From Candidatus Syntrophocurvum alkaliphilum (lineage in GTDB: Bacteria > Bacillota > Syntrophomonadia > Syntrophomonadales > Syntrophomonadaceae): a stretch of DNA of 64,000 bases. Below, in pieces: positions 1-64,000 of the stretch (position 1 is the first letter of the stretch; every line of letters begins with the position of its first letter). The position numbers were made by a program, and so were the translations under genes. The stretch is taken from positions 1,668,001-1,732,000 of the forward strand of contig NZ_CP046457.1 of assembly GCF_009734445.1 (NCBI RefSeq), given 5' to 3'. The notes under the pieces are model-generated. The model made no database searches. It was not told where the DNA came from and worked only from the letters and a program-made list of their open reading frames with translations.

Positions 1-465
1 AGTTATAGGTTTTTTGTTAGCCTTTAATAATACATTTATATTGCCCGTGTTTTCCATTACCGCAAACTCTATATCCGCTAAGTTAAAAATATCTTTTTGT
101 CTTAATTCGCGTGTAAGTTCCTCTGCTGAATATCTTACCCGCATTAGGTTTTCTTCTAAAATTTTGCCCTGCTTTATAAGTATTGTTTCTCGTCCGTAGA
201 ATATATCATGTACAACTTTGCTTTTAATAGAAAGATAATCTAAGGCTATAGGTAAAGCAAACCAAATTCCTAAAGCTATTAAACCATGCACTATCGGGAT
301 CATATTTACAGATATTAAGGCAGCTAATATTGCTATAACTACATAGGTAACAAAATAAAATGGAGTTGTTCGAACTGGGTGTCTTTTACCTAAAATTCTT
401 AATATAAAGAAGGCTAGAAAAAATATTAATACTGAGCGTAATAAGATTTCAATCCAAGGTTCCAT
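1..465 (-). CDS. DUF421 (YetF-like) membrane protein, 3' end cut by window edge
   Basis: Reading leftward from ATG at 465, 155 codons are open to the window edge. The start follows AGGTGAGGTGG. About two or three membrane helices occupy the first 75 residues. A soluble domain follows with the family motif GKILEENLMRVRYSAEEL and then LRQKDIFNLADIEFAVME, which is characteristic of DUF421/YetF proteins. The family sits in the membrane of spore-forming Firmicutes and its biochemical role is not settled. The gene lies 16 bp after a DUF1657 gene, a pairing common in Bacillus and Clostridia and often linked to sporulation loci, so the two are probably co-transcribed. The C-terminus lies outside the window. 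Confidence 0.85.
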   Translation of the reverse strand, partial: MEPWIEILLRSVLIFFLAFFILRILGKRHPVRTTPFYFVTYVVIAILAALISVNMIPIVHGLIALGIWFALPIALDYLSIKSKVVHDIFYGRETILIKQGKILEENLMRVRYSAEELTRELRQKDIFNLADIEFAVMENTGNINVLLKANKKPIT

Positions 466-481
466 ATATCCACCTCACCTT

Positions 482-688
482 TTAGTTGCCTTTATAATCA
501 GGTTCTTGATATTCTAAAGATCTTACTCTATCTTGCAAATCACTTATAACTTTATCTATAGTATCTACAGACTCTTTATAAACTTCTTTTTCTTCAATTG
601 ATTTAGTCTGCTCTGCATAAATTTTCAAGGTGCCTTGAACACTTTTAACACTTGCTAAAGTTTGTTTAACTTTTGATCCAACTGTCAT
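482..688 (-). CDS. DUF1657 small protein
   Basis: A 68-residue protein beginning MTVGSKVKQTLASVKSVQ and ending in YKGN. It matches the DUF1657 pattern (TVGxxVKQTLAxLKxxQxTL, then RVxxLExxEPxYKG) in both sequence and length. The chosen ATG at 688 has AGGAGTG seven bases upstream; an in-frame start further upstream at 727 lacks this and would add 13 unrelated residues. It is predicted to be soluble and mostly helical. Function is unknown, but members are typically encoded next to DUF421 or spoVA-type genes in spore formers, as here. Confidence 0.85.
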   Translation of the reverse strand: MTVGSKVKQTLASVKSVQGTLKIYAEQTKSIEEKEVYKESVDTIDKVISDLQDRVRSLEYQEPDYKGN

Positions 689-852
689 ATTATCACTCCT
701 ATCTTGATTAATTTTTACATAGGACATAGATTTAATTCATAAGTTTAGCATTTAATATTTTTCCAATATAAATTTAATAATAAATATAGTGACATCTAAA
801 AAAAAATCTTATATACTACTAAACAAGTAAAAATTAAATAAGAACAAAAGGA

Positions 853-1009
853 TTCTTATCGAGAGTGGTTGAGGGACTGGCCCGATGACACCCAGCAACA
901 GCTAGTTAAACTAGTAATGTGCTAATTCCTGCAGGATTAATCCTGAAAGATAAGAAGGCTTCAGCATAAACTGATGTCACTTCTTATCAAGAAGTGATTT
1001 TTTGTTTTT
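853..1009 (+). promoter_or_regulatory. SAM-I (S-box) riboswitch with transcription terminator
   Basis: The aptamer runs 853-956. P1 pairs 853-860 (TTCTTATC) with 949-956 (GATAAGAA), and the conserved cores GAGGGACTGGCCCGATGA and CCCAGCAAC lie inside. The expression platform is a terminator: a 9-bp stem 977-985/989-997 followed by a T-rich run. The 3' side of P1 (GATAAGAAG) can pair with the 5' terminator arm (CTTCTTATC) as an antiterminator. SAM binding is therefore expected to stop transcription of the metY-metA genes downstream. This accounts for most of the 689-1032 gap between divergent genes. Confidence 0.96.
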
Positions 1010-1032
1010 TAAATTATAAGGAGGATTTATTT

Positions 1033-2316
1033 ATGTCTGATAAATGGGGCTTTAATACCAAATCAGTCCAAGGAGGATGGCAACCCAAGGCTGGTGAACC
1101 CAGAGTACTTCCAATTTATCAAAGTACAACCTATAAGCAAGATGACCCTGACTTTGTAGCTGACTTATTTGATCTAAAAGAAAACGGGTTTTTCTATACC
1201 AGGCTAGCAAATCCTACATTATCTGCTTTTGAAGAAAAAATATCTCTTTTAGAAGGTGGCGTAGGTGCAGTATCAACTTCTTCAGGTCAAGCTGCAATTA
1301 TGTATGCACTTTTAAATATTTGCCAAGCTGGAGAACATATAGTTACTGCTTCAACACTTTATGGTGGAACACATACTCTTATGGCATCCACTTTTAAAAA
1401 ATTTGGAGTTGAAGTAACCTTTGTTGACCCTGATTTAGATGCAGAAGAAATAAAAAAGCATTTTAAACCGGAAACTAAAGCATTATATGGCGAAACAATA
1501 GGTAATCCTCGTTTAAATGTATTAGATTTTAAAAAGTTTAGTAAAATTGCTGAAGAAATGAAAGTACCTTTAATTGTTGACAATACCTTTCCAACCCCTT
1601 ATTTATGTAGGCCCTTAGAACATGGTGCAAATATTGTTGTTCATTCCGCAACTAAATATATAGATGGTCAAGCAACCAGTTTAGGTGGTGTAATAGTTGA
1701 CGGAGGAAACTTTAACTGGAATAATGGAAAGTTCCCTGAATTATCAGAACCAGACCCTAGTTACCACGGATTAAAATACTGGGAAACATTTGGTAATCAA
1801 GCATATATAGTTAAAGCTAGAGTACAACTTTTAAGAGATATGGGTTCTGTATTAAGTCCCTTCAACGCATTTTTATTAAACTTAGGAACTGAGACCTTAT
1901 CATTAAGAATGGCTAAACATAGTGAAAATACTTTAAAACTAGCTGAGTATTTAAATAATCATGATAAAGTAGAATGGGTTTGGTATCCACTACTAAAAAA
2001 TCATCCATCATATGAATTAGCTAAAAGATATTTGCCATTAGGAGCTAGCGGTATGTTAAGCTTTGGCATAAAAGGTGGGAACCAAGCGGGCAAAAAGTTT
2101 ATTAGTAATGTAGAGTTAGCTTCTTTAGTTGTACATTTAGGTGATGCTAGAACATCAGTTATACATCCAGCTAGTACAACTCATCGACAACTAACCAAAG
2201 CAGAGCAAGAAGCTTCTGGAGTAGCCGAAGACTTAATTAGAGTATCAGTAGGTATCGAGGATATTGAAGATATTATTGCTGATTTTGAACAAGCCTTAAA
2301 TAAGGCTGTAGGATAA
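1033..2316 (+). CDS. metY: O-acetylhomoserine sulfhydrylase (aminocarboxypropyltransferase)
   Basis: A 427-residue PLP enzyme of the Cys/Met metabolism family. It converts O-acetylhomoserine plus sulfide (or methanethiol) to homocysteine (or methionine) in the cytoplasm. The PLP lysine is K208 in HSATKYIDGQATSLGG, with the family signatures YTRLANPT and STSSGQAA before it. Length is normal for MetY. The ATG at 1033 follows AAGGAGGAT; an upstream in-frame GTG at 994 lies inside the riboswitch terminator and is rejected. The S-box upstream and metA 37 bp downstream put it in a methionine operon. The acetyl-type MetA next door supports O-acetylhomoserine as substrate. Confidence 0.93.
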   Translation: MSDKWGFNTKSVQGGWQPKAGEPRVLPIYQSTTYKQDDPDFVADLFDLKENGFFYTRLANPTLSAFEEKISLLEGGVGAVSTSSGQAAIMYALLNICQAGEHIVTASTLYGGTHTLMASTFKKFGVEVTFVDPDLDAEEIKKHFKPETKALYGETIGNPRLNVLDFKKFSKIAEEMKVPLIVDNTFPTPYLCRPLEHGANIVVHSATKYIDGQATSLGGVIVDGGNFNWNNGKFPELSEPDPSYHGLKYWETFGNQAYIVKARVQLLRDMGSVLSPFNAFLLNLGTETLSLRMAKHSENTLKLAEYLNNHDKVEWVWYPLLKNHPSYELAKRYLPLGASGMLSFGIKGGNQAGKKFISNVELASLVVHLGDARTSVIHPASTTHRQLTKAEQEASGVAEDLIRVSVGIEDIEDIIADFEQALNKAVG

Positions 2317-2353
2317 TTTTTATTTAGTACTACGTTAAGAAAGGAAAATGACT

Positions 2354-3271
2354 ATGCCTATTATAATACCACAAAATCTCCCAGCAGCTGAAACTTTAGT
2401 TAAAGAAAATATTTTTGTAATGAATGAACATCAAGCTATAAAACAAGATATTAGACCACTGCAAATTGCAATATTAAATCTAATGCCAACTAAAGTGGTT
2501 ACTGAAACACAATTATTAAGAGTATTATCAAACTTTCCAGTTCAGATAGAAATAGATTTGATTTCTACTGAAACTTATGAGTCGAAAAATGCACCTGAAG
2601 ATCATTTAAAAAATTTCTATAAAACATTTAATCAAATAAAAAACAAGAAATATGATGGTATGATAATTACTGGGGCTCCAGTAGAAAAGCTGCGTTTTGG
2701 AGATGTGATTTATTGGAAAGAGTTAAAAGAAATAATGAATTACACAAAGTATAATGTAACTTCTACTTTCCATATTTGCTGGGCTGCACAAGCTGCACTA
2801 TACTATCATTACGGTGTTCATAACTATGTAGTAGAAGACAAAATTTTTGGCGTTTTTGAACACAGAGTTCTAAACCCTAGATCAGAGTTATTACGTGGTT
2901 TTGATGATGTTTTCTACTTACCACATTCTAGATATTCAGAAATGCATCGTGATGAAATAGAACAAATTGATGAAATAGAAATTTTAAGTGACTCTGATGA
3001 AGCAGGTATATTCTTAGTAGCAAGCAAAGATGGAAAATATGTTTTTGCTAGCGGACATGCCGAGTACGATCCTTTTACATTAAAACTCGAATATGAAAGA
3101 GATATTGCTAAAGGGCTTGATATACATGTACCAAAAAATTACTTTAAAGACGATAACCCTGAACTTGATCCTATTGTTAGATGGCGTGCCCATGGCAGTC
3201 TTCTGTTCACAAATTGGCTAAATTACTTTGTATATCAAAAAACTCCATTTGATATTAACGAAATTAAGTAA
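2354..3271 (+). CDS. metA: homoserine O-acetyltransferase (MetA family)
   Basis: A 305-residue MetA-family enzyme. Counting from the ATG at 2354, the family catalytic residues fall exactly at C142 (FHICWAAQ), H235 and E237 (SGHAEYD), which supports this start over the ATG six bases earlier; AAGGAA is well spaced for it. Residue 111, which sets the acyl donor in this family, is Glu (TGAPVEKL) rather than Gly. Published work on MetA shows that Glu111 favours acetyl-CoA, so the product is predicted to be O-acetylhomoserine, the substrate of the preceding MetY. The gene is co-transcribed with metY under the S-box. Confidence 0.93.
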
Positions 3272-3297
3272 AAGGTGCTAAAAACACCTTTTACTTA
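3265..3297 (+). terminator. hairpin at end of metYA
   Basis: A perfect 13-bp stem, 3265-3277 against 3285-3297, with a 7-base loop. It overlaps the metA stop codon. The right arm contains TTTT rather than being followed by a long U tract, so it is a plausible terminator for metYA. Confidence 0.6.
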
Positions 3298-3323
3298 ATA
3301 ATTAAAAACTGGTTTCACAGTAT

Positions 3324-3353
3324 TTGTAGTTACTTTTGCAGCCGAATCAAAAC
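3324..3353 (-). repeat. dispersed repeat, copy 1
   Basis: Core TTGTAGTTACTTTTGCAGC at 3324-3342 (one T shorter than the other copies), followed by CGAATCAAAAC. It sits 10 bp beyond the stop of the leftward hydrolase gene. It belongs to a six-copy family (also near 5307, 15213, 27403, 40784 and 44019). Confidence 0.75.
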
Positions 3354-4315
3354 TATATTAATATGTAAGCTAACTTATCATTTACTAAACTCCTTTTAAC
3401 CATTCCACGATTTTCCAGGTATTTTAAATGTGAAATGACCTCGCCAGTAGCAAACCATTTTTGAGGTGTTGGAAATTCATTCCAATCACTATAACTTAAA
3501 TCCCAATTAATTTTTGATGCTACCTGAAAAGCATTTAAAGTATTATCCTTAATAACAGCCATAATATCCCTTAGTCGTTTATTATGATGATCTTTTAGTT
3601 CCTCAACTCTTTTATTAAGATCATTAAATATCATTCTATGTGCAGGAAGAACTAAATCAACATTTAATTTCCTTGTTTTTTCTAAGCTGGCTAAGTAATC
3701 CTTTAAGGGATCATCCTCATCTGTCCATAATGAAATATTAGGAGTAATTTTATATAGTATATGATCACCAGAGACTAAAATTTTTTTATATGGTTCATAT
3801 AAGCACATATGTCCTCTAGTATGACCTGGTGTAGAAATGCAAGTAAATTTATAATCACCAATTATTATTTCATCCTTTTCTTTAACTATAGTAAAGTCTA
3901 TTTTACTACCAGGTGCATATTTATAACCAGGATGTTTTAAAATAGTATCTTCATCAGCAGGAAAACCATTCTTTAAAGCATAACCAAGCATACCCTGCCA
4001 GTTTCCACTACTGTTTATATATGCCGCATCTACTCTACTACAATATACCCTAGAATTTTCTTTAGCCAAATATGGAACAAGTCCAGTATGATCTGAATGT
4101 AAATGAGTTATAAAAATATCAGTAATATTTAAATCTATTTCAAGTTGTTCTAAAGCTTGTTCCATTGCAGTAATACATTCTTCTCTATTCATACCAGTGT
4201 CTATTAAAAGATTACGATCTTTGGATTTTATTACATAGGAATTAAGAGATTTAAGCGGATTATTTGGTAATGGTATTTCAATTTTATATAATTGTGAATT
4301 TATAACTTCAATCAT
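3353..4315 (-). CDS. MBL-fold metallohydrolase
   Basis: A 320-residue metallo-beta-lactamase-fold protein. The metal motif is THLHSDHTGL (H71, H73, D75, H76), followed by STPGHTRGHMCLY, LVSGDHIL and LVLPAHR, which supply the remaining metal ligands. The last 70 residues look like a small winged-helix tail (FQVASKINWDLSY...VISHLKYLENRGMVKR), an arrangement seen in YqjP-like and glyoxalase-II-like hydrolases. The ATG at 4315 has GAAGGGAGTG upstream; a longer frame to 4414 would add 33 hydrophobic residues without a ribosome site and is rejected. Substrate is unknown. It appears monocistronic. Confidence 0.85.
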   Translation of the reverse strand: MIEVINSQLYKIEIPLPNNPLKSLNSYVIKSKDRNLLIDTGMNREECITAMEQALEQLEIDLNITDIFITHLHSDHTGLVPYLAKENSRVYCSRVDAAYINSSGNWQGMLGYALKNGFPADEDTILKHPGYKYAPGSKIDFTIVKEKDEIIIGDYKFTCISTPGHTRGHMCLYEPYKKILVSGDHILYKITPNISLWTDEDDPLKDYLASLEKTRKLNVDLVLPAHRMIFNDLNKRVEELKDHHNKRLRDIMAVIKDNTLNAFQVASKINWDLSYSDWNEFPTPQKWFATGEVISHLKYLENRGMVKRSLVNDKLAYILI

Positions 4316-4464
4316 CGTATCACTCCCTTCAATTAATTTTACATCATTATAATTACATGTTATATAATCAAAGTAAATTTTTGCAAACAGAAAAATAGGT
4401 ATTGAAAATATCAATACCTATTTTAAAAAGACACCACAGTCAAACTACCCATGATATCTTACTA

Positions 4465-4644
4465 TTAGTTTACTAAGACTTCATTAAGTTCATTTAATGG
4501 CACCACAATTTTCTCGTCAGTATTTAACAATCGTACTTCTGCTTTATTATTTTTTACTCCTTCAATCCAAACAAAGTTATTTTCATGTAATACATCTATA
4601 ATCTGTGGTGAATCTATTATTTCTTTAGCTCTACTAGAATCCAA
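4465..4644 (-). CDS. sspH: H-type small acid-soluble spore protein (SspH family)
   Basis: A 59-residue reading frame starting with TTG at 4644 behind GAGGTGATTA. The translation begins (M)DSSRAKEIIDSPQIIDV, continues FVWIEGVKNNKAEVRLL and ends IVVPLNELNEVLVN. This follows the H-type SASP pattern of RAKEI..SP at the start, a central VWIE..v....A.v and a final VPv.eL.E. In Bacillus these proteins are made in the forespore. CATTATA on the minus strand (4677-4671) resembles a forespore sigma G -10 element, but no clear -35 is seen. The TTG start and small size make it easy to miss. It supports a spore-forming host. Confidence 0.8.
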   Translation of the reverse strand: MDSSRAKEIIDSPQIIDVLHENNFVWIEGVKNNKAEVRLLNTDEKIVVPLNELNEVLVN

Positions 4645-4725
4645 ATAATCACCTCGTTCACCTTTTTTATTATAATGCCTCTAAATATTTATTTTTATAA
4701 ATTATTTAAAATTTTATTTTTTTAT

Positions 4726-4760
4726 ATTATTTGACAACCAAATAATTTTTTATATATGTT
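4726..4760 (+). promoter_or_regulatory. promoter and candidate operator of perR
   Basis: TTGACA at 4731-4736, with TATGTT 18 bp later (or TATATG at 16 bp). The -35 lies within a perfect inverted repeat, ATTATTTG (4726-4733) and CAAATAAT (4739-4746). This is a plausible site for autoregulation by the Fur-family repressor, although it is not a textbook Per box. Confidence 0.5.
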
Positions 4761-4847
4761 ATTTGTAATAGTTTCATGTTTGTTGTATTTACATCAAAAA
4801 GGTGCTATTATCAGATTATAATGAATACAAAAAGGAGGGCTAAAGTA

Positions 4848-5252
4848 ATGACAAACAATGCATATTTAGGACAGCACCTATCTGATTATGGTATAAAGCC
4901 CTCATATCAGCGTATAAAAATATTAGAATTTTTATTAAACAATCGTATACATCCTAATGTTGACCAAATATACAAGGAACTAGTTTCAGAATTACCAACT
5001 CTATCAAAAACAACTGTCTATAATACTCTTAACTTGTTTATTGAAAAAGGTTTAGTACAAATGCTAACTATAGAAGAAAATGAAACTAGATATGATATAG
5101 ATACTTCTGTTCACGGGCATTTTAAGTGTAACAATTGCGAAGAAATATATGATTTTTCAGTAAGTCTATCAACAGATGAACTTAAGGATTTCAAAATTAA
5201 AGAGAAATACGTATACTTTAAAGGTGTATGCAAAGACTGCAGTACCAAGTAA
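4848..5252 (+). CDS. perR: Fur-family peroxide-stress regulator, PerR-like
   Basis: A 134-residue Fur-family repressor with an N-terminal winged helix (helix LSKTTVYNTLNLF) and a C-terminal dimerisation domain. The PerR regulatory-metal ligands are present at the expected spacing: H35, D83, H89, H91 and D102. D102 rather than Glu is the PerR-type residue. The structural zinc cysteines are C94/C97 and C128/C131. The ATG at 4848 lies 8 bp after AAAGGAGGG; upstream in-frame starts lack a site. In PerR, His oxidation by peroxide with Fe bound relieves repression of oxidative-stress genes. Assignment within the Fur family rests on these residues. Confidence 0.85.
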   Translation: MTNNAYLGQHLSDYGIKPSYQRIKILEFLLNNRIHPNVDQIYKELVSELPTLSKTTVYNTLNLFIEKGLVQMLTIEENETRYDIDTSVHGHFKCNNCEEIYDFSVSLSTDELKDFKIKEKYVYFKGVCKDCSTK

Positions 5253-5290
5253 TTTTTAATAGTGGTAGGGAAACTCTAAGTTAAAATTTA

Positions 5291-5338
5291 GCTCAGCCTT
5301 AAGTTTTTGTAGTTACTTTTTGTAGCATAATCAAAATT
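5291..5338 (-). repeat. dispersed repeat, copy 2
   Basis: GCTCAGCCTTAAG followed by the core TTGTAGTTACTTTTTGTAGC at 5307-5326 (one mismatch to the common core), then ATAATCAAAATT. It ends about 18 bp from the motB stop. Confidence 0.75.
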
Positions 5339-5355
5339 AATAATTTATAATTCAT

Positions 5356-6084
5356 TTACGGCGTATGTATTCTTTGAATTAGTAGTTCTACTCTCCTATT
5401 TAAGGCCCTTCCTTCTGCTGTTTCATTTGTTTCCCTAGGTCTATACTCTCCGTAAGCTACTATTGAAAACCTATCTGCTTCTAATTTATCATTATTTAAC
5501 ATAAAGTACATAACATTTATTGCTCTATGAAAACTTAGCTCCCAATTTGAAGGAAATTGCCTTGTATTAATAGGTACATTATCAGTATGTCCTGCTATTT
5601 GGATAGGATTTTCTAATTCAGTTAAAATATCAGCTAAATCTTTCAGAACATCCTTAGCTTCAGGGTGTAATTCTGCCCTCCCCGATTCAAATAAAGCTAC
5701 ATCTTGAATGGTTATTAGAAGCCCCTGTTCAGTTACGACATTAGAAACAAAACCATCTATACCTTTTTCTTTGAAGTAATAGTCTAGCAGCACCTTATAT
5801 TGGTGTAGCTGTCTATCTTCTTTTGCATAATCACTTGGTTCAGCTTCATCAATCATTTCTGTTATACTATCATCAACAATTCCAATGTCTTTTTCCATAA
5901 CCCCCGCTCCACCTACAAATACTGTTTCTAAAGTACGTCTTATTTCATCAAATTTATCTTGATCAACTTGGCTTATAGCGAAAAGTATAACAAATAATGC
6001 CAAAAGTAATGTTAGCATATCAGCATATGGAATTAACCAGCTTTCATCCATATGTTCTTCATGCTTTTTTTTCCTTTTAACCAT
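5356..6084 (-). CDS. motB: flagellar motor stator protein MotB
   Basis: A 242-residue stator subunit. A short basic N-terminus precedes a single membrane helix carrying the ion-conducting aspartate D22 (PYADMLTLLLALFVILFA). A C-terminal OmpA-type peptidoglycan-binding domain has the motif IAGHTDNVPI and a helix beginning FPSNWELSFHRA. It anchors MotA in the wall and couples ion flow to flagellar rotation. The start overlaps the motA stop in ATGGTTAA, implying translational coupling, with GGAGGAAGG ten bases upstream. The coupling ion (proton or sodium) cannot be decided from sequence with confidence. Confidence 0.93.
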   Translation of the reverse strand: MVKRKKKHEEHMDESWLIPYADMLTLLLALFVILFAISQVDQDKFDEIRRTLETVFVGGAGVMEKDIGIVDDSITEMIDEAEPSDYAKEDRQLHQYKVLLDYYFKEKGIDGFVSNVVTEQGLLITIQDVALFESGRAELHPEAKDVLKDLADILTELENPIQIAGHTDNVPINTRQFPSNWELSFHRAINVMYFMLNNDKLEADRFSIVAYGEYRPRETNETAEGRALNRRVELLIQRIHTP

Positions 6085-6865
6085 CTATATCTGAACCTTC
6101 CTCCATTAATTGCCTTTGTTCAGGAGTTAAAAAAACCATCATTTTTTCTTTAATTTGCACTGGGTTACTACCACTTTGAATAGATATTAATCCTTCTAAA
6201 ATCATAGTCTTAATAACAATTTCTTCTTGAGACTTACGTTTCAATTTGTTAGCAAATGGATGCCATAATACATAACCAGTAAATATTCCAAAAAGTGTTG
6301 CAACAAATGCTGCTGCAATTGATACACCTAATGCATCAACATCATCTAAAGATCCTAAAGCACCTATAAGTCCTATAACCGCACCTAAAACTCCTAAAGT
6401 AGGTGCATAAGTACCAGCTTGGGTAAAAACTAAAGCACCACTAGCATGTCTTTCCTCCATCATTACTATCTCTGTTTCCATATAGTCTCTTAAAAATTGC
6501 TCATCTTGTCCATCAACAATCATTTGTAGCCCTTTTTTAATAAATGGATCATCTATTTCTGCCATTTGCGTTTCAAGTGATAACAAACCATCTCTACGAG
6601 CTTGATATGCTAAGTCTACAATCATTTGTATTATATTTGCAGGTTCATATAATTTTTGTTCAGTAAATAATATTTTAAAAAGTTTAGGAACTCTTTTGAT
6701 TTCTTTCATGGTAAAAGCATTTAAAATACATGCTATTGTACCAACAAATATTATTATTAATGCAGCTGGATCAATTAATACAGCCGGGTTTGAACCTTTA
6801 GCCATAATTCCTCCTAAAAGAGTTACAGCTGCAAGAATCATCCCCAAAATAATAGGTCTATCCAT
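6077..6865 (-). CDS. motA: flagellar motor stator protein MotA
   Basis: A 262-residue MotA/PomA-type protein with four membrane helices (about residues 4-22, 33-50, 150-172 and 182-205). The conserved segment AGTYAPTLGVLGAVIGLI carries the channel proline, and the cytoplasmic loop bears charged residues for contact with FliG. The ATG at 6865 follows GGAGTGGGAG; an upstream TTG at 6886 would place that site inside the gene and is rejected. It forms an operon with motB through an 8-bp overlap. No other flagellar genes lie in the window. Confidence 0.93.
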   Translation of the reverse strand: MDRPIILGMILAAVTLLGGIMAKGSNPAVLIDPAALIIIFVGTIACILNAFTMKEIKRVPKLFKILFTEQKLYEPANIIQMIVDLAYQARRDGLLSLETQMAEIDDPFIKKGLQMIVDGQDEQFLRDYMETEIVMMEERHASGALVFTQAGTYAPTLGVLGAVIGLIGALGSLDDVDALGVSIAAAFVATLFGIFTGYVLWHPFANKLKRKSQEEIVIKTMILEGLISIQSGSNPVQIKEKMMVFLTPEQRQLMEEGSDIDG

Positions 6866-6999
6866 ATTTCTCCCACTCCACAACAACTTTAATTATTACA
6901 ATATCTTTCTTTATATAAATAAATATCGAAATATACCAGAAAATACTTAAATATTTTGTCTTTATCTAATACTTTTGTTCGTTTATTTGATTAATAAAT

Positions 7000-8673
7000 T
7001 TAAGCCTCCCCCATAATATATTGAGTAATGTTTTTACAATGATCAGTAATTCTTTCTAAGTTACCTAATATATCTAAGAAAACTGCACCATTATTTCCAT
7101 TACATATTCCTTCATTCAGTCTTCTTATGTGATTTTTTCTATAGTCTATTTGCATTTTGTCCATAATTTGCTCATTTTGATTAACACGCCTTGCCATAGC
7201 TTTATCGCGTCTTTCAAGAGCTATTAAAGTTAAATTTAAGGTTTCATTAGTAAGCTCTATCATAGTGTTTAATTCTTCCTTGGCTTCACCCGAAAACTCA
7301 ACATTGTGTTTAGTTGCATAATCCGACTGATTAATAATGTTTTCACATAGATCAGCAATACGCTCAATATGATTAAGTGACTGTAATATTACATAAGCAT
7401 AATTTGAATCTTCTCTTGATAAAGGCTTTTGAGATGCTAATACAACATAATCAGTAATATCTCGTTCTAAAGCATCAACAATATCTTCTAATTCCATACC
7501 TTTAACTACTAATGCCTTATTTCTCGTTTTTAAATAATCAATTGCATTTGTAAAGGCTTCTCTTGCAAGTTTGCCCATACGAACTGTTTCACGTGTAGCC
7601 TGAGCCAATGCAACTGCAGGATTGTTCAAGAATCGTTTATCAATAAATTTAGTTTTGTATTCATATGCTTCTTCTTCTTCTTTACCTGGGATAACTTTAG
7701 TAACTATTAAAGCTAAAATAGTTACAAGTGGTAGATGGATTAACATATTACTAAGATTAAAAACTGCATGGGTCTGAGCTATCTGTAATTTTATGTTAAG
7801 TGTTTCCCATACACCAACCGAATCTGGTAAAATGGCAAAAAAGTAGTTGGTAAATAATACCACCATTTTTTCAAATATCCCTAAAGCAAATAATGGAAGG
7901 AAAATTAAGGTTCCTGTTAAATTAAATAAAAAGTGGGTTACTGCTGCTCTTCTCGCTGCAACACTTGCACCAATAGCTGCTAATAAAGCAGTAATAGTAG
8001 TACCTATATTGTCTCCAAATAAGATAGGTATTGCTTGTTGATAGGTTACAGCACCTTGGTAAGCTAATTCTTGCAGAACCCCTATTGTAGCACTACTACT
8101 CTGGACTACAAATGTAAAAACCATTCCTATGAAAACACCTATAAGAGAATTGTTATCTATACTCATCATAAGGTTAGTAAATATTTCCCAGTCTTTAAGT
8201 GGACTCATACCATCTCCCATAATTGTTAGACCAAAAAAGATTAAACCAAAACCAAAAATAGCTTGTCCAATTAACTGAGCTCTTTTTTGCTTTGCAAATA
8301 GAAATGTTAAAACCCCAATTGAAATTATAGGCAATGCATACTCTTTTAAATCCAAACCAATTAAATAAGCGGTTAATGTAGTACCAATATTAGCCCCCAT
8401 TATTACACCTATTGCCTGTCTTAGGGTTAGTAACTGTGCATTAACTAGACCAACAGTAAGAACAATAGTAGCACTACTACTCTGAATTAAAGCAGTTACA
8501 ATAGCTCCAGTTATCACTCCTCTAATAGGACTTTTAGTACCTTGCTCTAAAATACTGCGCATTCTATCCCCGGCAACAGATTGCAAAGCTTCAGACATAA
8601 ATCTTAAACCAAATAAAAATAGCCCTAAACCACCAACAAAAGCGAACAAAACGTCGCGTATTGAGATATCCAT
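7000..8673 (-). CDS. Na/Pi cotransporter family protein with C-terminal PhoU domain
   Basis: A 557-residue protein. The first ~330 residues hold about eight to ten membrane helices with the two inverted QSSSAT repeats of the NptA/SLC34 family (LIQSSSATIVLTVGL and FVVQSSSATIGVLQ). Each is paired with a GxNIGTT motif (GANIGTTLTAYL and GDNIGTTITALL). The last ~210 residues form a PhoU-like helical bundle. It likely takes up phosphate with sodium, or exports it, at the cytoplasmic membrane, with the PhoU domain regulating flux. The ATG has AGGAGGTAGTA upstream. It appears monocistronic. Confidence 0.9.
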   Translation of the reverse strand: MDISIRDVLFAFVGGLGLFLFGLRFMSEALQSVAGDRMRSILEQGTKSPIRGVITGAIVTALIQSSSATIVLTVGLVNAQLLTLRQAIGVIMGANIGTTLTAYLIGLDLKEYALPIISIGVLTFLFAKQKRAQLIGQAIFGFGLIFFGLTIMGDGMSPLKDWEIFTNLMMSIDNNSLIGVFIGMVFTFVVQSSSATIGVLQELAYQGAVTYQQAIPILFGDNIGTTITALLAAIGASVAARRAAVTHFLFNLTGTLIFLPLFALGIFEKMVVLFTNYFFAILPDSVGVWETLNIKLQIAQTHAVFNLSNMLIHLPLVTILALIVTKVIPGKEEEEAYEYKTKFIDKRFLNNPAVALAQATRETVRMGKLAREAFTNAIDYLKTRNKALVVKGMELEDIVDALERDITDYVVLASQKPLSREDSNYAYVILQSLNHIERIADLCENIINQSDYATKHNVEFSGEAKEELNTMIELTNETLNLTLIALERRDKAMARRVNQNEQIMDKMQIDYRKNHIRRLNEGICNGNNGAVFLDILGNLERITDHCKNITQYIMGEA

Positions 8674-8935
8674 TACTACCTCCTAAAAAATCAACCTTCT
8701 ATAACTTTAAAACCATCTCTATCTTAAAATAAATAATCATCCAATTTATAATTTTATATTAAATTTTTGTTTTTGTGACATGTTAATTATTTAATTTACA
8801 AAATATTAATAATTATTAAGAAAAATTAGAAACAAGTAACTTTTTAAAGACTAAATCACCAGTTTTTTCTTTACCCTTACTTTCCCTTAATTGTAGTAAC
8901 ATTATAATTATATAAATTATTTTTTTTTTTGGTTA

Positions 8936-8962
8936 TGTAACTTTTTTACTTTTAAAACGTTA
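8936..8962 (+). promoter_or_regulatory. ECF-sigma-type promoter before the sigma factor gene
   Basis: TGTAAC at 8936-8941 and CGTTA at 8958-8962 are separated by exactly 16 bases, the usual AAC/CGT architecture of ECF sigma promoters. It lies 21 bp upstream of the sigma gene, so the sigma factor probably activates its own transcription. The rest of 8674-8935 is AT-rich with nothing else recognisable. Confidence 0.6.
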
Positions 8963-8983
8963 TTTTAGTAAAGGAGGGCGGAA

Positions 8984-9484
8984 ATGAAAGCAGGTTCATT
9001 AGAAGATGTTTATCGACACCATATGAATGAAATATATCGTTACCTGTTGCAACTTTCTAGCCACCCTCAAATTGCAGAAGATTTAGTACAAGACACCTTT
9101 ATAAAGGCATACGAATTTTTAGAGTCTTATCAAGGTGAAAAAGTTAGGCCATGGCTTTTTAGAGTAGCTCATAACGCGTATATTGACTGGTATCGAAAAG
9201 AAAAAAGGCAAGTACAAACAGACCCACAAGTTTTAGCAAAATTAAATAAAGATTTTGACTTAGGACCTGAAGAACATTACTTAAAGCAAGAACAGATTAA
9301 TAAGTGGTTTGAAGTTATAAATAGCTTACCCGAAAAAAGCCGACAAGTTATATTGTTGCGTGACTACTATGACTTTACGTATGAGGATATCTCTAAAATA
9401 CTAAATATTAATATTTCTAATGTAAAAACAACCTTATTTAGAGCAAGGCAAAAAGTAAGAGAGGTGATGAAAGATGAATTGTAA
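8984..9484 (+). CDS. ECF-type RNA polymerase sigma factor (SigM-like)
   Basis: A 166-residue group 4 sigma factor. Region 2 occupies about residues 8-75 (EIYRYLLQLSS, then AEDLVQDTFIKAYEFL and WLFRVAHNAYIDWYRK). Region 4 occupies about 105-160 (LPEKSRQVILLRDYYDFTYEDI and the helix ISNVKTTLFRARQKVRE). There is no region 1.1 or region 3. The start has AAAGGAGGGCGG upstream. It overlaps the next gene by 11 bp, and that gene encodes its anti-sigma factor. The pair resembles the Bacillus SigM/YhdL envelope-stress system by anti-sigma type; the inducing signal is not evident. Confidence 0.92.
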   Translation: MKAGSLEDVYRHHMNEIYRYLLQLSSHPQIAEDLVQDTFIKAYEFLESYQGEKVRPWLFRVAHNAYIDWYRKEKRQVQTDPQVLAKLNKDFDLGPEEHYLKQEQINKWFEVINSLPEKSRQVILLRDYYDFTYEDISKILNINISNVKTTLFRARQKVREVMKDEL

Positions 9485-10805
9485 AGAATTTGAGCAGTTA
9501 AAGAATAACTATCTTAATGGTAAATTAACCGCAGAAGAGGAAAAGACAATAGAAGAACACTTAGAAATATGTACTAATTGTCAGGAATCATTAAATAAGT
9601 CACTAGAAGATGACAAAATACAAATACCTAAGATTGATACCCATAATTCTGAAAACATTTTAGATGAAAAAAAACAAAAAAAGATTTTACGTAGGGCAAA
9701 ATATAAAAACCGCTTTAGTATAACTGTATTTTTACTCCTGCTTTTTATTCTATTCAATATCGCAGGAAGCTTTTTATCTAGCTTCTACTTTAATGTGGGT
9801 GGAGAACAAGGCAGATTATTTAAAGCACAGCAAACAGCAGCTTTATTAACTGAGTTTACTTTTCCAAATGTGAATATGCCACTTACTTTTAGACCAATGA
9901 ATATACACTTTTCTAGAGCAGGCTTCGGACATAGTAGTGTGGAGATAAAGCCCTATTTTGTTGCCCAAGGTGAATACGCTTTAGAGAAAAGAATTGGTAA
10001 GAAAACTTATATTATCGGACACTTAAATATAAATCAATTATTATCAGGTATTGCTACTGAGTGGAATTGGAAAGATGATTCATATCAAAATTACTTGCAT
10101 TTTTATCATCCAAGCCAAATTACAAGCCAAAATAATTCACAGCTTGATAACTTAAAACTTAGTAACACTAAACAAGTTGTTTATGATTCAGATGAGATAT
10201 GGAATGCACTTGATATCTTACCTGAAGGTACTGTAGCCGAAATGTCAGTTTCATTTTTACAAACCTATACTATTGAAGAGGTTAAAATGCTACTAGAAGA
10301 TTATGATTTGGATATAACCTGGTATGCAATATCAACTGGAATTGAAAGTCAAAGTAGATACAAAGACCACCCAGAACCATTAACTGCATTCCGTGGAGCT
10401 TGGGGTATGCCAGATTACTCTAGAAATATGATGATTATCGGTGGAGAGAAAAAAATAGTTTCTCAAACAAATCATATAGGAGGTGTAGAAGAAGTAGTTG
10501 AAACTAAGCCTCTTACATTAAATGATGAATTTAGAGAAGAGTATTTCCTTAGTTCTTTAGAAACTTTAATTGAAAATGAAGATTTAGCCAAGAAAATATA
10601 CCGAGGCAATCCTAATGATCTTAGGTTAACTGAAAAATATGATTATGTAAAAGAAAACGGTATTGAAGTATATGGTGTGGTGGTAACTGGTCCAACCAAG
10701 GAACTTTTAAAATTACGTGATTTAGATACCGTGCATTCCCCTGCCTTAGGTGAAGTTGAACTGTGGAACTGGTTTAATCGCGGTTTTGAAGGGAATTTAT
10801 ATTAG
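9474..10805 (+). CDS. membrane anti-sigma factor (zinc-finger plus Sigma_reg domains)
   Basis: A 443-residue protein. The N-terminal zinc-binding anti-sigma motif is H29-x3-C33-x2-C36 (EEHLEICTNC). One membrane helix spans about 81-105. A large extracytoplasmic region of ~330 residues resembles the sigma factor regulator C-terminal domain of YhdL-type proteins. The cytoplasmic part should hold the preceding ECF sigma factor, and the outer domain probably senses an envelope signal. Translation is coupled to the sigma gene (11-bp overlap). Domain naming past the helix rests on overall pattern, so that part is less certain than the anti-sigma role. Confidence 0.85.
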   Translation: MNCKEFEQLKNNYLNGKLTAEEEKTIEEHLEICTNCQESLNKSLEDDKIQIPKIDTHNSENILDEKKQKKILRRAKYKNRFSITVFLLLLFILFNIAGSFLSSFYFNVGGEQGRLFKAQQTAALLTEFTFPNVNMPLTFRPMNIHFSRAGFGHSSVEIKPYFVAQGEYALEKRIGKKTYIIGHLNINQLLSGIATEWNWKDDSYQNYLHFYHPSQITSQNNSQLDNLKLSNTKQVVYDSDEIWNALDILPEGTVAEMSVSFLQTYTIEEVKMLLEDYDLDITWYAISTGIESQSRYKDHPEPLTAFRGAWGMPDYSRNMMIIGGEKKIVSQTNHIGGVEEVVETKPLTLNDEFREEYFLSSLETLIENEDLAKKIYRGNPNDLRLTEKYDYVKENGIEVYGVVVTGPTKELLKLRDLDTVHSPALGEVELWNWFNRGFEGNLY

Positions 10806-10892
10806 TGCTATTATTTAAACTCCTATAAACAGTAACATTATTAATAAAATTATCATATTAATAATAAAAACACCAGAAAAGGAGTTAAACGT

Positions 10893-11414
10893 ATGAAAAC
10901 TACATCCTTATGGATTCATGGGCATAGTTTAGAAGTTAAGTATCCTGAAAGGCTTTTAAGTATACAACGAACTAACGCTTATGCTTTGATTGAGGGTCAG
11001 CCTGGAACAACAAATTGGTTTCAATTTGCGATACCAAGTCCAGTTATTATGGATAATAAACAATTAAAAATAGCAGCTGTATTTATTCGTTTCAAAACCC
11101 AATCAGAAAATGTTTATATTAAAGCAGTAAATCTTTATGATGGGGAAACACTTATTGAAAAATTTGACTTTCACCATACCCAACAGGATTTTGATACTAT
11201 TCGTATTGATCCAGCATTAGTTGCCTTAAATTGGGGTTTAGGAGTTTCAGTAAATGTTGCATTCAATGAACAAGCAGATCCTGCAACAATAGCTTTTAGT
11301 GCGGCAGGATGTAATTTTATATCATTACCTGAACCAAAAATGGGAAAAAAATCTAAAGTTAAAGCTAGGAAAAAAACATCTGTAAAAAAACCTAAATTAC
11401 AACGCAGAAGATAA
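10893..11414 (+). CDS. DUF6623-like protein with basic C-terminal tail
   Basis: A 173-residue protein with no signal peptide. The core (WIHGHSLEVKYPERL, QPGTTNWFQFAIPSPVIMD, then NWGLGVSVNVAF) has the pattern I associate with DUF6623 beta-sandwich proteins, whose function is unknown. The last ~25 residues are nearly all Lys/Arg (KKSKVKARKKTSVKKPK), which suggests an RNA, DNA or cell-surface polyanion contact. The start follows AAAAGGAG. It is followed by a clear terminator and appears monocistronic. Confidence 0.65.
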   Translation: MKTTSLWIHGHSLEVKYPERLLSIQRTNAYALIEGQPGTTNWFQFAIPSPVIMDNKQLKIAAVFIRFKTQSENVYIKAVNLYDGETLIEKFDFHHTQQDFDTIRIDPALVALNWGLGVSVNVAFNEQADPATIAFSAAGCNFISLPEPKMGKKSKVKARKKTSVKKPKLQRRR

Positions 11415-11431
11415 CCTTATAATTTATTGTC

Positions 11432-11470
11432 AGGAAGCTCATAGCCTTAAAAAGAGCTTCCTTTTTATTT
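11432..11470 (+). terminator. intrinsic terminator after the DUF6623-like gene
   Basis: AGGAAGCTC (11432-11440) pairs with GAGCTTCCT (11454-11462) and is followed by TTTTTATTT. Confidence 0.88.
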
Positions 11471-11558
11471 TGCAAATCAAAAAGAATGTTTAATTGAATA
11501 ATAAAGAGTAAATGCAAATAATAAAAAGATAATTATTGTTCTATTCAACACAATTTTC

Positions 11559-12641
11559 CTATTTTTTTATAAATTTTATTATATCCCTTGCTTTAGGGGG
11601 ACATCCTTTAATATGATTACTAAAATTTTCTGTACATTTTCCCACACCTAAACCTTCACATTGACTATCCTTAAATCCTTGACCAATATGTATTTTGCCT
11701 TCGAGTTTATTTAACAAACCTTGATTATGTAATCTATCTAAAGCATGAACAAGGCTACCATAGCATGCAGAACAGGCTTCTTTTTCTTCAATATGTTCAG
11801 TTAAATGTTTTATGCTTCTAGGTGGATCAATATTTCTTATTTTTTCATCTTTATTGTACTCAGTTATATTAGCATTATTAAGGTCACTAATACCAACACC
11901 TATTTCCTCAGCAATTTCTATATAAGGGACATCCTCTAACTCATACCCCATTATTTCAGCAACAAAAGAATCTACTAATACAGGATCCTTTCCTATGATA
12001 ATACGATTCATCGTTACTGGTGTTCCACCTTCTTCATAGCACAAATCTCCCATTATGCCATCAACAATTACCAAGTCTGTTTCTATAACTTTATTTAAAT
12101 ATGCAATGGGTTTGTGTAAGCCTAAGGTATGGAATCTACGTTTTTCCCTATCCGGTATACACCCCTTTATGTTCTTTAAGGCACAGGTCATGTTGGTCTG
12201 ACAATGTCCCTTTAAAACAGGGACATTAATCATATAATCTAATTTAAGCATTTTACTGCAAACATCAAAAGATATATCCCCTACTTCAAAAACATTACTA
12301 CTATCTTTTTTAAGATCTACTAACTCCACTCCATATTTTTGCGCAATATCTTCATATCCACAAACTCTAAATGATCTTACTGTACTATCTCCTATCCATG
12401 AGCTTTCTAATATAATTATATTTTTAAATCCTTCTGACTGTAAGTATTCTATGGTCCCTGCAATTATTTCTGGAGAAGTTGTTGCTCCAGATGTTGCTGG
12501 TTTGGCCAATACTAAATTAGGCTTAATTCCAATTAAACTATCCTTAGGTATTTCATCTGCAACTTTTATATCATCAAGCAAATGCATTATCATTTTTTTT
12601 GGTTGGTCTCCGTATATAACATAAAGGTCATTGTTTTGCAC
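11559..12641 (-). CDS. DUF362 domain protein
   Basis: A 360-residue protein of the DUF362 family, which is often found with Fe-S redox proteins. Family motifs are GIKPNLVLAKPA, NVPVLKGHCQTNMTCALKNIKGCIP and VDGIMGD. The C-terminal ~75 residues carry a cysteine-rich set (ACSACYGS, DSQCEGLGVGKC and IKGCPPKA) that could bind an Fe-S cluster, unlike the ferredoxin tail of the second DUF362 protein at 15255. The GTG at 12641 follows AAAGGGGGGA; a TTG three bases earlier is possible. It lies in a leftward run with a nitroreductase. Substrate is unknown. Confidence 0.82.
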   Translation of the reverse strand: MQNNDLYVIYGDQPKKMIMHLLDDIKVADEIPKDSLIGIKPNLVLAKPATSGATTSPEIIAGTIEYLQSEGFKNIIILESSWIGDSTVRSFRVCGYEDIAQKYGVELVDLKKDSSNVFEVGDISFDVCSKMLKLDYMINVPVLKGHCQTNMTCALKNIKGCIPDREKRRFHTLGLHKPIAYLNKVIETDLVIVDGIMGDLCYEEGGTPVTMNRIIIGKDPVLVDSFVAEIMGYELEDVPYIEIAEEIGVGISDLNNANITEYNKDEKIRNIDPPRSIKHLTEHIEEKEACSACYGSLVHALDRLHNQGLLNKLEGKIHIGQGFKDSQCEGLGVGKCTENFSNHIKGCPPKARDIIKFIKK

Positions 12642-12712
12642 CAAATCCCCCCTTTACTGGGACATCTATTGTTTGCTATAGCTTCAGTAAATTGATTTAT
12701 AATCTATTAAAA

Positions 12713-13216
12713 TCACCAAGTATTTATATGCACTCTGTTGGTATCATATCTATCAGATGGGCCTTTTTCTTCTGCTGGATAGCCTAAAGATACTAATGAA
12801 ATTGGAACAGCATGTTCAGGCATATTAAATAGTTTTTGTAAGGCTTTTACTCTTTCCTTTCTTGGGTATACACCTAGCCATACTCCCCCTAATCCTTCTT
12901 TATGTGCAGCCAGTAATATATTTTGAGTTGCAGCTGCACAATCCTGTACCCAATAATCCACCTCATATTTGTTTGTACTTAAGTCAGCACATACTAATAT
13001 AGCTACACTAGCTTCTGTTAACATTTTCGCATTTTGGTGATAATCAATTATTTTATTTAATTTTTCTTTATCTTTTATAACGATAAAGTGCCATGGCTGC
13101 CCATTCCCTGCTGAAGGAGCACTCATTGCCGCTTTTAGTAAGTAATTAATCTTTTCATCTGACACCGGTTGATCAGTATATTTTCTAATACTACGTCTAG
13201 TTAAAATGAAATCCAT
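12713..13216 (-). CDS. nitroreductase family protein
   Basis: A 167-residue FMN-dependent nitroreductase-like oxidoreductase. FMN-contact motifs are the N-terminal RRSIRKY, SAPSAGNGQPWHFIV, then AATQNILLAAHKEGLGGVWLG and the closing SLGYPAEEKGPSDRYD. Length is normal for the short clostridial members. The ATG has GGGAGGTAGTAATT upstream. The physiological substrate is unknown (quinones, nitro compounds or other acceptors are typical). It lies 71 bp upstream of the DUF362 gene in the same direction. Confidence 0.9.
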   Translation of the reverse strand: MDFILTRRSIRKYTDQPVSDEKINYLLKAAMSAPSAGNGQPWHFIVIKDKEKLNKIIDYHQNAKMLTEASVAILVCADLSTNKYEVDYWVQDCAAATQNILLAAHKEGLGGVWLGVYPRKERVKALQKLFNMPEHAVPISLVSLGYPAEEKGPSDRYDTNRVHINTW

Positions 13217-13303
13217 AATTACTACCTCCCATTATATGATTTATTATGCTTTTCAAGCATAAAGGTTATACAATAACTTTCCAATTAGCAAATATATATA
13301 AAA

Positions 13304-13651
13304 TCAACGCAAAAACCTACTACCTAATAACGCTGCCGGTACTGCTATAGCACTCCACACTAATATTCCAGCAATAAGAGAATAAACAATAGGTAACCTA
13401 TGAATTGTAAAATACAAAGCTAGTAAAAACCCTAAAACAGCTGGTAAGGCAAGCAGACTAAATTGTACTTGCTTTTGTAATATTTGAGGCTCAGATGTAA
13501 AGCTTAAAAAATAATATCCAACTACAGTAACTATAGGAAAAAGAACTGCTATTCCAGCTAAAAATTCATTCTTACTTTTACCCAAAAGACTTATTAAAAC
13601 TATTACTACTCCTCCCGCAATAAATCTAAAAACCAACTCATTTAAGCTCAA
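13304..13651 (-). CDS. GlpM-like small membrane protein
   Basis: About 115 residues with four membrane helices. The pattern is RFIAGGVVIVLISLLGKSKN, then LAGIAVLFPIVTVVGYYF, two more helices and a final SRFL. The first part resembles the GlpM/DUF3147 family (xxLIxLLAKTKNxxIAGLxPLFPTFAL). The TTG at 13651 lies seven bases after GGAGGGG, which would be inside the gene if the TTG at 13666 were used. Its biochemical role is unknown. Confidence 0.65.
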   Translation of the reverse strand: MSLNELVFRFIAGGVVIVLISLLGKSKNEFLAGIAVLFPIVTVVGYYFLSFTSEPQILQKQVQFSLLALPAVLGFLLALYFTIHRLPIVYSLIAGILVWSAIAVPAALLGSRFLR

Positions 13652-13680
13652 TAAACGCCCCTCCAATACTCTCTATATAA

Positions 13681-13717
13681 ATTTAGGCCAAACAACTTTA
13701 AGCTGTTTGGCCTAAAT
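13681..13717 (-). terminator. hairpin at end of alcohol dehydrogenase gene
   Basis: A perfect 13-bp stem, ATTTAGGCCAAAC (13681-13693) with GTTTGGCCTAAAT (13705-13717), begins 12 bp after the stop at 13729. There is no strong U tract on the minus strand, so it may be a processing or weak termination hairpin. Confidence 0.6.
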
Positions 13718-13728
13718 AGATTTATCTA

Positions 13729-14892
13729 TTATGCATAGGCTTTTTTGAGTATTTCTAATACATCACTAGTTTCTAGTTTTTTGAAATTACCTAAAGGACC
13801 ATATTCAGTAGCTTTCTTAGCCATAGTTTCTAAAGACTCTTCCTTTACACCCTCTTCTTTAAGCGTAGTAGATAATCCTAAAGATTTAAAAAATTCCTGA
13901 GTGTTTCTAATACCCTCTCTAGCTACTTCATAATTATCTTGCCCAGATACACCCCAAACATTTCTAGCATAATCAGCTAGTTTTTCTACAGTACTATCAT
14001 CTAATACATACTCCATCCAATATGGAGTTAAAATAGCTAACCCTAACCCATGGGTCATATCATAAATCGCACTTACTTCGTGTTCTATCATATGAGTAGC
14101 CCAATCAGTTCGTTTACCTGTACTCAATAAGCCATTTAAAGCTACAGTACTCGCCCACATTAAATTTGCTCTAGCCTCATAATTTTCAGGTTCTTTTAAT
14201 GCTATGGGGCCATAGTGAATACATGTTTTTATCACTGCTTCACACATTCTATCCTGCAAATATGCATCATTATTAGCACTAAAGTATGTTTCAAAAATAT
14301 GACTTATAATATCTACTACACCAGCAGCAGTTTGGTTAGCAGGGACTGTAAAGGTATATGTAGGATCAAGAATTGAAAACTTAGGCACTAACCTAGGACT
14401 ACCTATTCCTTTCTTATCCATAGTGTCATCATTATTTATTACTGTATTACCGTTCATCTCTGAACCGGTTGCAGCTAAAGTTAAAATTACCCCTATGGGT
14501 AATGCATTAGTCACTCTAGCTTTGCGTATAAAAAAGTCCCATGGATCCCCATCATGGTAAAATCCACATGCAATTGCTTTAGCACAATCAATAGTGCTAC
14601 CTCCACCAACAGCTAAAACCAAGTCTAAATTATTTTCTCTACAAAGCCTTATACCTTCTCTTACACTAGTTATGCGTGGATTAGCCTGAACACCGGGAAG
14701 CTCTTCATAGTGCACACCATTTTCTTTAAGAATTTGAGTAACCTCATCATAAAGTCCTGATCGTTTAATACTTCCTCCACCATAAACTAATAATATACGC
14801 TCAGAAAACTTCTTTACTTCCTTTCCTACTTTAGGAACTTGATCTTTACCGAATAAAATTTTAGCTGGATTTTGAAAAGTAAAATCTAGCAT
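13729..14892 (-). CDS. iron-containing alcohol dehydrogenase (butanol dehydrogenase/YqhD type)
   Basis: A 387-residue group III alcohol dehydrogenase. The N-terminal nucleotide-binding part has VLAVGGGSTIDCAKAIA. The metal-binding part has VVDIISHIFETYF (Asp and His), MIEHEVSAIYDMTHGLGLAIL (two His) and GVILTLAATGSEMNG. It is most like the NAD(P)H-dependent butanol dehydrogenases of Clostridia, which reduce aldehydes to alcohols during fermentation. The ATG follows AGGAGGAATATGT. The CoA-transferase at 16441 could supply related fermentation chemistry, but the two are separated by a DUF362 gene and a repeat. Confidence 0.9.
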   Translation of the reverse strand: MLDFTFQNPAKILFGKDQVPKVGKEVKKFSERILLVYGGGSIKRSGLYDEVTQILKENGVHYEELPGVQANPRITSVREGIRLCRENNLDLVLAVGGGSTIDCAKAIACGFYHDGDPWDFFIRKARVTNALPIGVILTLAATGSEMNGNTVINNDDTMDKKGIGSPRLVPKFSILDPTYTFTVPANQTAAGVVDIISHIFETYFSANNDAYLQDRMCEAVIKTCIHYGPIALKEPENYEARANLMWASTVALNGLLSTGKRTDWATHMIEHEVSAIYDMTHGLGLAILTPYWMEYVLDDSTVEKLADYARNVWGVSGQDNYEVAREGIRNTQEFFKSLGLSTTLKEEGVKEESLETMAKKATEYGPLGNFKKLETSDVLEILKKAYA

Positions 14893-15081
14893 ACATATTC
14901 CTCCTTCAACAATTTAGAATTTCTACTGTTTATGCTTTCCAAAATGGCTTTAATTTAACTATAATCCTTAATATTTATTGTAATGGAACTAAATACATAT
15001 GAAAACATTCTTCTTCCATTTTTTATAACATTAGGCATAAAAAAAGCTTAACATCAGGTAATTCTACTTTACTCAGTTAAA

Positions 15082-15245
15082 CTATCTTTATCTCCATTTT
15101 AGCTTAGCACTTATTATCTAAAATGATTTATTATTTATACTTAGCCGCGATCATTCACCACACCTTGCTACTTAAGGACTTAGGTAAACATGTTTGTTCA
15201 GCCTTAAGTTTGTTGTAGTTACTTTTTGCAGCAAAATCAAAATTG
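15082..15245 (-). repeat. dispersed repeat, copy 3 (long form)
   Basis: Core TTGTAGTTACTTTTTGCAGC at 15213-15232, 22 bp beyond the stop of the gene at 15255. Homology with the copy at 27286 extends about 130 bp further left (TTAGCTTAGCACTTATTATC, then CCTTGCTACTTAAGGACTTAG). GGTAAACATGTTTGTTCAGCC before the core is a degenerate version of the palindrome in copy 6. It fills most of the 14893-15254 gap. Confidence 0.8.
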
Positions 15246-15254
15246 TTCTATTAA

Positions 15255-16394
15255 TTATCTTCTCATAAACTTTGAAAAAACTTTACCCAATAAAGGCATT
15301 TTTAATTCTATTGCTCCTTCAGGACACAACTCTTGACAACAGTAACATCTGATACAGCGATCGTAATAATATAAAGGGGGTAAAGACTTTTCTTCCTCTT
15401 GCCAATCTACTGCTGAAGGTTTTACTGGACACATCTTTATACAAATTCCACATTTTATGCAGTTCTCATTTTTTATTTCTGGTCTAGAAATAACATGGTT
15501 TCTCAATCGACTTTGAGTTAAATTAAATGCTATGCTTTTATTTGCCTGATTAAAGTTGTTTTGTACAAATTCGTCTAAAGAATCACCCACAATATCAATT
15601 TCTTCAGCACGATATTTTCCTAATCCATGCCTTTCACCCCATATAAGCAAAGGATTTACTTCTGGACGTATTCCAATTAATCTACAAACACATGAATCTA
15701 AGGCCACAGGATCAGTAGAAAGCAAAATCACATTCATTGGGCGTGGAGTCCCACCCCTAGGACCATTACCTTCCATGGCCATAATTCCATCCATTATGTA
15801 TAATCTCGGGTTTAATAGCATATTTAGATCTACTAACATTCGGGCAAACTCATTTACTTGAGGAAGCCTTACATGAAATTCACCCTTTAATAAACCAGGA
15901 ATACAGCCAAACTGGTTCTTTATTGCTCCTGTCATTGCAGTTAGGCCATGAGTTTTGAGCTTAGAAATACTTACCAAACCATCGCTTTCTAAAACTCCAT
16001 TAGCAATAGTGAATATCTTGTTTTGTTGTCCTTCTAAAAAAGAGCACTCCTTACCACTTTCAAAATCAGCTAATTTCATACCTAATTGATCTGCTACAGC
16101 TTTAATTCCTGTTTTTTTAGCTGCTTTTTCAGGACTTCCTAAAGCAGGTGAATCACCATAACTTAATTTCACACCACAGTCTTTGAGCACATTACCAACT
16201 GCTTGAAATACGTACGGATGAGTTGTTACACATTTTTCTGGAGGCTCAGGGGCTAACAGGTTTGGTTTTAATATAATTTTTTCTCCTTCTAAGAAAATTT
16301 TGTGACCACCTATTAAATCAAACCCTTTTTTAACAGCATTATTTACCTGCTCAACTTCATAATTATCACATCTAATGCAGGCAACCTTAACCAA
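15255..16394 (-). CDS. DUF362 protein with C-terminal 2[4Fe-4S] ferredoxin domain
   Basis: A 379-residue protein. The DUF362 domain covers about residues 1-290 (ILKPNLLAPEPPEKCVTTHP, LVSISKLKTHGLTAMTGAIK and DGIMAMEGNGPRGG). Two [4Fe-4S] motifs follow, ENCIKCGICIKMCPV and DRCIRCYCCQELCPEGAIEL. The combination suggests an Fe-S redox protein of unknown reaction. The start is a TTG at 16394 behind AAAGGGGGA. It is the second DUF362 protein within 4 kb, but it differs in its tail. It probably shares transcription with the CoA-transferase upstream, apart from the hairpin between them. Confidence 0.85.
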   Translation of the reverse strand: MVKVACIRCDNYEVEQVNNAVKKGFDLIGGHKIFLEGEKIILKPNLLAPEPPEKCVTTHPYVFQAVGNVLKDCGVKLSYGDSPALGSPEKAAKKTGIKAVADQLGMKLADFESGKECSFLEGQQNKIFTIANGVLESDGLVSISKLKTHGLTAMTGAIKNQFGCIPGLLKGEFHVRLPQVNEFARMLVDLNMLLNPRLYIMDGIMAMEGNGPRGGTPRPMNVILLSTDPVALDSCVCRLIGIRPEVNPLLIWGERHGLGKYRAEEIDIVGDSLDEFVQNNFNQANKSIAFNLTQSRLRNHVISRPEIKNENCIKCGICIKMCPVKPSAVDWQEEEKSLPPLYYYDRCIRCYCCQELCPEGAIELKMPLLGKVFSKFMRR

Positions 16395-16410
16395 AAATTT
16401 TTCCCCCTTT

Positions 16411-16440
16411 AAATAAATAAGGCTGTCTCAAGGACAACCT
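16411..16440 (-). terminator. hairpin between CoA-transferase and DUF362 genes
   Basis: On the minus strand AGGTTGTC pairs with GACAGCCT (one mismatch). The stem begins directly after the stop at 16441 and is followed by TTATTTATTT. It could be a terminator or attenuator for the downstream DUF362 gene. Confidence 0.6.
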
Positions 16441-17736
16441 TTACCATATTAGTTTTCTCTTTGCTTCACTTCTTAAGTAGTCTCTAAAATTTGGGTGAGC
16501 AATATTAATTAACTCTTTAACCCTTTCCTGTACTGACCTACCCCTTAAACAGGCTACTCCATATTCAGTAACTATATAGTCTACATCTACCCTTGAGGTT
16601 GTAACTATAGTACCTTCCTCAAACAAAGGAACTATCCTAGAAATAGTGTCCTTTTTAGTTGATGAATGGAATGCCAATATTGACTTTCCTCCTAGTGATT
16701 CCTGCGAACCATTAGCAAACTCTTTATGTCCACCAGTTCCACTAAACTGCCGTGCTCCAACTGATTCAGCACAGCATTGACCGGTTAAATCCATTTGGAG
16801 AGCTGAATTAATTGAAACCATTTTGTTATTTTTAGCAATAACTCTAGGATCATTAACTACACTAGAACGATGAAATTCTACTAGCATATTATCATCTAAA
16901 AAGTCATATAAACGACGGCTCCCTAGTGCTAATCCAGTTATAATTTTGTCCTTCCATAAGGTTTTTCGCCTATTAGTTATAGCACCAGCCTCATATAGAT
17001 CTAATATACAATCAGTTAACATCTCAGTATGAACACCCAAATCCTTTTTGTGACTAAGACTTAATGCTACTGCACCCGGAATACTACCTAAACCTATTTG
17101 AATAGTAGATCCATCTTCTATAAGGTCTGCAACATATGAACCAATTATATGGTCCTTTTCATCTATTTTCATTGCAGGTAATTCTGGTATGCTTCTATCA
17201 GTTTCTACTATATAATCAATCTCAGAAATATGAACATGTGTATCCCCAAAGGTTCTTGGAAGATTTGGATTTGTTTCTAGTATTACCAAATCGGAATTTT
17301 CTATAATATCTTTTTCCATTACCGTACTTAGTGATAAGGATACATAACCATGTTTATCCATTGGTGAAGCACAGCCTAAGAAAACATTTGGTTTTCTATA
17401 AGCCAAGCGTTTACTACTAAACTGATGCAATTGCATTGGAACATAAGAAACAGTACCTAAAGAGTGCGCCTCTCTGGGTCCATCAGTATAAAACCAGTTG
17501 TTTAATAAAAAGTGTCCTTTCATTTCAGGATTCATATAAAATTCATATTTACCCATTAAAAGGGCCGTTACAACTGATACATCCTCCACCCTGTCTTTGA
17601 TAGTATGTAATTCACTTAAAAGTGCAACAGGTTCACAGGCTGCTAATCCACAAACAACTTCATGATGACTTTTAATCTCTTGTAAAGCCTCCTCAACAGA
17701 AACAACTTTTCTACGATATAACTCTTTATAATTCAT
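16441..17736 (-). CDS. acetyl-CoA hydrolase/CoA-transferase family protein
   Basis: A 431-residue class I CoA-transferase of the Cat/4-hydroxybutyrate CoA-transferase type. Motifs include IQIGLGSIPGAV, LGVHTEMLTDCILDLYEAG (which contains the family glutamate that forms the CoA thioester) and GTGGHKEFANGSQESLGG. It closes with VTEYGVACLRGRSVQERVKELINIAHP. It likely moves CoA between acyl-CoA and acetate or another carboxylate; the exact acid cannot be told from sequence. The ATG follows GAGGTGAGTC. Confidence 0.85.
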   Translation of the reverse strand: MNYKELYRRKVVSVEEALQEIKSHHEVVCGLAACEPVALLSELHTIKDRVEDVSVVTALLMGKYEFYMNPEMKGHFLLNNWFYTDGPREAHSLGTVSYVPMQLHQFSSKRLAYRKPNVFLGCASPMDKHGYVSLSLSTVMEKDIIENSDLVILETNPNLPRTFGDTHVHISEIDYIVETDRSIPELPAMKIDEKDHIIGSYVADLIEDGSTIQIGLGSIPGAVALSLSHKKDLGVHTEMLTDCILDLYEAGAITNRRKTLWKDKIITGLALGSRRLYDFLDDNMLVEFHRSSVVNDPRVIAKNNKMVSINSALQMDLTGQCCAESVGARQFSGTGGHKEFANGSQESLGGKSILAFHSSTKKDTISRIVPLFEEGTIVTTSRVDVDYIVTEYGVACLRGRSVQERVKELINIAHPNFRDYLRSEAKRKLIW

Positions 17737-17823
17737 GACTCACCTCATGCAATTAATTCCTAATTAGTATCGCATATCAATTAGTGTTATTTCAATATAA
17801 AAATAAGATATATTAACAGGAAC

Positions 17824-17870
17824 ACACGGGGAAGGTTCGACTATAAGATATAGTCAAACCTTCCCCGTGT
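17824..17870 (-). terminator. long hairpin at end of cbi/cobU operon
   Basis: ACACGGGGAAGGTT (17824-17837) pairs with AACCTTCCCCGTGT (17857-17870), continued by seven or more further pairs after a single mismatch, with loop AGA. It begins 18 bp beyond the cobU stop. No U tract follows, so it may act as a 3' stabiliser or as a palindromic repeat element as well as a terminator. Confidence 0.6.
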
Positions 17871-17887
17871 ATTCCCCATCATTTTGT

Positions 17888-18448
17888 TTATTTTAGTTTA
17901 AGAGAAAGACCACTTACTATAAAGTATGCATCATCTACTATATCAGCTAGGTGTTGATTAGTAATTCCATTTAAATCTCTAAATACTCTTGCTTCTTTAC
18001 TTATAGGAACTACATCCATCCCTACTTCATCAGCTACAATAATAACAATACCTTTTATTTGTTTGAGAACCTTAAGAAATAAATTAAGTTGATTGTAAAA
18101 AAGGGTTTCTTTCTCTTTATTCCAATCAAATGATTCTATAGAGCCTATATGATACATTAGGTTTGTAACCCAAGTACCTATTCCATCAAGTAGGAATATT
18201 GCCTCTTCATCCTTTTTAGAATGGAAAACTTCATATAAGCTTAAGGGTTCTTCAATCGTTTTCCAACTACTTGGTCTTCTAGCTTTATGTTTTTCTATTC
18301 GATTTAAAAATTCTTCATCACATTGAATACCTGTAGCGATATAATACACAGGAATATTTAATTGATGAGCGTATTCAGCTGTCTTTTTTTCTGCTAAACT
18401 GCTCTTTCCACTACTGCTTCCTCCAATAAACATAATTGTTTCATGCAT
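17888..18448 (-). CDS. cobU: bifunctional adenosylcobinamide kinase / guanylyltransferase
   Basis: A 186-residue CobU. The P-loop GGSSSGKS lies at residues 9-16. The segment RIEKHKARRPSSWKTIEEP contains the family HKARRP motif with the His that takes GMP. LLDGIGTWVTNL and VADEVGMDVVPI complete the nucleotide site. It phosphorylates adenosylcobinamide and transfers GMP from GTP in nucleotide-loop assembly. The start overlaps the end of cbiC by 8 bp (ATGCATGA), so it is the last gene of the leftward cobalamin operon. Confidence 0.93.
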   Translation of the reverse strand: MHETIMFIGGSSSGKSSLAEKKTAEYAHQLNIPVYYIATGIQCDEEFLNRIEKHKARRPSSWKTIEEPLSLYEVFHSKKDEEAIFLLDGIGTWVTNLMYHIGSIESFDWNKEKETLFYNQLNLFLKVLKQIKGIVIIVADEVGMDVVPISKEARVFRDLNGITNQHLADIVDDAYFIVSGLSLKLK

Positions 18449-19076
18449 TATTGTTTCCTCCTAAACGCAGAATAGCGTTCATAACAGCAGCAGCTATAGG
18501 ACTTCCACCCCTTGTCCCAGTAACGGTTATAAATGGTATATTATTCTGCTCTATTAACATTTCTTTTGATTCTTTTGCCCCTACGAAACCTACTGGAGTT
18601 CCAATAATTAAAGCTGGCTTGATTCCTTCCTCAGCCATTTGCAATACTTCAAATAATGCAGTAGGAGCATTACCAATAGCTATAATCGCTCCATTTAATT
18701 CTCCCGAATGACTTCTTATAGCTGCCGCAGCTCTACTGGTATTTAAATCTTTGGCAATCTGTTTAATATATTCATCAGCAATTGAACAAACTACCGAACC
18801 ACCATATTTTTGTAGTTCATTTAATGAAATACCAGCCTTTAGCATATTAACATCAACAAAAATATTAGATTTGTTTTGTAAGGCTTCTATTCCTTCATTG
18901 ATCGCATCTGGATGAAATACTATATTGTTAACTAGATCAGGATCTCCAGTAGCATGGACAATTCTTTTTATAATAGCTTTTTGATCTGGTGGAAATTCAG
19001 GAGCATTTTCTAATAGTTCATCAACTATCTCCATACTCTTCTTTTCTATTGCAAAAGGATTCCAAATTATTTCCAT
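18441..19076 (-). CDS. cbiC: cobalt-precorrin-8 methylmutase
   Basis: About 211 residues. It carries the catalytic His in IIKRIVHATGDPDLVNN, the segment DVNMLKAGI, and the C-terminal NAPTALFEVL and GTPVGFVGAKESKEML with TGTRGGSPIAAAVMNAIL. It moves the C11 methyl to C12 to give cobyrinate. The ATG at 19076 (MEIIWNPFAIEKKSM) is the usual family start; a GTG four codons earlier is also possible. It lies between cbiX and cobU in the operon. Confidence 0.93.
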   Translation of the reverse strand: MEIIWNPFAIEKKSMEIVDELLENAPEFPPDQKAIIKRIVHATGDPDLVNNIVFHPDAINEGIEALQNKSNIFVDVNMLKAGISLNELQKYGGSVVCSIADEYIKQIAKDLNTSRAAAAIRSHSGELNGAIIAIGNAPTALFEVLQMAEEGIKPALIIGTPVGFVGAKESKEMLIEQNNIPFITVTGTRGGSPIAAAVMNAILRLGGNNNA

Positions 19077-19105
19077 AAGTTCACCCACTTTAACATCTTT
19101 TGTAT

Positions 19106-19477
19106 TTAGCTTCCTGCCGCTTCATCAATTCTTTCTTGAACAATATTTACTAAACTAGGATGAGGACCAATGTGTTTAGCTATAAGAAATTCTATATTTG
19201 GATACTTGTTTTTTAATTTTTCAATAACTTCAGGAATATCTTCTTTGATATGTATTCCTTCTACTAAGAAAACTGGCATCATAACTATTTTCTCTATACC
19301 TTTACTTACTAAAATATCAGCAGCTTCCTCCATGTCGGGTTTTGCATTTGATAAAAATGCAGTTTCATATACCTTGTCGTTGTTGTTCTTTTTAAAAAGT
19401 TCAGTAATCTGTCTTATTTCTTCATTAGCTTCTTTTCTCCGACTACCATGCCCTAATAAAATAATTCCTTCTTTCAC
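19106..19477 (-). CDS. cbiX: sirohydrochlorin cobaltochelatase, short CbiX type
   Basis: About 123 residues, the length of the small (CbiX-S) chelatases. The metal-binding histidines are in ILLGHGSRR and FLVEGIHIKEDIP. It inserts cobalt into sirohydrochlorin, the committing step of the anaerobic (early-cobalt) route. The GTG at 19477 follows AAGGGGAGAGAATT. A longer frame to 19510 would include that site and is rejected. The short form works as a dimer in known examples. Confidence 0.9.
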   Translation of the reverse strand: MKEGIILLGHGSRRKEANEEIRQITELFKKNNNDKVYETAFLSNAKPDMEEAADILVSKGIEKIVMMPVFLVEGIHIKEDIPEVIEKLKNKYPNIEFLIAKHIGPHPSLVNIVQERIDEAAGS

Positions 19478-19519
19478 AATTCTCTCCCCTTTCGGTGCTG
19501 TCACCTTCAAAATTCAATG

Positions 19520-20281
19520 TCAATATATGTTACTTAAGTACTTAATTACATCTTCATAGGAATTGTAGGCTATTGGATAATTTATGTTAGGTCTTGCTAA
19601 AATTAAATGAGGAGTTTTTAAGGCTTTAGCAGCAGCTATTTTAGTGTCTAAGCCGCCTTCTACTCCGCTTTCTTTACTAAGAATTAGATTTGCGTTTACA
19701 TGTTTAAACATTTTCATATTATCTTCTATACTAAACGGTCCCTGTTTAGCAATTATTTGATTCTTGTTTAGGCCTAATTTTTCACATTGTTTTAATATTT
19801 GTGAATTGGGGATTACTCTTATAAATAATTTTGCATTTTTACTTTTAATTATAGGAATTAAAGCAGGTAAACTATTAGACCCTAAGGTGCTAAAAACAGT
19901 GAGTTCATTTAACAAATATGGTTTAATTTCTTCTAATGAATGTATCTTTTTTACTAAAGAACTCTCCTTAATATCAAATTGTTTTCTTTCTAGTCTAATA
20001 TAAGGTAACTTTAGTTGTTTAGCTGTATTAATAGCATTTTGGCTTATTTCAGTTGCAAATGGATGAGTAGTATCTACAATAACTTTTATTTGTTTTTCTA
20101 TAACCAGTTCACTTAAACCTTTTTTTCCTAATGGTCCATTTATTAGTCTATCTTCATGAACCTCACTTAGTATTTTAGCTCCATAATCACTATATAATGA
20201 TGCAATATAAGGCCAACCACGTGCTTTTATTTCCAGTAAAATTTCTCGCCCTTCAGTTGTTCCGGCTAATACCAGAATCAT
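19520..20281 (-). CDS. cbiJ: cobalt-precorrin-6A reductase
   Basis: A 253-residue CbiJ/CobK protein. It begins MILVLAGTTEGREILLEI (nucleotide-binding GTTEGR), with VDTTHPFATEISQNAI, then STLGSNSLPALIPII and LILSKESGVEGGLDTKI. It reduces the C18-C19 double bond of cobalt-precorrin-6A with NAD(P)H. The start overlaps the cbiH stop, so translation is coupled. All motifs are at the usual positions. Confidence 0.92.
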   Translation of the reverse strand: MILVLAGTTEGREILLEIKARGWPYIASLYSDYGAKILSEVHEDRLINGPLGKKGLSELVIEKQIKVIVDTTHPFATEISQNAINTAKQLKLPYIRLERKQFDIKESSLVKKIHSLEEIKPYLLNELTVFSTLGSNSLPALIPIIKSKNAKLFIRVIPNSQILKQCEKLGLNKNQIIAKQGPFSIEDNMKMFKHVNANLILSKESGVEGGLDTKIAAAKALKTPHLILARPNINYPIAYNSYEDVIKYLSNIY

Positions 20282-20988
20282 TATTTATATCCTCTTGCTG
20301 TAACCATTTTGCCATTTATTATTCTGGTGTCTGAGTTTCCTATAATAACAGTTGTTAGCATATCTATTTCTTCTTGTAGCATTTTTCCTAATGTTGTTAT
20401 AACTGCTTTTGTTTCACCTCTTTTTGCATTACGAACTATGCCTACTGGAGTCTTAGGATCTTTATATTTCAAAAGTATTTCACAAGCCCATTCTATTTGC
20501 TCCCTACGCCCTTGACTGCGTGGGTTATATAAAACTATTGCAAAATCACCCTGTCCTGCAGCATTTAAACGTTTATTAATTAACTCCCATGGAGTAAGTA
20601 AATCACTTAAGCTTACTACCGCAAAATCATTTATAAGAGGTGCTCCTAATATTGAAGCTGCTGCAGATGCTGCCGTAATACCAGGAATTATTTCTACTTC
20701 CAAATTGGGTGGAGTAAGCTCTAATAATAATCCAGCCATTCCGTAAATTCCTGGATCACCACTGCTTACAACCACAACGTTTTTACCTTCATTGGCTAAT
20801 TCAATTGCTTTCTCGGCTCTTTTTTGTTCTTGTTTCATGCCAGAACTAACTACTTTTTTATTTTCAACTAAATTTTCAATAAGTTTAACATAACTTTTAT
20901 AACCTACAACTGCATCCGCCATTTTTATAACTTCTATAGTCTTACCTGCTAAGAATTCTTGATCTCCGGGTCCCAATCCCACCACCAA
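20281..20988 (-). CDS. cbiH: cobalt-precorrin-3B C17-methyltransferase
   Basis: A SAM-dependent tetrapyrrole methylase with VVGLGPGDQEFLAG at the start, SSGDPGIYGMAGLLLEL, then GITAASAAASILGAPL and LYNPRSQGRREQ. It methylates C17 and drives ring contraction. No ATG is available: candidate starts are TTG 20988, GTG 20985, or a far upstream GTG at 21087 that would overlap cbiG by 139 bp. The short start is given here. The frame is -1 relative to cbiG and stays open through the end of that gene, so the two may be a split or frameshift-joined CbiG-CbiH protein. Confidence 0.88.
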   Translation of the reverse strand: MVVGLGPGDQEFLAGKTIEVIKMADAVVGYKSYVKLIENLVENKKVVSSGMKQEQKRAEKAIELANEGKNVVVVSSGDPGIYGMAGLLLELTPPNLEVEIIPGITAASAAASILGAPLINDFAVVSLSDLLTPWELINKRLNAAGQGDFAIVLYNPRSQGRREQIEWACEILLKYKDPKTPVGIVRNAKRGETKAVITTLGKMLQEEIDMLTTVIIGNSDTRIINGKMVTARGYK

Positions 20989-22052
20989 GATTTTTCCATT
21001 GCTATACTTATAGTTACTTTCTCCATTTTTTGTTTGGGAACTACTATTATCCCCTGTCCGGCTGATATTTTGGCTGCTGGTTCGCACACTCCACCAACTC
21101 CTATTTCATTTTTAACCCTTTTTGAAGCTTCATAACTTCCATCTAAAAGTGCTATTTCTTCCTTAGAAACAGACATCAACGGCACGTTTAAGAAATTAGC
21201 AGCACTTCTTAGTCCTTGTTCTTCTGTTTTAAAGTCAATACTACTTAAAGCCTTTATACACTTTAAATCTAGATTAAAGTTGTAAAATACAGATTCAATA
21301 GCATCATGAATTTCTTCTGCCGAAAGTCCCTTACGGAATCCTATCCCTACTATTAAATTGCGAGGTTTAACTAAAAGTATTTCATCACTTTTAGATTCAA
21401 AAATATAAGGGCTTACTATTACTGCGGGTTCTTTTATTTTTTCGTTTTCGATTGACCAATTCTGCCAAGTAAAATCCTTCTTTAAGTTTTTTGCTATATC
21501 CCATGGACTATAAATATATACAGTTTCATCCTCAATTAGGTAACGAGAAAATTTCTTTATAAATGACATAGGTTCTATAAAGGCATCCATTTCTACACCT
21601 AAAACATCTAAGGCTGGCTTTTTATGCACATCAGATGAAGTTGTAATAATGGCTTGACCCCCTATTAATTTTGCTATTTCCTCTGCTAAGTGATTAGCCC
21701 CACCTATATGCCCTGATAGTAAACTTATAATATGTTCACCTTTTTCATCAATAACTAAAATAGCCGGATCTTTTTGCTTTGATTCTATAATTGGTGCTAA
21801 GTGTCTTACTACAATTCCACTAGCCATAATACAAATCAAAGCAGTACTAGACTTAAAAGCTTGACTAAAAGTTTCTTTAAATTCATGGAAAAATTTAGTA
21901 CTATTATCTAATTCTCTATAAATAAGTTTCAATCTATTAGGTAGATATATATCTGCGTTTTCTAATTCTTGAGCAATTTGAAACCCTAGATTTGCTCCTT
22001 TTTCACTCAAGCACAATATCGTTATTTTGTTATTTACTTGCTCTGTATTCAT
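20949..22052 (-). CDS. cbiG: cobalt-precorrin-5A hydrolase
   Basis: About 367 residues. The N-terminal part has ALICIMASGIVVRHLAPII, the central part LLSGHIGGANHLAEEIA and DVLGVEMDAF, and the C-terminal domain LIVGIGFRKGLSAEEI with GVCEPAAKISAGQGIIVVPKQKMEKVTISIA. It opens the delta-lactone and releases acetaldehyde. The domain normally ends about at TISIA; here the frame runs 16 residues further (a Trp-rich MEKSWWWDWDPEIKNS) inside cbiH. The ATG at 22052 follows AAGGATTTTG and overlaps the cbiF end. Confidence 0.9.
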   Translation of the reverse strand: MNTEQVNNKITILCLSEKGANLGFQIAQELENADIYLPNRLKLIYRELDNSTKFFHEFKETFSQAFKSSTALICIMASGIVVRHLAPIIESKQKDPAILVIDEKGEHIISLLSGHIGGANHLAEEIAKLIGGQAIITTSSDVHKKPALDVLGVEMDAFIEPMSFIKKFSRYLIEDETVYIYSPWDIAKNLKKDFTWQNWSIENEKIKEPAVIVSPYIFESKSDEILLVKPRNLIVGIGFRKGLSAEEIHDAIESVFYNFNLDLKCIKALSSIDFKTEEQGLRSAANFLNVPLMSVSKEEIALLDGSYEASKRVKNEIGVGGVCEPAAKISAGQGIIVVPKQKMEKVTISIAMEKSWWWDWDPEIKNS

Positions 22053-22776
22053 GTTCAAAATCCTTACTGTATAGCTTTGATACACCAGTCTTCTCTAGAA
22101 ATTCTCCTACCAAAATTAAAGCTGTTTTAGTTATTTGGTTTTCCTTAACCAGCTGTGCAATATTAGATAATGTTCCTTTAACTACTCTTTCATCCGGCCA
22201 AGATGCTTTTTCTACTACCGCTATTGGCGTATCTGGTTTATATTCTTGCAAGAGCTCTTCTACTACGTTATCTATCATACTAACTGAAAGAAATATGACC
22301 ATTGATGCTTGATGCTCAGCTAATTTAGATAATTGTTCTTTTTCGGGTACCGGTGTTCGACCTTCTATACGTGTTATAATCACAGTTTGACTACCATCAG
22401 GTATAGTATATTGACGTTTTACACTTGCTGCAGCTGCTAAAAAAGAGCTTACTCCAGGGATATTCTCAAAAGGTATGTCTTTTTGGCTTAATATATTAGC
22501 CTGTTCACCAATAGCCCCATATAAGCTAGGATCACCAGTATGTAGGCGCACAACATATTTGCCCTCATTATTGGCTTTTTCCATTAAATCAATCATTTCT
22601 ACAAGGTCCAATCCAGCACTATTAATTAGTTCAGCATCACTACGACAATACTTTAAAAGCTCTTCATTTATTAAGGAGCCAGTGTATATTACTAAGTCTG
22701 CAGCTTCCAAAGCATTTTTACCTTTTACCGTAATAAGTTCAGGATCTCCAGGACCTGCTCCTACAAAATAAATCAT
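22030..22776 (-). CDS. cbiF: cobalt-precorrin-4 C11-methyltransferase
   Basis: A 248-residue SAM-dependent methylase beginning MIYFVGAGPGDPELITVKG. Motifs are YTGSLINEELLKYC, LHTGDPSLYGAIGEQ, VPGVSSFLAAAA and VFLSVSMIDNVVEEL, all typical of CbiF/CobM. The ATG at 22776 has GGGGGAGGG directly upstream. An upstream frame to 22821 reaches into the hairpin at 22814-22864 and is rejected. It follows cbiL in the operon after that hairpin. Confidence 0.93.
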   Translation of the reverse strand: MIYFVGAGPGDPELITVKGKNALEAADLVIYTGSLINEELLKYCRSDAELINSAGLDLVEMIDLMEKANNEGKYVVRLHTGDPSLYGAIGEQANILSQKDIPFENIPGVSSFLAAAASVKRQYTIPDGSQTVIITRIEGRTPVPEKEQLSKLAEHQASMVIFLSVSMIDNVVEELLQEYKPDTPIAVVEKASWPDERVVKGTLSNIAQLVKENQITKTALILVGEFLEKTGVSKLYSKDFEHEYRASK

Positions 22777-22813
22777 ATAACCCTCCCCCATTATTAAAAA
22801 TACGTCTTTATAC

Positions 22814-22864
22814 AGAGACACAAGGGAAGAAACCGTCCTTCTTTGTTCCTTTCCTTGTGTCTCT
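22814..22864. repeat. palindromic hairpin between cbiL and cbiF
   Basis: AGAGACACAAGG (22814-22825) pairs with CCTTGTGTCTCT (22853-22864). The loop contains AAACCGTCCTTCTTTGTTCC, recognisably related to the GGGGACGGTTCTTTGTTC arm of the hairpin at 48711. It probably belongs to a REP-like palindrome family and lies within the operon. Confidence 0.65.
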
Positions 22865-22875
22865 ATACCTGTTGG

Positions 22876-23580
22876 TCATTTTTTTACTAACAAACTTGTC
22901 AAGTAATCTAATTCCTTACCATTAAGTTCGTTTAAGTCCTCGGTGTAAAACCCATCTTCAAAACCAAATCTACTAGCTAAAGTAAGTCTAGCAGAGATTC
23001 CTTTTTGCTTTAGTATCTCATCAATTTCCCGATATTTTTTTCCTGCCTTTAAAAAAACTATATTATCAAAATTATCCAACTGAGTAGATATTTTTTCTCT
23101 ATTTTGTACTGCTGGTACAATAGTTAAATTTTCTTGACCTTCAACTAATGGTTTATTTACCCATGCAGAAATAGCTTGATAAGAAGTAATACCAGGAATT
23201 ATTTCTACTTTTAAATTAGGCATTAAAGCTACTAATGATTTATGTATATAACTAAAAGAGCTGTAAGTCCCAGGGTCTCCTAGGGTTATATACGCACAAT
23301 CCCTTCCCTGATCTAATACCTCGCTTATTTTTTTGGCAGTTTCATCCCAACTTTCTTGTAAAATAACCAAGTCATTTGTCATTGGTACTAGAACCTCTAT
23401 AATTTTCCAGTCCTTTTTCACTACTTTTGTAATAATTGAAAAAGCTATACTTCTTTTGTCCTCCCTAGATACAGGAATAAAAAGATAGTCAACTGCCTCT
23501 AAAATCCGTTTTGCCTTTAATGTTAGTAATTCAGGATCCCCAGGTCCAACACCTATAGCATAGAGCTTGCCCTTATCCAA
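22876..23580 (-). CDS. cbiL: cobalt-precorrin-2 C20-methyltransferase
   Basis: A 234-residue methylase. It has LYAIGVGPGDPELLTLKAKRIL, IPVSREDKRSIAFSII, then CAYITLGDPGTYSSFSY and IIPGITSYQAISAWVNKPLVEG. It adds the C20 methyl to cobalt-factor II/precorrin-2. The start is a TTG at 23580 preceded by GGAGGAAAG, and cbiT ends one base upstream. Length and motifs are those of a full CbiL. Confidence 0.92.
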   Translation of the reverse strand: MDKGKLYAIGVGPGDPELLTLKAKRILEAVDYLFIPVSREDKRSIAFSIITKVVKKDWKIIEVLVPMTNDLVILQESWDETAKKISEVLDQGRDCAYITLGDPGTYSSFSYIHKSLVALMPNLKVEIIPGITSYQAISAWVNKPLVEGQENLTIVPAVQNREKISTQLDNFDNIVFLKAGKKYREIDEILKQKGISARLTLASRFGFEDGFYTEDLNELNGKELDYLTSLLVKK

Positions 23581-23581
23581 T

Positions 23582-24172
23582 TTAGCTTTCCTCCTTTTCA
23601 GCTGTAATAATGGTAACAGGGTTTCTAGCCTCCCAAATAAGTGCCTTTTTATCTGATGAAGTAATTGAAATGTTAACTGTTGCTGCCTGCCATTTATAAC
23701 TCTTTTCTTGCCAAAATGAAACAGCCTGTGGCCCTGTATTCATAGTTACAGAATTTAATACTATTTGACCACCCGGTTTTAACTTTATATCACAAAGATT
23801 AAGTATGTCGATTAAGTTTCCTCCACTTCCCCCAATAAATATTCTATCTGCAGGAGGTAAATCTAATAGGGCATCTGGTGCACTACCCTGGATTGTATTT
23901 ATGTCAACTCCAAATTTATTGCAGTTTTTTTCAATCGCTTTAATTCCATTAGGGTTCTTTTCTACTGCATAAACTTCTATTTTAGGATCAATTAATTTGC
24001 TTTCTATGGCAATAGAACCTGAACCTGAACCTATATCATATAAAACAGCTTCTGAAAAAAGCTGTAGTTTAGAAAGAACTAATACCCTTATTTCTTCCTT
24101 AGTTATAGGTACACCATCTAATTTTTCAAATAATTCATTACTAATGCCAGGAACTAATAAATGTTTATTCAT
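23582..24172 (-). CDS. cbiT: cobalt-precorrin-7 C15-methyltransferase, decarboxylating (CbiT)
   Basis: A 196-residue Rossmann methyltransferase. It has PITKEEIRVLVLSKLQL, LYDIGSGSGSIAIE as the SAM-binding glycine loop, VYAVEKNPNGIKAIEKN, ADRIFIGGSGG and GGQIVLNSVTM. It methylates C15 and decarboxylates the ring-C acetate. cbiE and cbiT are separate genes here that overlap by 8 bp, whereas many bacteria have them fused as CobL. Confidence 0.93.
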   Translation of the reverse strand: MNKHLLVPGISNELFEKLDGVPITKEEIRVLVLSKLQLFSEAVLYDIGSGSGSIAIESKLIDPKIEVYAVEKNPNGIKAIEKNCNKFGVDINTIQGSAPDALLDLPPADRIFIGGSGGNLIDILNLCDIKLKPGGQIVLNSVTMNTGPQAVSFWQEKSYKWQAATVNISITSSDKKALIWEARNPVTIITAEKEES

Positions 24173-24794
24173 TAAATATCACCATTACAGAATTGTTATA
24201 ATCTGCCCTATCTTTCGTAAGTTCTTCTAAATTAGAATATATTATCTGTTCCTCTGGATAGGATAAATCTTTCCCTACTGCTACATCTAAGTTTGGCACT
24301 CCATGTTTTAATAAATGCTTAGAAATTTCAGTAACTGTCCATGGATTACCTGTTAATACAGCTGAAATTGGATTGCTTTTTATTTTTTGGACTAAATTTT
24401 CATCATTTCTACCATGCACACTAATCATCTGTGCATTTTCCCAAGATCGCTTTAAACGAGCAAACATAAGCTGTACAGAACTTATACCCGGAATTATTTC
24501 TAAGTATTTAGCTTCTATATAACTACTTAAGTAGTTAGCATAACTAAACAATCCAGTATCACCACTGACCATTACTACTACTTTTTTGTTGTTTTGATAC
24601 TTATATATATTTTCAGTGATTTCTTTTAAATTTTTGTTTAAGAAAATTTGAATTTGTTGTGGTGTGGCAAGTTCATCTAATAGTCTTTTAGGTCCTACTA
24701 ATACATCAGCATTCTTAATTTTTTCAAGTGCCATTGGAGTAATATACCTTATATCACCTGGACCTGTGCCCACTATTGTTACTTTGTTACTCAA
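24165..24794 (-). CDS. cbiE: cobalt-precorrin-7 C5-methyltransferase (CbiE)
   Basis: About 209 residues, beginning SNKVTIVGTGPGDIRYITP. It has ADVLVGPKRLLDEL, VMVSGDTGLFSYANYL, IPGISSVQLMFARLKRSWENA and SVHGR. It methylates C5. The TTG at 24794 has AGGAAGTG upstream and overlaps the cbiD stop by 8 bp; a GTG nine bases earlier would have no room for a ribosome site. It is coupled to cbiD and cbiT. Confidence 0.92.
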   Translation of the reverse strand: MSNKVTIVGTGPGDIRYITPMALEKIKNADVLVGPKRLLDELATPQQIQIFLNKNLKEITENIYKYQNNKKVVVMVSGDTGLFSYANYLSSYIEAKYLEIIPGISSVQLMFARLKRSWENAQMISVHGRNDENLVQKIKSNPISAVLTGNPWTVTEISKHLLKHGVPNLDVAVGKDLSYPEEQIIYSNLEELTKDRADYNNSVMVIFNE

Positions 24795-25866
24795 ATAAAT
24801 CACTTCCTATATTTAAAGCCTCTTCATTAAAAGCAATTAAATCACTATTAATATTATATAAAATGGTACCTACCTTTAGTTGATCACCTGTTCTTTCTCG
24901 AATACGTTCACTTGCAGTATCAGCTATAGTACGAAACACATCTAACATTCCATGTTTTCCTAATATTTCCAAGGAAGCCTCAATAGTATTTAGCCTCATT
25001 ATTTCCTTTATCAAAGATACAGGAGCTCCTTGCATTGCTAAGTGGGCAGCTAAAGTTTCTCTTCTGCCATCTGCAAGTCTGCTATCAGTTTGAAAAATAC
25101 CTGCTGCTACTTTTATTAACTTCCCTACATGCCCCATTAGAATAACAGCTTCTATTTCTAAATCAACACAATGATCAATCATTTTCCCTATATAATTTCC
25201 AGTTTGTACGATTGCTTCTTGTGGTGCTCCCATTTCAATAGCCTTGTTATTACCTTTTCCTCCAGGTGTTAGGATTATGGTTTTATATCCCATTGCTTTT
25301 GCTTGTGTTATTTGAGGTAATAATGATTCAATATAAGCTTCATTAGACATTGGACGAACTATTCCTGATCTTCCTAAAATTGATATACCTCCCATAATTC
25401 CCAAGCGTTTATTCAGGGTTTTTTTAGCTATTTCTTCTCCAATAGGAGCAGAAATTATTATTTTAGCTCCTTTTCCCGGTGGTAAAAGTTCACCTACATT
25501 GTCTTTAATCATTTTTAGTGGTACCGGGGTAATAGCAGGTTGTCCTACTTCAACTGATAGACCAGGTTTAGTCACTACCCCTATTCCTTCTCCACCTTCA
25601 ACTAATATTTCTTCGTGGGGAAGTAATAGCACATCAGCTAAAATACTTATCCCATTTGTAACATCCGGATCATCCCCAGCATCTTTTATAACTTCTGCAC
25701 AAGCCCAATTATTTTCTAATTTGAAGCTTTGTACAGGAATTTCTAGTTTGCCACCATTAGGAAGATCAATTTCTATTTTATTTTTTTCTTCATTATTTAA
25801 AAGATAGTTAACCGCCGCTTTTGCCGCAGCCGAAGCACAACTTCCAGTAGTATATCCTAACCGCAT
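24787..25866 (-). CDS. cbiD: cobalt-precorrin-5B C1-methyltransferase
   Basis: A 359-residue CbiD, an enzyme found only in the anaerobic route. It begins MRLGYTTGSCASAAAKAAV. Other motifs are KDAGDDPDVTNGI, EGGEGIGVVTKPGLSVEVG, IISAPIGEEIAKKTLNKRLGI and PMSNEAYIESL. It methylates C1 after acetaldehyde loss. The ATG follows GGAGGTGTAAT. It lies 41 bp after cbiA. Confidence 0.94.
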   Translation of the reverse strand: MRLGYTTGSCASAAAKAAVNYLLNNEEKNKIEIDLPNGGKLEIPVQSFKLENNWACAEVIKDAGDDPDVTNGISILADVLLLPHEEILVEGGEGIGVVTKPGLSVEVGQPAITPVPLKMIKDNVGELLPPGKGAKIIISAPIGEEIAKKTLNKRLGIMGGISILGRSGIVRPMSNEAYIESLLPQITQAKAMGYKTIILTPGGKGNNKAIEMGAPQEAIVQTGNYIGKMIDHCVDLEIEAVILMGHVGKLIKVAAGIFQTDSRLADGRRETLAAHLAMQGAPVSLIKEIMRLNTIEASLEILGKHGMLDVFRTIADTASERIRERTGDQLKVGTILYNINSDLIAFNEEALNIGSDLFE

Positions 25867-25907
25867 ATTACACCTCCGGTGCTGTAACCTTTAATATTTT
25901 TAACATA

Positions 25908-27257
25908 TCAATTATTGCAAGACCTTAAATAGTTTATTGCTGACTCTGGATTAGAACGGAAATGTAGATGTAAATAAGATCCTAATAAATTGCCATCTAT
26001 ATATCCTTCATTTTTGTTTTCTCTGTTTACTTGTATATATGCTGAACTCTCTTCTTTTAAATTTGTAATCTGAGAATAATGAAACTCATGTCCCTTTAAA
26101 AGATTACCCTTCTTACCAAGAATGGAATCAAATCTAGCCTCTGCTGTCACATAACCCAACGCAGCTCTTCCACCAGTTATTTCCACATCATACGGAATAA
26201 TTCCTGCTCCATTCCATTTTTTCTTGTTTTTGTCTAAAATGTTTTTACATAGATAAATGTAACCACCACATTCAGCGTAAATAGGTAAGGAATTCTTATG
26301 TGCCCTAACAACGGATTCAATCATACTATGATTATTAGCTAATGAGGATAAATATTGTTCTGGAAATCCTCCCCCCAAATACAATCCATCTGCTAATGGT
26401 ACATGTTTATCTCTCATCGGACTAAAATAAATCAGTTTGGCTCCTAACTCCTCTAAAAAATTCAAGTTATCCTGATAATAAAAAGTAAAAGCTTCATCTC
26501 TTGCTACTGCTATTCGTACTGGTATATAAGGATATTTTTTTAATGAAACTTGGTTATCTATTTGATCTAGATTTGAGGCAATTTTAAGTAGTGAAGATAA
26601 ATCAATTTCTTCTTCAACAAATTTTGCCATTTGATCAATAGATACCCCCAGTTGATTATTTTCTTCTGCTGGAAGTAAACCTAAATAGCGCTCAGGCATC
26701 TTTATTTTCTCATTAGCCCTCAGGCATCCTAATACAACTATGCCCAATTCTTCTTCTATTCTGGTTTTTAGATATTTTTTATGATAATCACTACCAGCAT
26801 GATTTAATATAACTCCCTTTAAATTTAATCGTGGTTCATAATCCATAAATCCTTTTATTAATGCTATGCAACTAGCTGCCATACCCTTAGCATTTATAAC
26901 TAAAATTACTGGGGTGTTCAGTTTTATAGCAATATCCGCACTACTACCTTTGATTTTCTCATTACGCGCACCATCAAAGAGCCCCATAACCCCTTCTATA
27001 ACTGCTATATCGGCATCTGCTATCTCCTTGAAAAATATATGCTTAATTACTTCTTCAGAACTCATCCAACTATCAAGGTTATGTGACTTGCGGTTACAAG
27101 CATGATAATGCAGACTCGGATCAATATAATCCGGTCCTACTTTAAACGGCTGTACCTTTAAGCCTTTTCTTTTTAAAGCTGCTAAAATCCCCAGAGTAAG
27201 AGTAGTCTTGCCCACCCCACTCTGCACCCCTGCAATTAAAACCCGAGGCTTACTCAC
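25908..27257 (-). CDS. cbiA: cobyrinate a,c-diamide synthase
   Basis: About 449 residues. The N-terminal ATP-binding domain has AGVQSGVGKTTLTLGI, FKVGPDYIDPSLHYHA and VIEGVMGLFDG. The C-terminal class I glutamine amidotransferase domain has GGGFPEQYLSSLA and the catalytic Cys in PIYAECGGYIYLCK, with a downstream His in LLGSYLHLHFRS. It amidates the a and c side chains. The GTG at 27257 is chosen (GGTGGAATT upstream), and a TTG four codons earlier is possible. It is the first gene of the long leftward operon. Confidence 0.93.
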   Translation of the reverse strand: MSKPRVLIAGVQSGVGKTTLTLGILAALKRKGLKVQPFKVGPDYIDPSLHYHACNRKSHNLDSWMSSEEVIKHIFFKEIADADIAVIEGVMGLFDGARNEKIKGSSADIAIKLNTPVILVINAKGMAASCIALIKGFMDYEPRLNLKGVILNHAGSDYHKKYLKTRIEEELGIVVLGCLRANEKIKMPERYLGLLPAEENNQLGVSIDQMAKFVEEEIDLSSLLKIASNLDQIDNQVSLKKYPYIPVRIAVARDEAFTFYYQDNLNFLEELGAKLIYFSPMRDKHVPLADGLYLGGGFPEQYLSSLANNHSMIESVVRAHKNSLPIYAECGGYIYLCKNILDKNKKKWNGAGIIPYDVEITGGRAALGYVTAEARFDSILGKKGNLLKGHEFHYSQITNLKEESSAYIQVNRENKNEGYIDGNLLGSYLHLHFRSNPESAINYLRSCNN

Positions 27258-27285
27258 AATTCCACCCAATTTCTATAGTTTCCTT

Positions 27286-27430
27286 ACCTATATCTTGATT
27301 TTGGCTTAGCACTTATTATCTAAGTTATATTTTAACGTGTTCTATGCACCACGCCTTGCTACTTAAGGATTTAGATAAACAAGTTAGCTTATTATTAAGT
27401 TTTTGTAGTTACTTTTTGCAGCAGAAACAA
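27286..27430 (-). repeat. dispersed repeat, copy 4 (long form)
   Basis: Core TTGTAGTTACTTTTTGCAGC at 27403-27422, 22 bp from the cobT stop. It shares about 130 bp of further homology with the copy at 15082 (GGCTTAGCACTTATTATCTA and CCTTGCTACTTAAGGATTTAG). It separates cobT from the cbiA operon. Confidence 0.8.
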
Positions 27431-27444
27431 TATTTTTTAATAAA

Positions 27445-28494
27445 CTAAGAACTTATTCCCGCTTCATCAAATGTAGCCATTTCGTGGACTATTTTTATGG
27501 CTGCTTCTAGTTGATTAGTTGCTAGAACTGCTCCAGTTCCTTCTCCTAAGCGTAAATCTAAGTATAGCATTGGCTTTAGCTCCATAAAATCTAACATAAC
27601 CCTATGACCAGGTTCTTGAGATAGGTGAGATGCAAAAAGATAGTCCCTACAGTAAGCATTAAACTGTACCGCTAATAATGCCGCAGCACTTGAGATAAAT
27701 CCATCTATTATTACTGGAGTTTTTCGAGCTATAGCTCCAAGTATTACCCCTGTTAAAGCAGCTATTTCTAGTCCACCTACTTTACTAACAATATCAAGAG
27801 GGTCTAATTTATTGGGTTTGTTTAATTCTATAGCTTTTTTAATGCTGTTTTTCTTTAGTGTAAAGCTTTCATTATTTACCCCTGTACCTCTACCTGTTAT
27901 TTCATCTAGGTCATTTTCACTAACACAAGCTAAAATAGCACTACTAGCAGTAGTATTCCCAATACCCATTTCACCAGTTGCTATTAAGGTTGAACCATTA
28001 TCTATTTCATCATTTACTAATTTAATTCCAATTTCTATTGCTTCAATAGCTTCCTCTTTAGACATCGCTGGCTCACGAGTCATGTTTTTAGTTCCTGACG
28101 CTATTTTATGCTGTTTAATTTTAGGAATCATAGATGTATCAGTTGCAACACCTATATCCGCAATAGCTATATCAAAACCTGCATGTTTTGAAAAAACATT
28201 TATTGCTGCACCTTCATTGGCAAAATTTTGTAACATTTGAGCTGTTACTTCTTGTGGAAATGCACTAACACCTTCTTCTACTACCCCATGATCAGCAGCC
28301 ATGATCATGACCGTTTTCTTTCCTAGTTTGGGCTTATGATTTTCTTGAACAGATGCTAATTGGATAATTATCTCTTCTAAAACCCCTAAGCTTCCTGGAG
28401 GTTTAGTTAGGTTGTCCAAATGCTCTTTAGCCCTAATTCCTGAATCCGATTTAACCCTATGTATCTTGAACAAAGTACTTTTTAACAGCTCCAT
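27445..28494 (-). CDS. cobT: nicotinate-nucleotide:dimethylbenzimidazole phosphoribosyltransferase
   Basis: A 349-residue CobT. It has HLDNLTKPPGSLGVLEE, VMIMAADHGVVEEGVSAFPQ, TGEMGIGNTTASSAI and VIIDGFISSAAALLA. The catalytic glutamate is in LRLGEGTGAVLA. It makes alpha-ribazole phosphate from a lower-ligand base; no DMB synthesis gene (bluB or bzaA-F) is visible here. The ATG follows GAGGGGTA. It is divergent from cbiP across 213 bp that contain only a weak 9-bp hairpin (28548-28556/28572-28580) and AT-rich promoter-like sequence. Confidence 0.93.
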   Translation of the reverse strand: MELLKSTLFKIHRVKSDSGIRAKEHLDNLTKPPGSLGVLEEIIIQLASVQENHKPKLGKKTVMIMAADHGVVEEGVSAFPQEVTAQMLQNFANEGAAINVFSKHAGFDIAIADIGVATDTSMIPKIKQHKIASGTKNMTREPAMSKEEAIEAIEIGIKLVNDEIDNGSTLIATGEMGIGNTTASSAILACVSENDLDEITGRGTGVNNESFTLKKNSIKKAIELNKPNKLDPLDIVSKVGGLEIAALTGVILGAIARKTPVIIDGFISSAAALLAVQFNAYCRDYLFASHLSQEPGHRVMLDFMELKPMLYLDLRLGEGTGAVLATNQLEAAIKIVHEMATFDEAGISS

Positions 28495-28707
28495 TACCCC
28501 TCATTCCCCTCATAATAATAAAGTAAATTTTAAAAAAACTCTGTCACCTTTCTCTTTATTCAGTTATTATTAAGAGAAAGATCCCGTACCAATTATTGTA
28601 ATACTTTTACTAATAATAACAATAGTTATATCGAAAAAATATTTCTTAAATCTTTGTGCAAATAATTGTATATGTGAAATTCATTGTAATTAATAGGAGG
28701 AAAAAAA

Positions 28708-30243
28708 ATGAGAGCTAAAACAATTATGTTACAGGGTACCTCTTCTAATGTCGGTAAAAGCCTTTTATGTACAGCTTTATGTAGATTTTTCAAGCAAGAA
28801 GGTTTTAAAACAGCTCCATTTAAAGCACAAAATATGGCTCTAAACTCTTTTGTAACTCCAGATGGTTGCGAAATTGGTAGAGCCCAAGGTATACAGGCTA
28901 TAGCAGCTGGAGTTTTACCAAAACCAGAAATGAACCCTTTACTATTAAAGCCTAAAGAAGACATGGTAGCTGAAATAATTGAACTAGGCAAACCAGTAGC
29001 TCAATTGTCTGCAAGAGAATATAGAAGTTCTTACTTAAGTAATGCAGAACCATTGATTTTAGATTGTATTAATAAATTAAGAAGCGAATTTGAAGTATTG
29101 GTAATTGAGGGAGCCGGTAGCCCTGCAGAGATCAACTTAAAAGATAAAGATATAGTAAACATGAAAACCGCTGAATTAGCTGAAGCACCTGTATTATTAA
29201 TAGCTGATATTGATCGAGGTGGTGTCTTTGCCTCTCTTATTGGAACTTTAGAGCTACTTGAACCAAAAGAAAGAAACAAAATTAAGGGCTTTATTATTAA
29301 TAAATTTAGAGGAGACTTATCTTTACTACAGCCAGGTTTAGATTTTTTAGAAGCAAGAACTGGTATACCTGTATTAGGGGTTCTACCATATATGCATAAT
29401 CATGGAATAGATGAAGAGGATTCTGTAAGCCTAGAAGAAAAAAGGGTTCTAGGAGATCCAAATGGTAATGTTCAGATAGCTGTAATCCAATTACCACGCA
29501 TCTCTAATTTTACTGACTTTAACCCTTTATCTAGAGTTCCTGATCTATGTGTGCGATTTATTAAAGAAGGAGAAAAAATTGGAGATGTCGATGCTGTAAT
29601 AATACCAGGAACTAAAAGCCCTATTGAGGATATGCAATATTTACGCAGTAATAGTTATGATCAAGAAATAATAGAATTATCAAACCAGGAACGGTTTGTC
29701 ATAGGTATTTGTGGAGGATATCAAATGCTAGGTAATAAACTAATCGATCCTTTCGAGGAAGATTTACAAACTAGTGAAACTGATGGTTTAAACTTATTTA
29801 ATTATGTCACCGAATATAAAAAAGATAAAACCGTACACCAAGTTGAAGCCATAATGGAATGTAATCAAGGATTTTTTAAATCCTTAAAAGGTGAAAAGGT
29901 TTTTGGCTATGAAATCCACCAAGGACACATAAAAGAAGATAACCTTAACCCTCTACTACATATTTATTCTCAGTCAGGAGAAAAAGTTAGGGTTATGGAT
30001 GGACGAGCTAATAATACTGGAAAAGTTTTTGGAACCCATGTTCATGGTTTATTTGAAAACACAAATATTTTATTAGCACTAATCAATTCAATTCGTTATC
30101 AAAAGGGGCTTTCTCAGTTTAATGAAAGTGATCTAGGTCAATCCTCAGAAGATGAAAATTTTGATCAACTAGCTAATACACTAAAAAAATCCTTGAATAT
30201 GCATAAAATTTTTGAGATTATGAATTTAGGGGATTCCAAATGA
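28708..30243 (+). CDS. cbiP: cobyric acid synthase
   Basis: A 511-residue CbiP/CobQ. The N-terminal dethiobiotin-synthetase-like domain has MLQGTSSNVGKSLLCTALCR, FKAQNMALNSFV and VIEGAGSPAEINL. The C-terminal glutamine amidotransferase has FVIGICGGYQMLG with the catalytic Cys, and YEIHQGHI and GTHVHGLFE with the His. It amidates side chains b, d, e and g. TAGGAGG precedes the ATG. It is the first gene of the rightward cobalamin operon and overlaps cbiB at ATGA. Confidence 0.95.
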   Translation: MRAKTIMLQGTSSNVGKSLLCTALCRFFKQEGFKTAPFKAQNMALNSFVTPDGCEIGRAQGIQAIAAGVLPKPEMNPLLLKPKEDMVAEIIELGKPVAQLSAREYRSSYLSNAEPLILDCINKLRSEFEVLVIEGAGSPAEINLKDKDIVNMKTAELAEAPVLLIADIDRGGVFASLIGTLELLEPKERNKIKGFIINKFRGDLSLLQPGLDFLEARTGIPVLGVLPYMHNHGIDEEDSVSLEEKRVLGDPNGNVQIAVIQLPRISNFTDFNPLSRVPDLCVRFIKEGEKIGDVDAVIIPGTKSPIEDMQYLRSNSYDQEIIELSNQERFVIGICGGYQMLGNKLIDPFEEDLQTSETDGLNLFNYVTEYKKDKTVHQVEAIMECNQGFFKSLKGEKVFGYEIHQGHIKEDNLNPLLHIYSQSGEKVRVMDGRANNTGKVFGTHVHGLFENTNILLALINSIRYQKGLSQFNESDLGQSSEDENFDQLANTLKKSLNMHKIFEIMNLGDSK

Positions 30244-31205
30244 TGGAAATAATTATAATATGTGCATTTATTCTTGATTTTATAATAGGTGATCCTCGAT
30301 TTATTCCTCATCCAGTTATATATATTGGGAAAATCATAAATAAAAGCGAAATTTTCATTAGAAAAGTAGCTAAAAATACTTTAGCATTGAAAGTTAGTGG
30401 GGTGCTTTTAACCTTAGTTATTGTTTTAGGCACTTATATCTTTTTTGCCTCAATTATTTGGTTAGCTTTTTGGATACATAATTATCTAGGTATTATCATA
30501 AGTATCTTTATTCTTGCTCAAGCTCTAGCTGTAAAAAGTCTATATCAACACGCAATTAATATAACTAAACCCTTATCAAAAGGAAATCTCCCCCAAGCTA
30601 GAGAAGCCTTATCAATGATTGTGGGTAGAGATACTGATAATTTAGATGAAAAAGATATTACCCGAGCAACAGTAGAAAGTGTATCTGAAAACACTGTTGA
30701 TGGTATAACCGCTCCACTTTTCTATGCTTTTTTAGGCGGACCACCATTAGCTATGGCATATAAAGCAATAAATACACTTGATTCAATGATTGGTTATAAA
30801 AATGAAAAATACCTACACCTTGGATGGGCTGCAGCTAGGTTAGATGATTTAGCCAACTATATTCCAGCTAGAATAACTGCTGCTTTATACCTATTAATTT
30901 CACCATTCACTCCAGGTGGATGGACTGGTGTTTGGCATACTCTATCTAGAGATGGTCAAAAACACCCAAGCCCTAACAGTGGTCTCTCAGAAGCTGCTGT
31001 AGCAGGAGCTTTAAATATTAAACTTGGTGGTAATAGTTGTTATAATGGATTAGAAAGAAGCTCCCCAGTTATTGGTAATGGAAATCATATATTACAGGTT
31101 AATCATATTAATCAATGTTTGAAAATCATGCTAGTAATTTCTATTTTAATGCTAACATTAGGGGTACTCACTACTTTTTTTATCCATAATCTTATAGGAG
31201 TTTGA
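30240..31205 (+). CDS. cbiB: adenosylcobinamide-phosphate synthase (CbiB)
   Basis: A 321-residue membrane protein. It has DFIIGDPRFIPHPVIYIGKII, then GRDTDNLDEKDITRATVES, SENTVDGITAPLFYA, INTLDSMIGYKNEKYLHLGWAAARLDD and SEAAVAGALNIKLGG. About four or five helices are predicted. It attaches aminopropanol (phosphate) to adenosylcobyrate. The start overlaps the cbiP stop (ATGATGG, with either ATG possible). Confidence 0.93.
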   Translation: MMEIIIICAFILDFIIGDPRFIPHPVIYIGKIINKSEIFIRKVAKNTLALKVSGVLLTLVIVLGTYIFFASIIWLAFWIHNYLGIIISIFILAQALAVKSLYQHAINITKPLSKGNLPQAREALSMIVGRDTDNLDEKDITRATVESVSENTVDGITAPLFYAFLGGPPLAMAYKAINTLDSMIGYKNEKYLHLGWAAARLDDLANYIPARITAALYLLISPFTPGGWTGVWHTLSRDGQKHPSPNSGLSEAAVAGALNIKLGGNSCYNGLERSSPVIGNGNHILQVNHINQCLKIMLVISILMLTLGVLTTFFIHNLIGV

Positions 31206-31209
31206 TGAA

Positions 31210-31773
31210 ATGATACACATATATACAGGCAATGGAAAAGGTAAAACCAGCGCTGCATTTGGAGTAGCCATTCGAGCACGAGGTCATGACTTTAGGGTCC
31301 GAGTAATTCAATTCTTAAAAGGCAGCACCTATACAGGCGAATTATCTTCAGCTGAAAAACTAGGGATTGAAGTATTTCAGTTTGGTCGCACTTGTCCACA
31401 TGCTGCAGTAATAAAAAGTGGATTTTTAAATTGTCAAAAATGTGGACAATGTTGGATTAAATTGGATAAGGCTGAAACAATTGATATAGAAAAAACCCAG
31501 ATGGCATGGCAACTAACTTTAGATACGGTTACTAACGGCAAACATGATTTATTAATTTTAGATGAGATAATGAACGCTTATAATAAAAATTTAATACCAC
31601 TTAACGATATCTTAAAACTATTAGAAGTGCTACCAGATAATTTAGATATTATATTAACTGGGAGAAACCCACCAAAAGAATTAATAGAAAAAGCCGATTT
31701 GGTTTCAAATATAACAGAGGTTAAGCACCCAGCCCGCATAGGTGTTCAAGCCAAACGAGGACTTGAATATTAA
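31210..31773 (+). CDS. cobO: cob(I)yrinic acid a,c-diamide adenosyltransferase
   Basis: A 187-residue CobO/BtuR-type adenosyltransferase. The P-loop is YTGNGKGKTSAAFGVAI, followed by VIQFLKGSTYTGEL, LLILDEIMNAYNKNLI, ILTGRNPPKELIEKADL and the C-terminal EVKHPARIGVQAKRGLEY. Between them lies a four-cysteine segment (RTCPHAAVIKSGFLNCQKC, then GQC) in place of the usual cofactor-loop region; I recall similar segments in some anaerobe homologues. This could bind zinc or an Fe-S cluster. AGGAG precedes the ATG. Confidence 0.9.
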   Translation: MIHIYTGNGKGKTSAAFGVAIRARGHDFRVRVIQFLKGSTYTGELSSAEKLGIEVFQFGRTCPHAAVIKSGFLNCQKCGQCWIKLDKAETIDIEKTQMAWQLTLDTVTNGKHDLLILDEIMNAYNKNLIPLNDILKLLEVLPDNLDIILTGRNPPKELIEKADLVSNITEVKHPARIGVQAKRGLEY

Positions 31774-31810
31774 CTAAATAAAACAAATTTAAAAAGGAAT
31801 ATTAAAAATT

Positions 31811-32554
31811 ATGCTAAAAAGCTTTATATCAGCAACAACCTTTTTAACAACAATTCCAATTAAAGAAAAACGAATAGCCACTGAAAAAGAGCTGGCTAAC
31901 TCACTATATTTTTACCCAATTGTAGGATTTATAATTGGCAGTATCTTGTGTATGCTTATTTTCTTAACTGAACCACTATCTCTAGGCCTAGCAGGTCACA
32001 TGATTATTCTAACTATTTGGATCTTACTCACTGGCGGTCTCCATCTTGATGGACTTATGGATAGTGCTGATGGTTTATTAAGTCACCGAGAACAGAAGCA
32101 AAAGCTAGAAATTATGCACGATAGCCGGGTAGGAGCAATGGGAGCAATTGCATTAGTAATAATACTTCTACTAAAGCTTTCAGCATTAAACAGCTTAATG
32201 TTATTAGAATATTGGTGGGTTTTGCTTTTAGCACCTGCTATGGGAAGAACAGCTATAGTATTTGTTATTTGGATTTTTCCTTATGCTCGCAAGGAACCTG
32301 GTCTAGGATCTGTATTTGGGAAAACTTTATGGTATAAGCCTATTATAGCTTTAATAATTTTATTAATAGGAACTATTTTTTCTGCAGGTTATCTAGGTAT
32401 AATGATTATTATTATCACCTTAGCTCTAGCATTATTAATAGCTTTATGGATTAATCAATCATTAGGAGGTCATACGGGTGATACTTATGGGGCTATGTGT
32501 GAAGTAACCGAGACGGTTTTCTTATTACTCACAATAATAATTCTTAAATTATAA
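31811..32554 (+). CDS. cobS: adenosylcobinamide-GDP ribazoletransferase (cobalamin synthase)
   Basis: A 247-residue integral membrane protein with about six helices. It contains FISATTFLTTIPI, then LTGGLHLDGLMDSADGLLSH (the metal-binding motif of the family), MHDSRVGAMGAIAL and the C-terminal SLGGHTGDTYGAMCEVTE. It joins adenosylcobinamide-GDP with alpha-ribazole (phosphate). It follows cobO by 37 bp in the same direction. Confidence 0.94.
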   Translation: MLKSFISATTFLTTIPIKEKRIATEKELANSLYFYPIVGFIIGSILCMLIFLTEPLSLGLAGHMIILTIWILLTGGLHLDGLMDSADGLLSHREQKQKLEIMHDSRVGAMGAIALVIILLLKLSALNSLMLLEYWWVLLLAPAMGRTAIVFVIWIFPYARKEPGLGSVFGKTLWYKPIIALIILLIGTIFSAGYLGIMIIIITLALALLIALWINQSLGGHTGDTYGAMCEVTETVFLLLTIIILKL

Positions 32555-32651
32555 TGTACTTGAAAAAAGAATAAAATGGATTACGAGGTCTCTGCTCGTT
32601 TATATCCAGCCAAATTAAAATTAATAAATATATTATAATGGAGATTGTATT

Positions 32652-33740
32652 ATGAATAATAATTTAGAGAAAAATTTATCACATGGTGGAAATGTATGGA
32701 AAGCAGCTGAAGAATTAGGGGTTAAAGTTCATGATATTATTGATTTTAGCGCTAGTATTAATCCTTTAGGCCCACCTACTTATGCTATAGAAGCTATACA
32801 AAACTATCTTAGATTAACTGAACACTATCCAGAACCCAGTGGCAAAGAATTTAAACTTACCTTAAAAAAGCATTTAGAAATAGATCCTAATAATATTGTA
32901 TTAGGTAATGGTAGTATGGAATTAATCTATCTTATAAGTCGCCTATTTTATAAAAGACGAATCCTTACTTTAGCACCATCATTTTCTGCATATGGCAAAG
33001 GAATTAACAATCCTCAAATTATAAGAATCCCATTAGATAACAACAAGAATTTCAAATTACCTATTGGTGATTTGATAAGCAACATCCAACAAAATGACCT
33101 TATATTCATAGCTAACCCTAATAATCCCACCGGAAATGTATTTAAACGAGAAGACTTGCTTCACATTTTGCAAACTGCAGCTAAACTACAAGCAATACTA
33201 GTAATTGATGAAGCATTTATGGATTTTGTTACAGAGCAAAATGAATCATTGAAAGATTTAGTTTACAAGTATGATAATTTAATAATACTACGATCAATAA
33301 CTAAATTTTTTGCATTACCTGGATTGCGTCTTGGTTATGCAATTGCTTCAGAAGAAATTATATCACTAATGGAAGATATACTTCCACCATGGCGCGTAAA
33401 CACTCTCGCCCTAGCAGCAGGAAAAGCCTCTATTGAAGATTATGAATATATAGAAAAAAGCCACAAGTTAATAAAACAGGAAAAAGAATACTTACAAACA
33501 CAATTAGAAAATCTAAAAGAATTGAAAGTTTATCCTTCAACTGCTAATTTTTTATTAATAGAAATATTAAATAGTAATATAACAGCAAATAGCCTACAGC
33601 AACATATAAAAAATAATAGTATACTAATTAGAGATTGTAGCTCTTTTCCAGGACTTAGCCCTTATTACTTTAGAATTGCAGTTAAAAGTAGAATATATAA
33701 TGAAAAGCTAATAGAGCAAATGAGGTGTATTTTTAAGTGA
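32652..33740 (+). CDS. cobD: threonine-phosphate decarboxylase (CobD-like aminotransferase fold)
   Basis: A 362-residue class I/II PLP enzyme. It has HGGNVWKAAEELG, IIDFSASINPLGPP and FIANPNNPTGNVF. The PLP lysine is in ILRSITKFFALPGLRLGY. It is close to histidinol-phosphate aminotransferases in fold, but the N-terminus and its place between cobS and cobC point to CobD, which makes aminopropanol phosphate for the nucleotide loop. GGAGATTGTATT precedes the ATG. It overlaps cobC by 4 bp. Confidence 0.88.
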   Translation: MNNNLEKNLSHGGNVWKAAEELGVKVHDIIDFSASINPLGPPTYAIEAIQNYLRLTEHYPEPSGKEFKLTLKKHLEIDPNNIVLGNGSMELIYLISRLFYKRRILTLAPSFSAYGKGINNPQIIRIPLDNNKNFKLPIGDLISNIQQNDLIFIANPNNPTGNVFKREDLLHILQTAAKLQAILVIDEAFMDFVTEQNESLKDLVYKYDNLIILRSITKFFALPGLRLGYAIASEEIISLMEDILPPWRVNTLALAAGKASIEDYEYIEKSHKLIKQEKEYLQTQLENLKELKVYPSTANFLLIEILNSNITANSLQQHIKNNSILIRDCSSFPGLSPYYFRIAVKSRIYNEKLIEQMRCIFK

Positions 33741-34330
33741 AGGTTTTTTTATTAAGGCATGGAGAAACAAATTGGAATTATGAACAACGATATCAAGGAC
33801 ATACAGATATTCCCCTTAATGATATTGGTAAAGAACAAGCAAGAACTGTTGGTAAATACTTGTATAAAAAAGAAAAAATTGAAGCTATCTACTGTAGCGA
33901 TCTTTCAAGAACAAAGGAAACTGCTGAAATTATAGCAGACTATTTAAGACTGCAAGTAAAATGTGATGCACGTTTTAGAGAAATGTCATTTGGAGATTGG
34001 GAAGGCAAGACTTTTACCGAAGTACACAATAATTATAAGGAAGAATTTAATGAGTGGGTTAAAGATACTCTCAACACAGTAGTACCAGGAAGTAAAGAAT
34101 CATTTACTCAAGTTAGAGAGCGAGCCTTTACAAGCCTCGAAGAAATTAGCAAAAAACATAATGGAAATGTATTAATAGTTACTCACGGAGGAGTAATAAA
34201 AACACTTCTTTACTATATTGATCCCAAAAACGACATGTGGGAAACCTATATACAACCGAGTTCACTTTCAATAATAAATATAGAAAATGGTAAATTTCAA
34301 GTAATTTCGACTGGAATAACAGTAAAATAA
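33737..34330 (+). CDS. cobC: alpha-ribazole phosphatase (histidine phosphatase)
   Basis: A 197-residue histidine phosphatase. The catalytic motif LRHGETNWNYEQRYQGHTD contains the phospho-accepting His, and the second His is in VLIVTHGGVIKTLLYY. FREMSFGDWEGKTF is the usual third motif. The GTG start lies in GTGA overlapping the cobD stop. Its position at the end of the cobalamin operon supports removal of phosphate from alpha-ribazole-5'-phosphate or cobalamin-5'-phosphate. Confidence 0.9.
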   Translation: MKVFLLRHGETNWNYEQRYQGHTDIPLNDIGKEQARTVGKYLYKKEKIEAIYCSDLSRTKETAEIIADYLRLQVKCDARFREMSFGDWEGKTFTEVHNNYKEEFNEWVKDTLNTVVPGSKESFTQVRERAFTSLEEISKKHNGNVLIVTHGGVIKTLLYYIDPKNDMWETYIQPSSLSIINIENGKFQVISTGITVK

Positions 34331-34410
34331 GACAATTTTTTCTTGTTTTCCAAAACATAGTCATGCTAAAGTTAAGCATATAAAAAATTTGATAACTTTA
34401 ATATCAAATT

Positions 34411-34545
34411 TAAAACAGGGAAGCTGGTGAGATTCCAGCACGGTCCCGCCACTGTATTGGGGAATTTTTTCACTCAAGCCACTGGTTATTTATTAACTGG
34501 GAAGGCGTGAAAAATAATGAACCTAAGTCAGGATACCTGTTTAAT
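34411..34545 (+). promoter_or_regulatory. adenosylcobalamin riboswitch
   Basis: It contains GGGAAGCTGGTGAGATTCCA, CACGGTCCCGCCACTGTA, then GCCACTG, GGGAAGGCG and the B12 box AAGTCAGGATACCTG (34525-34539). P1 pairs AAACAGG (34413-34419) with CCTGTTT (34536-34542). A terminator follows at 34604, so B12 should switch off the cobalt-uptake operon. It is the only B12 riboswitch I can see in the window. Confidence 0.97.
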
Positions 34546-34603
34546 AATACTATCTCCTTAGTAGTACCTACGGTGTATAGGTAGGAGAAAACACATGCTA
34601 TTT

Positions 34604-34639
34604 ATACCCTGTACTACTTTGGTACAGGGTATTTTATTT
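34604..34639 (+). terminator. riboswitch-controlled terminator before cbiM
   Basis: ATACCCTGTAC (34604-34614) pairs with GTACAGGGTAT (34622-34632), followed by TTTATTT. Upstream, CCTAC and GTAGG near 34566-34585 form a competing hairpin, probably part of the switch. Confidence 0.88.
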
Positions 34640-34669
34640 GCACTATAATAAAAAAAGGAGGATAAGTCT

Positions 34670-35284
34670 TTGCACTTAAGTGATGGAGTTTTAACACTGC
34701 CTATTGTTGTAACTACTACTGTTGCAGCCGCTGGTCTTGTAGGATACTCATTAAAAGGAATTGAAGAACAAGATATTCCTCGTATTAGTCTTTTAACTGG
34801 TGCATTTTTTGCTCTTTCATCTATAAGTGTTCCGGTTGGCCCTAGTTCTGTTCATCTTTTACTAGGCGGTTTACTCGGTATCCTCCTTGGAAAAAAAGCT
34901 TGTATTGCCGTACTCATAGGCTTATTACTACAATTATTCTTGTTTCAGCATGGCGGACTGACAACACTAGGAGCTAATATGTTATTAGTTTCAATACCTG
35001 CATTAGGTGCATATTGGCTTTATAAAACCATAAAGATTAAATCCCGCTTTGCAATAGGATTTTTAGCTGGGTCTTTGGCAGTTATAGGAACATTAATACT
35101 AGTAATCCTTCTGTTATTTTTAAGCAACCCGGTCTTTGGTGAAGGATTATTTTCCGTAATAAATATCTTAGTTATAGGTCATTTACCTATTCTTTTAATC
35201 GAAGGTATAGTAACCGGTTTTGCAATTCAGTTTTTCTATAAAGTTAAACCTGATATATTAGAAACCCAAAAAGAAGCTATGTAG
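34670..35284 (+). CDS. cbiM: cobalt ECF transporter S component CbiM
   Basis: A 204-residue membrane protein starting (TTG) with MHLSDGVL. The His at position 2 is the family metal ligand, so the N-terminus fixes the start, and AAAGGAGGA is correctly placed. Other motifs are SISVPVGPSSVHLLLGGLLGILLG, LQLFLFQHGGLTTLGANMLL and GHLPILLIEGIVTGF. About seven helices are predicted. It binds Co2+ for uptake. It is the first gene after the B12 riboswitch. Confidence 0.93.
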   Translation: MHLSDGVLTLPIVVTTTVAAAGLVGYSLKGIEEQDIPRISLLTGAFFALSSISVPVGPSSVHLLLGGLLGILLGKKACIAVLIGLLLQLFLFQHGGLTTLGANMLLVSIPALGAYWLYKTIKIKSRFAIGFLAGSLAVIGTLILVILLLFLSNPVFGEGLFSVINILVIGHLPILLIEGIVTGFAIQFFYKVKPDILETQKEAM

Positions 35285-35318
35285 TTATAAGAAAAATTAC
35301 AAAATTGGAGAGAGACAA

Positions 35319-36050
35319 ATGATTTTAACAAGTCAAAATACCTCAGAATTCCATAATCATTTATGGGATATTCGAATTAAAATAGTTACACTTTTCCTGT
35401 TAGTGTTAGGAATAATAAGCTTAAATACACCTATAATGCTATTATTATCTCTTGTTTTTCTTTTGCTTTTAGCATTATACTCTGGCTTAACTATAAAATT
35501 TATGCTAACAAGAGTGACTGTTTTACTTCCTTTTCTTATCTTAATGTCAATACCTCTCTTGCTAGGAGGAGGCATTAGTGAAATACATTATCGCTATGAA
35601 TTTGTCCTCTTACTTGTTTTAAAAGCATTAAGTTCTTTTATTGCTATGTTAATTATGGTTGCTACACAGCCCTTAGAAGAATTTTTACATGCATTAGGCC
35701 AATTAAAAGTACCAGCACCACTCATAAGTATTATTTTTTTAACATATCGTTATACTCTTCTTTTTATTAGTGAAATTAAAAGCACAAAAAATGCACTCCA
35801 AGCCAGACTATTTAAACCTAGTCTGCAAAATAATGCATTGCAAGTTTATGGAGAAATCTCAGGGGGGATGATTATAAAAGCTATAGATAGATCTGACCTC
35901 CTATATAGGGCTATGAGTACACGATGTTTTAATGGTACTATGCCTTTAGATAATCCTAAAAAGATATGTAAAAAAGACATCCTCACTTCTTCCATAATAG
36001 GAGTTTTGCTTATAATAATGTTTAGTGCAGAACGGTGGTGGATCATGTGA
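35319..36050 (+). CDS. cbiQ: cobalt ECF transporter T component CbiQ
   Basis: A 243-residue transmembrane coupling protein with about five helices. The typical CbiQ motif is FISEIKSTKNALQARLF, followed by GGMIIKAIDRSDLLYRAMSTRCFNG, which carries the Ala-Arg coupling region that contacts the ATPase. GGAGAGAG precedes the ATG. The stop overlaps the GTG start of cbiO (ATGTGA). Confidence 0.92.
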   Translation: MILTSQNTSEFHNHLWDIRIKIVTLFLLVLGIISLNTPIMLLLSLVFLLLLALYSGLTIKFMLTRVTVLLPFLILMSIPLLLGGGISEIHYRYEFVLLLVLKALSSFIAMLIMVATQPLEEFLHALGQLKVPAPLISIIFLTYRYTLLFISEIKSTKNALQARLFKPSLQNNALQVYGEISGGMIIKAIDRSDLLYRAMSTRCFNGTMPLDNPKKICKKDILTSSIIGVLLIIMFSAERWWIM

Positions 36051-36850
36051 AAACCGTTGAAATTAATAAGTTAACTTTCAAATATCCTGATCAAACAATT
36101 GGAATCAAAGATTTAAATTTAGAAATTAATTCAGCAAAAAGGGTTGCAATACTAGGATCTAATGGAAGTGGAAAAACTACTTTGTTGTTTCACCTTTGCG
36201 GAATATTTATTCCCCAAAAAGGAAAAGTAAAGGTCTTAAACGAAGAAGTAAATAAATCAAATTTGAGAAAAATACGCGAAAAAGTTGGCTTCGTTTTTGA
36301 TCATCCAGATTATCAATTATTTTCTACAAGTGTTTACAACGACATTGCCTTTGGCCCTATAAACCTAGGTTTAGATGAAAAAACAATAAAAAAAAGGGTG
36401 CAAAAAGCAATGAAACTTGTAAATATAGAAGATTTAGCAGCAAAATCCCCTTCTCGTTTAAGCTGGGGACAGAAAAAAAGAGTTGCTATTGCAGGTGTAT
36501 TAGCTATGAATCCAAGCTTAATAATTTTTGATGAGCCATTATCAGGTCTTGATCCAGCCTCAATGCAAAGCTTTACCACAATTTTAAATCAGGTTTATGA
36601 TCAGGGAAAAACAGTTTTTATAAGCACACATGATGTAGACTTTGCCTATAGCTAGGCAGACCATATAGTGATATTAAATAATGGAAAGATACTTGCTGAA
36701 GGCGCATCATCTTTATTAACAAATAAAAAGCTAATGGAAAGCGTTAGTTTAGACATTCCAGTATTAGTTAAAGTTTTTGAAGGGGTAGACTATTCACCTC
36801 GCACTATTACAGAAGCAAAAAAAATTATAAATAAAAAAATGGAGGCTTGA
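36047..36850 (+). pseudogene. cbiO: cobalt ECF transporter ATPase CbiO interrupted by an in-frame amber codon
   Basis: Walker A GSNGSGKTT, Q-loop region FVFDHPDYQLFS, signature LSWGQKKRVAIAG (W in place of the common G), Walker B LIIFDEPLSGLD and H-loop STHD are all present. After DVDFAYS at codon 202 a TAG (36653-36655) interrupts. The same frame then continues ADHIVILNNGKILAEGA to a TAA at 36850. Homologues typically have Trp here (AYxWADxI), so TGG to TAG fits a single base change. The truncated product keeps all catalytic motifs but loses ~65 C-terminal residues. It could be a true nonsense mutation, a sequencing error, or read through. Confidence 0.85.
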
Positions 36851-36856
36851 TATTTA

Positions 36857-37279
36857 ATGAAACGGATTAATATTAAAAAACTTACTACTATTTTTCTACT
36901 AAGCTTTTTTTGCTTAGCAGTACTAACCGCCCCAGTTTTTGGGCATTGTTTGCTTATTGAAGAAATTGAAGAAGGTAAAGTTAAAGTTTACTTTGATGAT
37001 GGGACTACTAGTGAAAATATCGAAGTAACAGTTTTTGATGAAAAAGGAACAGAACTAACTATAGGAAATCCTGATGAAAACGGTTATTTCCGTTACTCTA
37101 CCGATCTGGATGCATATGCTATTGTAGCAAATGATGGTGTAGGACACCTTGCTACATTAACTTTAGGTGAAGGTAAATCTGTTTCTCACTCTCATGGTAA
37201 TAGAACCGTTCAAATAATTAGTATTGTCTTGATTTTTTCAGCTGTAGCTTTTTATTTTTATCGCAGAAAAAGTAAATAA
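36857..37279 (+). CDS. NikL/CbiL-like extracytoplasmic accessory protein of cobalt uptake
   Basis: A 140-residue protein with a signal peptide (about residues 1-29, ending VLTAPVFG), which if cut there exposes an N-terminal His (HCLLIEEIEEGKVKVYF). An immunoglobulin-like regulatory domain follows, then a His-containing SHSHGNR and one C-terminal helix before RRKSK. Proteins of this build accompany CbiMQO/NikMNQO transporters that lack CbiN, and the exposed His is thought to help pass metal to the M subunit. No cbiN is seen here. GGAGG precedes the ATG. Confidence 0.72.
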   Translation: MKRINIKKLTTIFLLSFFCLAVLTAPVFGHCLLIEEIEEGKVKVYFDDGTTSENIEVTVFDEKGTELTIGNPDENGYFRYSTDLDAYAIVANDGVGHLATLTLGEGKSVSHSHGNRTVQIISIVLIFSAVAFYFYRRKSK

Positions 37280-37296
37280 TAAATTATATAACTAAT

Positions 37297-37331
37297 AAAG
37301 CGAGATATTTATTAAACATCTCGCTTTTTAT
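37297..37331. terminator. terminator between cbi transport operon and opuA
   Basis: AAAGCGAGAT (37297-37306) pairs with ATCTCGCTTT (37318-37327), followed by TTATT on the plus strand. A-rich sequence on the left makes it plausible for the converging opuA operon as well. Confidence 0.85.
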
Positions 37332-37359
37332 TGTTAAAGTAACCTTGCTTTTTTAAAGA

Positions 37360-38529
37360 CTAAGTTAAACCCGAAAGAATAGATACCCTTACTATAATTC
37401 CTAAAAATCTGTTGTTTTCATCTAATACTGCTATAGGATATTTGGTGTCTGTAGCAAGTGGTATAAGATCTTGAATATAGGCTTCCGGTTCTGTGGTAAA
37501 ATAATCATGTTTTAAAATTTGTTCTAAAGTATAATTATTCTTGATTGCATCAATAGCATCATCCACAGTAACTATTCCTTTGAGTTCTCTGTTTTTATTA
37601 ACTACAAAAATACTAGAAATATTATTTGCTCTCATTTCCTGCAGTGCCACACGGGGACCAGAATTAATAAAAGTCATTGCACTTGGTTTTACCATAATAT
37701 TTTTAGCTTGCAAAACTTTAGAGCGGTCTATATCCTGTAAAAAATCTTTTATATAGTCACTAGCTGGTTCTGCTAATATTTCTTCCGGAGTACCTATCTG
37801 CTCAATTATCCCATCTTTCATTATCGCTACCCTATCCCCTAATTTAAATGCTTCATTAATATCATGAGTAATAAAAACTATAGTCTTTTGCAATTTAGTC
37901 TGTAAATCAATTAATTCTAGCTGCATATCACGACGAATCAGTGGATCAAGAGCACTAAAGGGCTCATCCATTAGCAATATACTAGGATCTTGGGCTAAAG
38001 CTCGAGCTAAGCCTACTCGTTGTTGCATACCACCACTTAGTTCATGAGGATAATGATATTCCCAACCTTCTAATCCCACTACTTTCAAGACATCGAGCAC
38101 AACTTTTTGTCTTTCTTCCTTAGGGTTTTTTTTCACAGACAAACCATACTCTACATTTTCCATTACTGTCATGTGAGTAAATAGTCCAAAATTCTGAAAG
38201 ACCATAGCCATTTTATTCTGTCTTAATTCCTTTAATTTTGCTTTGTTGTACTTTGTTATATCTTCACCATCAATATAAATACTGCCTGTTGTAGGTTTGT
38301 TCAACAGATTTAAACAGCGAATTAATGTAGATTTACCACTACCAGAAAGCCCCATGATTACAAAGGTTTCCTCTTCTTCTATGGTAAAAGAGGCATTATG
38401 CACCCCTATAGTATGCCCTCTGTCTTTTAAGATCTTTTCTTTGGATATCCCTTTGTTTAACTGCTTCAATACTGATTTAGGGGAGGGACCATATATTTTT
38501 GTTAAATTTTCAACCTTTATCTTTTCCAT
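37360..38529 (-). CDS. opuAA: glycine betaine/proline ABC transporter ATPase with CBS domains
   Basis: A 389-residue OpuAA/ProV-type protein. Walker A is GLSGSGKST, the signature is LSGGMQQRVGLARALA, and Walker B is ILLMDEPFSALDPLIRRDMQ. A C-terminal pair of CBS repeats covers about residues 270-389. The N-terminal extension (VLKQLNKGISKEKILKDRGH) is typical of OpuA ATPases. In OpuA the CBS pair senses ionic strength and thereby osmotic stress; whether these repeats bind a nucleotide cannot be judged here. It is third in the opuAC-AB-AA leftward order. Confidence 0.93.
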   Translation of the reverse strand: MEKIKVENLTKIYGPSPKSVLKQLNKGISKEKILKDRGHTIGVHNASFTIEEEETFVIMGLSGSGKSTLIRCLNLLNKPTTGSIYIDGEDITKYNKAKLKELRQNKMAMVFQNFGLFTHMTVMENVEYGLSVKKNPKEERQKVVLDVLKVVGLEGWEYHYPHELSGGMQQRVGLARALAQDPSILLMDEPFSALDPLIRRDMQLELIDLQTKLQKTIVFITHDINEAFKLGDRVAIMKDGIIEQIGTPEEILAEPASDYIKDFLQDIDRSKVLQAKNIMVKPSAMTFINSGPRVALQEMRANNISSIFVVNKNRELKGIVTVDDAIDAIKNNYTLEQILKHDYFTTEPEAYIQDLIPLATDTKYPIAVLDENNRFLGIIVRVSILSGLT

Positions 38530-38551
38530 GTTTATATTCTCCTAAGTTTTC

Positions 38552-39406
38552 TTAGTTATTTTCTGAAGTTTGATTTTTTTGGCTTATCCCCTGGGTAAGC
38601 CTATCTATTACTATCGCTAAAATTACTATAGCTAGACCTGCTTCAAAACCTCTAGCTATATCTATTCGATTAATGGAAATCAGTACTTCTGAGCCTAAAC
38701 CACCAGCTCCAATCATGGAACAAATAACTACCATAGCTAATGCCATCATAATAGTTTGATTAATACCTGCCATTATAGTAGGCATTGCTTGAGGTATTTG
38801 CACCCGAGTTAAAAGCTGCAAGGGGGAGGAACCAAAAGATATTGCCGCTTCCACCATTTCTTTGGATACCTCGCGGATACCTAAGTTAGTTAGCCTAATT
38901 ACCGGGGGAATTGCATAAATCATAGTAGCAAAAATCGCCGGCACCTTACCCATACCAAATAACATCATAGCCGGAATCAAATAGACAAAACTAGGCATAG
39001 TCTGCATGGCGTCTAGTATTGGTCTCATAGCAGTTTCTACACCATCCTTATAAGCCATAAGTATACCGATAGGAATACCTAAAATAATTGATATTAAAAC
39101 TGCTGTAAGAACTATAGCTATAGTTAACATCAATAGTTCCCATAAACCAAAAGATCCTATCAATGTAAATAGTCCGGCATATAGAAAAGCAGATACTAAT
39201 CCTTTTATTCTCCAACCAAAAATAAACACTAGAGCTATAAATACCCACCAAGGTACCATTAAAACAAATTTTTCAATATTAATTAAGACATAAAGCACCC
39301 CTGAGGTTATAGCATCAAAAATATTTCCGTGTTCTAAAATTAGCCACATTATGAATTTTTCTACATAAATACCTAGTTCAAATCGTAAAAATTCGGGAAA
39401 TTCCAT
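38552..39406 (-). CDS. opuAB: glycine betaine/proline ABC transporter permease
   Basis: A 284-residue permease with about six or seven helices. The start MEFPEFLRFELGIYVEKFIMWL aligns with OpuAB N-termini. ILGIPIGILMAYKDGVETAMRPILDAMQTMPSFVYLIP and GIREVSKEMVEAAISFGSSPLQLLTRVQIPQ (the EAA loop) are typical. The ATG at 39406 is the first possible start (an in-frame TAA lies 15 bases upstream), yet no ribosome site lies within 12 bases. One lies just beyond a 12-bp hairpin (see next entry). Confidence 0.92.
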   Translation of the reverse strand: MEFPEFLRFELGIYVEKFIMWLILEHGNIFDAITSGVLYVLINIEKFVLMVPWWVFIALVFIFGWRIKGLVSAFLYAGLFTLIGSFGLWELLMLTIAIVLTAVLISIILGIPIGILMAYKDGVETAMRPILDAMQTMPSFVYLIPAMMLFGMGKVPAIFATMIYAIPPVIRLTNLGIREVSKEMVEAAISFGSSPLQLLTRVQIPQAMPTIMAGINQTIMMALAMVVICSMIGAGGLGSEVLISINRIDIARGFEAGLAIVILAIVIDRLTQGISQKNQTSENN

Positions 39407-39450
39407 TTTTTTGGTATTAAATTACGCCTAATTTAATACCCTCTCACCTC
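39407..39450 (-). promoter_or_regulatory. hairpin between Shine-Dalgarno and start codon of opuAB
   Basis: On the minus strand AGAGGTGAGAG (39451-39441) is followed by a perfect 12-bp hairpin, GGTATTAAATTA/TAATTTAATACC with loop GGCG (39440-39413). Then come six A and the ATG. Unfolded, the SD is ~37 bases from the start; folded, the spacing is about 9. The ribosome site may therefore work only with the hairpin formed. Confidence 0.6.
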
Positions 39451-39471
39451 TCCCAGTTTATAATTTAATTG

Positions 39472-39507
39472 GAAATAGTTGGCCACTTATAACTGACCAA
39501 CTATTTC
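39472..39507 (-). terminator. hairpin after opuAC
   Basis: GAAATAGTTGG (39472-39482) pairs with CCAACTATTTC (39497-39507), 30 bp after the opuAC stop. There is no U tract. It probably stabilises the binding-protein message or partly terminates it, giving more OpuAC than permease. Confidence 0.55.
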
Positions 39508-39536
39508 TACATTATTTAACTAAATAAAAATTATTG

Positions 39537-40553
39537 CTATAGAGCTTGTTTTACCTTGTCTGCAACTTCAGCAGGAACCCAAGAGGTCCAGAGATCTTCG
39601 TATTCATTGAGGAACCATATTGCAGCTTCCTTTTCATTTGCATCATTTTCTTGCATATATAAAAGGGCCTCCCCTGTCATTTCACTACTAGTTTCATAAT
39701 TTTTCAAAAATTCCATTACTTCGGGTTTTCTTTCTGGAAAATCCTGATGAACGTCAACATATACAGGTTGAGGTGGTAATTCACATAGATATCCTGAATC
39801 CCACAGCTCTTGATCAAAAGGCTCATCTTCTAGTAAAGTCATATCTAGCATACTTATTACCCAAGTAGGCTCCCAGTAATATCCAACCCAAGGCAATCCT
39901 CTTTCATAGGCTGTAATCATTGAAGTAGCTAAAGCTGTATCTGAACCTGGACTAAAATAGTTGTAATATTCTAACAGACCATAATTTTCAAGCTTCTCCC
40001 TAAAAATTTCATCTGTAGTCCAACCAGGTATAGATCCGTATATTCTGCCTTTGCCCGGCTCTTCTGGATCCTCAAAAACTTCCCAGTAATCCTTTAAATC
40101 TTTTACTGTCCTTAAGTCTGGAGTCATAGGTTCTATTCCTCTATCCGGATCCCCTTCAATCATATATGTAGGAACCCATAATCCCTCATAAGAACCATCA
40201 AAATTCAAAGAAGCCTGAACCACATCTCCTCTTTCTAGTGCTTCTTCATATATGTCTATACGATTATTACTCCAATTCTCCATAAATACATCTACATCGC
40301 CATCAGTCAATGCTTGGAAAATAGCATCACTAGAACCGCTTATTTCGTCAGTATTGTAATTATACCCTTCTTCAATAATAATACGGGCTACATGATTATG
40401 AACTTTAATGCTATCCCAATCTGCATTTCCAAAAGTTATCGTAGCTTGTCCATCTGTATCTTGTCCTCCACAGCCGGCCGTAAATAATAAGGCTGAAGAT
40501 AACAAAATAACTAGCAACAAACTAAGATATTTTTTCTTTCTTAGACCAATCAT
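39537..40553 (-). CDS. opuAC: glycine betaine ABC transporter substrate-binding lipoprotein
   Basis: A 338-residue protein. The lipoprotein signal MIGLRKKKYLSLLLVILLSS ends in the lipobox LLFTAGC (Cys ~28). The mature OpuAC/ProX domain has GNADWDSIKVHNHVARIIIEEGYNY, DVFMENWSNNRIDIYEEAL, then PGWTTDEIFREKLENYGL and WVGYYWEPTWVISM, where Trp residues usually form the aromatic box for quaternary amines. GGAGG lies close upstream of the ATG. First gene of the opuA operon. Confidence 0.92.
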   Translation of the reverse strand: MIGLRKKKYLSLLLVILLSSALLFTAGCGGQDTDGQATITFGNADWDSIKVHNHVARIIIEEGYNYNTDEISGSSDAIFQALTDGDVDVFMENWSNNRIDIYEEALERGDVVQASLNFDGSYEGLWVPTYMIEGDPDRGIEPMTPDLRTVKDLKDYWEVFEDPEEPGKGRIYGSIPGWTTDEIFREKLENYGLLEYYNYFSPGSDTALATSMITAYERGLPWVGYYWEPTWVISMLDMTLLEDEPFDQELWDSGYLCELPPQPVYVDVHQDFPERKPEVMEFLKNYETSSEMTGEALLYMQENDANEKEAAIWFLNEYEDLWTSWVPAEVADKVKQAL

Positions 40554-40778
40554 ACAAACTCCTCCTTAGTTAATTTTCTACAAAATAACACTTAATACAT
40601 CATAGTTTATTTATTCTGTTTTGCATAATCATTAATTCTAGATAATAACTGTATTAAGTATTGAATCAACAATTTATTTTTAAATATCTCTGTTTCTTAT
40701 TGCTTTTTTTTGGATTTTAAGTCAATCTGTAGCTTGTTACATTTAATTCCATATAGATATAGAATTATATAATCCTTT

Positions 40779-40840
40779 ATTCTGCTGCAAAAAGTAACTA
40801 CAACTTAAGGCTGAGCTAACTTTTTTCGCAGTGAAATCAA
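40779..40840 (+). repeat. dispersed repeat, copy 5 (inverted orientation)
   Basis: The reverse complement of the core occupies 40784-40803. It continues through CTTAAGGCTGAGCTAAC to TTTTTTCGCAGTGAAATCAA, so left arm TTCTGCTGCAAAAAGT and right arm ACTTTTTTCGCAGTGAAATC form imperfect terminal inverted repeats about 60 bp apart. It is the only copy not next to a stop codon. The remaining 40554-40778 and 40841-40927 are AT-rich with no gene. Confidence 0.75.
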
Positions 40841-40927
40841 TTATTTAATTTTTATTGATTTAGTGAAAGGATCCATCCATTTATGCATATAAACTAGTAA
40901 AGGATAATGTTGGGAGTGAAAAATTAA

Positions 40928-43024
40928 ATGAAAAAATATCAAATCCTCATTGCATGTACTGTGTGCTTTTTCTTTTTTTTTCCGAGTATTGCTCTTGCCG
41001 ATAAAGAGCTTACTGTTAGAGAAGCAATTGAATTAGTTAAAACAAAGATCGATATTCCTGAAGATGCTACTGAATTTAGGTCAAATTACAATGAAGTTAA
41101 TGAAAGAGGCCAATGGGAATTAAATTGGCAAAGCGAAGATCAGCATATAAGGGTAAATGTTGATCAACAAACCGGTAATATTCATCGCATGTATAGTTAT
41201 GACCGTACTGATGAAACTACACCTACTTTATTACCAAATGTATCTGAAGAAAAGGCATTTGAAACCGCTTATGAATTCATGAAACTAGCAATACCTAATC
41301 AGGTAGATCAATTAAAGTTTAAAGAAGAAAAAAACATAGAGCCTAGACCTCTAAGATTTAGGTCTCAATACACATTTCATTTTGAAAGAATAGTAAATGA
41401 CATTACTTACGTTAATAATAGCGCTTCCATAAGCATTTGTACTACCACCGGAAACATAACTAATTATAATTTCAATTGGAACTATGATGCAGATTTTGTT
41501 TCCCCTGATAACTTAATTACCAAAGAACAAGCTAAAGAAGCTTTAGAGAGTGAAATATTTGAACTTATGTATTATAAGCCTTCTTATGCTGATGAAAAAG
41601 TAGTTTTAATCTACGGAATTAGAAATGTAAATCAAAAAATGGTTGATGCCAAAACTGGTGAACTTTATGGTTCTAATCAATATAGAAATTATGATAAAAG
41701 AGAGCTAGACGGTATGGTTGAGGAAGCAGCAGAAGGTAATTTATCACCTTTAGAGCTAGAAGAAGTTGAATTAATCGAAGGAATTATTCCTCAAGAGGAA
41801 GCAATAAAAGAAGCTTTTAAGTATTTTCCCCTTCATGAAGGTTTCGAATTAAGCCAAACTAGAATGTATGAAGATTATAGGGACTCTAGCAAAAGAAATT
41901 GGCACTTTCAATGGCGTAACAACGAAAATGCTACTGATATAAGTGGAAGGGTAACAGCAACAGTTGATGCTAACACTGGTGAAGTATATGCCTTTTCTAA
42001 AAATATTCATGATCGTGACAACCAAAGACCCCGCTACTCAAAAGATGAAGCATTAAAAATAGCTGATGAGTTTTTAAAAACCCATCAGCCACAAAAAAAT
42101 AAAGAGATAAAATTACTTAATGATAATACAACTAATGTGATAGATGATTCATCACAAACTGCTAACTTCCGATATGTAAGATTAGTTGATGATATACCCT
42201 TTTATAATAATGGTTTTAACCTAAGTGTTAATCGAGTTACTGGTGAAGTTACTTCATATAGTTTTAACTGGTCAGATTATAACTTTCCTGATTCTAGTAA
42301 CATAATTGATAAAGAAAGTGCTTTCAAAAAAATATTAAAGGCAAACCCTTTAGTGCTTAATTATGTTAATACTACTAATAATAATAAAATAAATTTATAT
42401 TATCACCTTTCTAAAAATGAACCAGTTTATATCGATGCAGTTAATAAAGATTTATTAACAAATTCAGGTCAAATTTATGAAGAAAAAGACCTGGTTAAGT
42501 TTACCGATATAAAGAACCATCCTGCAGAACAAGATATTTCGTTACTTACACAGTTAGGTGTAATTAGTGGTAGTAACAACAAATTTTACCCTGACCAAAA
42601 TGCAACCAATGCTGAATTTATCAAAATGTTAATTTTAGCTATGGGCGCTTCTCCAGGTGAAGGTAAAGAATTAAATTTATATAATGATGAGTGGTATGCA
42701 CCCTATTATCAAACTGCTATTAATAGAAATATTATAGATTTAGATAATTTACCTGCACCCAATGATGACTTTAAAAGAATTACAGCTGCTCAGTTAATGG
42801 TTAATTCAAGAGGTTTAAATGAAATAGCAAGTTTTCATGATATTTTCAAATTTAATGTCAAAGACGCCAACAATATTACCAACGAAAACACAGGATATGC
42901 TGCCCTTTCATACAAATTAGGATATTTAAACATACAAGACAGCAACTTTTATCCTCAAAACGTTTTAACTAGAGCAGAAGCAGCTAGTACTATTATCGAA
43001 TACATGCGTAATACTGAACGCTAA
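40928..43024 (+). CDS. secreted YcdB/PepSY-like protein with C-terminal SLH repeats
   Basis: A 698-residue exported protein. The signal peptide is MKKYQILIACTVCFFFFFPSIALA. Repeated YcdB/YcdC-type units follow (about residues 30-480), each with a KDEALKIADEFLK-like helix and a VDxxTGEVxxFS strand. S-layer homology repeats come last (about 515-695: PAEQDISLLTQLGVISGSNN, FYPDQNATNAEFIKMLILAM and LTRAEAASTIIEYM). The SLH repeats should tether it to wall polymer. The ligand or inhibited enzyme of the YcdB part is unknown. GGGAGTG precedes the ATG. Confidence 0.87.
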   Translation: MKKYQILIACTVCFFFFFPSIALADKELTVREAIELVKTKIDIPEDATEFRSNYNEVNERGQWELNWQSEDQHIRVNVDQQTGNIHRMYSYDRTDETTPTLLPNVSEEKAFETAYEFMKLAIPNQVDQLKFKEEKNIEPRPLRFRSQYTFHFERIVNDITYVNNSASISICTTTGNITNYNFNWNYDADFVSPDNLITKEQAKEALESEIFELMYYKPSYADEKVVLIYGIRNVNQKMVDAKTGELYGSNQYRNYDKRELDGMVEEAAEGNLSPLELEEVELIEGIIPQEEAIKEAFKYFPLHEGFELSQTRMYEDYRDSSKRNWHFQWRNNENATDISGRVTATVDANTGEVYAFSKNIHDRDNQRPRYSKDEALKIADEFLKTHQPQKNKEIKLLNDNTTNVIDDSSQTANFRYVRLVDDIPFYNNGFNLSVNRVTGEVTSYSFNWSDYNFPDSSNIIDKESAFKKILKANPLVLNYVNTTNNNKINLYYHLSKNEPVYIDAVNKDLLTNSGQIYEEKDLVKFTDIKNHPAEQDISLLTQLGVISGSNNKFYPDQNATNAEFIKMLILAMGASPGEGKELNLYNDEWYAPYYQTAINRNIIDLDNLPAPNDDFKRITAAQLMVNSRGLNEIASFHDIFKFNVKDANNITNENTGYAALSYKLGYLNIQDSNFYPQNVLTRAEAASTIIEYMRNTER

Positions 43025-43035
43025 TAGAGTGAACA

Positions 43036-43072
43036 AGGGACATGGGTTGTTATTTACTGCCCATGTCCTTTA
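43036..43072 (+). terminator. terminator after the SLH protein gene
   Basis: AAGGGACATGGG (43035-43046) pairs with CCCATGTCCTT (43060-43070), followed by TACTTATT. The U tract is weak. Confidence 0.65.
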
Positions 43073-43083
43073 CTTATTAGACA

Positions 43084-43644
43084 TTATCTTCGAACAACTC
43101 CCATCAAATCTTCAAATGCTCTTTTCATTTCTACACTAGGATATAAATCAGCTAAAGCTTCATAAGCCCTTACACTGCTATTATTAATTTGATTCTTTGT
43201 TTCACTAAAACTCAAAGCACCATTTAAAGCCTGTTGTTTTAATTCATCCACCTCTTGTAAAAACTCTAACAAGATATTTGTATAATATGGCTGAATCTGT
43301 TTAGCTTGCTCTTTGGATATAGTATCTTCTATAATTTTACCGCCATTTTCATAATATTTACGTAATACATTGTTTAAGTAGTTATCACTTAGTTTTTGAA
43401 TTTCATTTTTAGTATCTAATTGATTAAAACCTAACTTTTTGTACAAATTGCTTTCAGGCTTTTGTTTTAATGGAGCTAATTCAAGATATATATCACCTGT
43501 ACAATACTGAAAACTAATACCTAGAGCATATATTTCTCCTACGTTTCTAGGACATCTTACAGGAAGCCTACCTGCAATACTCGAAGTAGTCATTTTTTTA
43601 GTTTTTCTTTCTCCGCTCTTTCTTTCTTTTTGTAACATATTCAT
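43084..43644 (-). CDS. uncharacterised protein
   Basis: I do not recognise this 186-residue protein. The first 20 residues are very basic (KERKSGERKTKK). A short motif, RLPVRCPRNVGEIYALGISF, is followed by CTGDIYLELAPL. The remainder (about 75-186) is charged and helical, with DNYLNNVLRKYYENGGKI and VEMKRAFEDLMGVVRR. There is no signal peptide and no membrane helix. AGGAGAGG lies at correct distance before the ATG, and codon use matches the neighbours, so it is probably real. It stands alone, convergent with the SLH gene. The two cysteines might bind metal, but no family can be named. Confidence 0.7.
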   Translation of the reverse strand: MNMLQKERKSGERKTKKMTTSSIAGRLPVRCPRNVGEIYALGISFQYCTGDIYLELAPLKQKPESNLYKKLGFNQLDTKNEIQKLSDNYLNNVLRKYYENGGKIIEDTISKEQAKQIQPYYTNILLEFLQEVDELKQQALNGALSFSETKNQINNSSVRAYEALADLYPSVEMKRAFEDLMGVVRR

Positions 43645-43756
43645 ATATAAACCTCTCCTTTCAAATCTTAATGTTTCATCACTGCTTATTTGCCATATTA
43701 TAATTGCAAGTCCCGTGCCAAAAATTAAGATTCGAAAGTGAAAATGTTAGCAAAAA

Positions 43757-43786
43757 TTAAAAACGCCCATACATGAGCGTTTTTAA
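43757..43786 (-). terminator. terminator-like hairpin upstream of the unknown gene
   Basis: TTAAAAACGC (43757-43766) and GCGTTTTTAA (43777-43786) form a perfect 10-bp stem. On the minus strand it is followed by TTTTTGC. It probably ends the leftward transcript of the sigma-54 activator gene at 44051. Confidence 0.7.
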
Positions 43787-43856
43787 ATAAAAAATTATTG
43801 AATTAAAAAGTTCAATAACAAAATTTCTTTATGATTAATATGTTAAAGTGTAATAT

Positions 43857-43913
43857 AAGTGTAACAAAAGTGTTAACTCGAGAAAGCGGTGTTACACTTT
43901 TGTTACACTTTTT
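43857..43913 (+). other. 16-bp inverted repeat with T tract, possible small RNA end
   Basis: AAGTGTAACAAAAGTG (43857-43872) pairs perfectly with CACTTTTGTTACACTT (43895-43910), with a 22-base loop, and is followed by TTT. GTTACACTTTT is repeated directly just after (GTTACACTTTTTGTAACAT). No rightward gene precedes it. It could be the terminator of an unannotated small transcript or a regulator-binding site. Confidence 0.45.
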
Positions 43914-43946
43914 GTAACATATTAGGTTATTAACATAATAGGGTTT

Positions 43947-44046
43947 GGTTTAACTGCGAAAAGCTAAACTTAGACTATGGAATCGGCTGAGCAAACATGT
44001 TTGCTCAGCCTTGTGTTTTTGTAGTTACTTTTTGCAGCAGAATCAG
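43947..44046 (-). repeat. dispersed repeat, copy 6, with perfect 26-bp palindrome
   Basis: Core TTGTAGTTACTTTTTGCAGC at 44019-44038, ending 12 bp from the stop at 44051. To its left is a perfect palindrome, 43985-44010 (GGCTGAGCAAACA and its complement). At the far left TTTAACTGCGAAAAG resembles the inverted right end. It looks like a ~100-bp MITE-like element. Confidence 0.75.
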
Positions 44047-44050
44047 GGTT

Positions 44051-46738
44051 TTAATTTCTAATATTAAATTCTTTCATTTTTCTATAAAGAGTAGTTCTGG
44101 AAACACCTAACTCAGTAGCAGTTTTACTAACATTTCCAGCATTTAAATTTAACGTATTGATTATTTTTTCCTTTTCTTGTTCAAATGCCACTAATTTACG
44201 TGCTTTTCTACTAGATAATGATTCTGAATTATCTAATGTAAATTCAGAGCTATTATTGTTTTCATTTTCTAGTTCTTTAATAGTAAAAATTTCTTTAGGA
44301 AGATGCCCTAAAGTTATAACACCATCATTAGCAACTAAAAGAGTTCTTTCTACTACATTTTGTAATTGGCGAATGTTCCCCGGCCAATTATATTCTTCAA
44401 TTTTTTCTATTACCTCATGATCTATATGCCTTATAGTCCTGTTAAATTTAGGAGCCATTTCCTGCAAAAAGTGATTAAATAATATTTTTATATCACTTGA
44501 TCTTTCTCTTAATGATGGAATATTTATTTGTATTACATTAAGTCTATAATATAGATCTGCTCTAAAACGTCCTTGTTCTATTAGTTTAAGCAAATTTTGA
44601 TTAGTAGCAGCTATTATTCTAACATCTATATTTATTAGGTTGTCTCCACCCACCCTAGTTATCGCCTTTTCTTGTATAGCACGTAATAAGATAGCCTGCT
44701 TTTCTAGAGGCATATCTCCGATTTCATCTAATAAAAGTGTTCCTTTGTTTGCCAATTCAAATTTACCTGGTCTTCCACCTCGTTTTGCCCCTGTAAAAGC
44801 ACCTTCAACATAACCAAATAGTTCACTTCCAACTAACTCTCTTGGCAATGCAGCACAGTTAACAGCTACAAATGGCCCATTACTGCGTGGACTAGCATTA
44901 TGAATAGCTTGAGCAAATACTTCCTTACCTGCCCCACTTTCTGCTTGTAATAGGACATTAGACATATTAGTTGATGCTACCTTAGCTATTTCTATAGATT
45001 TTTTTATTTTTTCATGCTCACCAATAATGGAATTAAAATTAAAGTTAGCTTGTGCACCAGTAAATCTGTTTACTAGTTTCTGAACTTGAGTCATCGGTCT
45101 TATAATTAATGTAGCACCAATTATATTTTTATTAATATCTAATATTGGCTTACCTGAGCCAGTTACGTGGATTTTACTAGCTTTACTATCTATTAAAATT
45201 TCTACGTCATAAAATTCCTTTCCGGTTTCTAAAAGGTTACTAATCATAGATGCTTTATCTCCAACATGTGATCCCAATAGATCCTCAGCTAAACATCCTA
45301 TTACTTTTTTAGCAGCCGGATTATAACGTGTAATTTTACCTTCATTATCTAATACTATAATTCCATCTGATATAGTATCAAATACATTAGTTAGCTCATT
45401 GTGTAGCTTAAACAATATATCCTGTTCAATACGCAATTCTTTTTCTTGATATAAATGACAATTTTCAGCCTTATTTAAACCATTAAATATAGCAACAGCC
45501 ATTTGATAACATGAATTATAGCCACAAGCAGCACAATTTCTAAAATCTTTTTTCTCTTCTTTTTGTTTGTGCATCTTTTTATAAATCGACTCTAATTCAT
45601 TTTCAGACGGTAGCTTCATTTTGTTACAATTAGATAAATCATGATAGTGCTGATAGCTAAAATCATATTTATTAATTACATTTGTTAAAAACTCTTGCAG
45701 CTCTTGTTTAGACTTATTATCTTTAGTACCCATCTCTGACCTTAAAGCTACAGCATGTTCAATCTCATCTATTGATTTGTCATGATTAATACAGCCTACT
45801 CCCATATTACAACCCTTTTCACATCCTAGGGCATCAACTATTAAAGGTACATTATTACTACCTTTAATAATTAACTTTTCTAAATCACTTAGATATTTTT
45901 CAAATACAATCGGTCCCTCAACCTTAGTAATTGCACTAGCAGGTGTATCAGGATAATGATATAGATAGCTTTCCTTTAATCCTCCAGGAGTAGAAAATTT
46001 AGTAGTAACTCCTGCCTGAGCAACAGAATCAAACTTACCATCATCTAGAGTTTCTATATTGATATTATTATCCTTAAAAATTCTGTCTAAGGATTGATAA
46101 GTTACATTGTAATCAACAGTTTTACTATCATCAAACTCCCTTCGCTTAGCTAAACAGGGAGAAATAAAAGCTAATTTTGCTTCAGGGTGAAGTGCTTTAA
46201 CATAAACCGAAAGATTATAAACTGGGCTTCCTATAGGAGCCAAATGCTCTATTAAACGTGGATGTTGCAATTCAATATATTTGACCACAGCAGGACAGGG
46301 CTGTGCTATAATAGGAAATTTCACTTCATTATTTTTAATTGCTTTATGATAACAAGCTATTGCAATCTCTGCTCCAAGTGCTACATCATAAACTTTATTA
46401 ATTCCTAGTTTTTTTAAAGCTGTAATTAATTTATTTAAATTAAAATTACTTTGGGCTGAAGGTGCAACTAATGCTATTACTTCTTCTTTATTCTTCAAGG
46501 TAGCTGTAAATTGGGCAACATCATCTATGGGTAGTCTAGCACTTTTTTCAGCATGCCCTTCTTGGCTCCTTATACATACTTCAATACAGCGCCCACAACC
46601 TATACATAAATTATTATTAAATCTTATTACATCCCCACTGCCATCACTACATATTTTAATTGGACAAACAGATATACATTGATGACAATTAGTACAATTT
46701 TCTTCTTTTATACCTATAACATCAACTAAATAATTCAT
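44051..46738 (-). CDS. hydrogenase-like Fe-S sensor fused to a sigma-54 transcriptional activator
   Basis: An 895-residue, five-part protein. (1) Two [4Fe-4S] ferredoxin motifs lie at about 10-60 ([15 protein letters not shown] and [13 protein letters not shown]). (2) A [FeFe]-hydrogenase large-subunit-like domain lies at about 70-340, with [22 protein letters not shown] and [14 protein letters not shown]. (3) A four-Cys Fe-S domain is [14 protein letters not shown]...AENC. (4) A PAS domain lies at about 440-560. (5) A sigma-54 AAA+ domain ([14 protein letters not shown] and GAFTGA) precedes a Fis-type helix ([19 protein letters not shown]). It probably couples redox or H2 state to sigma-54 transcription. 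The ATG at 46738 follows CAGGTGAAAAC. Target genes are unknown. Confidence 0.88.
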
Positions 46739-46901
46739 GTTTTCACCTGCCCAACAACCCACATATATATTCAAAGTAATTGTACCTCACTAAATAAATT
46801 CTCTCAATAATAAAGAAATAGCTGCATTTCCTTTATTTATTGAATTTGGGGACGTTTTTCTTATTCTTTTTTGCAAATGATAAGAGAAGCTCCCCCTTGT
46901 T

Positions 46902-47180
46902 CTAACCTATAGTAAAAGCTAGTAGAACCAACTGAAAAAAGAATATAGATACCATATAAAGAGAAAATTTAATATGTCTAGTTTTATGTCTAAATATACG
47001 CATAGAAACTAACCCACCTAGTGCCCCACCTATAATAGAGCAAAAAAGAAGCTGGGCTTCGGATATTCGCCACCCTCCAACTATTGCTTGGTTTTTATCC
47101 CAAGCAAATATAACAAAGGTAATTATATTTAGAAAAGCTAAGTAAAAAAATAATGCCTTACCAGCTAATTCATTTAACAT
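46902..47180 (-). CDS. DUF1294 small membrane protein
   Basis: A 92-residue protein with three or four membrane helices. The DUF1294 pattern is clear: FAWDKNQAIVGGWRISEAQLLFCSIIGGALGGLVSMRIFRHKT, then KFSLYMVSIFFFQLV. Function is unknown. The ATG at 47180 lies 8 bases after GAGGG; an upstream start at 47195 has none. It stands alone, upstream of and in the same direction as the sigma-54 activator. Confidence 0.85.
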   Translation of the reverse strand: MLNELAGKALFFYLAFLNIITFVIFAWDKNQAIVGGWRISEAQLLFCSIIGGALGGLVSMRIFRHKTRHIKFSLYMVSIFFFQLVLLAFTIG

Positions 47181-47351
47181 AAAACAAACCCTCAAAATTT
47201 CATTTCATGCAAATTATACCATAAAAACCAAAAAGCTATGGGGAAAACTCTTTTTTATAACTATATTTTTGTAAATATATACATTAAAAACTAATAATTG
47301 TCACATATGGTGGTCGGTTTCCATAAGTTAAATATGTAAGGAGGTGAAAAA

Positions 47352-47936
47352 ATGAGTAATAACTATATCTCATCATGCGAAATCTACTTTCATCCAATCC
47401 AGGATGTTTATATTGCTGAATTTTTCCCTAATCAAAATTTTATTCAATCGGAGTTTTTATACGCTAATCGCTTCCAAGGAGAAGGTGATATTTACAGAAG
47501 CTTAGTTCAATTTGATTTATGTAGCTTGGTTTGTAACTATATACCACCTTGTAGCTCTATTAAAGGCGCATGGTTGGAACTGCCAATTCATAGAAATGAA
47601 GTTCCAGAAACGGATAATGTTTTTTATGTTCTTAGAGTAAAACAAGACTGGAATGAAAACACTGTAACTTGGGCTACTCAACCAACTTTTGACCCAACAC
47701 CAGTAGGTGCAATAACAGTTGAGGCAGGATTTTTCGGAACTCTTTATATTGACTTAACAGATTTAGTTAGAGGTTGGTATGAAGGCTATTTTGTAAACCA
47801 AGGAATACTGCTAACATGTAATGAAGACTTTGACAGCTTGTTAGGATTTTTTAGTACTAGATATCCAGATAGTGATTTATGGCCAAGACTAGCAGTTGAA
47901 TATGAAAAAGAATGTCCAGTAAATTTTAATTTATAA
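47352..47936 (+). CDS. DNRLRE-domain protein
   Basis: A 194-residue protein without an evident signal peptide. It matches the DNRLRE/CBM-like beta-sandwich pattern: ...DVYIAEFFPNQNF, YRSLVQFDL, IKGAWLELPIHRN, VLRVKQDWNENTVTWATQPTF, YIDLTDLVRGWYEG and GILLTCNEDFDSLLGFFSTR. Such domains occur in surface and spore-coat proteins of Firmicutes and bind or pack as structural modules. TAAGGAGGTG is strong and suggests high expression. A hairpin (AGACAGGGGGA with TCCCTCTGTCT, 47955-47988) follows the stop. Confidence 0.78.
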   Translation: MSNNYISSCEIYFHPIQDVYIAEFFPNQNFIQSEFLYANRFQGEGDIYRSLVQFDLCSLVCNYIPPCSSIKGAWLELPIHRNEVPETDNVFYVLRVKQDWNENTVTWATQPTFDPTPVGAITVEAGFFGTLYIDLTDLVRGWYEGYFVNQGILLTCNEDFDSLLGFFSTRYPDSDLWPRLAVEYEKECPVNFNL

Positions 47937-48071
47937 TCCACGGACAGAATAACGAGACAGGGGGACATATTTAAACTCCCTCTGTCTTGCATTAGTTGAT
48001 TATAATAGTCTAATATTGTAATATTATCTGATGAAAATATTAAACAAAGCTGGAAAGGATACTGTTTATTT

Positions 48072-48698
48072 ATGGTTTGCAGTCTATGTAGTGGTCCTAC
48101 CTCTTGGTTTTATAATTTCAGAAATAAAGATTACTATAAATGTGAAAAGTGCGCATCAATACTACTACACCCCAAATTCTTTCTCTCTTTAGAACAAGAA
48201 AAAGCACGCTATGAAGAACACAATAACTGTGTAGATGATTTAGGATATCAAAGATTTGTTTCTCCTATTGTTAATGCGGTTAAAGAAAACTTTGACAACA
48301 AAGCTAAAGGACTTGATTTCGGGGCAGGTACTGGCCCCGTTATTACAAAACTTCTAAGTGATGAAGGCTTTAACTTAGCACTATATGACTCATTTTTTTG
48401 GAATAATCCAAAGGTTTTAAACTCGCAATATGATTATATTGTTTGCTGTGAAGTAATTGAACATTTTAGGAATCCATTAAAAGAATTTAAACTATTAAGA
48501 TCTCTATTAAACCCAGGTGGTATTATATTTGTTATGACTGAAATATATTCAGAAGATATAGATTTTAGGAAATGGCGCTATAAAAACGATGCTACCCACG
48601 TTTTTTTCTACCATAACGATGCTTTTAAGTGGATTAAAGACAATTTAGATTTTTCCAGATTAGATATTAATGGTAGGTTAATAGAGCTAGAAAGATAA
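48072..48698 (+). CDS. class I SAM-dependent methyltransferase with N-terminal Cys4 motif
   Basis: A 208-residue protein. The N-terminal MVCSLCSGPTSWFY...YYKCEKCASILLHP gives a four-cysteine zinc-ribbon-like knuckle. A Rossmann methyltransferase domain follows with LDFGAGTGPVITKLL (SAM loop), DYIVCCEVIEHFRNPLKEF and LLNPGGIIFVMTEI. It is likely one of the Methyltransf_11/23-type enzymes acting on a small molecule or surface component; the substrate is unknown. GGAAAGGA lies 12-14 bases before the ATG. Confidence 0.82.
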   Translation: MVCSLCSGPTSWFYNFRNKDYYKCEKCASILLHPKFFLSLEQEKARYEEHNNCVDDLGYQRFVSPIVNAVKENFDNKAKGLDFGAGTGPVITKLLSDEGFNLALYDSFFWNNPKVLNSQYDYIVCCEVIEHFRNPLKEFKLLRSLLNPGGIIFVMTEIYSEDIDFRKWRYKNDATHVFFYHNDAFKWIKDNLDFSRLDINGRLIELER

Positions 48699-48710
48699 GC
48701 AGAACAGGAG

Positions 48711-48766
48711 ACCAGAACAGGGGACGGTTCTTTGTTCCAGAACAAAGAACCGTCCCCTGTTCTGGT
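48711..48766. repeat. 27-bp perfect palindrome (REP-like)
   Basis: The left arm, 48711-48737 (begins ACCAGAACAGGGGACGG), is perfectly complementary to 48740-48766. A related arm sequence occurs in the hairpin at 22814. GGGGACGGTTCTTTGTTC-type palindromes are familiar as dispersed repeats in many clostridial genomes. It could also end the methyltransferase transcript. Confidence 0.75.
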
Positions 48767-48917
48767 GTTTATATAAAAAAACCAAAATTGTCTTCTGTAA
48801 TTGTCTTTTGTATACTATTAAGCATATAGCAGGACCTACTGTGATTAATATTGAAGGAGAAAATTAATGTATGAATAAGTAATAGCTTCAGCAAAGATAA
48901 AAAAGGAGACATATAAA

Positions 48918-50240
48918 ATGAAAAGTTATCTAGAATCATTAGATCCTAGACCACTAAAAAACCTAAATGAGCATTTGCAAAATCTAATAAATGGTAGGTT
49001 ATGGGTTAAAATATTAATTGCCCTTGCTTTAGGTTTGATAGTAGGGACTTTATTGGGGCCAGAATTTGATTTAGTACGAGAGGATAGGGCGAAAACAATT
49101 GGAAATTGGCTAGCTTTACCGGGACACATATTTTTAGGAATGATTCAAATGATAGTTATTCCGCTTGTCTTTACTTCAATTATTACAGGGTTATCTGCAA
49201 GTGAAAACATGGAGCAATTAAAAAAGCTTGGAATTCGTGCGGTAGCATTTTTTGTTATTTTTACTGTTATAGCGATAGGAATAGGAATATCTTTAGCTTA
49301 TGTAATAAAGCCAGGTGAATATTTGGATATGGCTACAATACAGGTGGAAACAGAGCATACACAAACACCACAAGTTGAGGAACCGCTAGAAACTCCTTCG
49401 TTTGGTCAGGTTCCAAGTGTAATAGCAGATGTTTTGCCAAGTAACCCATTAGGATCAATGGTAGAGAAAGAAATGTTTCAGGTAGTTCTTTTTGCAATTA
49501 TTTTGGGTTTGGCTATCCTAGCTATGAATCCTAATCAGTCTAATGTGTTGCTAGAATTACTTAGTTCGATACAGGAAGTCTGTATGGTTGTGGTAAGGTG
49601 GGCAATGGTAATAGCTCCACTGGCTGTTTTTGGTTTAATAGCCAATACTGCAATAAAGACAGGTATTGATGCATTATCAGGAATGGCCGCTTATATGGGT
49701 ACGGTGTTACTTGGACTACTATTGTTATTAGTTCTTTATTTGATAGTGTCCAAAATAGCTACTCAAACAACATTTAAATCATTATTATCTTCTAAAAGAG
49801 AGGTACAACTATTAGCTTTTTCTACTTCTAGTTCAGCGGCAGTAATGCCATTATCAATTCAAACAGCAGAAGATAAATTAGGGGTACGGTCCTCTATAGC
49901 ACAATTTTTAGTACCCTTAGGTGCTACTATCAACATGAGTGGAACTGCACTTTATCAGGGAGTAGCGACTATTTTTTTAGCTCAGGTGTATCAAGTAGAG
50001 CTGAGTATAGCAGCCTTAATATTAATTGTTGTGACAACGGTAGGAGCTTCAATTGGTTCACCTGCAACCCCCGGAGTGGGTATAATCATTTTAGCCATGG
50101 TTTTAAACTCAGCAGGTATTCCGGTAGAAGGAATTGCACTTATTCTAGGTGTAGACAGGATATTAGATATGTGTAGAACAGCAATTAATGTAACAGGTGA
50201 TTTATCTGCTTGTGTAGTCATAGATAGATGGACAAATTAA
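48918..50240 (+). CDS. dicarboxylate/amino acid:cation symporter (DAACS family)
   Basis: A 440-residue membrane carrier. It has GHIFLGMIQMIVIPLVFTSI, the serine-rich hairpin STSSSAAVMPLSIQTAED, LGATINMSGTALYQGVATIF (NMxG motif), GASIGSPATPGVGI (second hairpin) and DRILDMCRTAINVTGDLSACV. It probably takes up glutamate, aspartate or C4-dicarboxylates with sodium or protons. A loop of ~60 residues with acidic and Pro content (EVETEHTQTPQVEEPLE) is longer than in GltP. AAAAGGAG precedes the ATG. It appears monocistronic. Confidence 0.9.
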   Translation: MKSYLESLDPRPLKNLNEHLQNLINGRLWVKILIALALGLIVGTLLGPEFDLVREDRAKTIGNWLALPGHIFLGMIQMIVIPLVFTSIITGLSASENMEQLKKLGIRAVAFFVIFTVIAIGIGISLAYVIKPGEYLDMATIQVETEHTQTPQVEEPLETPSFGQVPSVIADVLPSNPLGSMVEKEMFQVVLFAIILGLAILAMNPNQSNVLLELLSSIQEVCMVVVRWAMVIAPLAVFGLIANTAIKTGIDALSGMAAYMGTVLLGLLLLLVLYLIVSKIATQTTFKSLLSSKREVQLLAFSTSSSAAVMPLSIQTAEDKLGVRSSIAQFLVPLGATINMSGTALYQGVATIFLAQVYQVELSIAALILIVVTTVGASIGSPATPGVGIIILAMVLNSAGIPVEGIALILGVDRILDMCRTAINVTGDLSACVVIDRWTN

Positions 50241-50345
50241 GGACAGGGGAAACGTCAGACAGTGCGAGAAACAACAATAGCTTTCACATGTTTGAACGCC
50301 CCTTGTTCCTAAGACAAAAGGCTAATTAGTTATAAAATTATATGC

Positions 50346-50386
50346 TATAATTATATTTAAGACATCACCCTTAAGGGGTGATTTTT
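50346..50386 (+). promoter_or_regulatory. extended -10 promoter and leader hairpin of the LuxR-type gene
   Basis: TGCTATAAT gives an extended -10 (TATAAT at 50346-50351). It is followed by the hairpin ATCACCC/GGGTGAT (50364-50370/50376-50382) and a run TTTTT, a small terminator or attenuator just ahead of the ribosome site AGGTGAGG. The same arrangement is preserved in the decayed copy at 55372. Confidence 0.5.
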
Positions 50387-50400
50387 AGTAGGTGAGGGTT

Positions 50401-51807
50401 ATGCAAAGTTGGCCTATAGGACTTGGGTTTTGGGCTGGTTGGCTATGGGTAACTTTTTTAAATGGTCCATTTTTATATAAGCTTTTATTAACAACTGATT
50501 CATATCAAATCAATATAGTTATGCTATTATTTTTGTTTTTAAATGCCATTACATATTTGGTTTTGGCTAATGAGGATTATTTAAAAAAGTTTAATAATAA
50601 CTCAATAATTTTTTGTGGCATGATTTTAATGGTGTGCTCTACATTGCTTATTGTTGGAGTTGCTTTTAGTACAGTTTTAAGCCTATACACACTATATTTA
50701 GCAGCTATTTTAGGCGGCATTGGTTCTGCAATAATTCTAATATTTTACGGTGATTTATATAGCCAATATAGTATAAAACATGCTGGATTATATTATGGAA
50801 TATGTTTGGCTATTGCAACTTTGGTTTATTTGGGAATATCTTTTATACATTTAAACCTAGCTATTCTTATAACTTCACTTTTACCTTTGTTTGCTACCTA
50901 TTATCTAATTAAAGGGATGAGTAATACTAACATAAATAAAATAGTTGATAATGAAGACTATACTAAATTAGGTAAGATATCTTTCATCCGTTTAGCTATT
51001 ATGTTCTTTTTATTTTACTTTGTTGGTGGGCTAATGTATAACATTTTGAGCCTATTGCCGAATTTACCTAAACAACAACTATTTTGGTATAGTAGTATAA
51101 TATATTGTGTAGTAATATTTATTGCTGTTGTAAGTATATTTAAGGATGAATTCACTTATCTTCGCTATTCCCATAATCTTGCATTACCACTATTAGGCAT
51201 TGGCTTTTTGCTAGTACCTTTTTTAAGTGGAGGAAGTATTCTAATTTCGTTTTTGTTTTTTCAAATGGGATTTGCTGTTTTTGATTTTTTTGTTTGGATG
51301 ATCCTTTGTTATATTGCTAAAACAACTGCAAATAAACGTCAAGTGTTTGCTTTTGGCTTCTTTATAATTACTTTATCTATGTTTGGCAGTTCTTTCTTTC
51401 ATCAAGGTATAACTTTATATGTAACTAATGTTATTCAACAAATTAACACCCTGTCCATATTAGCCGCAATTTTGATGTTTGTATCAGCACCCCTATTTAC
51501 AAATCTTTTTTCTATAGTTAACACAAATCAAGATAGTTCTGATGACATTATTTCTTTAGCTGAATCAGGAGCAACTTCTGATAATATAGCTGATCCTACC
51601 AACGTTTTTTCTGAATATGGGTTGACCGCACGCGAACACGAAGTATTAGACTTATTATTAAAGGGATATAATAACCCCAACATATGTAATTCTTTAAACA
51701 TAAGTAACAATACTGTAAAAACTCATTTACGAAATATCTATAGAAAAGTTGAAGTATCAAATAGACAAGAACTTATCAATATTTATTATTCTCAAAAAAG
51801 AATATAA
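50401..51807 (+). CDS. 12-TM membrane protein with C-terminal LuxR-type DNA-binding domain
   Basis: A 468-residue protein. Residues 1-380 contain about 12 hydrophobic helices resembling a major-facilitator fold. Residues ~400-465 are a LuxR helix-turn-helix (YGLTAREHEVLDLLLKGYNN, then ISNNTVKTHLRNIYRKVEVSNRQELINIYY). It is a membrane-anchored transcription regulator that may sense a small molecule through its transporter-like part. The ATG at 50401 follows AGGTGAGGG; a GTG at 50392 inside that site is rejected. A ~200-bp decayed copy of its 5' end lies at 55372. Confidence 0.85.
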   Translation: MQSWPIGLGFWAGWLWVTFLNGPFLYKLLLTTDSYQINIVMLLFLFLNAITYLVLANEDYLKKFNNNSIIFCGMILMVCSTLLIVGVAFSTVLSLYTLYLAAILGGIGSAIILIFYGDLYSQYSIKHAGLYYGICLAIATLVYLGISFIHLNLAILITSLLPLFATYYLIKGMSNTNINKIVDNEDYTKLGKISFIRLAIMFFLFYFVGGLMYNILSLLPNLPKQQLFWYSSIIYCVVIFIAVVSIFKDEFTYLRYSHNLALPLLGIGFLLVPFLSGGSILISFLFFQMGFAVFDFFVWMILCYIAKTTANKRQVFAFGFFIITLSMFGSSFFHQGITLYVTNVIQQINTLSILAAILMFVSAPLFTNLFSIVNTNQDSSDDIISLAESGATSDNIADPTNVFSEYGLTAREHEVLDLLLKGYNNPNICNSLNISNNTVKTHLRNIYRKVEVSNRQELINIYYSQKRI

Positions 51808-51855
51808 ATGTCCCCTTGCCCTTAAACTTAATGTCACTTTATGGCAATTTAATGC

Positions 51856-51990
51856 TATAATAAATTAAGAATCTAAAAATTTAATATATGGTGTAATTAA
51901 AACTTTTCACCGATAAAGGCAAACCATCAGAAATGATGGGACGCAAAGCTAGAGGGCCTGTAAAATGGCAGCCAGCTACCGAAAGGGGAG
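51856..51990 (+). promoter_or_regulatory. cyclic di-GMP-I (GEMM) riboswitch with promoter
   Basis: TATAAT (51856-51861) starts the leader. The GEMM-I core runs about 51911-51982: AAAGGCAAACC, stem CCATCA-GAAA-TGATGG with a GAAA tetraloop, GGGACGCAAAGCTAGAGGGCC, and the receptor CAGCCAGCTACCGAAA. The 3' flank GAAAGGGGAG is the ribosome site of the next gene and could pair with CTTTTC upstream of the core, so c-di-GMP may control translation by masking it. Confidence 0.93.
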
Positions 51991-51997
51991 TTTTTTT

Positions 51998-52999
51998 GTG
52001 TTTAAACGTTTTATATTTATAAAAATAATTGCATTAATCATAGCACTACTTTTTACCATATCTACAAATGTCTACGCAGTGGTACCAGGGTATGATTCTA
52101 ATAAAACAATAGAACAAGCTAACTTAGCAGACGATGTTTTTACCCTCCAAACTAAAATTGATATAAAAAACAACAGTAATAACACTATAAATAATGTAAA
52201 AGTTAATCTCTCACTATTAGGAATAGATGATTCATTTCAAGAGCTTTTAAAAGAAGAGTTTTCTAAAAAACCTACTCAAATTGGTGAAAAGCAGTATCAT
52301 GCTAGAGTAGCTACTTTTTCATTTGATTCTTTAGAACCTAAACAAACTAAAACTTTAGTTATAGAAAATGTGATTAATATTCACAGTAAAAATAATGGAA
52401 TAGTCGAGGAGGACATACTAGAATATCTTGAACCTGCTAATAAAATCGAAAGTGACCATCCAGATATTATTAAACAAGCTCAAGCACTAACTAATAACCT
52501 AGATAACGATTATGAAAAAGCAAAATCAATATACGCTTTTGTACGAGATAATATTAATTATGACCTGCAATCACCCTATAGAAACAAAGGGGCATTAAGT
52601 GCATTTGTTACTCAAGAAGGGGTTTGTGAAGAATATGCTTCTCTTTTTGTGGCACTTTGTAGAGCATCTGAAATCCCTGCACGAATAGTAAATGGATTCG
52701 CTGACCCTAAAGCAAATGGTGAAACCTGGAATAAAAGTGCCAATGAAGCACTATCACTTAACCAATATCGTCATAGTTGGGCTGAATTTTATACAGAAGA
52801 TAAAGGATGGCTACCAGCTGATCCAACATTTGATAGTCCTAATAAAGGTATGAAATACTTTGGCTCTATACCTTATCCTAGTCACATTGCACAAAACTAT
52901 CATGACCTACCTTTGCAATTAAGCTATCAGGGGCCTAGAGGTTTGCCACTAGAGGTTAATTGGGATAATAAAATGATTTTCAATAAATTTGTTAACTAA
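51998..52999 (+). CDS. secreted transglutaminase-like protein under c-di-GMP control
   Basis: A 333-residue protein starting with GTG behind AAGGGGAG. A signal peptide (FKRFIFIKIIALIIALLFTI, cleavage near NVYA) comes first. An N-terminal beta-rich region (about 30-150) follows. The transglutaminase-like core has Cys in GVCEEYASLFVALCRASEIP, His in RHSWAEFYTEDKGW and Asp in PADPTFD, giving a Cys-His-Asp triad. It may process or crosslink cell-surface protein. The riboswitch directly upstream links it to the sessile/motile decision. The longer frame from 51965 lies within the riboswitch and is rejected. Confidence 0.88.
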   Translation: MFKRFIFIKIIALIIALLFTISTNVYAVVPGYDSNKTIEQANLADDVFTLQTKIDIKNNSNNTINNVKVNLSLLGIDDSFQELLKEEFSKKPTQIGEKQYHARVATFSFDSLEPKQTKTLVIENVINIHSKNNGIVEEDILEYLEPANKIESDHPDIIKQAQALTNNLDNDYEKAKSIYAFVRDNINYDLQSPYRNKGALSAFVTQEGVCEEYASLFVALCRASEIPARIVNGFADPKANGETWNKSANEALSLNQYRHSWAEFYTEDKGWLPADPTFDSPNKGMKYFGSIPYPSHIAQNYHDLPLQLSYQGPRGLPLEVNWDNKMIFNKFVN

Positions 53000-53186
53000 A
53001 AATCTAATGACCTATAACAAATTACATCCTATATTTTTAAATAGCATAAGTCTTATTCGCTATTGACAAAATTTTCCTGCGCATATTACATTAAACTATG
53101 TAAAGTAGCCACATAAAAAGTTTTAAATTTAGTTCAGTTTACTAAGCAAGCTTTCTCTAGAGTAGTGATAATCTATACCCCTTGTC

Positions 53187-54404
53187 TCACAAGATGCTTT
53201 GAGTAATTTTTTTCATTTCAATACGTAAAAATACCTTTTCCTCGCTAGATTTGGTTTTAAAAACTTTATCAATCCTTTTTAATACATTCTCAGCTTGTTT
53301 TTCATTTAGGCTATTTAATATTAACAGGCACTGTCTGTCATTCCAACAAGTAACTGTATCACCTTTTCGAAGATTTTTTACCAATAATTCCTGTAAGTAT
53401 CCAAGTATTTCTTTCATTTTTTCATTATTTCTACCCTGATATTTTAAATCTGTTAAAGATAATGCTACTAATATGGCTTTCGATTCATTTCTTTCAGAAC
53501 GTCGACATTCAAGTTTGTATAAGTAGTTAAATATATCTATATCACATAAAAATGCTCCTATGCTTTTTTCTTTCTCTTCATTTAATCTTTTTTCTATATC
53601 TAATAACCTAAGTTCGGTATTGTTTGTTTCACCATTTAAATACCCCTTAATGTTTTGCATTTCAACAGAAGGTTTTACTCCTAATTCTTTATAAAAGCTT
53701 TTACTCATGTTTTGATAATGTTGTTCTGCTTGTTTTATTCTACCATCTTTTACTAAGGCATCTAAGAAGAATAAGTGGATACTTTCATCGTAATAATCTA
53801 TTTCCAGCGCCTTTTCACAAGTAGAAATAATGTTAGTGTATTGTTTTTCTTTTTTTAACAAATTTAATAGTCTTTTTGAACCCTCTAAATATCTTCTTAG
53901 ATAATAATGTCTTATTGGTATAACCCATTCTTGATATAAATTTTCTGCTAGGTAATCACCTTTATATAATTCTAATGCTTGTGTATATTTGTGAATTGAA
54001 CCAGTAGGATTATTTATTTCTTCAGAGTTCGCCTCATTTAGCAATCTTTCAAATTCTTCAGTATCTAACTCGTAGTTAGACTCTTTGTTCCAGCAGTAAC
54101 CACCCTGATTAAATTTTATACAAGTAAATTGTTTGAGTTCTTCCATATCTAAAATATTGCGCAAACGATAAACGAGTGTACGTAATGCATGCTTTGAATC
54201 AGTGTATTCTTCCTCCGGCCACAATGTATCCATAATAGCTTCTGGTAAAAGAATCCTGTCACGATAGGTGATTATGTATTTTAGTAGCTCCCACATTTTA
54301 TAGGATCGCGTATGACTCTGTGAATACACCTGTGTACCTCTGCTAATTTCAAATTTTCCAAATGTTTTAATAACTAAAGGATTTATAGTTTCTTGCTTTA
54401 ACAT
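53187..54404 (-). CDS. SARP-type regulator (winged helix + BTAD) with degenerate GGDEF-like C-terminus, copy 1
   Basis: A 405-residue protein. An OmpR-like winged helix lies at about 10-100 (FGKFEISRGTQVYSQSHTRS and ALRTLVYRLRNIL). A BTAD/TPR domain lies at about 105-255 (YKGDYLAENLYQEWV and KQAEQHYQNMSKSFYKELGVKPS). The C-terminal ~120 residues resemble GGDEF: R346-KGD349 aligns with the RxxD I-site, and five residues later NDRQC replaces GGDEF. It is probably a transcription activator that could bind c-di-GMP without making it. It lies 61 bp after the diguanylate cyclase gene in the same direction. AAGGGGGGGGAG precedes the ATG. Confidence 0.85.
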   Translation of the reverse strand: MLKQETINPLVIKTFGKFEISRGTQVYSQSHTRSYKMWELLKYIITYRDRILLPEAIMDTLWPEEEYTDSKHALRTLVYRLRNILDMEELKQFTCIKFNQGGYCWNKESNYELDTEEFERLLNEANSEEINNPTGSIHKYTQALELYKGDYLAENLYQEWVIPIRHYYLRRYLEGSKRLLNLLKKEKQYTNIISTCEKALEIDYYDESIHLFFLDALVKDGRIKQAEQHYQNMSKSFYKELGVKPSVEMQNIKGYLNGETNNTELRLLDIEKRLNEEKEKSIGAFLCDIDIFNYLYKLECRRSERNESKAILVALSLTDLKYQGRNNEKMKEILGYLQELLVKNLRKGDTVTCWNDRQCLLILNSLNEKQAENVLKRIDKVFKTKSSEEKVFLRIEMKKITQSIL

Positions 54405-54465
54405 AAATCTCCCCCCCCCTTAAACATTTCTCAAATTTCATTCACTACACTATAGGTTTGCTCTA

Positions 54466-55251
54466 TTACAATATTTTCTTAATATTGTTTTTAACAGATA
54501 GCTTGTGTTGATACATTCGACTATCAGCTATATCAATTAAATCTTCAACAAGCTTAGCATCTTCAGGAAAGCTTGCCACACCTAGACTTAGGCTTATTTT
54601 ATGATTTATTTTTAGATTATCTATTTCTTGTCCTAACCGTAATGAAATTTGTTCTGCATTTTTTTTATTAGTATCGGGAAGTATTAATATAAACTCATCT
54701 CCACCATATCTGATAAAAACATCTGATTTTCTAATATGCTTTTTTATCTCTTTTGCAATACGATATAAAATCAAATCACCGGCTTGATGCCCAAAGTCAT
54801 CATTAACACTTTTAAAATTGTTTATATCCATAAATACTATAGAAATTGGTTTATCTATTTTTTCTGCCGATAATATATTGTTTTTCAGTATTCTAAATAA
54901 AATATTTTTATTATATATACCTGTCAATAAGTCATAATTAGCTTGGTATATTAGATTACTTAAAGTTTTATGTATAAATATTGTCATTATAGTAGTACCT
55001 AGTATTAATAAAATATAAAACAAAATATTATATACTATTGAGTCAGAAGCTGCTATATTAGCAAAAACTCCTATAACTACCGCTAGTGCTATTAATGACA
55101 AACCGATTGCTATTAATATTATTAATGGTTTATCTTCCCTTAATATCTCAACTTGTACTAATTTCACAAGAATACTTGCAAGAATTACTGAACTTATTAG
55201 TGCTACCATAATGTATACATTTTTATCTATTAACAAAATTTCATTAAACAT
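54466..55251 (-). CDS. membrane diguanylate cyclase (GGDEF)
   Basis: A 261-residue protein. Three membrane helices lie at about 11-33, 42-65 and 71-95. The GGDEF domain at about 100-261 has ANYDLLTGIYNK, FMDINNFKSVNDDFGHQAGD, an I-site R174-KSD177 and the active motif RYGGDEF (183-187). All residues for making c-di-GMP and for feedback inhibition are present. The ATG at 55251 follows TAGGAGTG. The next gene is SARP copy 1, so the pair is probably an operon of enzyme and candidate receptor. The sensory input through the short membrane part is unknown. Confidence 0.92.
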   Translation of the reverse strand: MFNEILLIDKNVYIMVALISSVILASILVKLVQVEILREDKPLIILIAIGLSLIALAVVIGVFANIAASDSIVYNILFYILLILGTTIMTIFIHKTLSNLIYQANYDLLTGIYNKNILFRILKNNILSAEKIDKPISIVFMDINNFKSVNDDFGHQAGDLILYRIAKEIKKHIRKSDVFIRYGGDEFILILPDTNKKNAEQISLRLGQEIDNLKINHKISLSLGVASFPEDAKLVEDLIDIADSRMYQHKLSVKNNIKKIL

Positions 55252-55371
55252 CAAATCACTCCTACTCAATAAGTTGGGTTCAATTTAAACTAATCATTTA
55301 AGAGGTTCATTAGTTTTAAACATCCTATAATAACTTGTAAATTTTTGATTTCGAAGCAATTATTTTACAAT

Positions 55372-55575
55372 ATTATATGCTGTTTTTTCATTAAGCACAT
55401 CACCTTAAAGGGGTGATTTTAAGTGGGTGAGGGGGTTATGTACGGGTGCTAATACAACTTGGGTTTTAAGCTGGATAGCTGTGAGCAACCTTTCTAATTA
55501 GACCACTTATTTATAAATTGTTATCAACTTCTGATTCAATAAGTATTGTTTTGTTATCATTTTTGTTTTTAATAT
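55372..55575 (+). pseudogene. decayed copy of the 5' region of the 12-TM LuxR-type gene
   Basis: This ~200-bp stretch aligns with 50340-50550: ATTATATGCTG, hairpin CATCACCTTAAAGGGGTGAT, GTGGGTGAGGGGGTTATG, then ACTTGGGTTTT and, to the right, ATTTTTGTTTTTAA. Frameshifts and stops destroy the reading frame and no helix-turn-helix end remains. It is most likely a relic of a partial duplication. It occupies most of the 55252-55621 gap. Confidence 0.7.
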
Positions 55576-55610
55576 AATTGTTCGTATACAATCACAAGAT
55601 GTTAGAAACT

Positions 55611-55634
55611 AAAAAACCAGTTTACTTAACTGGT
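55611..55634 (-). terminator. terminator of the LPXTG-sortase operon
   Basis: On the minus strand ACCAGTT (55634-55628) pairs with AACTGGT (55622-55616), followed by TTTTT. The sortase stop codon lies in the loop. Confidence 0.75.
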
Positions 55635-56230
55635 CTTTTAGTTTCAGTTAGATATGCTCTAACAATTAATCGATCATTTCTGCCACCTGGTGGTCTTATT
55701 AGTGGGTCACAAGTAGTTAAGGTTATTGCTGGTTTAGGTGTTGGGTCAATAACACTCCAATCACGATTATGTGTTACAAAAACATTTTCTACAGAGTAAA
55801 CATATTTTCTTTCTCTATAGTAAAGTTTTATAGAGTCTCCTGTATTAAGCTGGTGTAAATTTAAAAATGATTGATTACGGTGACCAGCAATACTAACATT
55901 GCCATTATCCGGGTAACCACTTTGTGGATAAAAACATAAACCTCTATCTAAATCCGACTGTTCCACACCATAATATATTTTTTCACTTAATTCTAAAGAG
56001 GGAATTTCTAAAACTCCTTTATCTTCTATTAATTTATCCGGTATAATCTCTTTTTCATTTTCAATTTCTTCATCTATGTTATTAGTAACAGTTAATTTTT
56101 CTTCCTCTATTACGTTCCTACTACTTAATTTGTTATAGTGATAATCGATATATGGAGAAAAGATAAATCCAATACCGACTAGTAATAAGAGTACACCAAT
56201 AAATAAATACGTTTTACCTCTAAAACTCAT
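55622..56230 (-). CDS. sortase (class D/E-like)
   Basis: A 202-residue sortase. One N-terminal membrane anchor lies at about 8-28 and a charged stalk at 35-70. The catalytic core has His in VSIAGHRNQSFLNLH, Cys in AITLTTCDPL and Arg in DRLIVRAYL, the His-Cys-Arg triad. It is encoded 9 bp after an LPXTG protein and is very likely its dedicated anchoring enzyme. TLTTC and the compact size suggest class D or E rather than class A, but the subclass is not certain. Confidence 0.9.
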   Translation of the reverse strand: MSFRGKTYLFIGVLLLLVGIGFIFSPYIDYHYNKLSSRNVIEEEKLTVTNNIDEEIENEKEIIPDKLIEDKGVLEIPSLELSEKIYYGVEQSDLDRGLCFYPQSGYPDNGNVSIAGHRNQSFLNLHQLNTGDSIKLYYRERKYVYSVENVFVTHNRDWSVIDPTPKPAITLTTCDPLIRPPGGRNDRLIVRAYLTETKRPVK

Positions 56231-56239
56231 AGAATTTTA

Positions 56240-57643
<1,404 letters not shown>

Positions 57644-57715
57644 TCCCTCCTTTTCTTTTTTATTAATTAATCCCCGTTTTTACTACTTTACATACATACT
57701 GCTAAGCTCTTAATC

Positions 57716-57961
57716 TTAGAACGATTCTTTCTTATCCCATTTTCTAAATTCATTGTCTGTTTCTGGTGTATCAGCTTCATTTAAGGCATCTTGTAAAAGC
57801 ATGATCATTTCTAGTTCACTGCGAAATGGCATACTTTTTCTCCCATCAAGCCACTGAATTACCCCTTGCCAGCTCATATTTTGTCTGTAGTATATCCGAA
57901 TTAAAAATGTAGTACCCCCTGTAGTTTCGAAGAATTCTTGCTCGAGGCTCTTGTCTTTCAT
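57716..57961 (-). CDS. uncharacterised small protein, first gene of the LPXTG-sortase operon
   Basis: An 81-residue soluble protein that I cannot assign to a named family. It begins MKDKSLEQEFFETTGGTTFL. The central IRIYYRQNMSWQGVIQWLDGR is followed by FRSELEMIMLLQDAL, and the end is charged. AAAGGAGGAATAT precedes the ATG. Three GTGA-type direct repeats lie ~90 bp upstream and the LPXTG gene follows 72 bp later. It may be a regulator or assembly factor for the surface protein; nothing in the sequence decides. Confidence 0.75.
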   Translation of the reverse strand: MKDKSLEQEFFETTGGTTFLIRIYYRQNMSWQGVIQWLDGRKSMPFRSELEMIMLLQDALNEADTPETDNEFRKWDKKESF

Positions 57962-58024
57962 ATATTCCTCCTTTCCTATTTAATAAAGAATCCTTACTAA
58001 ATAGTAAGCAGTGGTCTATTTAGA

Positions 58025-58078
58025 ACTTTACATTTGAATAAATACAGGTGAATCATCTAAAAGTCACAACAAAATCAC
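58025..58078 (-). promoter_or_regulatory. three 11-bp-spaced direct repeats upstream of the LPXTG operon (candidate SARP box)
   Basis: On the minus strand GTGATTTTGTT (58078-58068), GTGACTTTTAG (58067-58057) and ATGATTCACCT (58056-58046) are in tandem with one-helical-turn spacing. A -10-like TAAAGT lies at 58030-58025. It matches the arrangement before the flp pilus operon. It lies just past the terminator of SARP copy 2, so it marks an independent promoter. Confidence 0.6.
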
Positions 58079-58094
58079 ATCTAATAAAAAACAC

Positions 58095-58122
58095 AAAAAA
58101 AGCCGTTAACAACGGCTTTTTT
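58095..58122. terminator. terminator of SARP copy 2
   Basis: AAAAAAGCCGTT (58096-58107) pairs with AACGGCTTTTTT (58111-58122), with loop AAC. The minus-strand U tract follows the stem. It is 26 bp after the stop at 58148. Confidence 0.92.
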
Positions 58123-58147
58123 AAAGCAATTATTTTTTTATCATAAT

Positions 58148-59377
58148 TTATGCATTCAAGGTGTTTTGAGAGATGTTTTTCATTTCAATTCGTAGGAAGA
58201 CCTCTTCTTTACTAGATTTGGTTTTAAATCTTTTATCTATCCTTTTTAGTACACTCTCTGCCTGGGCTTCATTCAGACTATTTAATATCAATAGGCATTG
58301 TCTATCATTCCAAGAGGTAATAATATCACCTTTCCGAAGATTTGTTACCAATAATTCCTGTAAATGTTCCAGTATTTTTTTCATATTTTCATTATTTCTA
58401 CCCTGATATTTTAAATCAGTTAAGGATAATGCTGCTAAAATGGCTGTAGATTCATTTCTTTCAGCACGTCGACATTCAAGTTTGTATAAGTAATTAAATA
58501 TATCTATATCACATAAAAAAGCTCCTATACTTTTTTCACTCTCTTCATTATCCTTTAGCCTTTTTTCTATATCTAATAATCTAAGTTCGGTATTATTTGT
58601 TTCACCATTTAAATGCCCCTTAATGTTTTGCATTTCTATAGAGGGTTTTACTCCTAGTTCCTTATAAAAGCTTTTACTCATGTTTTGATAATGTTGTTCT
58701 GCTTGTTTTAATCTACCATCTTTTACCAAAGCATCTAAAAAGAATAAATGAATACCCTCATCGTAATAGTCTATTTCTAGTGCCTTTTCACAAATAGCAA
58801 TAATGTTAGTGTATTGTTTTTCTTTTTTTAACAGGTTTAATAACCTTTTTGAACTTTCTAGGTATCTTCTAAGGTAATAGTGTCTTATTGGTATTACCCA
58901 TTCTTGATATAAGTTTTCTGATAAATAATCACCCTTATATAATTCTAATGCTTTTGTATATTTATAAATTGCATTAGCAGGGTTTGTAACTTCTTCTGCA
59001 CTAGCTTCATTTAATAATCTTTCAAATACTTCAGTATCTAACTCGTAGTTAGAATCTTGGTTCCAGCAGTAACCACCCTGGTTAAATTTTATACAAGTAG
59101 ATTCTTTGGGCTCTTCTATATCTAAGATAGTGCGTAGACGATAAACAAGTGTGCGCAATGCATGTTTTGGATCAGTGTATTCTTCCTCAGGCCACAGTGT
59201 CTCCATAATTGCTTCTGGTAAAAGAATCCTATCACGATATGTGAGTATGTATTTTAACAGCTCCCACATTTTATAGGATCGTGTGTGACTCTGTGAATAC
59301 ACCTGTGTACCCCTACTAATTTCAAATTTTCCTAATGTTTTAATAACTAGAGGTTTTAAGGTTTCTTGCTCAATCAT
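58148..59377 (-). CDS. SARP-type regulator with degenerate GGDEF-like C-terminus, copy 2
   Basis: A 409-residue paralogue of the protein at 53187, near-identical over most of its length. The winged helix and BTAD are conserved, the linker is two residues longer (RLKDNEESEK), and the C-terminus again keeps RKGD (348-351) with NDRQC in place of GGDEF. The ATG at 59377 follows GGAGAGAG; the longer frame to 59593 covers the intergenic promoter region and is rejected. It is divergent from the Tad operon, with the GTGA repeats in between, and is therefore the likely pilus regulator. Confidence 0.87.
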   Translation of the reverse strand: MIEQETLKPLVIKTLGKFEISRGTQVYSQSHTRSYKMWELLKYILTYRDRILLPEAIMETLWPEEEYTDPKHALRTLVYRLRTILDIEEPKESTCIKFNQGGYCWNQDSNYELDTEVFERLLNEASAEEVTNPANAIYKYTKALELYKGDYLSENLYQEWVIPIRHYYLRRYLESSKRLLNLLKKEKQYTNIIAICEKALEIDYYDEGIHLFFLDALVKDGRLKQAEQHYQNMSKSFYKELGVKPSIEMQNIKGHLNGETNNTELRLLDIEKRLKDNEESEKSIGAFLCDIDIFNYLYKLECRRAERNESTAILAALSLTDLKYQGRNNENMKKILEHLQELLVTNLRKGDIITSWNDRQCLLILNSLNEAQAESVLKRIDKRFKTKSSKEEVFLRIEMKNISQNTLNA

Positions 59378-59528
59378 AAATCTCTCTCCATAAACACTTT
59401 TTTTAATATTATTCACCATTGTAATTTTATTTCCATTTTTTGTAAATAAAATTTTGCCATTTTTTGTATGCAGTTTGCATATATATAATTGAAGCTTTTC
59501 GTCCATCATGTGAAATTTTTTTATTGTT

Positions 59529-59584
59529 GTGACTGTTTTGTGATTTTGCAGTGATTTGACTATATTTTGATAGTTGTATATTAA
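59529..59584 (+). promoter_or_regulatory. three 11-bp-spaced GTGA repeats and promoter of the Tad pilus operon
   Basis: GTGACTGTTTT (59529), GTGATTTTGCA (59540) and GTGATTTGACT (59551) are exact 11-bp steps. The last overlaps a -35 TTGACT (59556-59561), with TATTAA 17 bp later (59579-59584). Tandem repeats at one helical turn that overlap the -35 are the usual binding mode of SARP activators. The rest of 59378-59707 is AT-rich; the transcript would have a ~120-base leader before flp. Confidence 0.65.
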
Positions 59585-59707
59585 GTTCAACAAAACAATT
59601 ACTTAAATGGTCAGAGCGCTCAGCCATAAAAGTAGATGTACTGAAATAATGTATGACTATTTCAGTTAAAAAGTACTTAAAAAAAATATTAAAGGAGATG
59701 TGTATTA

Positions 59708-59875
59708 ATGGAAATTTTAAAAAGGTTAGTTAGAGAAGAAGAAGGACAAGGAATGGTGGAGTATGGACTGATAATAGCTTTGGTAGCAATAGCTGTCATT
59801 ACTGCATTAACTGCTGTTGGTGAAGAAGTTGGAACGGTATTTGATGACATAGTTAAAGGTCTTAAAGGTGACTAA
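59708..59875 (+). CDS. flp: Flp-type pilin
   Basis: A 55-residue prepilin. The basic leader MEILKRLVREEEGQG is followed by MVEYGLIIALVAIAVITAL, with the Glu and Tyr of the Flp motif (G/xxxxEY) and a short hydrophobic pilin helix, then GEEVGTVFDDIVKGLKGD. Processing is expected after a Gly in EEGQG by the prepilin peptidase encoded next. AAAGGAGATG precedes the ATG. It is the main structural subunit of a Tad pilus and the first gene of the operon. Confidence 0.93.
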   Translation: MEILKRLVREEEGQGMVEYGLIIALVAIAVITALTAVGEEVGTVFDDIVKGLKGD

Positions 59876-59903
59876 ATTACTTAGATAACTGAGGTGTTTT
59901 TAC

Positions 59904-60389
59904 ATGATTCTTACACCACTTACACTACTAGTGGTTGGGATAGCTGCCGGGTATGATTATATGACCCGGCGCATCCCTAATTTTTTAACTTTCCCAGCCA
60001 TTATTTTGGGGTTGGGTTTAAATGCATATTATTATGGTTTTCCAGGTTTAGGTAATGGAGCACTGGGTATGCTCCTTGGTATAGCACTACTACTAATCCC
60101 CTTCTTTATCGGAGGGATGGGTGCTGGAGATGTAAAGCTTTTAGCTGCAGTAGGTGCTATAAATGGTACAGCTTTTGTACTAACTACATTTATTTATTCA
60201 GCTTTAATAGGTGGAATTATGTCTATCATAGCCATCATTTTAAAAAGGCAATTTAAAGCAACGATGAGTAATATGTTTTTGTTTATGGTACCCGGAGCAA
60301 AGATGTCACAGCCCAAAACAGGTATTCCTTATGGAATAGCGATATTTTTAGGCACAATACTATCCTTTTATACGGGGGTTATATGGTGA
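59904..60389 (+). CDS. cpaA: Tad prepilin peptidase (A24 family, CpaA/TadV)
   Basis: A 161-residue membrane protease with about five or six helices. The two catalytic aspartates are in GYDYMTRRIPNFLTF and GGMGAGDVKLLAAVGA (GxGD motif). It cuts the leader of Flp and the TadE-like pseudopilins. Small size without the N-methylase domain is normal for Tad-type enzymes. It lies 28 bp after flp and overlaps the next gene by 7 bp. Confidence 0.92.
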   Translation: MILTPLTLLVVGIAAGYDYMTRRIPNFLTFPAIILGLGLNAYYYGFPGLGNGALGMLLGIALLLIPFFIGGMGAGDVKLLAAVGAINGTAFVLTTFIYSALIGGIMSIIAIILKRQFKATMSNMFLFMVPGAKMSQPKTGIPYGIAIFLGTILSFYTGVIW

Positions 60390-60802
60390 GAAGATTTAAA
60401 AGAAATGAATCTGGACAAAGTTTAGTTGAAATGGCACTAGTTCTTCCCATTCTATTAATGCTGCTTTTAGGCATTATAGAATGTGGAAGAATTTTTGGTA
60501 GTTATATGGAGCTACAAAGCACCGCCAGAGATGCGGTTAGATATGCGGCTGTGCATAATATTGCTGAGGAAGAGGACCAAGCCCCTGCGATTTTAACTTC
60601 TTTAATTGAAGGTCGTTTAGTGTTACTTGATCCTAATAATTTACGAATTGAGTTTGAACAAGAAGAATCCAATAATCAGAAGGATAAATGGGCTACTGTT
60701 AGTCTCGAATATGATTTGGATATTATTTACCCTTTTATTGGTTTAATAACAGATAACACCATTCTCGTACTAAACAGCGAAATGGTTATGAGAGTGGAAT
60801 AG
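60383..60802 (+). CDS. tadE: TadE-like pseudopilin
   Basis: A 139-residue protein. The basic start MVRRFKRNESGQSLVEMALVLP and the helix ILLMLLLGIIECGRIF are typical TadE (SGQSLVEMALVLPILL). YMELQSTARDAVRYAAVHN follows, then a short extracytoplasmic domain. It is a minor pseudopilin needed for Tad pilus assembly. The start overlaps cpaA. Confidence 0.9.
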   Translation: MVRRFKRNESGQSLVEMALVLPILLMLLLGIIECGRIFGSYMELQSTARDAVRYAAVHNIAEEEDQAPAILTSLIEGRLVLLDPNNLRIEFEQEESNNQKDKWATVSLEYDLDIIYPFIGLITDNTILVLNSEMVMRVE

Positions 60803-60812
60803 GAGGATAGAA

Positions 60813-61817
60813 ATGAAAAAATTGATTAAGAAAGAAAAGGGTTCAGTGACTATTTTAACTGCTTTAGCCATGGTAGTACTTATTGGTTTTTCTGCCCTTG
60901 CTATAGATGGAGGTAATTTATATTTTAGACACATGAATTTGCAAGATATATCAGATGCTAGTGCTTTAGCAGGTTGTAAAGAGTTAATAAAATCTCAAGG
61001 TAATGATAATAAGAAAAAGGAAGACGCATTTGATAAAGCAATAGATTATATGGAGCATAATGGAATAACGGTTATAAGCCGTAATAAACATAACTATACT
61101 GCAATGATTAAGTTAAATGACAATGAAACAGGTGAAGTACTAGTATCCTTTCCTGATGGTACAAAAGAAGTCAAAGTAGACCTTAATATAGATACTACAC
61201 TTTATTTCGCAAGGATTTTTGGTTCAAGTTCTAGTGAGGTTGCAGCTTCGGCTATAGCTAGCTCAGGTGGTGCAAGTCAATACACAGGAGGTTTGGTTCC
61301 TTTATCATTCTTTTGGGGAAAAGAAGAAGGAGAAGAAGAATATAAAACTGGTATAGAATATGAGTTAAGCTTGACATCAGGGGACGGTGAAAGCGGCAAC
61401 TACGGGTTTTTAGATATAGATGAAAACCCTAATAAATTTTATGAATACTTAGCTGATGGTTATCCTGGCACATTAAGTGTAGGTGATGAAGTGCAAACCT
61501 ACCCTGGTGTTAGTGCAGGTCTTATTGATAGGGGTATAGAGGATAGAATCTCTAATTGTTGCGGTAATTGTGACGAAGAAGAAAATTTCGACCCAGATTG
61601 TTCTAGAGTTGTAATTGTACCCATTGTCAGTGATTTCTTCGAGGATAACAATGGTAAAACTTGGATTGAAATTGTTGGTTTTGCTCAGTTTTATATCATT
61701 GACTATGACAAAAAAGATAAAATTTTAACTGGTGTATTCATTGAGGATGTTACTCATTCTCCTAGTCTATTTGACGCTCCTCAATACATGGTCCAATCAG
61801 TAAGACTAGTTCAATAA
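60813..61817 (+). CDS. tadG: TadG-like pilus-assembly protein
   Basis: A 334-residue protein. The N-terminal KKEKGSVTILTALAMVVLIGFSALAIDGGNLYFRHMNLQDISDASALAGCKEL is the TadG/flp-pilus assembly hallmark. The extracytoplasmic remainder has a Cys cluster (SNCCGNCDEEENFDPDC). There is no von Willebrand-type domain of full length, so it is a short form. GGAGGATAGAA precedes the ATG. Confidence 0.85.
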   Translation: MKKLIKKEKGSVTILTALAMVVLIGFSALAIDGGNLYFRHMNLQDISDASALAGCKELIKSQGNDNKKKEDAFDKAIDYMEHNGITVISRNKHNYTAMIKLNDNETGEVLVSFPDGTKEVKVDLNIDTTLYFARIFGSSSSEVAASAIASSGGASQYTGGLVPLSFFWGKEEGEEEYKTGIEYELSLTSGDGESGNYGFLDIDENPNKFYEYLADGYPGTLSVGDEVQTYPGVSAGLIDRGIEDRISNCCGNCDEEENFDPDCSRVVIVPIVSDFFEDNNGKTWIEIVGFAQFYIIDYDKKDKILTGVFIEDVTHSPSLFDAPQYMVQSVRLVQ

Positions 61818-61833
61818 GAAAGGGAGGGTAAAA

Positions 61834-62532
61834 ATGGAAAATATTAAGCCAAGAGTGTGGGTAATTATTACTGTAGTTATAGCGTTAATAACTAGTCTAC
61901 TAATATATACCTATTTAGAATCACTGCAAGCGGCAGAGGCAGTGGAGAAAGCTGAAGTAGTAGTAGCTAGTCGTATATTAGAAGAAGGTACTAGAATTAA
62001 TAGCGATATGTTAGAGACTGTAACAGTACCAGTCCAATATGCCCACCCTGAAGCTTTAACTAATACAAGTGATGTTGTAAACAAATATGCAGCAGTAAAT
62101 CTTTATCCTGAGCAAGCTATTTTAGGTAGACAGCTAGTAAGTCATGATAGTCGGGAAATGCCTTTTAGAATACCAGAAGATATGAGAGCAATTACGATTG
62201 ATATTAATACTACCAGTGGAGTAGCTGGTTTTATAAAGCCTGGATATAAGGTAGATATAATTTATACCGTTAGAACGGAAAATGATGAAACCAGAACAGT
62301 GACTTTATTAGATGAAATATTGGTTTTAGCTGTAGGTGAAGAGATTACTAAAGTTGAGGATAATATGTCCTCTAGTAATGTTACTCTTGCTGTTAAGCCA
62401 GATGATGCTCAACTTATTACTTTAGCCGAAAATACTGGAAATTTAAAGCTTAGTTTAAGACCTATTGAAGATAATACTCAAAAGCCAACTACATTTAGTG
62501 ATGTAAGAAGAATACTTAACAACTATCAGTAA
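61834..62532 (+). CDS. cpaB: Flp pilus assembly protein CpaB (RcpC)
   Basis: A 232-residue protein. An N-terminal anchor (RVWVIITVVIALITSLLIYTYL) is followed by a SAF domain (VVVASRILEEGTRINSDMLETVTVPVQYAHPEAL) and the RcpC/CpaB domain (AITIDINTTSGVAGFIKPGYKVDIIYTVR). Family members act in the envelope in Tad pilus biogenesis. GGGAGGG precedes the ATG. Confidence 0.92.
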   Translation: MENIKPRVWVIITVVIALITSLLIYTYLESLQAAEAVEKAEVVVASRILEEGTRINSDMLETVTVPVQYAHPEALTNTSDVVNKYAAVNLYPEQAILGRQLVSHDSREMPFRIPEDMRAITIDINTTSGVAGFIKPGYKVDIIYTVRTENDETRTVTLLDEILVLAVGEEITKVEDNMSSSNVTLAVKPDDAQLITLAENTGNLKLSLRPIEDNTQKPTTFSDVRRILNNYQ

Positions 62533-62548
62533 GGAAGGGGGTTAAATA

Positions 62549-63721
62549 ATGGAAAAAGCTACAATTTTACTTATAGATTTTATGGTAAAAAACGATTTAA
62601 AGGATTATTTAGATCAACAAACTGGTATTTCTGTGGTCGGTATTACAGATAATGTGGATATTGCTTTTACTATGGCAGAACGATATGAACCTACAATAAT
62701 TATTCTTAACCTAGACTTAACTGTTGATGAAGTAGGATTAGATATTGCAGAAGCCTTTGCTTTAGAGTTTACTTCTTCTAGCTTAATTTTAATGAGCAGT
62801 TTAGATAATAAAAAAATTCTGCGTCATGCACTTAAAGTAGGTGCTAAGGATGTAATTACTCTACCTATTGAAAACAAAAAAATATTAAAGATTATACAAC
62901 AAGTAGCTAAGTATGACTTAAAGCGTAGAGAATTGTTTTCTATAAAAAAGAAAGTTCAACCCCAATTTAAAGTAATTACAGTCTTTAATACTAAAGGGGG
63001 TGTAGGTAAAAGTACGGTCTCACTTAATCTAGCTATTGCTATCCAACAATTAACTAAAGATAGGGTGCTTTTAGCTGATTTAGACCTTTTTTCCGGAAAC
63101 TTATCATTAATGGCGGGAGTGGATGCAAGGCGAACTATAAAAGATATGATAGATGAATTAAATAACTTAGATAAAGAATTTTTGGATGAATTTTGTATTA
63201 ACCATTATTCTGGAATAAAAATTTTAACTGCTCCAGCCCATCCTGAGTATGCTAGCTTTATTGAAGCTGAGCACATTGAAAAGATTTTAAATCTAGTATC
63301 ACAGGTTTTCAACTATGTTGTTATAGATGCCCCAACCCATTTTTCAGATACAGTTATTCCAGCTCTTGAATTTGCCCAGGAAATTATAATTGTGGCAAAT
63401 CCCGATTTAGCATCTATACAAAATCTAAAACAATGTCTAGACCTTTTAAATAGTTTATCTATGCAATCTAAAGTTAAAGTAGTATTCAATAAGGTTGGTA
63501 ATAATGGTTATTTAGATGTTAAGGATTTAGAAAAACAATTAGGTGTCGATGTTCAATGTAACATTCCTAATTGTGAAAAGGAGGCCCTTAATGCTGTTAA
63601 TTTAGGAGTACCCTTGATACTAGAGTATAAGAAAATACCTGCATCACAAAAAATACGCGAATTCGCTGCAAAGCTCGTAGGTGATAATAAATCTAAATCT
63701 TTTGTAGAGCTTAGAAGGTAG
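62549..63721 (+). CDS. cpaE: Tad pilus localisation ATPase CpaE/TadZ
   Basis: A 390-residue protein. A receiver-like N-terminal domain (1-125) lacks a clear phospho-Asp pocket. A ParA/MinD-type ATPase follows: KVITVFNTKGGVGKSTVSLNLA (deviant Walker A), RVLLADLDLFSGNLSLMAG, then YVVIDAPTHFSD. TadZ proteins place the secretion ATPase at the pole. GGAAGGGGG precedes the ATG. Confidence 0.9.
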   Translation: MEKATILLIDFMVKNDLKDYLDQQTGISVVGITDNVDIAFTMAERYEPTIIILNLDLTVDEVGLDIAEAFALEFTSSSLILMSSLDNKKILRHALKVGAKDVITLPIENKKILKIIQQVAKYDLKRRELFSIKKKVQPQFKVITVFNTKGGVGKSTVSLNLAIAIQQLTKDRVLLADLDLFSGNLSLMAGVDARRTIKDMIDELNNLDKEFLDEFCINHYSGIKILTAPAHPEYASFIEAEHIEKILNLVSQVFNYVVIDAPTHFSDTVIPALEFAQEIIIVANPDLASIQNLKQCLDLLNSLSMQSKVKVVFNKVGNNGYLDVKDLEKQLGVDVQCNIPNCEKEALNAVNLGVPLILEYKKIPASQKIREFAAKLVGDNKSKSFVELRR

Positions 63722-63731
63722 GTGAGTCTAA

Positions 63732-64000
63732 ATGTCATTATTACAAAAGCGTTTAAATCAACAACGATCTAATTTACAGGATGACAATCAAGTAAATGAG
63801 CTAGGACCCCTGGTTTCTGTTAAGCGTGAAAACTGGACTTTGGCTAAGGAGAAAATAATAGGTAAACTTGCTGATAGTGTAATGGATGAATTTTGGGAAG
63901 AAAACGATGATCAAGAAAAGGAAAAATATATTTCTCAACAAGTAAGAAAACTTGCTCAAGATATATTAAAGGAAATGAATTATACTTTAAACCCTTCAGA
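63732..64000 (+). CDS. cpaF: Tad secretion ATPase CpaF/TadA, 5' part only
   Basis: 89 codons are open to the window end, beginning MSLLQKRLNQQRSN. A stretch of helical N-domain follows (WTLAKEKIIGKLADSVMDEF and QEKEKYISQQVRKLAQDILK). The ATPase core lies beyond the window. Position after cpaE, GTAGGTGAG at the ribosome site, and N-terminal likeness to CpaF proteins support the call. Confidence 0.75.
   Translation, partial: MSLLQKRLNQQRSNLQDDNQVNELGPLVSVKRENWTLAKEKIIGKLADSVMDEFWEENDDQEKEKYISQQVRKLAQDILKEMNYTLNPS

Follow-up and report, generated by a model that had tools for sequence, protein, structure and literature searches.

Upstream of the flp gene of Candidatus Syntrophocurvum alkaliphilum, short direct repeats separate a Tad pilus operon from a divergent gene for a SARP-type protein. 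SARPs are known mainly as activators of antibiotic clusters in actinomycetes, and the locus raises the question of which protein reads these repeats and which genes they serve. The window, that is, the whole stretch of DNA that was analyzed, is 64,000 nucleotides long. We assign a probability of about 0.83 to the reading that the repeats form a SARP operator, bound by SARP1 and probably by its paralogue SARP2, and that the arrays on the two sides of the SARP1 gene drive the ORF81-LPXTG-sortase and flp-Tad operons. From the sequence we infer that the flp box is functional and that SARP1 both binds the repeats and acts as an activator.

Two repeat arrays and the operons that they precede

The initial annotation had described three GTGA copies at a spacing of exactly 11 bp, and a check of the sequence bears this out: GTGACTGTTTT, GTGATTTTGCA and GTGATTTGACT start at 59529, 59540 and 59551, respectively. 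The repeats are real, but only one of two boxes had been seen. The second, missed earlier, lies on the minus strand at 58078, 1.45 kb from the flp array, where GTGATTTTGTT GTGACTTTTAG ATGATTCACCT precede the ORF81-LPXTG-sortase genes. The elements of the two arrays, read from the sequence, and the genes behind them are as follows.

59529 to 59535, plus strand: repeat R1 of the flp array, GTGACTG
59540 to 59546, plus strand: repeat R2 of the flp array, GTGATTT
59551 to 59557, plus strand: repeat R3 of the flp array, GTGATTT
59562 to 59568, plus strand: possible degenerate repeat R4 of the flp array, ATATTTT, placed by phase only, 8 bp from the -10
59577 to 59582, plus strand: best flp -10 candidate, TATATT, 19 bp (8 + 11) past R3
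59579 to 59584, plus strand: alternative flp -10, TATTAA, 17 bp from TTGACT
58039 to 58078, minus strand: second operator, before ORF81-LPXTG-sortase, predicted from sequence and the external matrix
58078 to 58072, minus strand: R1 of the ORF81 array, GTGATTT
58067 to 58061, minus strand: R2 of the ORF81 array, GTGACTT
58056 to 58050, minus strand: R3 of the ORF81 array, ATGATTC
58045 to 58039, minus strand: weak R4 of the ORF81 array, GTATTTA
58025 to 58030, minus strand: -10 candidate of the ORF81 operon, TAAAGT, 19 bp past R3 and 8 bp past R4
57716 to 57961, minus strand: ORF81, small protein, the conserved gene after SARP
56240 to 57643, minus strand: surface protein with an LPQTGG anchor (TIGR01167 LPXTG_anchor above cut-off) and a region of GDN repeats at about 290-365
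55622 to 56230, minus strand: sortase, class D/E-like (TIGR01076 above cut-off)
59708 to 63721, plus strand: Tad operon (Pfam)
59708 to 59875, plus strand: flp
59904 to 60389, plus strand: cpaA
60383 to 60802, plus strand: tadE
60813 to 61817, plus strand: tadG
61834 to 62532, plus strand: cpaB
62549 to 63721, plus strand: cpaE
from about 63733: cpaF-like ORF, read by eye from the sequence

The arrays were ranked with a matrix trained solely on sites from other genomes, by which about 128,000 window positions were scored. The flp and ORF81 sites take the top two places, with the R1-R2 pair of the flp array first (16.2 bits) and the R1-R2 pair of the ORF81 array second (14.0 bits), and the next unrelated site reaches 10.2 bits. 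The R2-R3 pair of the flp array ranks 31 and its R3-R4 pair is poor, at rank 152. The R3-R4 pair of the ORF81 array ranks 4, which supports the weak fourth repeat there. Aligned without gaps over 60 bp, the two promoters share 38 identities, compared with a mean of 32.6 and a maximum of 37 in 300 shuffles.

The collagen-like adhesin models matched by the GDN-repeat surface protein are below cut-off. In the DNA encoding the GDN repeats (56560-56850) other frames are open as well (METMET... on the minus strand and VSI/SPL repeats on the plus strand), which is a simple-repeat effect. The flp leader contains a nine-base-pair hairpin at 59640-59666 (ACTGAAATA...TATTTCAGT), and the folding energy of the leader RNA is unremarkable (z = -1.28).

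SARP1 and the geometry of its candidate promoters

The regulator genes and a putative promoter are listed here.

58148 to 59377, minus strand: SARP1, 409 aa from an ATG start preceded by GGAGAG; OmpR-type winged helix, BTAD and C-terminal degenerate GGDEF domain
53187 to 54404, minus strand: SARP2, paralogue 87% identical to SARP1
59418 to 59446, minus strand: possible housekeeping promoter of SARP1, TTTACA-17-TACAAT, 10/12 consensus matches, clear of the operator

The divergent gene beside flp had been called SARP-type, and this assignment is upheld by several lines of evidence. Trans_reg_C and BTAD score above the Pfam cut-offs (GGDEF is below its own), the profile match to AfsR is 2.6e-13, and the AlphaFold model (pLDDT 83) matches the folds of AfsR (E 1e-10, TM 0.78 by target) and EmbR. 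The DNA-contact residues of AfsR are Trp-74, Arg-87, Thr-88, Arg-92 and Arg-94, with Lys-95 and Pro-79 also named (PMC10936776). In an ungapped profile alignment read by eye, the first five are identical in SARP1, and Pro-79 and Lys-95 are replaced by Tyr and Thr. A link between Ala at the position of Thr-88 (in G002, G010, G019 and G062) and GTAA repeats was considered and dropped, because genomes with Thr or Ser also have GTAA. Separately, a 215-bp stretch at 55365-55572 is 73% identical (E 1e-31) to 50330-50542 and repeats the start of a membrane LuxR-type gene (50401-51807); as an apparently decayed copy of that start, it suggests that the SARP2/SARP1 block arose by duplication.

Several known systems resemble the arrangement in part. 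AfsR at the afs box of afsS in Streptomyces coelicolor (PMC10936776, PDB 8HVR and 8K60) likewise combines a winged helix and BTAD with 11-bp direct repeats, its contact residues are, as aligned, conserved in SARP1, and the 8-bp distance from the 3' repeat to the -10 is shared by the afs box and most relatives of the window promoter. In contrast, AfsR carries NOD and TPR domains where SARP1 has a degenerate GGDEF domain after BTAD, the afs box has two repeats whereas SARP1-type arrays have up to four or six, and phylum and targets differ. EmbR of Mycobacterium tuberculosis (PDB 2FEZ) has the winged helix and BTAD fold of the SARP1 model but ends in an FHA domain instead of a GGDEF-like one. The PimR operator of pimM in Streptomyces natalensis consists of three heptamers with 4-bp spacers (PMC5930380, PMC3367932), giving the same period of 11 bp, and likewise lies between a regulator gene and a divergent target. 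One PimR monomer sits on each heptamer, the counterpart of the one protomer per repeat proposed here. The PimR array lies outside the classical 8-bp position, as do the three good repeats of each window array, and the PimR operator is a known exception to -35 overlap. PimR differs in being an actinomycete SARP-LAL that targets an antibiotic regulator gene, in its heptamer (CGGCAAG versus GTGAYTN here) and in an array placed farther upstream.

Published SARP promoters have direct repeats spaced by 11 or 22 bp, the 3' one lying 8 bp from the -10 (PMC10936776). Among sites in relatives, TANNNT is found at gap 8 from the 3' repeat in 13 of 18 against a background of about 0.02 per position, or in 10 of 15 by a fair count that omits three sites recovered solely with a pattern demanding the 8-bp -10. 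G002, G010 and G062 have TATAAA 9 bp from the 3' repeat. For the two window promoters, 19 bp after R3 (8 + 11) is the sole gap with TANNNT in both; the best -10 lies 19 bp beyond the last good repeat, and only the weak fourth repeat has the 8-bp spacing. Both window arrays comprise three good repeats and a weak fourth at the 8-bp position, and degenerate last repeats are also present in the arrays of other genomes. Two phylum-wide loci, counted by eye, give similar pictures: in L187, GTGACTG/GTGACTC/GTGACCA is followed by TATGTT 19 bp past the third repeat, as in the window, and in L193 the degenerate last of six 11-bp repeats is 8 bp before TATTAT. We take such arrays to finish with a weak repeat that occupies the -35 position.

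The earlier proposal that the third repeat overlaps a -35 fares less clearly. TTGACT at 59556-59561, the -35 then named, does share bases with R3, but the interpretation depends on which -10 is chosen. TTGACT and TATTAA at 17 bp may instead form the flp promoter, and overlap of the array with a functional -35 is uncertain.

In the proposed mechanism, SARP1, and probably also SARP2, would bind the 11-bp repeats through the OmpR-type winged helix, with a single protomer on each repeat and all protomers on the same DNA face, and the bound SARP would bring RNA polymerase to a weak promoter. The two operators, placed divergently on either side of the SARP1 gene, would thereby drive the ORF81-LPXTG-sortase and flp-Tad operons, and we propose that, if both are SARP-driven, the surface adhesin and the pilus are co-activated.

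Conservation of the box and its probable targets

Among the 63 class genomes, the extended pair GTGAYTNNNTTGTGAYT occurs seven times, always at SARP/ORF81 loci (two in the source genome, one in G051, two in G067 and two in G021), and its reversed control has six matches, one each in six genomes. A broadened pattern with R at position 3, allowing GTAA, and a -10 at 8 bp gave 14 matches versus 6 for the control; 12 of the 14 fall in three g22 genomes, each with two SARPs. The sites added by this pattern precede an SD-repeat protein (G021) and a small membrane-like protein of 43-44 aa (three genomes), and of the remaining additions one is unclear and one is probably chance. Some of these totals count orthologous sites repeatedly, and several sites in relatives are non-independent. 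The search patterns were refined after the first sites had been seen, and therefore the external-matrix ranking, the held-out genome G062 and the phylum-wide loci weigh most. G062 has a GTAA-repeat box before a gene of the ORF81 family. The boxes in G025 and G049 are weak and have no -10 at 8 bp. In three Syntrophomonas-type genomes (loci L127, L128 and L134) a GTAACTCATTTGTAATT box with TATACT at 8 bp stands before the conserved 43-44-aa membrane-like protein.

At the SARP loci of other genera and families the box recurs, as would be expected of an operator, before ORF81 homologues, usually just downstream of the SARP homologue, and the recurring gene order is SARP, ORF81, LPXTG protein, sortase. 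Full-length SARP is present in 14 of the 63 class genomes, ORF81 in 11 and both in 10 (Fisher p = 8e-8); phylum-wide, ORF81 is downstream of SARP in 13 of 23 loci. SARP homologues within the source genome's family are about 30-40% identical. The combination of box, SARP and ORF81 is conserved across genera and families.

Control of the Tad operon, the role first proposed for the box, is a different matter. The repeats do behave as a SARP-type operator, but the conserved target is ORF81-LPXTG-sortase and the flp box looks local. None of 11 Tad flp promoters of relatives has the repeats, nor does the second Tad locus of the source genome with its two flp genes (L062, G000:C1:1536500-1552500), and the flp-side box is known from one genome, the only one of its genus among those covered. 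Because SARP adjoins Tad genes in none of the 13 relatives with SARP1's family whose loci were read, the comparison of orthologous flp genes is silent on SARP1. Tad genes are also absent within about 1.5 kb of SARP in all 23 phylum-wide loci. Together with the box-free flp promoters elsewhere, this suggests that the conserved role lies with surface proteins and that a surface-protein regulon seems to have been extended locally, in the source lineage, to include the Tad operon.

The distribution also lends itself to another interpretation, to which we give a low probability: the SARP operator is real but truly serves only ORF81-LPXTG-sortase and/or the SARP gene, the copy before flp being either a relic or a site for SARP1 autoregulation. 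Other genomes do keep the box solely before genes of the ORF81 or surface-protein type, and the flp box does sit in the SARP1-flp divergent region. However, the array on the flp side outscores the ORF81 array and every other site of the window, all three of its repeats point toward flp, and its -10 has the same phase as at ORF81. Against autoregulation, a same-strand box was absent before SARP genes in 16 of 16 cases (best score 8.3), and a separate promoter-like site for SARP1 lies 83 bp from the flp box, one of four such sites found compared with 2.6 expected in shuffles.

Binding by another protein, with the SARP neighborhood a coincidence, is considerably less probable still. Direct repeats of 11 bp are also read by OmpR/PhoB regulators, and half sites of CRP have the sequence TGTGA, so the repeats would suit a different OmpR/PhoB-type response regulator or a CRP/FNR-type protein. 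Yet the boxes track the SARP gene through many genera and phylum-wide, CRP/FNR sites are inverted whereas the window repeats are direct, and no response-regulator gene was noticed adjoining the boxes in the loci that were read.

Taken alone, the bare 11-bp GTGA triple is only mildly unusual and is weak evidence, and other 4-mers gave a few further 11-bp triples within the 64-kb window; the second copy at 58078 is what lifts the flp repeats above chance. In the 64 kb, GTGA pairs spaced by 11 bp are confined to two places, and spacings of 10 or 12 bp gave no pairs. With zero mismatches, GTGAYTNTNNNGTGAYTNT finds the same two places only in the genome; three one-mismatch matches to the extended pattern were set aside because the control gave more. 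A fortuitous run of three GTGA copies in an A+T-rich intergenic region, suggested by one genome match each for the bare triple and its reversed control, is highly improbable given that the extended pair has exactly two occurrences in 2.36 Mb, one on either side of the SARP1 gene, that these hold ranks 1 and 2 by the external matrix, and that every other GTRAYT pair of the genome falls inside an open reading frame or right at its start. Because of this last result, no further regulon target is proposed.

The favored reading, a SARP operator serving both operons, would describe a SARP family with its own predicted conserved operator, tied to surface adhesins, sortases and the Tad pilus in a Bacillota-type phylum. 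It would open a first way into the question of how syntrophic bacteria switch on their Tad pili and LPXTG proteins, and the operator consensus is directly testable.

The degenerate GGDEF domain and c-di-GMP

Profile matches to GGDEF structures and diguanylate cyclases give the C-terminal domain of SARP1 a GGDEF fold. Its GG(D/E)EF active-site motif reads NDRQC, and the motif is degenerate in all 16 aligned homologues and in 23 further ones. The c-di-GMP inhibitory site (I-site) of PleD comprises Arg-359, Asp-362 and Arg-390 (PMC7288161). The SARP1 equivalents Arg-348, Asp-351 (RxxD) and Arg-379 are invariant in the 16 aligned homologues; among the 23 further phylum-wide homologues, RxxD is present in all 23 and Arg-379 in 22, with one Lys. 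Profile alignments to solved GGDEF structures back the alignment of RxxD with the PleD site. PelD of Pseudomonas aeruginosa and other degenerate GGDEF receptors likewise retain the c-di-GMP-binding RxxD (PMC7288161), although PelD, unlike SARP1, is a membrane regulator of exopolysaccharide and not DNA-binding.

Further c-di-GMP-related features lie near SARP2.

51909 to 51984, plus strand: c-di-GMP-I-GGC riboswitch preceding a secreted transglutaminase-like gene; Rfam score 67.2 bits against a cut-off of 59
51965 to 52999: secreted transglutaminase-like ORF (Transglut_core)
54466 to 55269, minus strand: membrane GGDEF protein, candidate diguanylate cyclase, adjoining SARP2 (TIGR00254 above cut-off)

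Riboswitches for c-di-GMP are found near SARP in the window and in G010, G062, G024 and G063, and in the last two a riboswitch also lies between ORF81 and the LPXTG-type gene. Given the near-invariant I-site residues and the repeated presence of c-di-GMP riboswitches at these loci, a SARP that senses c-di-GMP is plausible, as a reasonable hypothesis and not a result. A wider version, which we hold tentatively and at somewhat less than even odds, is that of a widespread family of SARP activators whose degenerate GGDEF domain binds c-di-GMP via the I-site, controlling binding to the array and so coupling wall-anchored surface proteins, and here Tad pili, to c-di-GMP alongside the riboswitches. 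No description of SARPs as c-di-GMP effectors was found among the open-access papers that were searched, and literature searches for SARP in Firmicutes, SARP with Tad, and BTAD with GGDEF returned nothing relevant. If the degenerate GGDEF domain does sense c-di-GMP, SARPs would become c-di-GMP effectors.

Among the loci read, L117 (8886-9154 and 12140-12223) and L120 (1446-1715 and 4593-4676), from two genomes, have tandem c-di-GMP-I riboswitches before SARP, and in both a riboswitch of the c-di-GMP-II class separates ORF81 from the surface-protein gene. Elsewhere in the window, SAM and cobalamin riboswitches are located at 853-956 and 34373-34558, respectively, and an intergenic AAGTG triple at exact 11-bp spacing (AAGTGTAATAT AAGTGTAACAA AAGTGTTAACT) lies at 43846-43880, followed by inverted copies near 43890-43915.
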